A stretch of DNA of 42,807 nt from positions 1 to 42,807 of the forward strand of contig CABZJA010000009.1 of the NCBI GenBank assembly GCA_902525935.1, in the 5' to 3' direction. Under the pieces are notes generated by a model. The model saw only the letters and a program-made list of their open reading frames with translations. It did no database searches and was not told where the DNA came from. The stretch is from an uncultured Pelagibacteraceae bacterium (lineage in GTDB: Bacteria > Pseudomonadota > Alphaproteobacteria > Pelagibacterales > Pelagibacteraceae). Within the stretch, counting starts at the first letter, position 1; every line of letters begins with the position of its first letter. Positions 1 to 42,807 of this stretch are shown here, one piece after another. The position numbers were made by a program, and so were the translations under genes.

Positions 1-462
1 CTGAATTTTATTATTTTTTATATCTTGATAAATTATTTGAACATTATTTTTAGTATTTGTAGCTTTTAAGAGTTTAGTATTTTGTTGGATATAAACCTTT
101 TTAAAAGATTTAAGTCTGTTTCGTAATTGCTTTTCTAAATCAGGTTGGTGAAATCTATAACTTGGATACCATCCATTTTCGGTTACTTCTTTTGGTCTAG
201 GCCAATCTAAAATTACATCACCCTTTTTATTTACAAACTTAGTACCTTTATTAATTAAAGTATATTTTAGAAATTTATCTGTAATTCCAATTGTTTGGAA
301 TACTCTCATAACCTCGTCATCGAAATGAACTGCTCTTGGAAGAGGGTAAAAACTATTTTCTTTTTCTAAAATTAAAATTGAATAACCTTGAATTGCTAAT
401 AAGTTTGCTAAAGTTCCACCTGTTGGACCTAATCCAACAATTACTGCATCATATTCTTTCAT
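1..462 (-). CDS. FAD-dependent aromatic monooxygenase, MhpA-like (partial)
   Basis: This is the N-terminal 154 residues of a flavoprotein hydroxylase; the C-terminal part lies beyond the window's left edge. It opens with a Rossmann FAD-binding fold, G10-x-G12-x-x-G15 after a short hydrophobic strand, followed by an acidic strand end (LILEKE). Near residues 44-56 it reads PRAVHFDDEVMRVFQ, a stretch I recognise from 3-(3-hydroxyphenyl)propionate hydroxylases and related class A flavin monooxygenases. Such enzymes use NAD(P)H and O2 to ortho-hydroxylate phenols in the cytoplasm. It starts 12 bases after the stop of the extradiol dioxygenase gene, so the two are probably co-transcribed. That fits ring hydroxylation followed by ring cleavage. 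The exact substrate cannot be read from the sequence. Confidence 0.82.
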   Translation of the reverse strand, partial: MKEYDAVIVGLGPTGGTLANLLAIQGYSILILEKENSFYPLPRAVHFDDEVMRVFQTIGITDKFLKYTLINKGTKFVNKKGDVILDWPRPKEVTENGWYPSYRFHQPDLEKQLRNRLKSFKKVYIQQNTKLLKATNTKNNVQIIYQDIKNNKIQ

Positions 463-474
463 TAACTTTTTAAT

Positions 475-1449
475 TTATTTTTTTTTAGCTATATTGGAAT
501 ATAGCCAAGGGCAATCAACTAATAAAGGAGCTTGTTTACCTTCTGCAGCAGTTTGCATTCTTTTATCTCTAAATTTTTTTCTTTCCTCTTCTGGTAAATA
601 TAACCTTTCATGTCCCCAAAAGCTTGGGCCTTCAAAAGTTTCAATAGCTTCCCAAGATTTAGGATCTATTATTCTTCCACCCCATCCATTTTCTACAAAA
701 AATCCTGATGGTGTTATTGAATAAAATGAGGTCATGTAATCATTAGTATGCCTTCCCATTGTATAAGCAATTTTGTCGTCTTTTAAATTCATTAAGTCAT
801 ATCCCTGTCCAACATCATCTAAAGAATTGTATTCAACCATAAAATGGTGAAATCCTTTTTGACCTGATCCAAATAATGCAAAACTATGATGTCTACCATT
901 AACGTGAAAGAAACATAATGATATTGGTGTATTGCTATAATCGCTGATTTTAAAATCCAAAAGGTCTTTATAGAAAGGAACAAGTTTATTAAAATCTTTA
1001 GCATGTAAAACAACATGGCCCATTCCTAATGCACCAGTTTTAAATCCTGAAATTGGTCTAGATGGATTGAAAGGATCACTATCTTTCATTGGATCAAATA
1101 TTAATTCTATCTGATTGCCCTGAGGGTCTTTAAAATAAATTAAATCTTTAACAAATCTTTTATCTGCAAATGAGGATTGTCCATAAGTTACTTGGATATT
1201 ATTATTCTCGAGACGATCAGCATACATTTTTAAATCTTCTTTTTTCTCAACTTCCCAGCCCATAAAGGCCAGACTATCTCCAGTGTCTCCCGTCACAACT
1301 AATCTTTGCTTTTGATCATCCATTCTAAATGAAAGAGAGTCTTTTGCTCTATCTACCTGCTGCATTCCCAAACATTTTTGTGAATAATCTGACCAGTCTT
1401 CAATTCGATCTGAATTAACGCCGATGTAACTTAATGCATTTATTGCCAT
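475..1449 (-). CDS. Type I extradiol ring-cleavage dioxygenase (VOC fold)
   Basis: 324 residues, the usual length of two-domain type I extradiol dioxygenases such as BphC. The C-terminal domain holds the expected metal triad: H145 (GMGHVVL), H202 (GFHHFMVEY) and E253 (FFVENGW). Active-site neighbours are also in place: H188 in RHHS, and the GRHTNDYMTSFY stretch with H234 and Y243. I expect an Fe(II)-dependent cytoplasmic enzyme that opens a catechol ring next to the diol with O2. The N-terminal domain has the degenerate VOC repeat seen in this family (FKDPQGNQIELIF near 106-118). It sits between the TRAP binding-protein gene and an MhpA-like monooxygenase, which supports aromatic catabolism. 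The substrate (dihydroxyphenylpropionate-like, biphenyl-like or other catechol) is undetermined. Confidence 0.85.
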   Translation of the reverse strand: MAINALSYIGVNSDRIEDWSDYSQKCLGMQQVDRAKDSLSFRMDDQKQRLVVTGDTGDSLAFMGWEVEKKEDLKMYADRLENNNIQVTYGQSSFADKRFVKDLIYFKDPQGNQIELIFDPMKDSDPFNPSRPISGFKTGALGMGHVVLHAKDFNKLVPFYKDLLDFKISDYSNTPISLCFFHVNGRHHSFALFGSGQKGFHHFMVEYNSLDDVGQGYDLMNLKDDKIAYTMGRHTNDYMTSFYSITPSGFFVENGWGGRIIDPKSWEAIETFEGPSFWGHERLYLPEEERKKFRDKRMQTAAEGKQAPLLVDCPWLYSNIAKKK

Positions 1450-1472
1450 TCAATTATTATACAGGATTTAAA

Positions 1473-1502
1473 TTGAGCCTGCATTATTTAATACAGGCTC
1501 AA
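1473..1502 (-). terminator. Stem-loop between TRAP binding-protein and dioxygenase genes
   Basis: A perfect 9-base inverted repeat (TTGAGCCTG / CAGGCTCAA) surrounds a 12-base A+T loop, starting 14 bases after the dctP stop. On the minus strand it is followed by a mixed TTTAAAT run rather than a long U tract. I read it as a partial terminator or 3'-end stabiliser inside the operon. That would let the abundant binding protein be made in excess over the downstream enzymes. A full terminator is possible. Confidence 0.55.
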
Positions 1503-1516
1503 AAATTAGGTTTAAA

Positions 1517-2530
1517 TTAACCGTCTATTTTAGATATAATTTGTCTTGCTCTTTTTAAAACTGCGTCACCATCAAGGCCTTTGCCTTTCATTTCAGCAAG
1601 CCAGTTTGCTTCGATAGGTGCTAATATTTTCTTATATTCAGCTATAACATCATCAGAAGCTACTATGATCTCATGTCCAGGTTTATTATCTACCTCAACT
1701 CTCATTTTAGCATTTTGACTATCTATTAATCCAGATGCCCAGTCACCAAACCACTGACCACTAAATTTATCTACACATCCTTTGCCTTTAGCTGATAATC
1801 CATCGTATTTACCTTGGTTCATTATCAAACCAAATGTTGCATTAGTTATGTTAACTTCAGTGTGATATTTAGTTACATCAAATAGTCTGAAAGATCCGAT
1901 TGCAGTGTAAGGGAATGGAGTTCCATCAATTACACCTTTGTTAAGTGCTTCCGATGTTCCAGGAGCTGGCACTCTTACACCAGTTGCTCCAAGAGTTTTT
2001 AAAATTGTTCCAGCAATTTTACTTGGGACTCTCATTTTCTTACCTTTAAAGTCAGCAGGTCTTACAACTTTATCTGACTTCATATGTATTTGATATCCAG
2101 GATTAGAATGTAAACCAATTAGTTTAATTCCTGCCATCTCTTTATCTAAGTAACCTTCTTCATAAAGAGTATTTAAAGCTCTAGATCCTGCTTTTGAAGT
2201 TTTTGTTAAAAAAGGTAATTCAATTACAGAGCTCAATGGAAACTGTCCTCCGATATATCCAAGTACCGTCCATGAAATGTCTGCTACACCTTTTGTAACA
2301 ATATCATATTGTTGTGGTGGTTTTCCTAATACACCTCCTGCAAACATTTTAACATTAACTGCTCCAGCTGAACATTCGTTTACTTTGTCAGCCCATGCAG
2401 CAAGAATTTTGCTTGCGATAAATGCTTTTGGTGGTTCAAATGTTGCAAGTTTAAGTTCAGTTGCTGAAGCAGCATTTACTATACCTAAACTTAAAACACC
2501 AAAAACAAATCCAATTATTTTGTTTTTCAT
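1517..2530 (-). CDS. dctP: TRAP transporter periplasmic solute-binding protein (DctP family)
   Basis: 337 residues with a clear signal peptide (MKNKIIGFVFGVLSLG... then a likely cut after NAASA). The mature protein begins TELKLATFEPP, the usual first beta strand of DctP/TAXI-type TRAP receptors. Further family features are the GVADISWTVLGYIGG region and the MRVPSKIAGTILKTLGATGVRVPAPGTSEALNKGVIDGTP region, where R168 of MRVP is the position that usually salt-bridges the ligand carboxylate. It should therefore bind an organic acid in the periplasm. Its membrane partners dctQ and dctM are 1 kb away on the opposite strand, beyond the FAH-family gene. Ligand unknown; the neighbouring aromatic enzymes make an aromatic or ring-derived acid a reasonable guess. 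Confidence 0.88.
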   Translation of the reverse strand: MKNKIIGFVFGVLSLGIVNAASATELKLATFEPPKAFIASKILAAWADKVNECSAGAVNVKMFAGGVLGKPPQQYDIVTKGVADISWTVLGYIGGQFPLSSVIELPFLTKTSKAGSRALNTLYEEGYLDKEMAGIKLIGLHSNPGYQIHMKSDKVVRPADFKGKKMRVPSKIAGTILKTLGATGVRVPAPGTSEALNKGVIDGTPFPYTAIGSFRLFDVTKYHTEVNITNATFGLIMNQGKYDGLSAKGKGCVDKFSGQWFGDWASGLIDSQNAKMRVEVDNKPGHEIIVASDDVIAEYKKILAPIEANWLAEMKGKGLDGDAVLKRARQIISKIDG

Positions 2531-2566
2531 ATTTCTCCCTCTAAAATTTATATTAAAATTTTAACT

Positions 2567-3424
2567 CTAATTTGAGATTATTTCATCCTTAATAGTGTTA
2601 GATAAAACACCAATATCAGTGATTTCGACTTCAACATTGTCTCCTGGTTTCATAAAAACAGGTGGATTTCTTTTAAAGCCTACTCCACCAGGAGTTCCTG
2701 TTACCAAAACATCTCCTGCTCTCCATGCCATAGCTTTGGATACATAAGAAATTAAAATTGGTATATCGAAAATTAATTGACTTAGTTTTGCATTTTGCAT
2801 TACTTCACCATTTAGCCTAGTCTCTATTGTTAAACTTTTATAGTCATGAATATCTTCTGCTAAAACCATGTGAGGACCAAAACTTCCTGTTTTTTCAAAA
2901 TTTTTTCCCATACCAAATTGTCTTGTATGTTTTTGCCACTCTCTAATAGTACTTTCGTTGTAACAAGAAAAACCAACGATGTGCTTTAGCGCATCCTCTG
3001 GTTTGATGTGTTTACCACCCTCATCCATTACAACTGCCATTTCTCCTTCAAAGTCTAAACTTTCTGATACACTTGGTCTTTGTATTGATTGCATATGAGC
3101 TGTTTGGCTTTCTGGAAATCTGTGAAATATAACTGGGTTTTCCTCAACAGTACGATTAGTTTCTTTCACATGTTCACTGTAATTCAAACCTACACATATA
3201 ATTTTACCTGGATTAGGAATTAAAGGCGAATATTTAATTTGATCAAGTTTTATAGATCCTGGATTATTCTTTGCATATTCTTTTGCTTCTTTAATCTTTT
3301 TTATCTTTATTAATTCTTTTAAACTTGAAGCTCCATCTATCTTTCCAGTTAGATCGGTTATTAAATTATTTTCAATAATTCCAAACTTTTCACTGTTATC
3401 ATGATTGAATGAGATAAATTTCAT
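2567..3424 (-). CDS. Fumarylacetoacetate hydrolase family protein
   Basis: 285 residues, typical for bacterial FAH-domain hydrolases and decarboxylases. The core starts at NPGKIICVGLNYSEHVKE and has the metal-binding LDFEGEMAVV (E-x-E). It then has GFSCYNESTIREWQKHTRQFGMGKNF and ends with AGDVLVTGTPGGVG. These enzymes use Mg2+ or Mn2+ to hydrolyse or decarboxylate acylpyruvate-like ring-cleavage products in the cytoplasm. The third ligand position, usually Asp in a NDVS/NDGS context, reads Glu here (YNES). The gene starts 53 bases from divergent dctQ and leads the minus-strand group FAH-dctP-dioxygenase-monooxygenase. A role after ring cleavage is inferred from context; the true substrate is unknown. 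Confidence 0.82.
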   Translation of the reverse strand: MKFISFNHDNSEKFGIIENNLITDLTGKIDGASSLKELIKIKKIKEAKEYAKNNPGSIKLDQIKYSPLIPNPGKIICVGLNYSEHVKETNRTVEENPVIFHRFPESQTAHMQSIQRPSVSESLDFEGEMAVVMDEGGKHIKPEDALKHIVGFSCYNESTIREWQKHTRQFGMGKNFEKTGSFGPHMVLAEDIHDYKSLTIETRLNGEVMQNAKLSQLIFDIPILISYVSKAMAWRAGDVLVTGTPGGVGFKRNPPVFMKPGDNVEVEITDIGVLSNTIKDEIISN

Positions 3425-3451
3425 ATTTTTATAACTTTATACGTTAATCTC

Positions 3452-3476
3452 TGATAAATTAGAAGAAAGTTTATCA
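3452..3476. promoter_or_regulatory. Inverted repeat in the FAH/dctQ divergent promoter region
   Basis: TGATAAA and TTTATCA form a perfect 7-base inverted repeat separated by 11 bases. It ends one base before the dctQ start codon, in the 53-base gap between divergent transcripts. The length and position fit a dimeric repressor operator covering both promoters, but no regulator gene is nearby and chance is not negligible in A+T-rich DNA. Confidence 0.35.
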
Positions 3477-3477
3477 A

Positions 3478-3954
3478 ATGAAATTTAAAATTAATTACAT
3501 ATTTGATCTTTCAGCAATTATATCAGGATTAATATTATTATCTTTAGCTATACTAACTTTTTGTGATGTCTTTGGTAGAAGATTTCTAAATTCTCCCGTT
3601 ACAGGAACAATTGAATTAGTTGAATTCGGAATGGCATTGGTTGCTTTCTTAGCAATGCCGAGAGCTTTCTTTTTAAATGCGAATGTCTCCGCTGATTTCA
3701 TAAAAAATATCTCAAACAATGCCTTTCAAATTTTCATAAATATTTTTAGATTTATTTTAATGATAGTCATTATGTCTATGATGGCATATGCAACGACAAA
3801 AGAGGCTATGGCTTTTTTTAAAAATGAGAGAGTAACCATTGATTTAGAAATATATTTTTATCCTTTTTATTATGCAGCTTCTGTTGGCATGTGGTTGAGT
3901 GTTGTTGCTATAGTTTTTTGGTTAATAAGTGCTTTAAGGAGTGAAAACTCATGA
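3478..3954 (+). CDS. dctQ: TRAP transporter small permease subunit (DctQ)
   Basis: 158 residues with four hydrophobic segments (about 9-29, 45-65, 82-104 and 125-150), the standard DctQ topology. The loop after the first helix carries CDVFGRRFLNSPVTGTIELVEF, a strong DctQ signature. It pairs with DctM in the inner membrane to form the Na+-dependent TRAP permease fed by the binding protein at 1517-2530. Its stop overlaps the dctM start by 4 bases, so the two are translationally coupled. The leader is very short and the start codon abuts the inverted repeat at 3452-3476. Confidence 0.9.
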   Translation: MKFKINYIFDLSAIISGLILLSLAILTFCDVFGRRFLNSPVTGTIELVEFGMALVAFLAMPRAFFLNANVSADFIKNISNNAFQIFINIFRFILMIVIMSMMAYATTKEAMAFFKNERVTIDLEIYFYPFYYAASVGMWLSVVAIVFWLISALRSENS

Positions 3955-5261
3955 GCTTTGATCCTATTATAAGCGGTTCGTTATCTTTTTTAATCGTATT
4001 AATTCTTATGGCATTAAATGTGCCAATAGGTATTTCAATGTTAGTAGTTGGTTTTACTGGTTTTGCTTTAATTACAGGTTTTGAACAAGCCCTTTTCGTT
4101 TTAGGAACTGCTCCGTTTGAAGCTGTCTCTAAATACACTTTATCTGTATTACCTCTTTTCGTTTTGATGGGAAATCTTGCAAATAGAGCAAACTTATCCC
4201 GAAATTTATATGATGCAGCTTATGCAATTGTTGGACACTATAAAGGTGGATTAGCAATGTCTACTGTAGGTGCTTGTGCTGGATTTGGAATGATTTGTGG
4301 ATCTTCAATTGCAACAGCAGCTACGATGTCACAAATGGCTGGACCAGAAATGAAAAGACACGGATATAGCGATGCATTGATAAGTGGTTCCGTTGCATCA
4401 GGTGGAACATTAGGAATTATAATTCCACCGAGTGTAATATTAATAATTTATGCCTATTTAACTGAGCAATCGATACAGCAACTATTTTTTGCAGCCTTGA
4501 TACCAGGATTGATTGCTGTAGTTTTATATATGATTGCTATTAGAGTTTATTTACTAATTTACCCAGATCAAGGGGGACATGGAGAGAAAATGACTGCAAA
4601 AGACAGAATATCTGCTCTAACAAAAGTTTTTCCAATATTTTTAATCTTCGCGATAATTATGGGTGGACTTTATCTTGGTTTCTTTACAGCAACTGAAAGT
4701 GCAGCAGTTGGAGTTATTTTAGTAATCATATTTATTTTTTTTAGGGGTGAGCTCACAATTGAACTGCTTAGAAATTCTATATGGGATACTGTAAAAACTG
4801 TCGGTGCTCTTTATCTAATTGTTATTGGTGCAAGTGTTTTTAATTTTTTAATAACAGTTACTCAGTTACCTTTCACAGTTGTAGATTTTATTAATGATCT
4901 TCAACTAACTCCATTGGGAATTATTTTGGTAATATGTGCAATTTATTTAGTTCTGGGAACTGTAATGGACTCACTTGCAATGTTATTTTTAACTATTCCT
5001 GTTTTTTATCCTGTTATTGCTGATGCTGGCATTGACCCAGTTTGGTTTGGAATATTTGCTGTAATTGTTGTAGAATTTGGATTGATATCACCCCCTGTTG
5101 GTATGAATTTGTTTGTAATTAAAGGAGTGATGAACAAAACACCTCTTCAAACAATTTGGTTTGGTACTTTACCGTTCTTAATTACTGATGTTATTAGACT
5201 TGCGTTATTAATAGCTTTTCCAGCTTTATGTTTGTACTTGCCAAGTTTAATGTATCCTTAG
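3951..5261 (+). CDS. dctM: TRAP transporter large permease subunit (DctM)
   Basis: 436 residues and about 12 membrane segments, the normal size for DctM. Family stretches are visible: VLPLFVLMGNLA near 62-73, CGSSIATAATMSQMAGPEMKRHGY, GGTLGIIIPPSVILIIYA, and late in the protein VVEFGLISPPVGMNLFVIKG. It is the Na+-coupled translocation subunit that works with DctQ. It overlaps dctQ by 4 bases. Its stop lies one base from the stop of the convergent sulfatase gene, leaving no room for a separate terminator. Confidence 0.92.
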   Translation: MSFDPIISGSLSFLIVLILMALNVPIGISMLVVGFTGFALITGFEQALFVLGTAPFEAVSKYTLSVLPLFVLMGNLANRANLSRNLYDAAYAIVGHYKGGLAMSTVGACAGFGMICGSSIATAATMSQMAGPEMKRHGYSDALISGSVASGGTLGIIIPPSVILIIYAYLTEQSIQQLFFAALIPGLIAVVLYMIAIRVYLLIYPDQGGHGEKMTAKDRISALTKVFPIFLIFAIIMGGLYLGFFTATESAAVGVILVIIFIFFRGELTIELLRNSIWDTVKTVGALYLIVIGASVFNFLITVTQLPFTVVDFINDLQLTPLGIILVICAIYLVLGTVMDSLAMLFLTIPVFYPVIADAGIDPVWFGIFAVIVVEFGLISPPVGMNLFVIKGVMNKTPLQTIWFGTLPFLITDVIRLALLIAFPALCLYLPSLMYP

Positions 5262-5262
5262 A

Positions 5263-6840
5263 TTACCAAACACCAATCATTATACCACCATCTTCAGAAT
5301 AATCTCTCTCTTTTAAAACAAATTCATCGTCAGCGGCAGTTCTATTTTTTCGATCTGTTAATCTTTCTAGCAAAATATCTTTCATTTGATTTAGTATGTT
5401 TTGATGATCTTTAGATTGACCAAGATCGTTAAATTCATCTTTATCTTTTTCTAAATCAAATAATTGAGGTGGAAAACCTTTATAATAAATATATTTCCAT
5501 TTATCGTTTCTAATCATATAGGCTCTTGCGTCTGAAGCGCCTATATCTAAAATTTTTCTAGCTTCATTAAACGAATAATCTATCTCACTAAATACACTCT
5601 CTCTCCATTTGCTAATTTTTTCATCTCTTAGAATTGGAATTAAAGAAGAACCTTCTAGTCTATGTTTGCTCGCTTTACTTTCTACAGCATCTAAAAATGT
5701 TGGAAGTAAATCAATTGCCTCTATAAATCTTTTTTCTTTTTTTCCTCTCGTTTTGTTTGCTTCTTTACTTGGATCGTAAATAATCATTGGCACTTTAACT
5801 ATTTGCTCATGAAATAATTCTTTTTCACCAAGCCAATGATCACCATGGTAATCTCCATGATCTGATGTAAAAACAATCATAGTATCTTGCATATTTCCAT
5901 TTTCTTCCAAAAATTTAAAAAGTCTCCCTAGATTGTCATCAATTTGTTTTATTAAACCCATATAACCAGCAAGAACTGTCTCTCTTACGTTTTCTTGTGA
6001 AAATGTTTTTGAAATACTATTCTCCATAAAAGCTTTATAGACAGGATGATTAATATTTTTTTCTGAGTCTGATCTTTGAACAGGATAAAATTGATTTTGC
6101 GAATACATATTATGATATGGTGCGGGAGCAATATAAGGCCAATGTGGTTTTATATACGATAGATGCAAAAACCATTGTTCTTTAGTTTCTTTTATAAAAT
6201 CAATTGCTCTATTAGTCATAAATGCAGTTTCTGAATGTTTTTCTGGTAACCTAGATGGTTTATTTGAATTTCTTAATCTCCAACCACTTAAAACTTCTCC
6301 TTTTTCTCCATCAACTGAATTTGCCCAACTATCCCATGGATTATTTCCATCATATCCTAATTTATTTAACCATTCATTATAGGATAATTTTTTTTCAGAT
6401 TTTTTCATAATGTTGTTTGGATGCAGACCATCATCTCTCTCATAAGGATCAAACCCAGGTTCCATTACGATGGAACCAATCTCTGTGGTTTTTGAAATTC
6501 CCAATCTATTCATGCTATTAATATCAGGTCTCATATGTGTTTTACCAACAACACAAGTTTTTATTCCCGACTGCCTCAAATAATCACCAATAGTTAATTC
6601 ACCAATTGGAAGTGGTACTTGGTTCCAGGTTGAGCCATGACTAAATACTGTTCTTCCTGTGTAGTAAGATGCTCTTGATGGACCACATACAGGTGCTTGA
6701 ACATAAGCCGACTCAAACATTATAGCTTTTTTTGCTAAGTTATCTAAGTGAGGAGTTTTTAAATGGGGATGGCCATAACATGAAAGATAATCCCATCTTA
6801 GTTGGTCGGCCATTATAAAAAGAATATTCTTAACTTTCAT
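5263..6840 (-). CDS. Cytoplasmic sulfatase / phosphonate monoester hydrolase-like enzyme
   Basis: 525 residues of the alkaline-phosphatase-superfamily sulfatase type. C52-G-P-S-R56 is the formylglycine motif, so activity would require conversion of C52. Other expected active-site residues are D12, K100, H102, H233 (KPHWP), D327-H328 (TSDHGDYHGDH) and K340. There is no signal peptide (MKVKNILFIMADQ), so the enzyme should be cytoplasmic, as in choline sulfatase and phosphonate monoester hydrolases, which it resembles in the middle (HLSYIKPHWPYIAPAPYHNMY). It follows xsc on the same strand after 46 bases, so the pair may be co-transcribed. No formylglycine-generating enzyme gene is in the window. 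The substrate could be a sulfate ester, a phosphonate or a phosphate ester; sulfonate genes nearby favour a sulfur compound. Confidence 0.8.
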   Translation of the reverse strand: MKVKNILFIMADQLRWDYLSCYGHPHLKTPHLDNLAKKAIMFESAYVQAPVCGPSRASYYTGRTVFSHGSTWNQVPLPIGELTIGDYLRQSGIKTCVVGKTHMRPDINSMNRLGISKTTEIGSIVMEPGFDPYERDDGLHPNNIMKKSEKKLSYNEWLNKLGYDGNNPWDSWANSVDGEKGEVLSGWRLRNSNKPSRLPEKHSETAFMTNRAIDFIKETKEQWFLHLSYIKPHWPYIAPAPYHNMYSQNQFYPVQRSDSEKNINHPVYKAFMENSISKTFSQENVRETVLAGYMGLIKQIDDNLGRLFKFLEENGNMQDTMIVFTSDHGDYHGDHWLGEKELFHEQIVKVPMIIYDPSKEANKTRGKKEKRFIEAIDLLPTFLDAVESKASKHRLEGSSLIPILRDEKISKWRESVFSEIDYSFNEARKILDIGASDARAYMIRNDKWKYIYYKGFPPQLFDLEKDKDEFNDLGQSKDHQNILNQMKDILLERLTDRKNRTAADDEFVLKERDYSEDGGIMIGVW

Positions 6841-6886
6841 TTATTTCCTGACAGTTAATTATTTTTATAATGAAATTCTACTAATC

Positions 6887-8671
6887 TCAACTAACAAGAG
6901 ACTTTTGAGGTTTCATATCACTCTTGCTTATACCAGCTACTTTAACTGGTTTTTTCATAGCATCTCTTCTGAATGGCTCACCTAATTCTTGATTTAGAAT
7001 TATTTCGATAAATGTAGTAATACCTTTTGTCTGATCTTCGCATGATTGTTTAATAGCTTTAGTGGTTTCTTCCATTGTATTTGCAATAACACCTTTTAAG
7101 CCACATGCATTAGCAACTTTTGCATAACTTAATTCTGGATCTAACTCTGTTCCAACAAAATTATCATCGAACCATAAAATTGAATTTCTTTTTTCAGCAC
7201 CCCATTGATAATTTCTAAAGATTACCATTGTTATTGCAGGCCACTCTTCTCTTGCACAAGAACTCATTTCATTCATGCTTATTCCAAATGCTCCATCACC
7301 TGCAAAACCTATAACGGGTGTATCTGGACATCCAATTTTTGCTCCAAGAATAGATGGAAATCCATAACCACATGGTCCAAATAAACCTGGTGCCAAATAT
7401 TTTCGTGGTTTTTCAAATGTAGGGTAAGCGTTACCAATTGCACAATTATTTCCAATATCACTTGAAATTATAACATCTTCTGGCATCCCAGCTTGAATAG
7501 CTCTCCATGCTTGTCTTGGAGACATTCTATCTTTATCTCTTTCTCTTGCTTCTTTATTCCATACAGTTCCTGGGTCATCATCCTCATGATCTAAACTTGT
7601 AAGAGTTTGCAACCATGCAGATTTTGTTTGATGAATTAGATTTTTTCTATCCTCTCTACCATTATCTCCAGCATTTGATGAAAGTTTTTCAAATATTTGT
7701 TGAGCTACCATTTTAGCGTCACCGCATATACCAACTGTAACTTTCTTTGTTAAACCAATACGATCGGGGTTCATATCAACTTGAATAATTGTTGCATCTT
7801 TTGGCCAATAATCAATTCCATATCCTGGTAAAGTTGAAAATGGATTTAATCTTGTTCCTAATGCCAATACTACATCAGCTTTTGAAATTAACTCCATTGC
7901 AGCTTTAGATCCATTGTAACCTAATGGACCAACAGCTAGCGGATGGCTACCTGGAAAGCTATCGTTATGTTGATATCCATTACATACAGGTGCATCAAGC
8001 TTTTCTGCTAATTTCTTACAATCATCAATCGCATCACCTATGACAACTCCTGCCCCAGATAAAATTATAGGGAATTTTGCTTCTGATAATAATTTCGCCG
8101 CTCTATCAACAGCGTCTTTTCCGCCACCTTGTCTTTCAAATCTTACAATTGGAGGTAATTCTATATCTATCACTTGTGTCCAAAAATCTCTTGGTACATT
8201 TATTTGCGCAGGCGCTGAACCTCTAAATGCTTTTTCTATTACTCTGTTTAAAACTTCTGCCATCCTTGATGGGTCTCTTACTTCTTCTTGATAACACACC
8301 ATGTCTTTAAATAAATTCATTTGCTCTACTTCTTGAAAACCACCTTGGCCCATAGTTTTGTTTGCAGCTTGTGGTGTAACTAGTAGTAGCGGAGTGTGAT
8401 TCCAGTAAGCAGTTTTTATTGGTGTAACAAGTCCTGTAATACCTGGACCATTTTGAGCAATCACCATTGACATTTTTCCAGTTGCTCTAGTGTAACCATC
8501 AGCAATCAATCCACCATTTGTTTCATGAGCAACGTCCCAAAAAGTTATTCCAGCTTCTGGGAAAAGATCAGAAATAGGCATGAATGCGGAACCAATAATA
8601 CCAAACGAATGTTCAATACCATGCATCTGTAAAACTTTTACAAAAGCTTCTTCGGTTGTCATTTTAGCCAT
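6887..8671 (-). CDS. xsc: Sulfoacetaldehyde acetyltransferase
   Basis: 594 residues, full length for Xsc. The N-terminus (MTTEEAFVKVLQMHGIEHSFGIIGSA) and the stretches ADGYTRATGKMSM, IAQNGPGIT, TMGQGGFQEVEQM and GYNGSKAAMELISKADVVLALGTRLNPFSTLPG match Xsc as I know it rather than acetolactate synthases. The ThDP-binding GDG...N motif is present (GFAGDGAFG through FRNYQWGAEKRN). The enzyme converts sulfoacetaldehyde plus phosphate to acetyl phosphate and sulfite in the cytoplasm. It feeds on taurine through Tpa at 38768-40111, and its sulfite can go to AprBA or TauE next door. It is divergent from suyA. A second ATG three codons in (MTTEE) is also a plausible start. Confidence 0.95.
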   Translation of the reverse strand: MAKMTTEEAFVKVLQMHGIEHSFGIIGSAFMPISDLFPEAGITFWDVAHETNGGLIADGYTRATGKMSMVIAQNGPGITGLVTPIKTAYWNHTPLLLVTPQAANKTMGQGGFQEVEQMNLFKDMVCYQEEVRDPSRMAEVLNRVIEKAFRGSAPAQINVPRDFWTQVIDIELPPIVRFERQGGGKDAVDRAAKLLSEAKFPIILSGAGVVIGDAIDDCKKLAEKLDAPVCNGYQHNDSFPGSHPLAVGPLGYNGSKAAMELISKADVVLALGTRLNPFSTLPGYGIDYWPKDATIIQVDMNPDRIGLTKKVTVGICGDAKMVAQQIFEKLSSNAGDNGREDRKNLIHQTKSAWLQTLTSLDHEDDDPGTVWNKEARERDKDRMSPRQAWRAIQAGMPEDVIISSDIGNNCAIGNAYPTFEKPRKYLAPGLFGPCGYGFPSILGAKIGCPDTPVIGFAGDGAFGISMNEMSSCAREEWPAITMVIFRNYQWGAEKRNSILWFDDNFVGTELDPELSYAKVANACGLKGVIANTMEETTKAIKQSCEDQTKGITTFIEIILNQELGEPFRRDAMKKPVKVAGISKSDMKPQKSLVS

Positions 8672-8700
8672 ATCAAGTACTTCTTAATTCTATTTTTTAA

Positions 8701-8728
8701 TTGTCAAAGAGATCAATTCATATATAAA
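8701..8728 (+). promoter_or_regulatory. Putative promoter of suyAB
   Basis: TTGTCA at 8701-8706 and TATAAA at 8723-8728 are separated by 16 bases, close to a housekeeping promoter. A transcript from here would begin near 8735. That leaves roughly 27 bases of leader before the ATG at 8762 and excludes a TTG start at 8729. This is motif reading only. Confidence 0.45.
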
Positions 8729-8761
8729 TTGGGTCGAATTTCAAACAAAGAAATCGTCACA

Positions 8762-9049
8762 ATGGCCGGCACAGATATTATAATCCACGATGAAAAAGAC
8801 AATGTAGGTGTTGTAGTTATTGAAAAAATTACACCTAAACAAGACTGTGATTGCTGGATTATGGAAAATGATAAATCAGTAAAAATTCAATCGATGGATG
8901 AAATACCTTTGGGTCATAAAATTGCTATGACTGATCTTAACGAGGGAGATACAATATTAAAGTACGGGCATGATATTGGCAAAGTAGTAAAATCTATTAA
9001 AAAGGGTGAACATGTACATGTTCACAACGTAAAAACTAAAAAGTGGTAA
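8762..9049 (+). CDS. suyA: (2R)-sulfolactate sulfo-lyase, small subunit
   Basis: 95 residues forming a SAF-type domain, the N-terminal unit of altronate dehydratase-like lyases, with [25 protein letters not shown] as the signature. With SuyB it cleaves 3-sulfolactate to pyruvate and sulfite. I place the start at the ATG at 8762: the reading frame can be extended to a TTG at 8729, but the added 11 residues lie in the promoter zone and do not look like the family. The suyB ATG follows one base after the suyA stop. Alternative reading: small subunit of another UxaA-family dehydratase. The adjacent xsc and apr genes make sulfolactate the best call. Confidence 0.8.
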
Positions 9050-9050
9050 A

Positions 9051-10217
9051 ATGGAAATTCCAAAAACTTTTTTAGGATATAAAAGAGAAGATGGAAGAAC
9101 AGGTACAAGAAATCACGTAATAATTCTACCTGTTGATGATATTTCAAATGCTTGTGCTGAAGCTGTAGCTAATAATATTAAAGGTACGATTGCACTCCCA
9201 CATTCTTATGGAAGATTACAATTTGGAGCAGACTTAGAGCTTCATTTCAGAACAATGATTGGAACAGGAAAAAATCCAAATGTTGCAGCAGTTATAGTAA
9301 TTGGTATTGAGCCTAAATGGACAAAAAGAATTGTTGATGCAATTGCAACGACTGGAAAACCAGTTGAAGGTTTTAGTATAGAAGGTGTAGGAGATATAGA
9401 CACTATCGCAAGAGTTTCAAAGAAAGCTCAAGAATTTTCAATTTGGGCTTCAGAGAAACAAAGAGAAGAACGTCCTATAAGTGATTTATGGATATCAGTT
9501 AAATGTGGTGAGTCAGATACAACATCTGGATTAGCATCAAATCCTACAGTTGGAAATTTAATGGATAAATTAGAGCCCCTTGGTATTCATTTATGTTTCG
9601 GTGAAACATCTGAGCTAACAGGTGCTGAAACTGTTTGTGAAAAAAGAGGAAAAACTCCTGAGGCTCAAGAAAAGTTTAGAAAAACATGGAGTTCTTACAA
9701 TGATTTCATCTTAAAAGAAGCAACAGATGATCTTTCTGAAAGTCAACCAACAGCTGGAAACATAGCTGGTGGACTTACAACAATTGAAGAAAAAGCATTT
9801 GGAAACTTTCAAAAAATTGGTGGATGTAAATTTATTGATGTACTAGAGCCAGCTGAAGAACCAACAAAAGGTCCTGGATTATACTTTATGGATACCTCAT
9901 CAGCTGCTGCTGAATGTGTTACTTTGCAAGCTGCAGGAGGATTTAATCTTCATCTATTTCCAACTGGACAAGGAAATATAATTGGAAACCCAATTGAACC
10001 AGTCGTAAAACTAACTGCTAATCCTTTAACTGCTAGAACTATGAGTGAACATATTGATGTTGATGTTTCTAAAATCTTATCAAGAGAAATAAATTTGGAT
10101 GAAGCTGGTGACGAATTAATTAAAGCTACGATAAGAGTTGCAAACGGTAGATTAACTTGTGCTGAAGCACTTGGTCATAGAGAATTTGTTATGACTAAAT
10201 TATACAGAAGTGCTTAA
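9051..10217 (+). CDS. suyB: (2R)-sulfolactate sulfo-lyase, large subunit
   Basis: 388 residues of the UxaA/altronate dehydratase C-terminal family, the usual SuyB size. It begins [31 protein letters not shown]. Family stretches are [22 protein letters not shown] and [52 protein letters not shown]. Cysteines in KCGESD and AAECVT are in the positions this family uses for Fe or Fe-S binding. Together with SuyA it eliminates sulfite from sulfolactate to give pyruvate. The genes are one base apart. The suyB stop overlaps the convergent tauE stop by 4 bases, putting the sulfite-releasing lyase beside a candidate sulfite exporter. Confidence 0.85.
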
Positions 10218-11299
10218 GCTTTAAGCTTAGCTTCCCTTGCTTTGTTCCACTTAGAAATATAATTTCTTAAAATTGCAGCTCCAATTCCAAGAACTACTGC
10301 TAATACAACTGATGTGAGCCCGTAAAAAACTGGAAGGTCTTTAGAATAATCTAAAATAAACTGTGCAATGTTACCGAGGTTTTTAGTTCCATTTACTACC
10401 GTTTCAACAACTACATCATCTTTAATAAAGGTGTCATAAGCAATTGCAATTCCTACTAATAATAAAAGTACTGCTAAGATTGTTTTAAATTCCGTGCTAT
10501 CAACTTTTTCACCAATTTTTTGACCAAACTGAACACCAATAATTGAGCCAAGTATAAGTACAAAAACTAAAACAAGATCAATTGTTCCGTAATTAAAAGC
10601 ATGAAGAACAGTTACAATTGCACTTACAAATATTGTAACAAACAAAGATGTACCAGGAATTAGTTTGGTTGGCATTCCAATAATATAAATCATTGCAGGA
10701 ACCAGTATAAATGCACCACCTACTCCCATAATTGCAGCGATATATCCTACAATTAAACCAATAATAATTGGAGTAAATGCACTTTCATAAACCTTTGATT
10801 TTTTAAAACGCATTCTAAAAGGAAGTCCATGTATCCAATAATGCGTATGTAATTTTTTTCTTACAACAATTTTTTTTCTAGCCTTATCAATTTCTGATAC
10901 TCCTTGAATAAGCATTAAAGTTCCAAGCATAGCTAAGATATACATGTAGCCTAAAGAGATAACGATGTTTATTTTTCCAATATCCTGAAAATAAGTAAAA
11001 GTTAAGATCCCTAGTAAGGTTCCAATAGTTCCTCCGACCACAATCATCAATCCCATTTTATAATCTAATGTACCTTTTAAGTAATGAGTAGTTGAACCAG
11101 ATACCGATGTACCTAAAATATTGCTTGCTTCATTTGGCACTGCATAAGCTGGTGGAATACCTAAAAAAATTAAAAATGGTGTCATTAAAAATCCTCCACC
11201 TACACCAAACAATCCTGAAAGAATACCAACTGCTAAACTTAAACCAAATATAAAGAGTATGTTAATTTCGACTTGAGCTATTGGAAGAAAATATTCCAT
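10214..11299 (-). CDS. tauE: TauE/SafE family membrane transporter, probable sulfite exporter
   Basis: 361 residues with eight or nine hydrophobic segments and the duplicated family motif: [27 protein letters not shown] near 29-55 and [33 protein letters not shown] in the second half. A basic cytoplasmic loop ([16 protein letters not shown]...) joins the halves, so it is longer than minimal 250-residue members. The family moves sulfur oxyanions and organosulfur anions across the inner membrane. Its position downstream of aprMBA and next to suyAB and xsc suggests removal of excess sulfite or sulfate. Direction and substrate are inferred from context. Confidence 0.8.
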
Positions 11300-11350
11300 A
11301 TAATCTAACTATTCCTCTCATAATCTAAAGTCAATGATTATAAGAATAAA

Positions 11351-11497
11351 TTAAATAAAATTTTGAAATGTTCCAAGGATTATAATTGCCCAAGTAAAAA
11401 ATATAAAAATATAAAGAAAAGATTTAATTATTTTTGAAAGCTGGTTTGAAACTAATAAAGAGATTTTTTTAATATTTTGATTAAAAACTTGATACAT
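11351..11497 (-). CDS. Small membrane protein (48 aa) between tauE and the apr operon
   Basis: An ATG-started frame of 48 codons begins MYQVFNQNIKKISLLV. It has a basic amphipathic N-terminus and then one hydrophobic segment (SFLYIFIFFTWAIIILGTF). It fills most of the 249-base gap between tauE and the 116-aa gene on the same strand. It could be a small subunit or accessory of the transporter, or a chance frame; A+T-rich DNA easily encodes hydrophobic peptides. I recognise no family. Confidence 0.38.
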   Translation of the reverse strand: MYQVFNQNIKKISLLVSNQLSKIIKSFLYIFIFFTWAIIILGTFQNFI

Positions 11498-11548
11498 AAC
11501 TGCGAAATATCACAAGTTTTATTAAATGCAAATAATATTTAGTTAAAT

Positions 11549-11899
11549 TTAAAAAATGGTTGCCCCAAAGACTTTGACCTCATCTCCCTCTTCGCCAAGG
11601 ACAAGTCGACCTAAAAAGTCTCCAGGTATCTCTGTACTGTTTTGTTTATATATAACAGTTACGTACAAGCCTCTTCTTAGACAACCTATGGCCTTACACC
11701 CTTCTTTAAGGCTTGAGATTAGCTTATTGCTTGCCCATTGCTTGCCAAGCTCTACTTCGTTGGCCCCGTAAAGCATTTGTGATGATAGATCCTTAGTAAA
11801 ACCACCATAATCTTTCATGTTGGAACATCTGACCATGTTATCCCAGATAGGATTAGCAATTTTAATGATTTCTTCGTCTGATTTGTCGACAATACTCAT
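11549..11899 (-). CDS. Uncharacterised 116-aa protein following aprA
   Basis: I do not recognise a named family. The protein is soluble in appearance, with no signal peptide or membrane segment. It has a helical first half (DEEIIKIANPIWDNMVRCSNMKDYGGFTKDLS) and a strand-rich second half ending EGDEVKVFGATIF. This order loosely resembles NTF2-like cone folds. Cysteines at about 25, 68 and 73 (C68-x4-C73) could be functional. It lies 9 bases after aprA on the same strand and is almost certainly in the apr operon. A role in sulfite oxidation, such as assembly, electron transfer or sulfur carriage, is inference from position alone. Confidence 0.75.
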   Translation of the reverse strand: MSIVDKSDEEIIKIANPIWDNMVRCSNMKDYGGFTKDLSSQMLYGANEVELGKQWASNKLISSLKEGCKAIGCLRRGLYVTVIYKQNSTEIPGDFLGRLVLGEEGDEVKVFGATIF

Positions 11900-11908
11900 C
11901 TAAAATGG

Positions 11909-13768
11909 TTAGGAAGCTTGCTTCTTCTCTTTATCATCAACGATATGATAAACAGGCTTTTTCTCCATTTCAAATTTTCCAGTTTCAGGATCTCTTCTAG
12001 AAACAGTTAAACAGTGCCAGTTTTCATCATCAAGTTTCATATGATCGCCTCTATAATAATAGCCTGGCCAACGTGTTTCTTCTCTAAATAACGTATGATG
12101 AGCAACACATTCTGAAGTTACAGCTCTATGCTTAAGTTCCCATGCTCTCATCAACTGGTGATAATCTTCAGCTCCAACATGATCTAAGTCTTCTTGTAGT
12201 AATTGTAGCTGTTCTAAGCCTTTTTTAAGTAGATTATCATTTGTCATATAATTATTTGTTAATCCACCACAATATTCATCCATAATTTTTTGTAGTCTTT
12301 GTAATCCTTGTATAGGTAATATATAACTTGGAGAAACAGTTCCTCCGGTAATCTCATTTCTGCCCACTGTATAATTCTCAATTGGCTTGAATATTTCTTC
12401 TTTAAGCTTATCTAATTGTGCATCAGAAACTTCTATATCATCAGCTTTTTTATCTTGAATATATTTAACAGCAGCTTTAGACGCTAACCTTCCTTCTGTG
12501 AATGAGCCAGATGAAAATTTGTGAGCACTTCCGCCAACTGCATCTCCTGCTCCAAATAATCCATCTATAGTCATCATTCTATTGTATCCCCAAAAATATT
12601 CATCAGGTGCTATATCTTCTGGTCCACTAACCCATGCTCCTGAACATGTAGCATGAGATCCCATTACATATGGTTCTGAAGTTGTTAATTCAGGGTTTGT
12701 ATATTTTGGATCAATATTTTGAGATGCCCAAACTACTGCTTGACCAACTGTCATACCTAAGAAATTTTCCCATCCAACAGTTTCTAAGTGTGGGTCTTGG
12801 AATGCTTCTTTTGTAACCATATGGATTGGTCCACCACCTGCAGCTGTTTCTTGAATAAATGCGTGATTTCTTAAACAAGTTGGCGTTGGATGATGGTCTA
12901 TATACTCTCCTACTAATTCTTTAGTAGCATCGTACCATTTCTTCTCATAGTTTTCGCCATTAGCATTTTGAGTATAAGTTTTTAAATGTAAGAAATATGC
13001 TCCAACTGGACCATAACCATCTTTAAATCTACATAGTACAATTCTATTTTCCATTTGAGTCATTTTTGCACCTGCTTGAATAGGTAATGCATAAGCAGAT
13101 CCATTACTCCAAGGTGCATACCATGTTCTACCCATACCCTCACCAACTGCTCTTGGTTTAAATATGTGCGAAGCTCCTCCAGCAGAAACAACTACGGTTC
13201 TTGATTTGAATACGTGAAAATTTCCAGTTCTAACATTAAAGCCAACTGCGCCAGCTATTCGGTTTGGATTTTTTTCATCTTTTAAAAGATGAGTAATCAT
13301 TATTCTGTTATAAATTTTATCAGCAGATTTTTTTGCAGCTTCAGCTACAATTGGTTTGTAACTTTCACCGTGTATCATAATTTGCCACTTACCTTCTCTT
13401 TGATATCTTCCAGTCTCTTTATTTTTCATCATTGGAAGACCCCACTCATCAAACATGTGAACAGTTGAGTCTACATGACGTGCCATGTCATAACCTAAAT
13501 CTTCTCTAACAAGACCCATCAAATCATTTCTAGCATACCGTACGTGATCCTCTGGCATATTCTCGCCCCACTGCATTCCCATATAACAGTTAATAGCGTA
13601 AAGACCTTGTGCAACGGCGCCACTTCTATCTATATTTGCTTTTTCTACACAAATTATTTTTAAATCTCTTCCCCAGTGTCTTGCTTCAAAGGTAGCGCCT
13701 GTTCCAGCCATACCTCCACCGACAACTAGTACATCACATTGTTCTATGATAGTTTTATGCTTAGCCAT
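11909..13768 (-). CDS. aprA: Adenylylsulfate reductase alpha subunit
   Basis: 619 residues, the usual AprA length. It has an N-terminal FAD site (DVLVVGGGMAGTGATFEARHWG) and the AprA-specific run EKANIDRSGAVAQGLYAINCY. Further diagnostic stretches are GGGPIHMVTKEA, TCSGAWVSGPEDIAPDEYFWGYNRMMTIDGLFGAGDAVGGSAHKFSSGSFTEGR and FREETRWPGYYYRGDHMKLDDENWHC. The heterodimer with AprB interconverts APS and sulfite plus AMP. With an AprM partner and no dissimilatory sulfite reductase genes in view, oxidation of sulfite released by Xsc and SuyAB is the likely direction. Its start overlaps the aprB stop by one base. Confidence 0.96.
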   Translation of the reverse strand: MAKHKTIIEQCDVLVVGGGMAGTGATFEARHWGRDLKIICVEKANIDRSGAVAQGLYAINCYMGMQWGENMPEDHVRYARNDLMGLVREDLGYDMARHVDSTVHMFDEWGLPMMKNKETGRYQREGKWQIMIHGESYKPIVAEAAKKSADKIYNRIMITHLLKDEKNPNRIAGAVGFNVRTGNFHVFKSRTVVVSAGGASHIFKPRAVGEGMGRTWYAPWSNGSAYALPIQAGAKMTQMENRIVLCRFKDGYGPVGAYFLHLKTYTQNANGENYEKKWYDATKELVGEYIDHHPTPTCLRNHAFIQETAAGGGPIHMVTKEAFQDPHLETVGWENFLGMTVGQAVVWASQNIDPKYTNPELTTSEPYVMGSHATCSGAWVSGPEDIAPDEYFWGYNRMMTIDGLFGAGDAVGGSAHKFSSGSFTEGRLASKAAVKYIQDKKADDIEVSDAQLDKLKEEIFKPIENYTVGRNEITGGTVSPSYILPIQGLQRLQKIMDEYCGGLTNNYMTNDNLLKKGLEQLQLLQEDLDHVGAEDYHQLMRAWELKHRAVTSECVAHHTLFREETRWPGYYYRGDHMKLDDENWHCLTVSRRDPETGKFEMEKKPVYHIVDDKEKKQAS

Positions 13769-14238
13769 TAATAATAAACGCCTTGCTTAAATGAATTCTT
13801 ATCTAAGGTTGGTAAATCTTTTTCAGTATTTAAACCATGTGGCTCATTATATAAAATTTGTGAATTAATCTCTCCTTGATTAGGAGTATCAGCTTCAGCT
13901 AATTTTGGTATAAATTTTCCCCAAGGTTTTGTTGTTATTGGTGATACAAAATTTTTCTCTGTACCATTTCTAAATTTAATTCTCCAAGAAATAGTTCCTT
14001 TTTCTTCTTCTCTTCTAACTCTAACACTATGACCCATCGGAGCAAAGTCAGCATATCCTCTTACGTCAATTGCATGATTAGGACATGCCTTAACGCATGA
14101 ATAACATTCCCAACAAAAATTTGGTTCTATATTTTTTGCTCTTCTAATAGTTTCGTCTATGTGCATGATATCTGATGGACATATATCTACGCAATGACCA
14201 CAACCATCACATCTCGTCATGTATACAAATGTTGACAT
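13768..14238 (-). CDS. aprB: Adenylylsulfate reductase beta subunit (two 4Fe-4S clusters)
   Basis: 156 residues. Two ferredoxin cluster motifs are visible: C10-x2-C13-x2-C16-x3-C20 and C42-x2-C45-x2-C48-x3-C52. The rest forms the AprB tail (YADFAPMGHSVRVRREEEKGTISWRIKFRNG) that wraps the alpha subunit. The protein passes electrons from the AprA FAD toward the membrane partner. It overlaps aprA by one base and follows aprM by 39 bases. Confidence 0.96.
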   Translation of the reverse strand: MSTFVYMTRCDGCGHCVDICPSDIMHIDETIRRAKNIEPNFCWECYSCVKACPNHAIDVRGYADFAPMGHSVRVRREEEKGTISWRIKFRNGTEKNFVSPITTKPWGKFIPKLAEADTPNQGEINSQILYNEPHGLNTEKDLPTLDKNSFKQGVYY

Positions 14239-14277
14239 ATCTACTTATTACCTTTCTTTAAAATTTTATCAATCATA

Positions 14278-15072
14278 TTAATAGTGCTTTGGTGCCTCAC
14301 GTTTAATTCCAAGCCCAAATTTTTCTGGAGCATCTGCAGGTGGAGGTAAATTATCTCTAGAGCCGTCTGCTTCTGCTAAATTTTTTTGGATTGCAGCACC
14401 TGGTTTATAGAACATATGAGCAAATTTAGACCAGTAAACTCCTCCAAATAAAACTATGTTAGCTATCGCAAACAAAATTAAAAATAAAATACTTAAACCA
14501 GTAGATCCTGAATATTGGAAATACGACCATGCTAAACCAAAGGTAGAAGATAATACTAAAGCTAAAACAAATAAATCTGCTTTTATGATTCTAAAAACTG
14601 AGTGAGCTTCAGCAGATACATCTACTCTTAAAAAAAACCAAAACCAATATGCTCCAAGGCAAGTTAAAATTGCACCAGCGTGCCAAATGATTGGCCATAT
14701 AGATGGAGTTACAGCACTAGGAGAAGAATATCCAAATATCATAACACCTGAACCGATCCAAAATAATATTGTTCCATACATTCCTAATACATGTGCAAAT
14801 CTTCTTTTACCCAAACCTAATTCAGATGTAGTTCCAATATCATGTACTACTGTTTTTGATATAATCGCTGTTTTCTCTCCAAGGCTTAATTCTCTACTTG
14901 CTGCTTTTTTTGCTTTTTTTGCGTTATTAAAAAAATATTTTACATTTTTCTTATGAATAATATCCATCAGTGTTCCAGTCACTACTAATGCTAACATTAG
15001 CAAAACAAATGCTTGCATAGCAATTGAAGGGACTGTTGAAGAAAGGACAGCAAATGGGTTTGTTGTGAACAT
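14278..15072 (-). CDS. aprM: AprM, membrane anchor / quinone-linked partner of APS reductase
   Basis: 264 residues with about six hydrophobic segments (near 17-37, 90-112, 122-147, 158-180, 190-212 and a weaker one), and a charged cytoplasmic stretch around 40-80. Placement directly before aprB-aprA matches the aprMBA arrangement described for sulfite-oxidising bacteria and SAR11, where AprM replaces the QmoABC complex as the likely electron outlet. Histidines near helix ends (KTVVHDIG, FAHVLGMYG, WHAGAIL) could bind haem or sit near quinone, but this is inference. The call rests mainly on synteny and topology. Confidence 0.82.
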   Translation of the reverse strand: MFTTNPFAVLSSTVPSIAMQAFVLLMLALVVTGTLMDIIHKKNVKYFFNNAKKAKKAASRELSLGEKTAIISKTVVHDIGTTSELGLGKRRFAHVLGMYGTILFWIGSGVMIFGYSSPSAVTPSIWPIIWHAGAILTCLGAYWFWFFLRVDVSAEAHSVFRIIKADLFVLALVLSSTFGLAWSYFQYSGSTGLSILFLILFAIANIVLFGGVYWSKFAHMFYKPGAAIQKNLAEADGSRDNLPPPADAPEKFGLGIKREAPKHY

Positions 15073-15125
15073 ATTATTATCTCCGCTAAATATAATACTA
15101 ATCTAAGCTCTTAATCTATAAAAAA

Positions 15126-15146
15126 TATTAGTTCAACTGACTAATA
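15126..15146. promoter_or_regulatory. Inverted repeat upstream of the apr operon
   Basis: TATTAGT and ACTAATA form a perfect 7-base inverted repeat with a 7-base spacer, centred about 64 bases upstream of the aprM start. The gap (15073-15178) contains no gene. The repeat overlaps the stretch where the apr promoter would lie. It is a candidate operator; no matching regulator gene is in the window. Confidence 0.32.
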
Positions 15147-15178
15147 ATCTCATCTAAATAAAAAAATGTTAATAAAGT

Positions 15179-15577
15179 TTACTTTTTCCTTACATAATGC
15201 TGTTTAGCAGAGATTACAGCTCGTACACCACCTTGAGGATTTTTAACATCATTTTTTCGTCTAGGAATCAGATGAATATGACAATGATTAATAGATTGTC
15301 CAGCAACTTTGCCAGAGTTGGTACCAATGTTAAAACCCTTTACGGATTTATCGTTCGTTTCAATTTTTTTTTTTAATTTTTTTATTAATTTATTGCACGC
15401 TAGGATTTCTTTTGAAGTTAGATCAAAATAATTTTTAACACAACGCTTTGGAATTATTAGTGAATGAAATTTTGATACAGGGTATGTGTCATTGGTTGCA
15501 TAAGCAAGTTTGTTTTCAAAAAGATATTCCTTTTTTTTTGTAAAACAGAATATGCACGGATTATTAGGATTGCTCAT
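15179..15577 (-). CDS. HIT family nucleotide-binding hydrolase
   Basis: 132 residues with the histidine-triad motif H98-C-H100-I-H102-L-I followed by PRR, and a CxxC-like N-terminus (NPCIFCFTKK) common to bacterial HIT proteins, where it can bind zinc. Family members hydrolyse AMP-linked nucleotides such as adenosine phosphoramidates. It is the last gene of the metC-MFS-pabBAC-HIT run and overlaps pabC by 4 bases. The natural substrate is unknown. Confidence 0.88.
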   Translation of the reverse strand: MSNPNNPCIFCFTKKKEYLFENKLAYATNDTYPVSKFHSLIIPKRCVKNYFDLTSKEILACNKLIKKLKKKIETNDKSVKGFNIGTNSGKVAGQSINHCHIHLIPRRKNDVKNPQGGVRAVISAKQHYVRKK

Positions 15578-16350
15578 AAATAATTACCCAATTTTTTTTG
15601 TTTAAATATTTGAGTTTTATATTTATTTACAAAAGTTTCATAAGATTTATATTTTTTTCTATTCCAGTTTTTCTCTTTTATAGATGAAACAGTAGAAACT
15701 CCCTTTCCAGATCCAATTAAAAGTATTTCCTCGTATTCATTTAATTTATTTATATTAATATTAGTTTTTTTAATCTTAAATTGCTTTTCAAAAAACTTTA
15801 GATTGACTCCTCGATAAAATTTCCTGATCGGTGAATAATATTTGTTATCTTTTATAAAAATAATATTTGAAGTTCCTGTTTCTAAAATTTTTCCATTTGA
15901 GCAAAGAGCAATATCGGATTTCGTATTATCAATTTTAGATAAATTTTTTAAAATAAATTTATACTTTAGATTTTTATGTTCAGGCTTAATTCTATTGTAA
16001 TTGACTAACTTTAACTGAAGATTTTTTTTAATTTTTATTTTATTTCTCAAAGAAATAGAAATTAAACTTTTGGTAACTGCAATTCTCAATAAATGATTAT
16101 AATTTTTTTGTATATTTAAATTGGATTTAATTATTTTAAATATATTTCTTTTTAAATTACGATCATGGATTCTATAATTTTTAGTAGACTTAATAAGATT
16201 TGTTATATGTTCTTTAAAAAATAAAATCTTTTGAGGCTTTCCATAGATCCACATAGTTGTAAATACCCCATGGGCATTCCATAGATCTTTAAATTCTTTT
16301 TCTTTAAGATCTTTTCGACTGTAAGATTTTTTTAATAAGAATTTTACCAT
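15574..16350 (-). CDS. pabC: Class IV aminotransferase, probable aminodeoxychorismate lyase (PabC)
   Basis: 258 residues. A fold-type IV PLP enzyme: the N-terminus has the WNAHGVFTTMWIYGKPQKILFFKEHI substrate-side stretch, and the middle has ILETGTSNIIFIKDNKYYSP, the cofactor-phosphate signature. The late LIGSGKGVSTVSSI segment is the second phosphate-binding turn. It should convert aminodeoxychorismate to 4-aminobenzoate and pyruvate for folate synthesis. It overlaps pabA by 47 bases, which supports the pathway call. Branched-chain or D-amino acid transaminase remain possible by fold alone. Lysine-rich, as expected from base composition. Confidence 0.75.
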   Translation of the reverse strand: MVKFLLKKSYSRKDLKEKEFKDLWNAHGVFTTMWIYGKPQKILFFKEHITNLIKSTKNYRIHDRNLKRNIFKIIKSNLNIQKNYNHLLRIAVTKSLISISLRNKIKIKKNLQLKLVNYNRIKPEHKNLKYKFILKNLSKIDNTKSDIALCSNGKILETGTSNIIFIKDNKYYSPIRKFYRGVNLKFFEKQFKIKKTNININKLNEYEEILLIGSGKGVSTVSSIKEKNWNRKKYKSYETFVNKYKTQIFKQKKLGNYL

Positions 16351-16870
16351 TTGTTGTTAAAAAAGATTCTGGATGAAATTGAAAACCATATACATCATCT
16401 CTTTTGTTTTCAAAAGCCATAGCAATATTAGTTTTAGCGCATCTCATAGTAATATCAAAATTTTCCTTAATAAATGGCTCTTGAAGCTTAAGTGAATGAT
16501 ATCTTCCGACTTTAAATTTTGAATTCTTTCTATAGATGGATTTATTCGAAACTACTTTTACTTCAGATTGATAACCATGGAATATTCTCCTTTGTTGAGT
16601 AATCTTAGCATTTTCACAATACAATATTTGCTGATACCCTAAGCAAATTCCTATGATTTTTTTTCTGCCTTTAAATTTATTGTAAATTTTCGAAGTATTG
16701 GGATAATCTTTGGGTGAACCAGGTCCAGGAGATAATACAATTGTATTAGATTTATTTAATAAACTGTTATTTATTTCAAAATAATTTGAACAATAAACTT
16801 TATCAAACTGTGAGAATTGATGCACTACATTCCATGTGAATGAATCCTGGTGATCTATTATATAAATCAT
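16304..16870 (-). CDS. pabA: Glutamine amidotransferase, PabA/TrpG type
   Basis: 188 residues, the normal size of the class I amidotransferase subunit. The oxyanion strand reads VLSPGPGSPKDYP. The nucleophile is C76 in GICLGYQ, and the remaining triad is H166 and E168 in FQFHPES. It supplies ammonia from glutamine to the chorismate-binding partner encoded just upstream. Gene overlaps (4 bases with pabB, 47 with pabC) indicate tight coupling. PabA and TrpG cannot be separated by sequence alone; the neighbouring pabC favours 4-aminobenzoate. Confidence 0.83.
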   Translation of the reverse strand: MIYIIDHQDSFTWNVVHQFSQFDKVYCSNYFEINNSLLNKSNTIVLSPGPGSPKDYPNTSKIYNKFKGRKKIIGICLGYQQILYCENAKITQQRRIFHGYQSEVKVVSNKSIYRKNSKFKVGRYHSLKLQEPFIKENFDITMRCAKTNIAMAFENKRDDVYGFQFHPESFLTTNGKILIKKILQSKRS

Positions 16871-18081
16871 TTAAATAATTCTAATAATGATTTTGCTTTT
16901 ATAAAGTTTTCATTAAATTCTTTTTGTGCTGCACTATCTAGCACAACTCCAGATGCCGCAGATATTTCTGATCTATTTTTATAATTCAATATAGATCTTA
17001 TTATTATGTTAAATCTCATATCTTTATTAAATTTTATATAACCAAAACTACCTGTAAAAATATTTCTATTCTCTTTTTCTTGTTCATTTAATAATTCTAA
17101 AGTTCTTATTTTAGGACAACCTATAACTGATCCACCAGGCATCATAGATTTGATAATATTTTTTATAGTCATACCTTTTAATAGGCTTCCAGATATAGTT
17201 GTAACATAATGAAATAAGTGCCTATATTCCTCAACATACTTTTCTTTATCAATTTTTACTGTTCCTGGAATACAAACTCTGGATAAATCACTTCTTTCCA
17301 TGTCAACAATCATATTATGTTCTTTAGTCTCTTTAGAGTTATTTCTAAAAAACTTTAAAGCACTAGATCTATTCGTTTTTTTTCTTTTTCTTAATGTGCC
17401 AGCAATAGGCTTGGTAATGATTTTGTTGCCCTTTTTTAATAATAAAGTTTCAGGTGAGCAACTTACAATAGAATAATTTTTATCTCTAATCATAAAAGAC
17501 TCTGGTGAAGCATTTGACTTCATTAACCTCCAGAAAAAATTAATTGGATTTATTGAAGATTTATTACGATATTTTGTACAAATTTTTATTTGATATGTTT
17601 CTCCTTGTCTTATTTTTTTTGAAAAAATATCAAATATTTTTTTGTATTTTTGATATTTAATATTCAATTTAAATGGTGATAAAATTTTAGTTGGTTTGAA
17701 ATAATTATTAAATTCTTGCTTTTTTTTGTTTGAAAATATTAAAATATTATCTCTAATTTTAATGATTGTTTCTGGTTTATAAAAAACTCCATTATAAAAA
17801 CCATTTTTAGACTGATTGCTTATTTTAATTCCAAGTAAATAATTTAAAATTTCATATCCAAAAAAACCAATATATTGATCAGTTTCTTTTTTATATTTCA
17901 TTTTTTCAAAAGAGTTTAAAAATTTATGTATATTATTTTTTGTTAAGTTAATTTTTTTAGAAAAATCTGTATAAATATCGTAACCATTATCGACCTTGTA
18001 GATTATCAGTGGCTTATCCGACTGATAAAGTTTTTCTAAATAAGGGTTAAATTTAAGTTTATGCGATTTGTGGTCTTTCAA
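16867..18081 (-). CDS. pabB: Chorismate-binding enzyme, probable aminodeoxychorismate synthase component I
   Basis: 404 residues of the TrpE/PabB/MenF family. The catalytic domain shows QGETYQIKICTKY, ASPESFMI, SCSPETLL, EHNMIVDMERSDLSRVC, HLFHYVTTISG and PGGSVIGCPK; the PGGS form is PabB-like. In the motif that is PIKGT in E. coli PabB, with a nucleophilic lysine, this protein has P225-I-A227-G-T, the TrpE form. The start is a TTG at 18081 that overlaps the MFS stop by 23 bases; the next methionine is at residue 61, too late. It works with PabA and PabC in folate synthesis if the context is right; anthranilate synthase is the alternative. Confidence 0.75.
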   Translation of the reverse strand: MKDHKSHKLKFNPYLEKLYQSDKPLIIYKVDNGYDIYTDFSKKINLTKNNIHKFLNSFEKMKYKKETDQYIGFFGYEILNYLLGIKISNQSKNGFYNGVFYKPETIIKIRDNILIFSNKKKQEFNNYFKPTKILSPFKLNIKYQKYKKIFDIFSKKIRQGETYQIKICTKYRNKSSINPINFFWRLMKSNASPESFMIRDKNYSIVSCSPETLLLKKGNKIITKPIAGTLRKRKKTNRSSALKFFRNNSKETKEHNMIVDMERSDLSRVCIPGTVKIDKEKYVEEYRHLFHYVTTISGSLLKGMTIKNIIKSMMPGGSVIGCPKIRTLELLNEQEKENRNIFTGSFGYIKFNKDMRFNIIIRSILNYKNRSEISAASGVVLDSAAQKEFNENFIKAKSLLELFK

Positions 18082-19279
18082 TTGGCTTCTCTTTTATAGG
18101 TAAATGTATCAAACCAGCAAAAATAGATAATGCGATAGATATGTACCAAGCATAATCAAAATTGCCGTTATGTTCGTAGAAAACTCCACTCAAATAAGCT
18201 CCTAAAAAAGATCCAATTTGATGACTTACAAAAACAATTCCATATAATAGTCCGATATACTTAGTACCAAATACTTTACCTATGATTCCATTTGTTGGTG
18301 GAACTGTTGATAGCCATAACATCCCAAATGTAATTCCAAAGATTACTGAATTGAAAACACTTGGTGGTAGGAATATGAAATAAATTATTGACACTCCTCT
18401 TAGTAGATAAATTGCACTTAATATAATTTTTTGACTGTATTTGGTTGCTAGGTACCCACTTGTAATTGTTCCAACCATATTAAAAAGTCCGATTAATGCC
18501 AAGACCATTGCTGCACACCAATCTGGTAATCCTTTATCAATCATGTACGTGGGTATATGAGTTGCAACTAAAGCAATGTGCCAACCACATACAAAGAAAC
18601 CTAACGTAAGATAGATGTAACTTTTATTTGAAAAAGCCTCTTTTAAAGCTTCTCTAGCTGTTTGATGGTTATTTTGATTTGTACCAACAGGTATTTTTGG
18701 TGTTGAAACAAAAAATGCTACAATTAATCCTAAACCTAAAAAGAAACAGAAAAATAACATTGTATTTTCCCACCCATGTTCAACAAGTGAATATCTAGTG
18801 ATTAGTGGTGATATAAAATATCCAAAAGATCCTGCTGAAGTTACTATTCCTGTTGCTATTGTTCTGCTTGAAACTGGAAAATGTTTTGCAACAACTGAAA
18901 CAGGTATACTGATAGCTGTGGATCCCAATCCAACGCCAACTAATATTCCAATTGTTATAGTAAAATAATAACCAGTATTAAAACCTGAATAAAATAATAA
19001 AATCGCTAATAAATAAAAAACAAAACCAATAAAGATTGCAATATTACCACCATACTTGTCAGTAATAATTCCAAACATAGGACTGAAAACACCCCACAAT
19101 AAGAGCTGTAATCCCATTGTAAAACCGAACTGAGTTATGGTGATATCCAAATCAGTTGCAAAATCAAAATAAAACATTCCAAAAGTTTGTCTTATTCCTA
19201 ATGCGATAATAACAACAACAGATGCGGCTATTACGGTAACTAATGCTTTCTTTGTTGGAAAAAATTTGGTGTCATTCAT
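18059..19279 (-). CDS. Major facilitator superfamily transporter
   Basis: 406 residues and 12 predicted membrane segments with a central charged loop near 200-215. The loop 2-3 motif is recognisable as FGIITDKYGGN. The first helix region (ALGIRQTFGMFYFDFATDLDI) and overall pattern resemble monocarboxylate/oxalate-formate porters. It sits inside an overlapping run of amino-acid and folate genes (4-base overlap with metC, 23-base overlap with pabB). The substrate cannot be read. Confidence 0.85.
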   Translation of the reverse strand: MNDTKFFPTKKALVTVIAASVVVIIALGIRQTFGMFYFDFATDLDITITQFGFTMGLQLLLWGVFSPMFGIITDKYGGNIAIFIGFVFYLLAILLFYSGFNTGYYFTITIGILVGVGLGSTAISIPVSVVAKHFPVSSRTIATGIVTSAGSFGYFISPLITRYSLVEHGWENTMLFFCFFLGLGLIVAFFVSTPKIPVGTNQNNHQTAREALKEAFSNKSYIYLTLGFFVCGWHIALVATHIPTYMIDKGLPDWCAAMVLALIGLFNMVGTITSGYLATKYSQKIILSAIYLLRGVSIIYFIFLPPSVFNSVIFGITFGMLWLSTVPPTNGIIGKVFGTKYIGLLYGIVFVSHQIGSFLGAYLSGVFYEHNGNFDYAWYISIALSIFAGLIHLPIKEKPIERPQIA

Positions 19280-20454
19280 CTTACAGATCTAATAGCCTGT
19301 TTAATGTCAGCAATCAAATCATTTGGATCTTCTAAACCAATATGCAATCTTATAATATGTTCGTTATTACTCAGCTTTGTGTAGCTCCTGTTGCCCAGTG
19401 CCAATTTGTCTTGATATAAAGCAAGACTTTCAAATCCTCCCCAGCTGTAACCATGGGCAAATAATTTTAGGTTATTCATAAATTTTATAACAGAGTTTTT
19501 ATTTTTAGAAATAATTTTTACACCCATTAACCCAGATGACCCTGAGTAATACTTTTTCCACATATTGTATTGTTTGATATTTTTTTTAATTGGGTAAAAA
19601 ACCTCTTTAACTTTTTGTTGTTTACTCAAAAAATTAGCTACCTTAATTGTATTTTCTTGATGCTTGTCTAACCTAATATCCAATGTTCTTATTCCTCTCA
19701 TAATTAAATAGGCATCATCAGGACTTAGTCTTAAACCAACTGCTTTTTGACTTAATTCCACTTGCTTAAAAAGTCTTTTTTTAATAGCTAAACTGCCACC
19801 CATAACATCCGAATGTCCAGAATAATATTTTGTAGCTGAAACTATAGACATATCAAAACCTAAGTCTAAAGGCTTTATTAAATAAGGTGTTCCCCAAGTG
19901 TTATCAATAGCTGTATAAATTTTATTATTCTTGGCAAAAGATAATATTTTTTTTAAATCTTGAAATTCAAATGTGTTACTTCCTGGGTTTTCAACAAAAA
20001 TAAGTTTAGTCTTATTTGTAATTTTTTTTTTTAAGTCATCTAAGTTTTTTGGATCATAAAATACTGCTTTAATATTGAATTTATTTAAATAGTCTTCGGT
20101 TAAAAATCTTGTGGGAGAGTAGACTGAGTCCGTTATAATGATTTCATCGCCAGGTCTTGCAACACTAATCACTCCAAGAAAAACTGCACCAAATCCTGTT
20201 GGAGTTAAATAAACTTGATAAGCATTTTCAATTTTTCTTAATAGTTCTTGTAGTGCAAAAGTTGTTGATGTTCCTTTTCGACCATAATCAAAATTTTTGC
20301 TTAAGGGATTTTTTTTATAATTATTTTGTGTTTTCTTTATATCTTGAAGAGTTTTAAATATTATTGTTGAAGCTCTTACTACTGGCGGATTAACTGACTG
20401 ATTTTGATAATCTTTTCCTACTTGTTTTAAAAAAGTTTTAACTGAATTAACCAT
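19276..20454 (-). CDS. metC: Cystathionine beta-lyase-like PLP enzyme
   Basis: 392 residues of the Cys/Met metabolism PLP family. The cofactor lysine is in VSATKYYSGHSDVMGG, the PLP-phosphate-binding region precedes it (YLTPTGFGAVFLGVISVARPGDEIIITDSVY), and DNTWGTPYLIKPLDLG holds the PLP-binding Asp. The C-terminal SWGGFESL motif is typical of cystathionine beta-lyases. It would cleave cystathionine to homocysteine, pyruvate and ammonia. It heads the six-gene operon. Related lyases with other specificity cannot be excluded. Confidence 0.8.
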   Translation of the reverse strand: MVNSVKTFLKQVGKDYQNQSVNPPVVRASTIIFKTLQDIKKTQNNYKKNPLSKNFDYGRKGTSTTFALQELLRKIENAYQVYLTPTGFGAVFLGVISVARPGDEIIITDSVYSPTRFLTEDYLNKFNIKAVFYDPKNLDDLKKKITNKTKLIFVENPGSNTFEFQDLKKILSFAKNNKIYTAIDNTWGTPYLIKPLDLGFDMSIVSATKYYSGHSDVMGGSLAIKKRLFKQVELSQKAVGLRLSPDDAYLIMRGIRTLDIRLDKHQENTIKVANFLSKQQKVKEVFYPIKKNIKQYNMWKKYYSGSSGLMGVKIISKNKNSVIKFMNNLKLFAHGYSWGGFESLALYQDKLALGNRSYTKLSNNEHIIRLHIGLEDPNDLIADIKQAIRSVR

Positions 20455-20474
20455 AAAAAAATTGATTAGTTATA

Positions 20475-20503
20475 TTGACAATGCTATATCCCTCAAATAA
20501 GTC
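20475..20503 (+). promoter_or_regulatory. Possible promoter of the 27-aa basic protein gene
   Basis: A consensus TTGACA at 20475-20480 is followed 17 bases later by a weak TAAGTC at the -10 position, about 27 bases before the start codon. The good -35 and the position support it; the -10 is poor. Confidence 0.3.
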
Positions 20504-20529
20504 AATAAAATTGTAAAACTAAGGAGATT

Positions 20530-20613
20530 ATGGGATACCCTAAAAAGCATAGAGGTCGAAGGAAAATGGGCTCTAAAAAAAGAAGAGCAAGAAAAAAGAA
20601 TAAGAAAAAGTAA
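20530..20613 (+). CDS. Very small, highly basic protein (27 aa)
   Basis: The frame reads MGYPKKHRGRRKMGSKKR and then RARKKNKKK. Of 27 residues, 18 are Lys, Arg or His and none is acidic. The start has one of the best Shine-Dalgarno sequences in the window (AAGGAG at 20521-20526), followed closely by ATG. The gene sits alone in a plus-strand island between divergent metC and convergent mnmA. Composition resembles tiny ribosome-associated proteins (Thx/bS22-like or the AURKAIP1/COX24 type), probably binding rRNA. The family call is a guess; existence of the gene is well supported by the ribosome site. Confidence 0.72.
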   Translation: MGYPKKHRGRRKMGSKKRRARKKNKKK

Positions 20614-20619
20614 AATTAA

Positions 20620-21738
20620 TTATTCTTTAATCCAACCACCACCAAGAACTTTGTGACCATATTGGTCTTTTTTGTAAAAGACACATGCTTGTCCAGGCGA
20701 AATACCATCTTCAGAATTATCTAAATTTACTTCAGCGTCATTCTCGTTAATAAAATTTATATTGGCACTTAATAACTTTCCTGCAGACCTAACTTTGACT
20801 AATATATTTTCGTTTAATTCATTTTTATCAGATAGTAGGTTGATATTTTTTAAATTAATTTTCTTTTTTCCAAGATGTTCTCTTCCTCCAACAATTATTT
20901 CGTTATTTTCTGCATCAATTTTAATTACATATAGTGCCTCTTTGTCAGCTACTTTAATTCCTTTTCTTTGGCCAATAGTAAAATTTATAATTCCATTATG
21001 AACGCCTATTACTTCACCATTTAGATTTTTAATATTGCCTTTTTTTAAAGAATCTGGCTTAAACTTTTTTATTACTGATGAATAGTCTCCGTTGGGAACA
21101 AAACATATATCTTGACTATCTGGCTTATCTGCAACATTTAAATTTAGTTTTTTGGCAATATCTCTAGTTTCATTTTTTAACATTCCGCCTAACGGAAATC
21201 GTAAAAAATTTAATTGCTCTCTAGTAGTATTAAATAGAAAATAACTTTGATCTCTATTTTCATCTACTGCTCTATACATATTATTTTTTTCATTAATTGT
21301 TATATTTTTTACATAATGACCTGTAATCAAGGCATCAGCATTTAAATCTTTAGCAACTTCATACAAATCTTTAAATTTGACAGTTTGATTGCACTGTACG
21401 CATGGTATTGGAGTTTCTCCTTTTAAGTAACTTTCTACAAAATTATCAATAACTCCTTGCTTAAATTTATCTTGGTAATAAAGAATTTTATGATCAATAT
21501 CTAATTTATGAGCAACTCTTTTTGCATCTATTACATCTTGTCCAGAGCAACAAACTTTTGAATTAACAGCTTCTTTGCTATCATTGTATAATTTTAAAGT
21601 TATTCCAGTTACATTGTAACCTTGCATTTTCATTAAACCAGCAACTGTAGATGAGTCTACACCGCCAGACATAGCTACAATTACTTTTGTATCAAATGGT
21701 TTCTTATCTAATCCAATTGAGTTTAAATCTAAATTCAT
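20620..21738 (-). CDS. mnmA: tRNA-specific 2-thiouridylase MnmA
   Basis: 372 residues. The PP-loop SGGVDSS lies at 24-30. The catalytic cysteine pair is C113 (IPCVQCN) and C212 (SQDICFVP), with the FTIGQRKGI and SPGQACVFY segments of the C-terminal domains. The enzyme installs sulfur on U34 of Lys, Glu and Gln tRNAs using ATP and a relay from cysteine desulfurase. It converges on the 27-aa gene with 6 bases between stops and diverges from the DUF3553 gene by 41 bases. Confidence 0.95.
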
Positions 21739-21779
21739 GTGGTGGTATTTATACTCATTTCTATTATAAGTAAAATAAA

Positions 21780-21947
21780 ATGATTTTAGATTTTGAACCA
21801 GGTGATAAAGTTATAAATCCTAATAATAAAGATTGGGGAATAGGACAAGTACAGTCAATTATTAAAGAAAAAGTAACTGTTAATTTCGAAAATGTAGGAA
21901 AAAAAGTTATCAATGCAAAAAATATTGAATTAGAAAAGTTAGAATAA
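21780..21947 (+). CDS. DUF3553 small protein
   Basis: 55 residues: [20 protein letters not shown] followed by [24 protein letters not shown]. The pattern of a short beta barrel with W-G-x-G-Q-V-Q-S and T-V-N-F-E is what I know as DUF3553, a small family in alphaproteobacteria of unknown role. It has no membrane segment. Its stop is directly followed by the cysQ start codon (TAA then ATG), so the two are translationally linked. Confidence 0.8.
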
Positions 21948-22718
21948 ATGAAACAAATCGAAATAAAAGCAACAATTGAAAAACTGATTGATACTTTTTT
22001 ATATGCGGGAAAAGTTTCAATAGAATTAAGGGAAAAAGGGTTAATAAAAGAAATTAAGGAAGATAACACACCTGTTAGCAATGGTGATCTCGAAGTTAAT
22101 AGAATTTTAACTGAAAAAATAAATGATTTAACTCCTCAAATACCAATTGTATCAGAAGAAACTAGTCATAATAAATCCAAGAGAGATTTAAAAAATTTTT
22201 GGCTAATAGATCCTATTGATGGAACTTATGATTACATTAATGATCTTAATGAATTTACTTTAAATGCTGGTTTAATTATTAATAATCGAGCCGTAGCAGG
22301 TATAATATATGCACCTGCTAAAAAAAGATTATTTTATTCTTACGATAAAGGTTTTTCATTTGAAATCATTAACAATAAACATGTAAAATTAGACTGTTCA
22401 AAAATTTCAAATAATAAAATTAAATTTGTGTCATATTCAAACAAACTAAGACCTGAAATTAATAAAATATATCAATCAATGAATGTTACTGAATATAAAA
22501 GGATGAAAAGTTCTTTAAAATTTTGTGTCATAGCTTCAAATGAATACGACGGCTACGTTGCAGAGCCAAGAGCATGTGAATGGGATATAGCAGCTGGGCA
22601 TGCTATTCTTGAAAATGCAGGGGGTATAGTTACAGATTTTGAGGGAAATGAAATACTTTACGGAAAAGAAAATTTTAAAAATCCTAGTATTATTTTGAAA
22701 AGAAATAAAAATATATAA
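21948..22718 (+). CDS. cysQ: 3'(2'),5'-bisphosphate nucleotidase / inositol monophosphatase family
   Basis: 256 residues with the family's metal-binding motifs: SEE at 69-71, D88-P-I-D91-G-T and the late CEWDIAAGHAILENAGG. Lithium-sensitive phosphatases of this family act on PAP/PAPS or inositol phosphate. The compact size and VSEETSH context fit CysQ, which would drain PAP from sulfate or coenzyme A metabolism. It lies in a mini-operon DUF3553-cysQ-small membrane protein. An inositol or other sugar phosphatase role is the alternative. Confidence 0.8.
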   Translation: MKQIEIKATIEKLIDTFLYAGKVSIELREKGLIKEIKEDNTPVSNGDLEVNRILTEKINDLTPQIPIVSEETSHNKSKRDLKNFWLIDPIDGTYDYINDLNEFTLNAGLIINNRAVAGIIYAPAKKRLFYSYDKGFSFEIINNKHVKLDCSKISNNKIKFVSYSNKLRPEINKIYQSMNVTEYKRMKSSLKFCVIASNEYDGYVAEPRACEWDIAAGHAILENAGGIVTDFEGNEILYGKENFKNPSIILKRNKNI

Positions 22719-22867
22719 TGAGTGAACAATTAAGAATAATATTAATCATAATAGTTTCTGTATCAATTTTTGGATTAATAGTTTTTGTGTTGGTAAAAAA
22801 CTATATCAAAAGTAAAATTCATTATTATTTAGAGGAAAAGAATAAAAAGTCTAAAGAAGATTTATAA
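22718..22867 (+). CDS. Small single-pass membrane protein (49 aa)
   Basis: Begins MSEQLRIILIIIVSVSIFG with one hydrophobic segment (about 6-27), followed by a charged tail (KNYIKSKIHYYLEEKNKKSKEDL). The start overlaps the cysQ stop by one base (TAATG), strong evidence of translational coupling. The end overlaps convergent recX by 17 bases. No family recognised. Confidence 0.6.
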   Translation: MSEQLRIILIIIVSVSIFGLIVFVLVKNYIKSKIHYYLEEKNKKSKEDL

Positions 22868-23414
22868 TTTTCAAATATTCCTCTTTATCTAGTTCCATTA
22901 CTCTTCTAGAAACTTCAAAATCAAATCCAGATCTTGCTAATATACCAATGTCTTTTTTATAGAATAAAGGTCTATTATCTTCAGTTCTTGAAGGACCAAT
23001 TTTTTTTTTTTTACAAATTTTTATGGCTGAAAAAAAATCTTGATCTTCATTATTTTCATTAATTTGTTCAATTGTATTTTTTATGTATTTCTCCCCAACT
23101 CCTTTGCTTATTAAATAATTTCTAATCTTATTTATTGATGAACCTCTTTGAATTAGACTTTTTGCTTTTGTTTCTGAATAAAATTTATCATTTATAAATT
23201 TAGATCTTTCTAAATCTTCAGCTACAATCTCGATTAGATCTGAAATATTGCTTCTTTTAACGTTATCAACTTTAGATCTTAAATATTTCTTTAAAAGGTA
23301 TGTTTTTAGCTGTTGTTTTGATGGTGCAAATTTTTCTACATAATTAAGTGCAAAGTTGCGCATTTCATCAATTGTAGCTTCTAAATTTTTTTTTTTATTT
23401 TTTATAGGAATCAT
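22851..23414 (-). CDS. recX: RecX family regulator
   Basis: 187 residues from the ATG at 23414. The frame is open to 23453, but the extra 13 residues (MFNHQGYIILNAI) would run across the start of the divergent gene and do not look like RecX. The body has the family's repeated three-helix units: MRNFALNYVEKFAPSKQQLKTYLLKK, LERSKFINDKFYSETKAKSLIQRGSSINKIRNYLISKGV and the C-terminal RSGFDFEVSRRVMELD. RecX modulates RecA filaments. No recA is in the window. Confidence 0.78.
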   Translation of the reverse strand: MIPIKNKKKNLEATIDEMRNFALNYVEKFAPSKQQLKTYLLKKYLRSKVDNVKRSNISDLIEIVAEDLERSKFINDKFYSETKAKSLIQRGSSINKIRNYLISKGVGEKYIKNTIEQINENNEDQDFFSAIKICKKKKIGPSRTEDNRPLFYKKDIGILARSGFDFEVSRRVMELDKEEYLKIINLL

Positions 23415-23441
23415 TATTGCATTTAATATAATATAACCCTG

Positions 23442-23915
23442 ATGATTGAACAAATATCTGCATTTTTTACAGTAGAAATGATTTATATGTGGTTGAATAT
23501 AGGTGTAATACCATTTTGGTTAATGCTTATTTTTTTTCCACAAACTAAAGTTTGTGGTTTATTTGTTACATCAATAATTCCAACATTTATTTTGGCAAGT
23601 GTTTATGTCTATCTATTATATATATTCTTTTTTGCCGGATATGATTTTGATAAAAACTTTATTTTATATTTGAGTTTTTACGATCTAGCTGAACTTTTTG
23701 AGAGTAATGAGTTTTTAATTTTATTTTGGACGCACTTCCTTGCTGTAAATATATTTTGTGGATCTTGGATTGTTAGAGATAGCCAGAGATTTTATATGTC
23801 AAAAATTCTAGTCTTTTTTCCTTTAATAATCACATATTTTGTTGGTCCTATAGGAATATTTATATACTGGGTGATAAGAATTTTTTTTGCAAAAAGAATA
23901 AGTTTGTTTGATTAA
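23442..23915 (+). CDS. ABA4-like (DUF4281) membrane protein
   Basis: 157 residues with four hydrophobic segments (about 10-29, 37-64, 96-113, 122-147). The stretch LILFWTHFLAVNIFCGSWIVRDSQR followed by GPIGIFIYWVIR is the ABA4-like/DUF4281 signature. The plant homologue is needed for neoxanthin formation; the bacterial role is unknown. It ends two bases from the convergent rhodanese stop. Confidence 0.72.
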   Translation: MIEQISAFFTVEMIYMWLNIGVIPFWLMLIFFPQTKVCGLFVTSIIPTFILASVYVYLLYIFFFAGYDFDKNFILYLSFYDLAELFESNEFLILFWTHFLAVNIFCGSWIVRDSQRFYMSKILVFFPLIITYFVGPIGIFIYWVIRIFFAKRISLFD

Positions 23916-23917
23916 AT

Positions 23918-24304
23918 TTATTTCTCTACTTTAAAGCCGCTGCTTTTCATTTGAGAAAAGCCACCATCTATATGTGAAATTTTTTCAAACCCCATGTCTT
24001 TCAATGATTTTGTGGCTAGAGCAGATCTTAATCCACCTGCACAAAATAAAACCATTTCTTTATCCATATCTATCTTGCCTTCTTTAAAGTAAGGACTATC
24101 TGGATCCATCCAAAACTCTAACATTCCTCTTGGAATATGATGAGAATTTTCTATTCTTCCCATTTTTTCTAATTCTCGGATATCTCTTATGTCTATTAGA
24201 TTGCATTTATCACTGTTTACCATCTCCAATGCTTCCGCTGGAGAAAGAGTCTTGATTTCTGTTAAAGCTTCTGCGACTAATGTTTGTGCTGATTTAATGC
24301 TCAT
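23918..24304 (-). CDS. Rhodanese-like sulfurtransferase
   Basis: 128 residues, a single rhodanese domain with the active-site loop C88-A-G-G-L-R-S after the MVLF strand, and the CNLIDIRDIRELEKMGRIENSHHIPRG N-terminal signature. It has no signal peptide, so it is cytoplasmic. It would carry a persulfide sulfur; partner unknown. Given the sulfur theme of the window and MnmA nearby, a relay role is possible but unproven. Confidence 0.88.
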   Translation of the reverse strand: MSIKSAQTLVAEALTEIKTLSPAEALEMVNSDKCNLIDIRDIRELEKMGRIENSHHIPRGMLEFWMDPDSPYFKEGKIDMDKEMVLFCAGGLRSALATKSLKDMGFEKISHIDGGFSQMKSSGFKVEK

Positions 24305-24347
24305 AAATGTTTAATACATCATTATAAATTATAATCTACGAAAAAAT

Positions 24348-24800
24348 ATGCCAAATAAAGCTCCTAATTTCAAAATCCCATCTACTAATTCAAAGCTTTT
24401 AGAGCTAAAGAAAATCAAAAGTAAATATAAAGTTTTATATTTTTATCCAAAGGATAATACGCCTGGCTGCACAATTGAAACAAAAGACTTCAACTCTCTA
24501 CTTTCACAATTTAAGAAACTAGACTGTGAAGTTATTGGTATTTCAAAAGATAGCATGGAAAGTCATGAAAAATTTAGAGATAAATTCAAAATTAAGTTTG
24601 ATTTAGTGGCAGACGTAAAAAAAGAAGCAATTAAGGCATATAAGGTTTGGGGTAAGAAAAAATTCATGGGTAGGGAATTTATGGGGCTTATTAGAAGTAC
24701 TTTTTTATTAAAAGATGACAAAATTATTAAAGAATGGCGTTCAGTAAAAGTTAAAGACCACGCCAAAGAAGTTTTAGAATATTTAAAAAATCAAAATTGA
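24348..24800 (+). CDS. bcp: Thiol peroxidase of the BCP/PrxQ family
   Basis: 150 residues. The peroxidatic C41 is in FYPKDNTPGCTIETKDF; the usual nearby resolving Cys (five residues on) is absent, since the position is Lys or Asp, so it is a 1-Cys-type member or resolves with another thiol. It reduces hydroperoxides using thioredoxin-like donors in the cytoplasm. It is divergent from the rhodanese gene (43 bases) and ends at a bidirectional terminator. Confidence 0.88.
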   Translation: MPNKAPNFKIPSTNSKLLELKKIKSKYKVLYFYPKDNTPGCTIETKDFNSLLSQFKKLDCEVIGISKDSMESHEKFRDKFKIKFDLVADVKKEAIKAYKVWGKKKFMGREFMGLIRSTFLLKDDKIIKEWRSVKVKDHAKEVLEYLKNQN

Positions 24801-24836
24801 TTTGGGACCTAAAAGGCCCCAAATATTATATTTTTT
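24800..24836. terminator. Bidirectional terminator between bcp and amt
   Basis: An 11-base stem (24800-24810 with 24814-24824, one A-C mismatch) closes a 3-base AAA loop, followed by an A+T stretch ending in TTTTTT on the plus strand. It separates the convergent bcp and amt genes. Confidence 0.72.
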
Positions 24837-26136
24837 AGTCTCTTATTGAATAAGCAACTACACCAACTTCAGCTTTATCCGTACCAAGTTTTTCTGCTTC
24901 TTTACTTATTCTTAATCCAATTGTTTCTTTTAATGCTTTAAAAACAATGTAAGAAAGTACAAAACTGAAGACACAAACAGAAATTACTCCAAGTAATTGA
25001 GATCCAAAATTTGTATCAGGGTTACTGATTGGAACAACTAATGTTCCAAAAATACCTGCAAACATGTGAACTGGTATTGCTCCTACAACGTCATCTATCT
25101 TTTGACTTTCTAAGAATTTTGTTCCAAAGTACATAATCACAGCACCTATACCTCCAATTAACATTGCAAGTAAAGGATCTGGTGTTAATGGTTCGGCAGT
25201 AATTGCTACTAATCCTGCTAAAGCTCCGTTTAACATCATAACAATATCAGTTTTACCACCTATTAATCTTGTTAAAGCGGCTCCAACAACTGTACCAGCT
25301 GCTCCTGCTAAGTGCGTATTAACTGCTATAGTGGTAATTGCATTAACGTCATCGAAAGTACCCATTGCAAGCTGACTAAATCCATTAAAACCGAACCAGC
25401 CAAACCAAAGTAAAAAAGTTCCAAGAACTACCAACGGTATACTAGATGCTGCAAATGGAACCATAGATTTTTTCTCTCCTTTAGTTCCAAATCTTCCTTC
25501 TCTTGGTCCTAAAACAATTACTCCTGCTAATGCAGCAGCGCCTCCACAAGCATGAACTAATGTTGATCCGGCAAAATCAGAAAAGCCAGAAGTTGCTAAC
25601 CAACCTCCTCCCCACTGCCATCCCATTGAAATTGGGTAAATTAATCCTGCCATTAAAGCAGCGAATACAAAGAAAGGCCAAATTTTTATTCTTTCAGCAA
25701 CAGCGCCTGATACTATTGAAGCTGTAGCACAAACAAACATTGTTTGAAAAAACCAGTCTGAACTATCAGAGTACCCTGTTCCTAGCTTAGAACCATCTCC
25801 CCAAACTGTAAATGAGCCTATGTAGCCACCTTCTGGAATTCCATAAGCTAAATTATAGCCTACTAAAAAAAAAACTAACGAGCATATTGCAAATTTTCCA
25901 ATGTTTTTTGCTGCTATTGTTGATACACTTTTTGTAGTAACTAATCCACTTTCCAACATACAGAAACCTGCAGCCATAAAAGCAACTAAGACACCACCTA
26001 GATAAAAACCGAGTGTATTAAATATATATTGGCCTTCCTCAGACATTGTAGTCTCAGCATTACCAATAGTCGTAAAACTCATGAGCAAGAAAAATGCAGC
26101 AAATAAGCTTTTAAAAATTAATTGAATTGTATTCAT
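24835..26136 (-). CDS. amt: Ammonium transporter (Amt), copy 1
   Basis: 433 residues with a cleavable signal peptide (ends near IGNAET) and 11 membrane segments. The family's conserved pore histidines are present in STLVHACGGAAALAG and GAIPVHMFAGIFG, and the phenylalanine-gate and GDG-like loops are recognisable. It moves ammonium into the cell. It is a close paralogue of the next gene, of identical length, but has its own promoter region and terminators. A strong Shine-Dalgarno (AGGGAGAG) precedes the start. No glnK gene is adjacent, unlike the usual glnK-amtB pair. Confidence 0.93.
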   Translation of the reverse strand: MNTIQLIFKSLFAAFFLLMSFTTIGNAETTMSEEGQYIFNTLGFYLGGVLVAFMAAGFCMLESGLVTTKSVSTIAAKNIGKFAICSLVFFLVGYNLAYGIPEGGYIGSFTVWGDGSKLGTGYSDSSDWFFQTMFVCATASIVSGAVAERIKIWPFFVFAALMAGLIYPISMGWQWGGGWLATSGFSDFAGSTLVHACGGAAALAGVIVLGPREGRFGTKGEKKSMVPFAASSIPLVVLGTFLLWFGWFGFNGFSQLAMGTFDDVNAITTIAVNTHLAGAAGTVVGAALTRLIGGKTDIVMMLNGALAGLVAITAEPLTPDPLLAMLIGGIGAVIMYFGTKFLESQKIDDVVGAIPVHMFAGIFGTLVVPISNPDTNFGSQLLGVISVCVFSFVLSYIVFKALKETIGLRISKEAEKLGTDKAEVGVVAYSIRD

Positions 26137-26149
26137 TAAACTCTCCCTG

Positions 26150-26176
26150 TTATAAGAAGCTCTACTAATCTTATAA
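26150..26176. promoter_or_regulatory. Inverted repeat directly upstream of amt copy 1
   Basis: TTATAAGA and TCTTATAA form a perfect 8-base inverted repeat with an 11-base spacer, ending about 14 bases before the start codon and next to the ribosome site. It could be an operator for nitrogen control or an RNA hairpin that exposes or hides the ribosome site. Copy 2 lacks an obvious equivalent. Confidence 0.38.
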
Positions 26177-26235
26177 AAACTTATCGCTATTGCAGAATGA
26201 GCATAATAGTTATGAATTTAATGCATATATAAATA

Positions 26236-26265
26236 AAAAAGGCCCCATTGATGGGGCCTTTTTAG
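26236..26265. terminator. Strong terminator between the two amt genes
   Basis: GGCCCCAT and ATGGGGCC form a G+C-rich stem flanked by A5 on one side and T5 on the other, so it works on both strands. It lies 22 bases beyond the stop of amt copy 2 and shows that the two paralogues are separate transcription units. Confidence 0.85.
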
Positions 26266-26286
26266 TTTAACTTAAGGGAGTTAAAT

Positions 26287-27588
26287 TTAGTCTCTTATTG
26301 CGTAAGCGATAACACCAGTTTCGGTAACATCCGTACCTTTTAGCTCGGCTTCTTTACTCAATCTTATACCCATTGTATTTTTCATAATTGCCCAAACAAT
26401 ATAGGCAACCACAAATACAAATACATTAATTGATAATACACCGATTAACTGCGCGCTAAAGTTTGCATCAGAATTAGTTAACGGAACTGCAAGTGTTCCC
26501 CAAATTCCAGCAAACAAGTGAGCAGGTACTGCACCAACAACATCATCAATTTTGAAATTGAAAAGAAGTTTAGTTCCAAACACAACTATAATTCCTCCAA
26601 TCGCACCAATGAATATTGCTGCAATAGGTGCCGGAGCTAATGGTTCAGCTGTAATTGCCACTAGTCCACCAATTGCGCCATTAAGCATTTGTACTACATC
26701 AGTTTTACCAGCTAGTAATCTTGTCATAACTGCTGCGGCTAAAACACCACCACACGCTGCTAAGTTAGTATTAATAAAAATATTTGATACAGCAACTGCA
26801 TCATCGAAAGTTCCCATAGCAAGCTGTGAACCACCGTTGAAACCAAACCAACCTAACCATAAAATGAATACTCCAACTGTAACTAAAGGTATAGATGAAG
26901 CTGCAAATGGTTTCATTGGTTTTGCTGCACCTGATTTATCAAATCTTCCTGTTCTTGCACCTAATAGTATTGCACCTGCTAATGCAGCCGCTCCACCAGT
27001 AGAGTGTACAAGAGTCGAACCAGCAAAATCAGAGAACCCTAATGTAGCTAACCAGCCACCTCCCCACTGCCATCCCATGACAATTGGATAAATAATTCCT
27101 GATAAAATTGCTGCGAATAAGAAGAATGGCCATAATTTAATTCTTTCTGCCAATGTTCCTGATACGATTGAGACTGTTGTAGCGCAGAATACCATCTGGA
27201 AATACCAATCTGATCCATCTGCATATCCAGTATCAACGGCACTCGCGTCAGACCATGGTGTGAAAGTTCCTATGTATCCACCTTCTGGAATACCGTAAGC
27301 TAGGTTATATCCGACCATCCAGAACATAATTCCGGCTATTGAATATAAGCCAATATTTTTCGCACAAATTACAGATACACTCTTAGAAGTTACCATCCCT
27401 GATTCTAGCATTGCAAATCCACAAGCCATAAACATGACTAGAAAACCACAAACTAAAAATAAAAATGAGTTAAAAATTGCTTGAACTTCTGCGGAGACTG
27501 TAGTTTCTGCGAAACCTGTACTTGTCATGCTTAGTAAGAAAATTAAACTTACTAAAGGACTAACAAGTTTTTTTAAATGATTTGTCAT
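26287..27588 (-). CDS. amt: Ammonium transporter (Amt), copy 2
   Basis: 433 residues, signal peptide ending near STGFAETT, 11 membrane segments. Pore histidines are kept in STLVHSTGGAAALAG and GAVPAHLFAGIWG. It differs from copy 1 in several loops: INTNLAACGGVLAAAVMTRLLAGKTDVVQ replaces INTHLAG..., and the C-terminal tails differ slightly. It probably has a different affinity or expression range. The 148-base region upstream holds a hairpin (27684-27727) that belongs to the 3' end of the HU gene. Confidence 0.93.
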   Translation of the reverse strand: MTNHLKKLVSPLVSLIFLLSMTSTGFAETTVSAEVQAIFNSFLFLVCGFLVMFMACGFAMLESGMVTSKSVSVICAKNIGLYSIAGIMFWMVGYNLAYGIPEGGYIGTFTPWSDASAVDTGYADGSDWYFQMVFCATTVSIVSGTLAERIKLWPFFLFAAILSGIIYPIVMGWQWGGGWLATLGFSDFAGSTLVHSTGGAAALAGAILLGARTGRFDKSGAAKPMKPFAASSIPLVTVGVFILWLGWFGFNGGSQLAMGTFDDAVAVSNIFINTNLAACGGVLAAAVMTRLLAGKTDVVQMLNGAIGGLVAITAEPLAPAPIAAIFIGAIGGIIVVFGTKLLFNFKIDDVVGAVPAHLFAGIWGTLAVPLTNSDANFSAQLIGVLSINVFVFVVAYIVWAIMKNTMGIRLSKEAELKGTDVTETGVIAYAIRD

Positions 27589-27683
27589 TTAACCTCCATT
27601 GTTAAAAAGAGATCAATATAATTTAAAATAAATAAAAACTAATGATTGTTCTTAAAAATAGGTATGCAGTTTTTGCATGTAGA

Positions 27684-27727
27684 AACAGCCTTTATTAGGA
27701 ATTTTAACATTCATAATAAAGGCTGTT
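27684..27727 (-). terminator. Stem-loop after the HU gene
   Basis: A perfect 14-base stem (AACAGCCTTTATTA with its complement) and a 16-base loop begin 10 bases after the HU stop. The minus-strand sequence that follows lacks a U run, and a second small hairpin (ATGCA/TGCAT) comes next. This fits 3'-end protection or terminator action without a classical U tract. Confidence 0.6.
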
Positions 27728-27736
27728 AAATGAGTT

Positions 27737-28012
27737 TTACTTGTTAAATACTTCTTTAAGTGCTTTAGCAGGCAAAAACTTTACCTTTTGAGAAGCAGCG
27801 ATTTGGATCTGCTCTCCAGTTCTTGGATTTCGTCCAATTCGGGCTTTTCTTTTAGCCACTTTATATGTACCAAAACCTGCAATCTTTACAGAATCGTCGT
27901 TTTTCAACGCATCTAGTATAGTATTCGTAATAGTATCAAAAGTACGCTCTGCATCAGCTTTACTTTGATTTAACGAACCAGCTAGCTTTGCTACTAATTG
28001 TTTTTTGTTCAT
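27737..28012 (-). CDS. hup: HU family nucleoid DNA-binding protein
   Basis: 91 residues, full length. The beta-arm signature GRNPRTGEQIQIAASQKVKFLPAK is intact and the N-terminus MNKKQLVAKLAG is typical. It binds and bends DNA without strong sequence preference. Monocistronic by layout, with its own upstream region and hairpin. Confidence 0.95.
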   Translation of the reverse strand: MNKKQLVAKLAGSLNQSKADAERTFDTITNTILDALKNDDSVKIAGFGTYKVAKRKARIGRNPRTGEQIQIAASQKVKFLPAKALKEVFNK

Positions 28013-28163
28013 TTTAGCTCCGGTTTTAAAGGTTTATGAGACTATACTTAACAAAATCATTGATAATTCAAGCTTTTTTTTAGTATATATTTTTTTTTGA
28101 ACAACAATATATAGTGGTAAAAAAAGTCAGTAATTACAACGTTTTTTCAGTTATTAAAAAAGA

Positions 28164-29270
28164 CTAAAATAAGCCTAAATCTTTAAGGTCGTTAAATGTG
28201 GCGAAAAACATCAAAGATAGCAACAAAAACATTCCGATTCGAAAAAAATTTTCCTGTGTTCTTTGACTTAAAGGACGACCTAAAGCTTTTTCAAATGCAT
28301 AAAACATGAGATGTCCTCCGTCTAATAAAGGTATAGGAAATAAGTTAATTAATCCTAAACTTATTGAGATATAAGCCATCATGCTGACAAAAGGTATAAT
28401 TCCAAATTCTGCTACTTGGCCAGAAATTTTTGCAATTCTAATTGGACCCCCTAATTGTGAACTATCACCTACACCTGTAAACATTGATCCAAGATATTTA
28501 AGAGATGAGGTTGTTACAAAATAAACTTCATTAAATGATTGAAGTAAAGCTTGCGCTGGTCCAAGTTTTTTGTGCGTTATTTGATTGTTATAAGGACTAA
28601 GTTTAATACCTACCATTCTTTTCTTTAATTTGTTTCCTAATTCATCAACACTATCGACAAAATTAGGTTTAACTTTTAAAATTATCTCTTGATCATATCT
28701 TGAAACTTTAAAATCTAAAAATTCTGATGTTGACATTGCTATTAATTTAGAAACATCAAGAATACTCTCTACTTTTGTATTATCTATTTCAATAATTACG
28801 TCATTTTTTTGCATACCAGCAACTTCTGCTGGACTATCTTTTAATACTTCATCTATTACAGCTGTGGTAAAATCTTTACCCGCAAACATGTATATGAAAG
28901 TAAAGATAAATAAAGCTAATATAAAATTTGCCAAAGGTCCTCCAGCAACAATCAGTGCACGTTGATATAAAGGCTTTGTAACAAACAATTTACTTTGATC
29001 TTCTTTACTATATTTTTTTAAAAGTTCCTCTTGATCTGCCTGAGAAAATACATTTCTATCACCAAAAAATTTAACGTATCCTCCTAAAGGAATCCAACAT
29101 ATTTTCCATCTAGTTCCAGATTTATCATTCCATCCAAATAATTCACGACCAAAACCTATAGAAAAATCAGTTACACCAACCCCGTATCTTTTTGCAAAAT
29201 AATAATGTCCATACTCATGAATGAAAACGACTACAAGAATTAAAATTAAAAAAGGTATTATATAAGTCAT
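28164..29270 (-). CDS. rseP: RseP-type site-2 membrane metalloprotease
   Basis: 368 residues from the ATG at 29270; the frame also opens at a TTG three codons earlier. The zinc motif is H18-E-Y-G-H22 in the first membrane segment. A PDZ domain follows (near 120-195, DSPAEVAGMQKNDVIIEIDN), and the third ligand is in NLFPIPLLDGGH near the C-terminus. It cleaves membrane-bound anti-sigma factors or signal-peptide remnants. In many bacteria it sits in a dxr-rseP-bamA cluster; here it stands alone, with HU downstream and a helicase divergent. Confidence 0.92.
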   Translation of the reverse strand: MTYIIPFLILILVVVFIHEYGHYYFAKRYGVGVTDFSIGFGRELFGWNDKSGTRWKICWIPLGGYVKFFGDRNVFSQADQEELLKKYSKEDQSKLFVTKPLYQRALIVAGGPLANFILALFIFTFIYMFAGKDFTTAVIDEVLKDSPAEVAGMQKNDVIIEIDNTKVESILDVSKLIAMSTSEFLDFKVSRYDQEIILKVKPNFVDSVDELGNKLKKRMVGIKLSPYNNQITHKKLGPAQALLQSFNEVYFVTTSSLKYLGSMFTGVGDSSQLGGPIRIAKISGQVAEFGIIPFVSMMAYISISLGLINLFPIPLLDGGHLMFYAFEKALGRPLSQRTQENFFRIGMFLLLSLMFFATFNDLKDLGLF

Positions 29271-29418
29271 ATAAATCAATATAATGCTAAAATATTTTCA
29301 TACAACATTCAATATGCCTATAATTACCAAATAAGCCAAATAAATACTAGTACAATGGTTCATTGCAATAATTATTATAACATATAAGCATTTATTAAAA
29401 CTGTAATTATAACCTTAT

Positions 29419-30843
29419 ATGAATAATTTTAATGAACTCAATATAGAAAGTAAATTAAAGAATTCTTTAAAATATTCAAATTTTATCAAACCAACGCCAA
29501 TTCAAGCTAAAGCTATTCCAATTGCACTTCATGGAAAAGATATTTTAGGAACAGCTCAAACTGGTACTGGCAAAACATTGGCATTTACAATTCCACTATT
29601 AAATAAATTAATTATTAACAAAAATACTAAGGGATTAATTGTGTGCCCAACAAGAGAATTAGCAAGTCAGGTTATTGATACAATTACTAAGCTAACCATA
29701 AACGATATTAAAATTGGAAGTGTTCTCTTAATTGGAGGGGAAAGCATGCAGAGACAGCTAAGGCAGCTAAATAAAAGAGCTAGAATTATTGTTGGCACAC
29801 CTGGAAGAATAAATGATCATTTAAAAAGAAATAGTTTGAAGTTGTCTAATGTTGATTATTTGGTATTGGACGAAACAGACCGAATGCTTGATATGGGCTT
29901 TACACCTCAAATTGAGAATATTTTAAAATTTATTCCAAAAATTCATCAAACTCTTTTATTTTCTGCAACCTTACCTAACAATATATTAAAAATATCAAAA
30001 AAATATTTAAGCATGCCAGAAAGAATTTCGGTTGGGTCGTTGTCAACACCAATTGAACAAATTAAACAAGAGACATTTAGTCTAAAACAGGAAGCTAAAT
30101 ATAATGAATTAATAAATCAATTAATTGAAAGACAGGGCTCTATACTTGTCTTTGTTAAGACTAAACACGGAGCAGATAAAATCGTAAAGAAATTAAAATA
30201 TGATGCACATTCAGCTGAAGCTATTCATGGAAATTTGAGACAAAGCAAAAGAGACAGGGTTATTAAAGGATTTCGATCAGGCAAAAGTAGGATCCTTATT
30301 GCAACTGATGTTGCGGCTAGAGGTTTGGATATTCCGTTAATTCAACACGTAATCAATTATGACTTACCACAAGTACCAGAAGATTACATTCATCGAGTAG
30401 GTAGAACTGGAAGAGCAGGTAAGAACGGATCGGCATTAACATTTCTGACAAACAATGATCAACGTATGTGGAGAGAAATCCAAAAACTAATAAATCCAAA
30501 TTTTAAATTAGAAGAAAAATTTAATAAAAAATCTTTAAAAAAGAACAAAAAATTTAACAAAAAAAGAAAATCATTCAAAGATAAATCTAATAAATTTGAA
30601 TTAAGGAACAAAAAAAGAAAATTAAAATTTAACAATAAAAAAATAGATCAAGATAATTCCAATTATGGTCATATAAATTTTATCAAAAAAAAAATATTTA
30701 AAGACAAAAATTTTAGTGATGAAAATTTAAATAATGGGGAGAAAAAATTTAAAAATAAGAAAAAATTTAAATTTAAAAAAAATAAATTTAAAAATAGAAA
30801 AAGGCCTAAAAAATTTTCTTTCAAAAGATTTAAAAACAAATAA
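29419..30843 (+). CDS. DEAD-box RNA helicase with lysine-rich tail
   Basis: 474 residues. Motif I is AQTGTGKT (46-53), Ia PTRELASQ, motif II D151-E-T-D154, motif III SAT, and motif VI HRVGRTGRAG. The core ends near residue 370. The last 100 residues are almost all Lys, Asn, Phe and Arg and should be disordered and RNA-binding. The core resembles RhlE (LDETDRMLDMGFTPQIENIL). Motif II has Thr in place of Ala. Likely role: unwinding rRNA or mRNA structure in ribosome assembly or cold adaptation. Confidence 0.92.
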   Translation: MNNFNELNIESKLKNSLKYSNFIKPTPIQAKAIPIALHGKDILGTAQTGTGKTLAFTIPLLNKLIINKNTKGLIVCPTRELASQVIDTITKLTINDIKIGSVLLIGGESMQRQLRQLNKRARIIVGTPGRINDHLKRNSLKLSNVDYLVLDETDRMLDMGFTPQIENILKFIPKIHQTLLFSATLPNNILKISKKYLSMPERISVGSLSTPIEQIKQETFSLKQEAKYNELINQLIERQGSILVFVKTKHGADKIVKKLKYDAHSAEAIHGNLRQSKRDRVIKGFRSGKSRILIATDVAARGLDIPLIQHVINYDLPQVPEDYIHRVGRTGRAGKNGSALTFLTNNDQRMWREIQKLINPNFKLEEKFNKKSLKKNKKFNKKRKSFKDKSNKFELRNKKRKLKFNNKKIDQDNSNYGHINFIKKKIFKDKNFSDENLNNGEKKFKNKKKFKFKKNKFKNRKRPKKFSFKRFKNK

Positions 30844-30844
30844 A

Positions 30845-32275
30845 TTATTTAAGTTTCCATGTAACCATTGGTGAAAATGTTGCCACTACAAATGAACAAA
30901 ATAATAATGATTGAGATATAAAACTAGGCATTATGTCTAATGGGATTATTATTCCAATTAAAATAGATTGTGAAAAATCTGGGCTTGGGAAAAATAGTAA
31001 TCCAGCAATCAGTCCAACAATTATCGAAACATAAGCATTTTTTTCGTTATGAGATTTGGAATAAAAAGTATAGAAGACGCTGAGAACTGCCGCACAACAA
31101 AATAAATCTGCTATTAAGAAAAGGTATAGAATACTAAATCCTTTTGATGCAACAAAAAAAGCAATTATTGATAAGAAAATTACAATCTGCTTTGAAATAC
31201 TTTTATGATTATTTTTTAATTTTATTATTTTATCTAAATCAACAATTATTAAACTCGAGATCGCGTTTATTAAAGTATCAATACTACTAATGGTAAGAGA
31301 TATTGCTAAAACTATTATTACAACTGAAAATACTACAAGATTTTCCTTAAGCAGGAGTGAGAAAAAAGCTAAATCGGGTATTACTTTTGGATTTTGTGAG
31401 ACAGCTACTAGGCCACTAAAACCCATAAAAAAAACAATCGGAATAATAATTGCAAATGAGATGATTAAACTTTTTTTTAAAACTTTATAGTTTTTAGCAG
31501 CATATACCCTTTGCCAATTTCCTTGATGAAATAGATTTGTTGCAGCTACTGCAATAAAAAAAGTGAGTCCAGCGGTATAATTTGGGATGTAAGATGTGCT
31601 TAATAAATTAGGTTTATTCTTTTTGATTATTTCAAAACTGAAATTATTTGCTTCCATAGAGGTAATTGAAAGCAAACATATTATTAATAATGCAACAAAC
31701 ACAAAAAATTGAATGTTATCTGTTATTAAAGATGCTCTTAAACCACCATATAGAGTGTAAATTAAAGAGCATACAATTACTATAAATGCAGTAATCCATA
31801 ATTCTGTACCTGATATGTATTTTATTAAAAAAGCTACAGCGGTAACTTCAGCTATTAGGAAAATAGTCATATAAAATATAGAAAATACTAAAATCAACTT
31901 ATATAAATTTGATCCAAATCTTAATCTGACGATTTCAATAATGCTTTTGCCTTTTGGATAACTTTTTCTAAATTTATCACCTAAATATATTAATATGAAT
32001 AGAGGAAATGCAGTCCCCAAAGAATATCCTATTACTGCCCCTATTCCACCCCAGGTAGCTGCTGATGAGGGTCCAAATAAAATCCAAGCGCCAAGCGCCG
32101 AGGCTATTAGACTAGTTGTTAAAGACAATGTTCCAATAGATCTATTTGCCACTAAATAATTATCTAAACCTTTAAATTTTTTTGAGTAATAGACTCCCAC
32201 CATTATGAAGATTAAACTTAAAGATAAAATTAGAAGTATTGCAGATGATTGGCTAATTATATTTAAATTATTCAT
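30845..32275 (-). CDS. thiV: Sodium:solute symporter, predicted thiamine-precursor (HMP) transporter
   Basis: 476 residues, about 13 membrane segments, SSS family (for example SLIYTLYGGLRASLITDNIQFFVFVALL and the N-terminal VANRSIGTLSLTTSLIASALGAWILFGP). A TPP riboswitch lies immediately upstream and its last paired element reaches the start codon, so expression should fall when thiamine pyrophosphate is high. SAR11 cells are known to need the pyrimidine precursor HMP, and the symporter behind the riboswitch has been proposed as its importer (ThiV). Substrate assignment rests on that literature and on the riboswitch; the protein sequence alone shows only the family. It converges on the helicase gene with one base between stops. 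Confidence 0.82.
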   Translation of the reverse strand: MNNLNIISQSSAILLILSLSLIFIMVGVYYSKKFKGLDNYLVANRSIGTLSLTTSLIASALGAWILFGPSSAATWGGIGAVIGYSLGTAFPLFILIYLGDKFRKSYPKGKSIIEIVRLRFGSNLYKLILVFSIFYMTIFLIAEVTAVAFLIKYISGTELWITAFIVIVCSLIYTLYGGLRASLITDNIQFFVFVALLIICLLSITSMEANNFSFEIIKKNKPNLLSTSYIPNYTAGLTFFIAVAATNLFHQGNWQRVYAAKNYKVLKKSLIISFAIIIPIVFFMGFSGLVAVSQNPKVIPDLAFFSLLLKENLVVFSVVIIVLAISLTISSIDTLINAISSLIIVDLDKIIKLKNNHKSISKQIVIFLSIIAFFVASKGFSILYLFLIADLFCCAAVLSVFYTFYSKSHNEKNAYVSIIVGLIAGLLFFPSPDFSQSILIGIIIPLDIMPSFISQSLLFCSFVVATFSPMVTWKLK

Positions 32276-32342
32276 TTTTCCCTTTCTGAATTACCGGACA
32301 GGTTCTTTGGGTATTTCTCAGCTTTTTCAGCACCCCAAAATC
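32274..32342 (-). promoter_or_regulatory. TPP riboswitch (THI box) controlling thiV
   Basis: Reading the minus strand, the conserved blocks appear in order: GGGGTGC, then GCTGAGA, ATACCC, GAACCTG, TCCGG-TAAT and AGGG. This is the thiamine pyrophosphate aptamer. The P5 region is shorter than usual (CCTGTCCGG instead of CCTGATCCGG, and a degenerate 3' half). The outer stem P1 can form from ATTTT just before GGGG and AAAAT just after AGGG, and that AAAAT includes the AT of the thiV start codon. The AGGG block is also the only ribosome site. Ligand binding should therefore block translation directly with no separate expression platform. Confidence 0.88.
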
Positions 32343-32371
32343 TTTATAATGTTATTAATAAACCATTGCAA
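32343..32371 (-). promoter_or_regulatory. Possible thiV promoter
   Basis: On the minus strand TTGCAA (32366-32371) and TATAAA (32343-32348) are 17 bases apart. Initiation would fall at about 32334-32338, which is right at or inside the 5' strand of riboswitch stem P1. Either P1 is very short, transcription starts a few bases earlier, or another promoter is used. Confidence 0.33.
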
Positions 32372-32445
32372 GGTATAATTTTAAAAATTGCATAGCAGAA
32401 GAGCTTAATAAGCATTTTTTTTATTATTATTTTTTTTGTATAAAA

Positions 32446-32502
32446 TAAACAATTCCTTCCTTTTTAGTTAATTGTTTATCAGGCTTCCATTGGGAGCCTG
32501 AT
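32446..32502 (-). terminator. Paired stem-loops after the second TauE/SafE gene
   Basis: Four bases after the stop, an 11-base stem (32478-32488 with 32492-32502, one G-T pair) closes a 3-base loop. It is followed by a 9-base stem (TAAACAATT/AATTGTTTA, 32446-32478) that ends in TTTT on the minus strand. The two share their border bases, so they may be alternative or stacked. Terminator action is the simplest reading. Confidence 0.6.
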
Positions 32503-32506
32503 GTAA

Positions 32507-33250
32507 TCACAAAAAATCAAATATAAGTTTTGAACTGCTTATTAAAATTAAACCATAAATTATATTATAGAATAAATTTTCCTCTATTATTTTAAGTAGT
32601 TTATATCCAATTAGTATTCCTATTATTGCTAAAGGAAATAAAGTTACCGATTGATAAAAAGTCTCAAAGTTCATCATAGATAGATAAATGTATAAAGGAA
32701 GTTTAATTATATTAACACAACTGAAAAAGATTATTCTTGTTCCTACATAAATTTCTTTTTTTAGTCTTAATGGAAGCAAATAAAGACTTGTTGGGGTACC
32801 ACCAGCATGAACGCAAAAGCTGGAAAAGCCAGCAATTGACGAACAAATCGCGCCTTTAAAAAAATTCCTCTTTGAGGGCGATGTTTTTTCTTTTTTAAAA
32901 ATAAAATAATGCCCAGCAAATAAAAAACCCATAATTCCAACAATTAATTTAAGTAAAGCTTCTGAAAAATACGTAAATGTTAATGAACCAATTATTATTC
33001 CAAGGGCTGCAAAAGGAACTATTAACTTTAGTGTCCCAAAATCAAATTCTCTTCTAAATCTGTAAACAGCAATAATGTCTGAAAAAATCAATATTGGTAA
33101 AATTATAGCAAGTGCTTGATTTAAAGGCATTACAATTGTCATTAATGGAACCGAAATTAATGATATTGATCCTCCTAAACCAGATTTTGCAATTCCATAT
33201 AATATGATTGCTGGAACTACACTTAGAAAAAAAAGTAAATTAATTTCCAT
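32507..33250 (-). CDS. TauE/SafE family permease, second copy
   Basis: 247 residues with about eight hydrophobic segments. It is a compact member: the first repeat reads AKSGLGGSISLISVPLMTIVMPLNQALAIILP, and the second has AGFSSFCVHAGGTPTSLYLLPLRLKKEIYVGT. It lacks the long basic loop of the protein at 10214-11299. The family moves sulfur oxyanions or organic acids; nothing here fixes the substrate. It is the last gene of a long minus-strand run after the ABC exporter and two tiny membrane proteins. Confidence 0.8.
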   Translation of the reverse strand: MEINLLFFLSVVPAIILYGIAKSGLGGSISLISVPLMTIVMPLNQALAIILPILIFSDIIAVYRFRREFDFGTLKLIVPFAALGIIIGSLTFTYFSEALLKLIVGIMGFLFAGHYFIFKKEKTSPSKRNFFKGAICSSIAGFSSFCVHAGGTPTSLYLLPLRLKKEIYVGTRIIFFSCVNIIKLPLYIYLSMMNFETFYQSVTLFPLAIIGILIGYKLLKIIEENLFYNIIYGLILISSSKLIFDFL

Positions 33251-33256
33251 TTTAAT

Positions 33257-33421
33257 TTAGAAATACAATAATAATGATAAGACAACTAAAATAAGCACTA
33301 ATACAATAACAAAAATATAATTCAGTTTGATTTTAAATTTTTCTATCAAAAACTCATTTATCTTGTTCCAAAAAATAATAATCAAAATAAGTAATACAGC
33401 TGGAAGAATAAATTTAATCAT
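33257..33421 (-). CDS. Small membrane protein (54 aa)
   Basis: I place the start at the ATG at 33421 (MIKFILPAVLLILIIIFW). The frame is open upstream to 33481, but that part would overlap the preceding small gene in another frame. Two hydrophobic segments (about 3-18 and 35-53) are joined by a charged loop (NKINEFLIEKFKIKLNY). It lies 8 bases after the previous small gene and 6 bases before the TauE/SafE gene. Role unknown. Confidence 0.5.
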   Translation of the reverse strand: MIKFILPAVLLILIIIFWNKINEFLIEKFKIKLNYIFVIVLVLILVVLSLLLYF

Positions 33422-33429
33422 AATTCTTT

Positions 33430-33597
33430 TTACATCAAAAAATACATCAAACCAAATATTACTAATATAATTATTATCCAAATTGAAAAGTTAGATATAA
33501 ATTGTTTAATATTTGAATTTGATCTCAAAAAATTTGGCAATACTAGTATTAAGACTAAAATTAAAAAAATAGAAGGGATTATTTGATCAACAGTCAA
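33430..33597 (-). CDS. Small membrane protein (55 aa), TTG start
   Basis: Starting from a TTG one base after the ABC permease stop, the frame gives MTVDQIIPSIFLILVLILVL followed by PNFLRSNSNIKQFISNFSIWIIIILVIFGLMYFLM. Two hydrophobic helices flank a basic hinge. The pattern helix-basic hinge-W-helix resembles N-terminal membrane anchors of some alphaproteobacterial envelope proteins. No ATG is available nearby. It is probably part of the same transcript as its neighbours. Confidence 0.45.
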   Translation of the reverse strand: MTVDQIIPSIFLILVLILVLPNFLRSNSNIKQFISNFSIWIIIILVIFGLMYFLM

Positions 33598-33598
33598 A

Positions 33599-34366
33599 TT
33601 AATTTTTTATATTATAACCTTTTTTTAATATGGCTGCCACCAGTGTCACACAAACAATTAAAAATAAAATCATTGTTGATATACTTATCCATATATTAAA
33701 ATCTGATACTCCATAAAATGAAAACCTTAGTCCATTAACTAAGTATACAACAGGATTAAAATATGTAACTGTCTGCCAAAAACTTGGAAGCATATCTAAA
33801 GAGTACAAACTGCCACCTAGAAAAACCATTGGTGTTATAACTATTGTGGGAATTATAGACATTTGTTCAAAATTTTTACTTAAAAGCCCGATTAAAAACC
33901 CAAACAAAGCAAATGTAAAAGCTACTAGAATTAATAGAAAGATCATTAGCAGAGGAAACTTCACATTTACCTCAGCAAAAAAAAGTGATGTAAAAAAAAT
34001 TACTGCAGCTACTAATAATGTCTTTGTTGCCCCTGCTCCAACATAAGCTATGACAATCTCAGTTGTTGAAATTGGAGCAGCTAGTATTTCATAAATCGTT
34101 CCATTAAACTTTGGAAAAAATATCCCAAATGAAGTGTTACTTATTGACTGTGTTAATAAGGTTAACATCAATAAACCAGGCACAATATAAGAACCATAAC
34201 TAATGCCATCAATATTTTCGACATAATCACCAATAACAGATCCAAAAACTATAAAATACAATGATGTTGATAAAACTGGTGACAAGAGAGACTGAATTAA
34301 TGTTCTTCTAAATCTATCCATTTCATGAAAATAAATAGCCTTTAATGCGTGAAAGTTAATCGTCAT
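33599..34366 (-). CDS. ABC-2 type exporter permease
   Basis: 255 residues with six hydrophobic segments. ABC-2 signature stretches are visible: FHEMDRFRRTLIQSLLSPVLSTSLYFIVFG at the N-terminus, GTIYEILAAPISTTEIVIAYVGAGATKTLLVA in the middle and PTIVITPMVFLGGSLYSLDMLP later. It resembles YadH/NodJ-like permeases. It overlaps the ATPase gene by 11 bases, so the two form one exporter. Substrate unknown. Confidence 0.88.
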   Translation of the reverse strand: MTINFHALKAIYFHEMDRFRRTLIQSLLSPVLSTSLYFIVFGSVIGDYVENIDGISYGSYIVPGLLMLTLLTQSISNTSFGIFFPKFNGTIYEILAAPISTTEIVIAYVGAGATKTLLVAAVIFFTSLFFAEVNVKFPLLMIFLLILVAFTFALFGFLIGLLSKNFEQMSIIPTIVITPMVFLGGSLYSLDMLPSFWQTVTYFNPVVYLVNGLRFSFYGVSDFNIWISISTMILFLIVCVTLVAAILKKGYNIKN

Positions 34367-35291
34367 TGTTTTCCTTAACTAATGTAACAAAAATTTTCTC
34401 AAGGTTATTTTGCTCTGTCTTTAAATCTCTCATTCTTAAACCTGCATTTTTTAAATCCTGAAGCATTTTAGTGATACCTGTTCTTTCTGCTTGTAAATTA
34501 TATTTATATATTAAAGAATATTTATCATTCGAAATAGAGAGATTATATTCAGTAAGCTCAGCAGGAATACTTTCAACTTTATCTTGTAATTCAATTGTCA
34601 ACTTTTTATGTCCCATTTTTTTCAATAGATCAATTTTATTATCTACAACTATAATTTCACCTTGATTAATAACTGCTACTCTATCAGCAATAGCTTCTGC
34701 TTCTTCGATATAGTGTGTTGTTAATATTATAGTTACACCAGTTTTTCTTAGTTCCTCTACGACCTTCCACATATCTTTTCTTAATTCTACATCTACACCA
34801 GCTGTTGGTTCATCTAAAAAAAGTATAGATGGTTCGTGTGATAATGCCTTGGCAATCATCACTCTTCTTTTCATACCACCAGATAACTGATTTAATCTTA
34901 AATCTTTCTTATCCCAAAGACTGAAATTCTTTAATATTTTTTCTATATGCTTAGGATTAGGTCCCTTTCCATATAATCCTCTTGAGTAAGAAACATTATT
35001 AAAAACTGTTTCAAATTGCTCTAACGATATTTCCTGAGGAACCAAACCTATTCTAGACCTTGTCTCTCTATAATCTTTTATTATATCGTATCCATCCACA
35101 GTGATTTCCCCAGCGCTAGGTTTCACAATTCCACAAACAATACTAATTAATGTAGTTTTGCCAGCACCATTAGGTCCTAGCATTGCAATTATTTCACCTT
35201 GTTTTATTTTTAAATCTACAGATTTTAAAGCATTAAAACCATTGTCATATACTTTAGATAATTTATTTATTGTGATTAAATCTTTTGACAT
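34356..35291 (-). CDS. ABC exporter ATP-binding protein
   Basis: 311 residues. Walker A is GPNGAGKTT near 39-47, the signature is LSGGMKRR, Walker B is ILFLDEPTAGVD and the switch histidine is in TTHY. The ATPase ends near residue 220 and a C-terminal extension of about 85 residues follows, as in DrrA/YadG-type exporters. It powers the permease at 33599-34366. The N-terminal YDNGFNALKSVDLKIKQGE is YadG-like. Confidence 0.92.
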   Translation of the reverse strand: MSKDLITINKLSKVYDNGFNALKSVDLKIKQGEIIAMLGPNGAGKTTLISIVCGIVKPSAGEITVDGYDIIKDYRETRSRIGLVPQEISLEQFETVFNNVSYSRGLYGKGPNPKHIEKILKNFSLWDKKDLRLNQLSGGMKRRVMIAKALSHEPSILFLDEPTAGVDVELRKDMWKVVEELRKTGVTIILTTHYIEEAEAIADRVAVINQGEIIVVDNKIDLLKKMGHKKLTIELQDKVESIPAELTEYNLSISNDKYSLIYKYNLQAERTGITKMLQDLKNAGLRMRDLKTEQNNLEKIFVTLVKENNDD

Positions 35292-35323
35292 TTTTGAAAA
35301 TCAAATTTGATATATTGATATTT

Positions 35324-35767
35324 TTAGTGACAAGCAATGTTATATTTTTTTAATCTCCAGTAATTGTAAGGCCATGGAGTTAAAAAACCAGCAATAAGCA
35401 TTATTGGAACCACCCACCAATTTAAAATAGCACCACCAGTTAAAATCACATCTGTGACATTCATTGCAATTTCCATACTGACCATAGATATGAAGCTCAT
35501 TCCTAATGCAGTCTTGAATGCCTTAGAGAAGTCAAGATTTTGTCTTAGTAAGATTATAGTTTCTAAAATTATACTAGTAATCAATCCATTTATAATTGCT
35601 AAAGTCATAATACCTAAAACAGGAAAAGGAATTTTAGTAATTTGAAAAAATAAAATTGTTCCCAAATCTCCAATTGCGCATCCCAGTAAACACCAACCAG
35701 TATTTTTAGCACTTCTTTTCCAAGTGTGTTTGCAAAGCCAATGAAATTTTATCGTTTCACTACTCAT
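35324..35767 (-). CDS. DUF4396 membrane protein
   Basis: 147 residues, four hydrophobic segments. The stretches KNTGWCLLGCAIGDLGTILFFQ, NGLITSIILETIILLRQ and GMSFISMVSMEIAMNVTD, and the end WPYNYWRLKKYNIACH, match what I know as DUF4396. Conserved cysteines, an IGD aspartate, an EMAMN-like acidic helix and a terminal C-x-H-type end suggest metal handling, but function is unknown. It follows DoxX by two bases. Confidence 0.75.
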   Translation of the reverse strand: MSSETIKFHWLCKHTWKRSAKNTGWCLLGCAIGDLGTILFFQITKIPFPVLGIMTLAIINGLITSIILETIILLRQNLDFSKAFKTALGMSFISMVSMEIAMNVTDVILTGGAILNWWVVPIMLIAGFLTPWPYNYWRLKKYNIACH

Positions 35768-35769
35768 CT

Positions 35770-36180
35770 TTAAATTTTATTTCCTTTAATCATGAAATAT
35801 AAGCCACCAACTAGTAAGAATATTTGAGAGTTAATGAATAAGCTTTTAGTAAAAAACCAGTCTTGGTGAGCAACCACAAAAATGCTCAACATTAATATTG
35901 TTATATTTAATCCAACAACTCTTGTTATGATATTGCCTAATTGACCTTTTATAAATCCGCTGATTATTAATAACATACCAGAGGTTAGTTCGGAAATTGC
36001 TACAATTGAAGCTATAAAGGGTGGAATATCGTAATAATCAATTAAGCCCTCTGGCGGCAATGGAAACTTACCGTAACCATGTATAATAAAAGCTGTCCCT
36101 ATTACAAGCCTCAAAAGCAATGATGCAATAGCTTCAAAGTTCAAAAAAAATTCATTTATCTTTGTAATTAAATTATTCAT
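35770..36180 (-). CDS. DoxX family membrane protein
   Basis: 136 residues with four hydrophobic segments and the family opening LLRLVIGTAFIIHGYGKFPLP. The DoxX/DoxD family includes a thiosulfate:quinone oxidoreductase subunit and many uncharacterised redox-linked membrane proteins. Neighbours are a cytochrome c' upstream and DUF4396 downstream, on the same strand. A role in envelope redox or sulfur chemistry is possible but only inferred. Confidence 0.82.
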   Translation of the reverse strand: MNNLITKINEFFLNFEAIASLLLRLVIGTAFIIHGYGKFPLPPEGLIDYYDIPPFIASIVAISELTSGMLLIISGFIKGQLGNIITRVVGLNITILMLSIFVVAHQDWFFTKSLFINSQIFLLVGGLYFMIKGNKI

Positions 36181-36266
36181 TAGAAGTCAGTTTTGAATAC
36201 AGATTTATACAATTTATAAAAAAGATAAATAGTTGTTCAAATTTTTTTGTTTAAATTGTTGTCTAT

Positions 36267-36710
36267 TTAGTGAGGTTTTCTGAACTTGCTGTGACATGCG
36301 TTACAATTACTCCACATATATTGTTTTAAGGTTGCTCTTATTTCATCACTTTCTTCAATTATAGATGCTAACTTTATCATATCATCAGATGATTTTTGCA
36401 TAAGTGCATTAAACTCTTCTTTATTGTCCCATATAATTGGTAATGACTCGGTTCCAAAACCTTCTTTGGTATTTTCAGGGAATAATGTTAATAATTCCAA
36501 ATAATTTTCACTCATTTTGACCATAAATTTTTTAGCGTCCTCAAATTCGAGATTTTTAGACAAAATATCAGCTCTCTTTGCTGTTTTATAGTTTTCACTA
36601 AATAAAGATTTTCTTTTTTTTATAATGTCTTCTGCGCTCTGATCTGAAAATGCACTAACATTTACAAGATTGATTAAAATTATTAGTATAACAATTTTTA
36701 TAATTTTCAT
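36267..36710 (-). CDS. Cytochrome c' (periplasmic, single haem)
   Basis: 147 residues with a signal peptide (about 1-20, MKIIKIVILIILINLVNVSA). The mature part is a four-helix bundle of cytochrome c' type with the haem motif C136-N-A-C139-H140 near the C-terminus, which is the family's hallmark position. It may bind NO or pass electrons. It is divergent from cytochrome b561 with only 14 bases between start codons. Confidence 0.88.
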   Translation of the reverse strand: MKIIKIVILIILINLVNVSAFSDQSAEDIIKKRKSLFSENYKTAKRADILSKNLEFEDAKKFMVKMSENYLELLTLFPENTKEGFGTESLPIIWDNKEEFNALMQKSSDDMIKLASIIEESDEIRATLKQYMWSNCNACHSKFRKPH

Positions 36711-36724
36711 TTAATGTAATAGTT

Positions 36725-37252
36725 ATGTATTTTAACAATAGTATAACTCAGTATGGACTTGTCGCAAAACTATTTCATTGGATTTCATTTATTATATTGG
36801 TTATTCAAATTCCTTTGGGATTTTATTTGGTTAGACTGGATTTTTCTGATACCCGAATTACATTAGAGGAATATCATGTAATTTTTGGAATCATCATCTT
36901 TTATCTAACAATAATTAGATTATTTTATAAATTATTAAGTAAATCACCAAAATTCCTTAATAGCAGTTTTATTGGTCAGAATTTAATAGCTAAGTTAAAT
37001 CATTTTGCACTTTATGTCGCAATACTGACAATTACAAGTTCGGGAATTTTGAAAAAATTATATAATGGCGAAACATTAAATTTTTTCTTGTTCAAGTTTA
37101 AGTACAAAATGAATTTTGATTTGGCTGATAAGTTTTATGATCTTCATATAATATCAAATTATGCTTTAATTGTATTAATTTCATTACATATTTTTGCAGT
37201 TTTATTTCATAAAATTTTTTTAAAAGAAAACATATTGAAAAGAATGACATAA
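36725..37252 (+). CDS. Cytochrome b561
   Basis: 175 residues, four membrane segments. Haem-ligand candidates are H18 (KLFHW), H51 (EEYHVIFG), and later histidines in KLNHFALY, FYDLHIIS and LISLHIFAVLFHK, the normal set for the bacterial CybB family. It would oxidise quinol or pass electrons across the membrane. The divergent cytochrome c' is the obvious partner. It is followed 16 bases later by a periplasmic thioredoxin. Confidence 0.9.
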   Translation: MYFNNSITQYGLVAKLFHWISFIILVIQIPLGFYLVRLDFSDTRITLEEYHVIFGIIIFYLTIIRLFYKLLSKSPKFLNSSFIGQNLIAKLNHFALYVAILTITSSGILKKLYNGETLNFFLFKFKYKMNFDLADKFYDLHIISNYALIVLISLHIFAVLFHKIFLKENILKRMT

Positions 37253-37268
37253 TTATTAAATAGGGATA

Positions 37269-37643
37269 ATGAAAAAATTTTTATCAATAATAATTCTATC
37301 AATTATACCGAACATATCTATGGGATTAGAAAAAAAAACAAATTTCGATTTAAAAAAATTATTTGAAATTCAAAAATCAGGAAAAACAATAGTAATTAAT
37401 TCTTGGAATGAGTACTGTTCTACTTGTGCAGCTCAGACAAAAGTCTTTGATCAAGCTTTAAAAGATTTTAAGAATGTAGAATTTCTATTTTATGAACAAA
37501 CAAAGAATAAAGATATTGCTAAAACCTTGGGAATAAATTATTGGACGACAATTGTTGTTTTTAAAGGAAAAACTGAAATCGCAAGAGAAATTGGTTTAAC
37601 CAATAAAGATCAAATATATGATCTAATAAATAAAGGTATTTAG
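37269..37643 (+). CDS. Periplasmic thioredoxin-like protein
   Basis: 124 residues with a signal peptide (MKKFLSIIILSIIPNISMG) and a thioredoxin fold; the active site is C-S-T-C in NSWNEYCSTCAAQ, and a cis-proline-like loop is replaced by WTTIVVFKG, so the usual proline before the strand is Thr. An AGGGAT ribosome site precedes the start. It may reduce or oxidise thiols of the neighbouring cytochromes, for example in haem attachment. Its stop overlaps the convergent ald stop by 4 bases. Confidence 0.82.
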   Translation: MKKFLSIIILSIIPNISMGLEKKTNFDLKKLFEIQKSGKTIVINSWNEYCSTCAAQTKVFDQALKDFKNVEFLFYEQTKNKDIAKTLGINYWTTIVVFKGKTEIAREIGLTNKDQIYDLINKGI

Positions 37644-38758
37644 ATTATTAAAGCCTTGTTTGAAGGTAAATACTCATAGCCAAAAACATTAGCAACTGCT
37701 TTATGTGTTACATTACCTTTAAAAATATTTAATCCCGCTTGAAAATTTTGATCCTCGGAAAGTGTTTTTTGATATCCATCTTTTGCTAACTTTGACAAGA
37801 AAGGTAAAGTTACTTTATTTAATGCTATAGTTGATGTTCTAGGTACTCCACCTGGCATATTTGCTACACAATAATGAACAATATCATCAACAATAAATGT
37901 CGGATCTGCAAAAGTAGTTGGTTTTGATGTCTCTACACAACCTCCTTGATCTATAGCAACATCAACAATAACAGATCCTCTTTTCATTTTTTTTAACATT
38001 TTTTTTGTAATTAATTTAGGAGCCTCTGCTCCAGGTATCAATACTCCTCCAACTAATAGATCGCACTCTGAAACTAATTTTTCTAAATCAGTATTATCAC
38101 TTAAGTTGGGAATTATTTTATCTCCAAATATTCGACTAAGCTCATTTAATCTTTTCTCAGATTTGTCCACCACATGCACTTTGGCTCTCATACCAGTTGC
38201 AATTATTGCAGCATTTTCACCTACTACACCGCCTCCTAATATAACTACTTTTCCTGGCTCTACCCCCGGTGCACCTCCCAAAAGAAGTCCTCTACCTTTC
38301 TGATTTTTCTCTAAACAATGAGCACCTGCTTGAACAGACATTCTACCAGCAACTGCACTCATCGGGGCTAAAAGTGGAAGTCTTCCTTTATTATCCGTTA
38401 CAGTTTCATATGCTATACATACTGACTTACTTTTAATTAAGCCTTCGGTAAGTTTTTTTGCTGCTGCAAGATGTAAGTAAGTAAAAATGATTTGATCTTC
38501 TCTAATCATTTTAACCTCATTAGCTTGAGGCTCTTTTACTTTTACTATGATGTCAGCATCGTTAAAAATATCTTCTGCTTTTTCAATTATCTTAGCCCCA
38601 TTTGAAATATAATGCTGGTTTTCAAATCCAGCTTCAAATCCTCCATTATTTTCAATGAGTACATCATGACCATTTGAGGTTAATATTTTTACACTTTCTG
38701 GAGTAAGACCAATTCTGTTTTCTTGAGGCTTTACTTCTTTTGGAACCCCTATTTTCAT
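37640..38758 (-). CDS. ald: Alanine dehydrogenase
   Basis: 372 residues. The N-terminus MKIGVPKEVKPQENRIGLTPESVK, the TYLHLAAAKKLT lysine region, the NAD-binding VVILGGGVVGENAA and the final NMPGGVPRTSTIALNKVTLPF are typical of Ald. It oxidises alanine to pyruvate and ammonia with NAD+. Placed 9 bases after tpa, it would regenerate the pyruvate that taurine:pyruvate aminotransferase consumes, and release the amino nitrogen as ammonium. This is the layout used in known taurine dissimilation. Confidence 0.93.
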   Translation of the reverse strand: MKIGVPKEVKPQENRIGLTPESVKILTSNGHDVLIENNGGFEAGFENQHYISNGAKIIEKAEDIFNDADIIVKVKEPQANEVKMIREDQIIFTYLHLAAAKKLTEGLIKSKSVCIAYETVTDNKGRLPLLAPMSAVAGRMSVQAGAHCLEKNQKGRGLLLGGAPGVEPGKVVILGGGVVGENAAIIATGMRAKVHVVDKSEKRLNELSRIFGDKIIPNLSDNTDLEKLVSECDLLVGGVLIPGAEAPKLITKKMLKKMKRGSVIVDVAIDQGGCVETSKPTTFADPTFIVDDIVHYCVANMPGGVPRTSTIALNKVTLPFLSKLAKDGYQKTLSEDQNFQAGLNIFKGNVTHKAVANVFGYEYLPSNKALII

Positions 38759-38767
38759 AGAGTGAGA

Positions 38768-40111
38768 TTAATTTTTTTTACTTTTGGAGTAATTACTAAT
38801 ACCAGTTCTTAATTTTTCAATAATTTCATCAATGTGTTTTTTTTCACAAATAAACATCGGTGCAATAATTAAACAATCACCTGTAGCTTTAAAATTTACA
38901 CCTGCTTCATAACAATGTTTAAAACAAGTAAATCCAGCTGCTCCGGGTTTTTTATGCATTTTTATATCTATGCCACCCATCATCCCATAGCCTCTAATGT
39001 TATCTACAACATCAATATCTTTTAGCGACATTAGTCCTTCTTGGAAATAAGGTGATAAGTTTTTAGCTCTATTAAAAATATCGTCTTTTTCAAAAATATC
39101 TTGCACAGCCAATCCAGCGGCAACAGAAACTGGAATTCCAGAATATGTATATCCATGAAATAATTCTATAGTGCCTTTTGGAGAACCTTCCATTACTGCA
39201 TCATAAATTTCATCTTTACATGCAACAGCACCAAGTGGACTAATCCCGTTTGTGGTGGCTTTTGCCATTGTTATAATGTCTGGTGTAACTCCATATTCTT
39301 GTGAAGCAAAAGGTGACCCAGTTCTTCCCCAACCAGTTATTACTTCATCAAATACTAATAAAATTCCGTGTTTATCACAAATTTCCCTTAGCCTTTGCAA
39401 ATAACCTTTTGGTGGAACTAATGTTCCAGTTGATCCAGCAATTGGCTCTACAATGCATGCTGCAATATTCTCAGATCCAAAATTTGTACAAATTCTTTCA
39501 AGATCATCAGCAATTTCTGCACCAGTTTCAGGTTGTCCAGAAACAAACTTATGTTCGGGCAAATGTGTGTGTCTCATGTGAAGAACTCCCGGCATTAAAA
39601 CATTTGCAAAAGTTTTAACATTATTAATCATTCCTCCAACTGAAGTAGCTCCAATATTCATTCCATGATATGCTCTTTCTCTTCCTACAAATCTAAAGCG
39701 TTGACCTTCTCCTCTTGCTTTATGATATGCAACAGCAATTTTAATAGCAGTTTCAACAGCTGTTGATCCGCAAATTGTATAAAATATTTTATTTAAATTG
39801 CCTGGAGTATGTTTTGAAATTTTAGTTGCTAATTCAAAAGAACCCCCAAAACCTTGTTGAAAAGGTTGCGCGTAATCTAATTTTCTTAATTGATTAGTTA
39901 TTGCATTTATAATCTCTTCTCTACCATGACCTAATGGATTACAAAATAATCCTGAGCTAGCATCTATTTGAGTTTGACCTTGGTGGTTTTTCAAATACAC
40001 ACCTTTAGCTTCTACTATCAGTCTAGGAGATTGTTTAAAATCTCTGTTGGATGTAAAAGGCATCCAATGTTCATTTAAAGAATTTGGTATTTGTGGTTTT
40101 TCTGAGCTCAT
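38768..40111 (-). CDS. tpa: Taurine:pyruvate aminotransferase (class III)
   Basis: 447 residues, class III omega-aminotransferase fold. The cofactor lysine is in DIITMAKATTNGISPLGAV, the Asp-x-x-x contact is in LLVFDEVITGWGRTG, and the N-terminus reads LNEHWMPFTSNRDFKQSPRL, as in Tpa and beta-alanine:pyruvate enzymes. It would transfer the amino group of taurine to pyruvate, giving sulfoacetaldehyde for Xsc and alanine for Ald. Divergent tauABC and downstream ald support taurine over other omega-amino acids. Confidence 0.87.
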   Translation of the reverse strand: MSSEKPQIPNSLNEHWMPFTSNRDFKQSPRLIVEAKGVYLKNHQGQTQIDASSGLFCNPLGHGREEIINAITNQLRKLDYAQPFQQGFGGSFELATKISKHTPGNLNKIFYTICGSTAVETAIKIAVAYHKARGEGQRFRFVGRERAYHGMNIGATSVGGMINNVKTFANVLMPGVLHMRHTHLPEHKFVSGQPETGAEIADDLERICTNFGSENIAACIVEPIAGSTGTLVPPKGYLQRLREICDKHGILLVFDEVITGWGRTGSPFASQEYGVTPDIITMAKATTNGISPLGAVACKDEIYDAVMEGSPKGTIELFHGYTYSGIPVSVAAGLAVQDIFEKDDIFNRAKNLSPYFQEGLMSLKDIDVVDNIRGYGMMGGIDIKMHKKPGAAGFTCFKHCYEAGVNFKATGDCLIIAPMFICEKKHIDEIIEKLRTGISNYSKSKKN

Positions 40112-40165
40112 CTAAAATTGATTCATAGACTAATTATTTAAATTAACCAGATATATTTAGTCATA

Positions 40166-40213
40166 ATTGGTATGATAAATTGTAACAACTTCAAGTTGTA
40201 TACTGATTGGTAT
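40166..40213. promoter_or_regulatory. Direct repeats and palindrome in the tpa/tauA divergent region
   Basis: ATTGGTAT occurs twice on the same strand (40166-40173 and 40206-40213), 40 bases apart or close to four helical turns. Between them lies the near-perfect palindrome ACAACTT-C-AAGTTGT (40185-40199). The 189-base gap holds no gene. Direct repeats are the binding style of TauR/MocR-type regulators, but no such gene is in the window. Confidence 0.42.
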
Positions 40214-40300
40214 CCTCACCTGTGCTATTAATTCATCGTTTACTTAAAAGAAAATTTAAACTTAAATATCGATAATTAAATTTAATTAACAGGAGATGAA

Positions 40301-41242
40301 ATGAAAAAAATAATTAGTTTCATTTTAGGAAGTTTATTTGCTCTAAACTTAACAATCACAGCAGCAAACTCTGCTGCAAACGAAGTTAGAGTTGCATACT
40401 TTCTAGAGTGGCCAAGTCCAAATCTAGAGGACATGATGAAAAAAAATTACTCAAAAGCTTTAGGAGTTCCAGTTAAATGGACTAGCTTCAATACTGGTGT
40501 AGAAATGACAGAAGCAATGTTAGCGGGAGATATTGATATTTCTTACTCACAAGGGTTAGCGCCATTTATCAATGCTGTAAAAGCCAATGCGCCTATAAAA
40601 CTAATTGATGTTGCAATGGAATACGGAATGGGTAACACAACTTGTGTAACATCAAATGCATCTGGAATTACAAAAGCAAACGCTTCTGAATTAGAAGGTA
40701 AAAAAGTTGCAGTGCCTTTAGGTACTATGGCTGATTATGTTTTTGCTAAAAGTATGGAAATTGTTGGTGTTGATCCAAGTAAAATAACTGTTATTGATAT
40801 GGTCCCAGAAGATGGAGCTGCGGCTTTAATAAGCGGTGATGTTTCAATGGCATGTTTATTTGGTGGTAATTCAGTGCAAGCAGCTACAGGAGTTGGTTCT
40901 AGATTAATTTCAGAAGAGGAAGCTGAAGCTAAAGGTATTCTAGGTATAGATATTACTTCAGTAACTAATAAGTTTATGAATGAAAATCCAGGTATGGTAA
41001 GAACTTTTGTTGAAGTTACTCATGAAGCTAATACAAGATATAATTCTGGTAAAAGTGACTTGAATTCTATGACTAAAGCATCTGGAATGGAAATGTCAAA
41101 AATGAAAAAAACTTTAGATGGTTTCAAATTCTTAAATGCAGAAGAGACGAAGCAATCTATGGAGAATGGTAATCTAAGTGGTTTCTTAGATGGAATGGGA
41201 ACTCCAAAAGGAAACGTAGATACAAGTTTCTTACCTTTATAA
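40301..41242 (+). CDS. tauA: Taurine ABC transporter periplasmic binding protein
   Basis: 313 residues with a signal peptide (ends near ITAANSAA). The mature N-terminus NEVRVAYFLEWPSPN, the GVEMTEAMLAGDIDISYSQGLAPFI region and ELEGKKVAVPLGTMADYVF are typical of TauA/SsuA-type type II binding proteins. A strong AGGAGA ribosome site is present. Position beside tpa and ald makes taurine the best ligand; another short sulfonate is possible. A hairpin follows the gene. Confidence 0.87.
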   Translation: MKKIISFILGSLFALNLTITAANSAANEVRVAYFLEWPSPNLEDMMKKNYSKALGVPVKWTSFNTGVEMTEAMLAGDIDISYSQGLAPFINAVKANAPIKLIDVAMEYGMGNTTCVTSNASGITKANASELEGKKVAVPLGTMADYVFAKSMEIVGVDPSKITVIDMVPEDGAAALISGDVSMACLFGGNSVQAATGVGSRLISEEEAEAKGILGIDITSVTNKFMNENPGMVRTFVEVTHEANTRYNSGKSDLNSMTKASGMEMSKMKKTLDGFKFLNAEETKQSMENGNLSGFLDGMGTPKGNVDTSFLPL

Positions 41243-41264
41243 TTTTAAAGGTTTAAAACTTTTT

Positions 41265-41300
41265 AAATAGGCGCTGATTAAAAATTAGTGCCTATTTTTT
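41265..41300 (+). terminator. Attenuating terminator between tauA and tauB
   Basis: An 11-base stem (41265-41275 with 41287-41297, one G-T pair) is followed at once by T6. It has the full intrinsic-terminator shape, yet the same operon continues 25 bases later with tauB. It probably reduces tauBC relative to tauA, matching the usual excess of binding protein. Confidence 0.7.
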
Positions 41301-41324
41301 AAAAATTACTAATATAAAAGCGCT

Positions 41325-42122
41325 ATGAGTGATCTTGTTTCTCAAAATCTAAACATGATTTTTAAAACTCCAAAAGGGAAAACAGTTCATGCATTAAAAG
41401 ATGTTAGCTTCACCTTAAAAAAAGGAGAATTACTTACAGTCCTTGGCCCGTCTGGTTGTGGAAAGACAACTTTACTTAACATTGCTGCTGGATTTTTAAG
41501 ACCAACTTCAGGAAAAATTACCTTAAATAATAATGAAATAAACGGACCCGGTGTTGAAAGAGGAATGGTTTTTCAACAAGGTGCATTGTTTGAATGGTTA
41601 ACTGTTGCTGAAAATGTGAACTTTGGTCTAAGGATGAAAAAGGAAGATCCTGAGATTACTGCAAAAAGAGTTGAGGAATGGTTAGATATAGTTGGACTGA
41701 AAGGTTTTGGTAACACGCCAACATATCAGTTATCTGGTGGTATGCAGCAAAGAGTTGCACTAGCAAGATGTTTAATAAATGATCCTGATTTAATTCTAAT
41801 GGATGAACCATTAGGTGCATTAGATGCATTAACTAGAGAGAAAATGCAGTCATTAGTTTTAAAAATTTGGAGGGAAACTGGAAAAACAATTATTTTAATT
41901 ACTCACTCTGTTGAGGAAGCGCTTTTACTTGGTGAAAGATTATATGTAATGGCACCAAGACCGGGCCGTATACATAAAGAGTACAATCTTCCTTTTGCAG
42001 AAATGGGACTTACAAGAGATTTAAGAGAAGTCAAAAAAAATAAAGAATTTTCATCTACAAGAGAAGAAATTTTATCCATGATTTGGGAAATGGAAGAAGA
42101 AATAATGGGGAAAGATAATTAA
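41325..42122 (+). CDS. tauB: Taurine ABC transporter ATP-binding protein
   Basis: 265 residues. Walker A GPSGCGKTT near 43-51, signature LSGGMQQR, Walker B LILMDEPLGALD, switch histidine in THSVEEA. The pattern EWLTVAENVNFGLRM and the C-terminal APRPGRIHKEYNLPF match the nitrate/sulfonate/taurine import ATPases. The stop overlaps the next start by one base (TAATG). Confidence 0.92.
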   Translation: MSDLVSQNLNMIFKTPKGKTVHALKDVSFTLKKGELLTVLGPSGCGKTTLLNIAAGFLRPTSGKITLNNNEINGPGVERGMVFQQGALFEWLTVAENVNFGLRMKKEDPEITAKRVEEWLDIVGLKGFGNTPTYQLSGGMQQRVALARCLINDPDLILMDEPLGALDALTREKMQSLVLKIWRETGKTIILITHSVEEALLLGERLYVMAPRPGRIHKEYNLPFAEMGLTRDLREVKKNKEFSSTREEILSMIWEMEEEIMGKDN

Positions 42123-42807
42123 TGTTAACCCAAGCTTTAACAATATTAATTATCGTATCTGTTATTGGATGTATTCTTTATGGAAGAAGATTAATAAAAA
42201 CAGAGAGAGTTGATGCTGTATTTGGTAATCCAGATAGAGCTAAAGGTGGAGCACACTGGGTAATTGTTGGAAGTAGTGCAATTTTAATGCTGTGGCTTTA
42301 TTATTCATGGGATATTGCAAAAGGTTTTTATCCAAAGTCAGCAAATGAATTATGTCAGGTTGGTAAAATTAATGAGTCTTTACTAGGTTTAAAATATCAG
42401 TTCCCTATTGAAGAAAGAGAATTCAAAAGTACATCTATAATAAAAATTGAAAATAAAAATCTTGTAAAAATTGCAAATGAAATAAAAACATCTCCTGATC
42501 TAAGTGATCAACAAAAAACAATCCTTGTAAGCTACATTGATAGAACTACTAAATTAATTCCACTCTTAACAAGTGAAGAACTTATAGAATTGGATACCAA
42601 AATTAAACTTAAAGAAATGACAGAAGAAATAAAACTTCTAAGTTTTAATTTCCAGCAGAAAAATTACCCTTTTGAGACAAATGCTCAAAAAATTGAAAGA
42701 CAAAAACTTATTGATGAACAAGGTGGCTGGGGAATTGTCACAATAAACACTGGAAGTGGTTCTATTGAGAATACTATTGAGATACCGACTGCACCTCAAA
42801 CAAAAAA
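42122..42807 (+). CDS. tauC: Probable TauC-type permease with long N-terminal extension (partial)
   Basis: 228 codons are visible and the frame is open at the window edge. The visible part has two membrane segments (about 5-20 and 47-66) and then some 160 residues of soluble, charged sequence. The permease core itself (EAA loop) has not been reached. I call tauC because the gene is translationally coupled to tauB and the operon lacks another permease; the family itself is not yet visible. An ordinary TauC has about 270 residues and no such extension. Confidence 0.6.
   Translation, partial: MLTQALTILIIVSVIGCILYGRRLIKTERVDAVFGNPDRAKGGAHWVIVGSSAILMLWLYYSWDIAKGFYPKSANELCQVGKINESLLGLKYQFPIEEREFKSTSIIKIENKNLVKIANEIKTSPDLSDQQKTILVSYIDRTTKLIPLLTSEELIELDTKIKLKEMTEEIKLLSFNFQQKNYPFETNAQKIERQKLIDEQGGWGIVTINTGSGSIENTIEIPTAPQTK

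Follow-up and report, generated by a model that had tools for sequence, protein, structure and literature searches.

Our analysis revealed that the sulfonate block of the SAR11 genome studied here is real and conserved, and that a HIT-family protein encoded beside it is a candidate for the fate of APS in the family of the studied genome (f1), where ATP sulfurylase (Sat) is missing; in a second family of the same order (f2) no HIT of this type was found. The explanation as a whole is that of a cytoplasmic module for sulfonate dissimilation in SAR11, in which the HIT protein would cleave APS in place of Sat, and we hold it to be somewhat more doubtful than even. Gene content, synteny and the absence of the Sat family (PF01747) were observed, and every reaction is what we infer.

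Genomes and samples

The window, i.e. the whole stretch of 42,807 nucleotides that was analysed, is contig C9 of a genome of 1.06 Mb in 41 contigs that is 77% complete. The relatives sample consisted of this genome and 60 relatives (61 genomes, 48 of them apr-positive). The order sample held 157 genomes, searched at E <= 1e-50 for aprA and at E <= 1e-15 for a HIT of the window type; aprA was found in 119 of them (85 of f1 and 34 of f2). The 19 apr-negative f1 genomes are those listed by name, and 18 unlisted apr-negative genomes fall in the "same order" part of this sample. In the class sample, 15 of 289 genomes had aprA over the cut-off. The named loci were the best 80 of 525 relatives by a scan with orf116, all of them Pelagibacteraceae. 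Named loci may overlap with the other genome samples. Counts of HIT and apr are not independent because the genomes are related and the genes linked. The labels g1 and g229 denote genera of f1.

Gene organization of the window

xsc, suyAB, tauE and aprMBA were placed within 10 kb by the original prediction, and both the ORFs and the family matches bore this out (Table 1). It was silent on the sulfatase at the edge, on orf116 and on the HIT gene, which lies just beyond the stretch that it covered. Both Apr subunits scored over their cut-offs and their genes are adjacent with one base in common, while orf116 starts 9 bp after aprA; this overlap and this short gap indicate that aprM-aprB-aprA-orf116 form one unit. 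The name aprM was given from the position of the gene and from the 46-78% identity of its product to the ORF preceding aprB in other loci; homologues also precede aprB in other alphaproteobacteria. Beyond aprM lie the HIT gene and a pab-like operon. The suyA ORF (8729-9049) opens at TTG, and an in-frame ATG at 8762, giving 95 aa, is the likely start; SuyA was 94-95 aa long in most relatives. Promoter and terminator scans returned sites no more numerous than in shuffles, and the Rfam search gave no match.

Table 1. Features of the window, with examples of the gene pair found in f2 loci
Feature	Position	Strand	Basis
Sulfatase, formylglycine-type (presumed)	5263..6840	-	PF00884 183.6 bits; below all NCBIfam cut-offs
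xsc, sulfoacetaldehyde acetyltransferase	6887..8671	-	TIGR03457 971.9 bits, over the curated equivalog cut-off of 676.4
suyA, (R)-sulfolactate sulfo-lyase small subunit (probable)	8762..9049	+	Galactarate-dehydratase N-terminal match 38.7 bits
suyB, (R)-sulfolactate sulfo-lyase large subunit (probable)	9051..10217	+	GD_AH domains; SuyB identity
tauE, predicted TauE/SafE-type exporter	10214..11299	-	PF01925 147.8 bits
orf116, 116 aa, end of the apr unit, NTF2-like fold predicted	11549..11899	-	
aprA, APS reductase alpha	11909..13768	-	TIGR02061 1000 bits (cut-off 641.75)
aprB, APS reductase beta	13768..14238	-	TIGR02060 191.6 bits (cut-off 135.65)
aprM, predicted membrane anchor / electron link to quinones	14278..15072	-	Position before aprB; weak QmoC match 19.4 bits
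HIT-family nucleotide hydrolase/transferase, 132 aa	15179..15577	-	PF01230 68.7 bits (cut-off 21.5); DcpS_C 43.5 bits
f2 kinase-like/nucleotidyltransferase-like pair, examples	L033:3611-4496; L046:14447-15326; 13 further f2 loci		

The sulfatase carries a CxPSR motif, which we take to mark the formylglycine type. It is an accessory gene outside the conserved block: it was found in 1 of 38 f1 loci and in only 6 of the 80 named loci, indicating that this flank of xsc is variable. In the window, the flank (475-6840) holds TRAP transporter genes, an FAA hydrolase and glyoxalase/dioxygenase genes in addition to the sulfatase.

Conservation of the block

The synteny of xsc-suyAB-apr across SAR11 genomes, a check that the original prediction had proposed, was clear. 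Of the named Pelagibacteraceae loci that extended far enough, 63 of 65 had tauE, suyA, suyB and xsc downstream of apr, so that the grouping is not due to chance. aprA stood directly upstream of orf116 in all 80 named loci, and HIT was present in 49 of the 56 that were long enough upstream. xsc and suyA were divergent, with start matches 57-121 bp apart (34 f1 loci). Conserved synteny, this divergent spacing and the identity of SuyB uphold the predicted integration from sulfonate through sulfite to APS; the first interpretation as a whole was partly supported, with its exception given below.

Across 40 loci of relatives, xsc-suyAB-tauE were joined to apr in f1 only. The xsc gene of f2 was located about 13-20 kb from apr (11 genomes with both on one contig), and in the four annotated f2 xsc loci, one of them (L264) from an apr-negative genome, it stood near a class-III aminotransferase with no suyAB nearby. 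One of these aminotransferases was tested and matched the AptA model with 563 bits. A YeiH-type carrier gene occurred in 12 of 38 f1 loci. On the far side of xsc, 10 of 38 f1 loci had an FAD-dependent oxidoreductase of the DAO family (L164:16135-17439, L057:7605-8909), a possible feeder of sulfoacetaldehyde.

Identity of SuyAB

When SuyB was compared with plasmid records, 13 records among the best 25 of 316 matches showed 59.7-69.6% identity and the next showed 40.5% and lower. The upper group came from Paracoccus, Sinorhizobium, Methylobacterium, Cupriavidus pinatubonensis, Rhodococcus and others. The Cupriavidus relative adjoins hpsN and hpsO, the Paracoccus relative adjoins a putative sulfate exporter (26% identical to the YeiH-type protein of f1 loci), and a Variovorax protein of about 40% identity has a different gene context. 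Judged by these identities and by the neighbours of the two close records and the distant one, the SuyAB of the window are nearer to proteins of sulfolactate/DHPS loci than to the rest of the UxaA family. SuyB identity and gene contexts support their assignment as (R)-sulfolactate sulfo-lyase. The Cupriavidus pinatubonensis and Paracoccus loci have the same two-gene pair, with SuyB at about 64-69% identity; unlike the window, they carry transporters together with hpsN/hpsO or a sulfate exporter, and no apr in the stretches examined.

ATP sulfurylase and phosphotransacetylase

No sat and no pta were visible to the original prediction, which is true of the window and of its 77%-complete genome (0 matches for Sat in a PF01747 search). 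It had placed both genes elsewhere. This was right of pta in relatives, as Pta (PF01515) was found in 59 of the 61 genomes of the relatives sample, with none in the incomplete genome of the window itself. It failed for sat, as far as the PF01747 type is concerned: this family had no match in the 48 apr-positive genomes of the relatives sample. The set for complete indirect sulfite oxidation, aprMBA plus sat, was thus lacking its PF01747 member. Outside the order, Sat was found in all 13 apr-positive genomes of the class sample. Since the usual ATP-yielding step is missing without Sat, energy gain is supported to two electrons and not beyond.

A single genome of the relatives sample (G050) had Sat of this family, located directly after an ORF that by eye is APS-kinase-like (L071:662-2100). 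A service of this Sat to Apr was rejected because the genome has no aprA over the cut-off; perhaps it is used for sulfation. Most Pta-positive genomes have an ORF of malic-enzyme length (about 760 aa), and in many a separate ORF of some 300 aa is present. This stand-alone gene is flanked in G012 by a gene resembling L-sulfolactate dehydrogenase (245.7 bits against a cut-off of 500) on one side and by a HisD-family gene on the other; the set in G004 is similar, except that two oppositely oriented ORFs separate its first two genes. HpsN has been likened to histidinol dehydrogenase, which places it in the HisD family, in the part of the study consulted (PMC11131964), and the HisD-family model cannot tell the two apart.

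Distribution and placement of the HIT gene

The HIT protein of the window exceeded the PF01230 cut-off and has the HxHxH motif, with HCHIHL conserved in the complete rows of the alignment. A HIT of this type was found in 79 of the 157 order-sample genomes, all 79 being f1 and apr-positive; that is, 79 of 85 apr-positive f1 genomes had it against 0 of 19 apr-negative ones. In 72 of the 79 carriers the gene shares the strand of aprA and is found no more than 3 kb upstream of it; in G416 it lies 4.5 kb upstream. In five carriers of genus g229 it is 1.5 kb downstream of aprA on the other strand; in the one locus annotated among them (L247) it stands between tauE and suyB, and the other four share the distance. 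Two carriers (G396 and G442) hold pieces. In a distant alphaproteobacterium (G298), the order was sat, aprB, aprA, a CxxCxxCC protein, HIT and xsc, with a Pta-family ORF opposite.

Several observations count against a role of HIT in the block. Six apr-positive f1 genomes had no such gene; two of them (G434 and G365) stop short of its expected position, and the apr loci of the other four (G359, G427, G391 and G456) are intact. It was also missing from G020 and G025 of the relatives sample and from 7 of 56 named loci, and G445 has an apr locus without it, its only match being a copy that is fused to HNH, interrupted and located on a different contig. In f2, the window-type HIT was not found in 34 apr-positive order-sample genomes, and an adjacent HIT was absent from 15 of 15 loci. 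HIT co-occurs with Sat in G298, and similar HITs were found away from apr, both plasmid-borne and as fusions with HNH nucleases. The start of the HIT gene overlaps the end of the pabC-like gene by 4 bp, and it may therefore belong to the pab operon. Finally, a HinT-like HIT was present in all 36 SAR11 genomes checked, which for partial genomes of the G011 type refers to the assembled part only. This second protein is distinct from the window-type HIT of the same genomes (27-34% identical).

In the HIT tree, the g229 proteins formed one group (99/94) and the g1 proteins, with one HNH-fused copy, a separate one (98/98), while the deeper forks stayed open and the bootstrap had yet to converge. 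Tree and placements suggest that HIT may have been recruited repeatedly beside apr, xsc and suy genes. The fused proteins, of about 330 aa, have HIT behind the HNH nuclease domain (L250:11455-12450; L251:4452-5444). Such a fusion occupies the usual place before aprM in G454 and, by ORF length, also in G018, and lies elsewhere in G356. In g229, pab-like genes were absent near apr, where a TENA/PQQC-family protein of 221 aa was encoded (L245:5141-5806, with a same-looking ORF in L246 and L247); as a guess, it is perhaps another route to p-aminobenzoate. In the open-access literature searched, we found no description of HIT directly upstream of aprM, nor, among the titles and abstract openings listed, of HIT linked with sulfonates.

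The orf116 protein

orf116 followed aprA in all 40 loci of relatives. It had no Pfam or NCBIfam match. Its structure model (pLDDT 89.5) had NTF2-like structural matches and was placed in the NTF2-like fold, at the level of fold only; the top match was a designed protein (8vez), and natural ones included 2rgq (Z 10.3, 3.2 A over 111 residues) and 4hyz (Z 9.8, 2.5 A over 101). No NTF2-fold protein after aprA was described in the open-access literature searched. Four of the 289 class-sample genomes had orf116, and each of them belongs to the 15 whose aprA exceeded the cut-off. Outside SAR11 it followed aprM-aprB-aprA in G347 and a contig-cut aprA in G254. As both of these carriers also have Sat, orf116 as a plain replacement of Sat was rejected: orf116 is tied to Apr and not to Sat loss. 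It would act as an accessory of AprBA, and help in assembly or stability is our guess. In several other alphaproteobacteria, a calcineurin-like phosphoesterase was encoded beside aprMBA (L170:3353-4114, L171:652-1464, and by eye L162, L172 and L174).

Proposed pathway

Xsc would free sulfite from sulfoacetaldehyde and SuyAB from (R)-sulfolactate, a step that we propose with very high confidence. AprBA with the membrane protein AprM would then join sulfite and AMP to APS and pass two electrons to the quinone pool; that AprMBA works in this oxidising direction is strongly to be expected. TauE, plus the YeiH-type carrier in some relatives, would export excess anion. As no Sat was found, AprBA would stall when APS builds up, and a neighbouring APS-cleaving enzyme would solve the stall. 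HIT was proposed for this step since Sat is absent and some HIT enzymes split APS. In the accessible parts of the literature, Fhit was reported to release AMP from APS (PMC7072326), a title among the cited references credits Hint4 and DcpS with hydrolysing and phosphorolysing it, and APAT was described as moving AMP from APS to phosphate (PMC8232776). HIT would split APS to AMP and sulfate, or with phosphate to ADP and sulfate; AMP would be returned to AprBA and the oxidation pulled forward. Position, distribution and precedent put the role of HIT as the APS-cleaving enzyme just short of an even chance. The fuller statement is more tentative, and we offer it with reserve: sulfite may be oxidised to sulfate free of Sat, with a repeatedly recruited HIT hydrolase/phosphorylase replacing Sat and keeping AMP cycling, and with orf116 as a dedicated partner of AprBA.

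Alternative explanations

The same module could also work with HIT as a bystander: it may serve the pab operon as a hydrolase of the Ap4A/Ap3A type, or be a mobile gene. The ubiquitous HinT, slow hydrolysis or leakage would then dispose of APS, and the main use of Apr, next to TauE export, would be as a valve that detoxifies sulfite. The intact apr loci that have no HIT, its absence from f2, the mobile contexts of similar HITs and the overlap with the pabC-like gene all agree with this, and detoxification is the published view in the portions available (PMC12636525; PMC5864207). However, a bystander fits poorly with the lack of window-type HIT in every one of the 19 apr-negative f1 genomes and with its place between apr and xsc in G298. 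Moreover, the pab genes are gone from between aprM and the CysMet gene in the three annotated g229 loci, in one of which HIT stands elsewhere in the block. We regard a bystander HIT as rather unlikely.

APS made by Apr might instead be mainly used: kinase and nucleotidyltransferase partners would phosphorylate it to PAPS or hand it on to a different adenylyl acceptor. Beside orf116, all 15 f2 loci have convergent genes for an APS-kinase-like (about 165 aa) and a nucleotidyltransferase-like (about 131 aa) protein, each matching its own half of a single phage family model (phrog_10255), and the nucleotidyltransferase-like gene also lies upstream of aprM, at about 1.4 kb from aprA, in all seven apr-positive g229 genomes. 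Such a use of APS is nevertheless improbable. The block of the window has no such pair and its incomplete genome gave no nucleotidyltransferase match, while the kinase match was weak (29.1 bits against a Pfam cut-off of 21.1) and far below NCBIfam cut-offs. The nucleotidyltransferase-like gene was also present in at least 8 of 19 apr-negative f1 genomes, for which reason the 131-aa protein was rejected as a "mini-Sat"; its best NCBIfam matches were weak ones to NMN adenylyltransferases and its structure model was poor (pLDDT 65.9). A further reading concerns the source of sulfite: the SuyAB-like proteins might use altronate- or galactarate-like acids and release none, and altronate-like substrates were what the original prediction itself had named as fatal to it. 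The profile libraries used have no SuyAB model, the best curated match was galactarate dehydratase, far below its cut-off, and public records label such proteins as UxaA family. Against this stand the gap in SuyB identity between about 60-70% and about 40%, the contexts of the close relatives (hpsN/hpsO or the putative sulfate exporter), not shared by a 40% one, and the divergent pairing of suyA with xsc in 34 loci, and we consider it very improbable.

Comparison with known systems and significance

The content of the block, its role and the missing Sat in most SAR11 are already in print. From the portions of these papers at hand, aprAB is core in Pelagibacteraceae and suyAB and xsc are core or near-core sulfite producers (PMC12636525). 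Tpa, Xsc and AprAB have been cited for SAR11, most of which are without ATP sulfurylase, and evidence that cultured SAR11 excretes sulfate when given taurine was said to be lacking (PMC10356861). Apr of deep SAR11 was proposed for sulfite detoxification (PMC5864207), and a scheme from DHPS through sulfolactate to SuyAB includes SAR11, whose HpsO, HpsP and HpsN were tested (PMC11131964). The published accounts thus share with the window the same enzymes and the oxidation by AprAB of sulfite from organosulfur; unlike ours, in their consulted portions they propose no gene order, HIT, orf116 or APS enzyme (PMC12636525; PMC10356861; PMC5864207).

The aprMBA and sat genes of Allochromatium vinosum resemble the window in the aprM-aprB-aprA unit, in the reaction from sulfite to APS and in electrons passing to the membrane, as far as the sections available describe them (PMC8232776). 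The window differs from this system, to the same extent, in having no Sat, with HIT and orf116 nearby instead. Fhit (PMC7072326), Hint4 and DcpS share the HIT domain with the window protein, which also matches the DcpS C-terminal model; these are eukaryotic proteins, and the activity of the SAR11 HIT on APS is putative. APAT, or "ADP sulfurylase", resembles the proposed HIT in yielding sulfate from APS without pyrophosphate, according to the available part of one paper and the title of a Thiobacillus denitrificans reference (PMC8232776). In contrast to APAT, which is presumably related to GalT, the HIT protein of the window consists of one short HIT domain (132 aa).

No heterotroph of the surface ocean is more abundant than SAR11, according to the part of the study seen (PMC12636525). 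Among the sulfur and carbon compounds of the sea, taurine, DHPS and sulfolactate hold an important place. The missing APS step now has a named candidate protein, and if this candidate is right, it would show whether SAR11 gains ATP, ADP or electrons only from sulfite.
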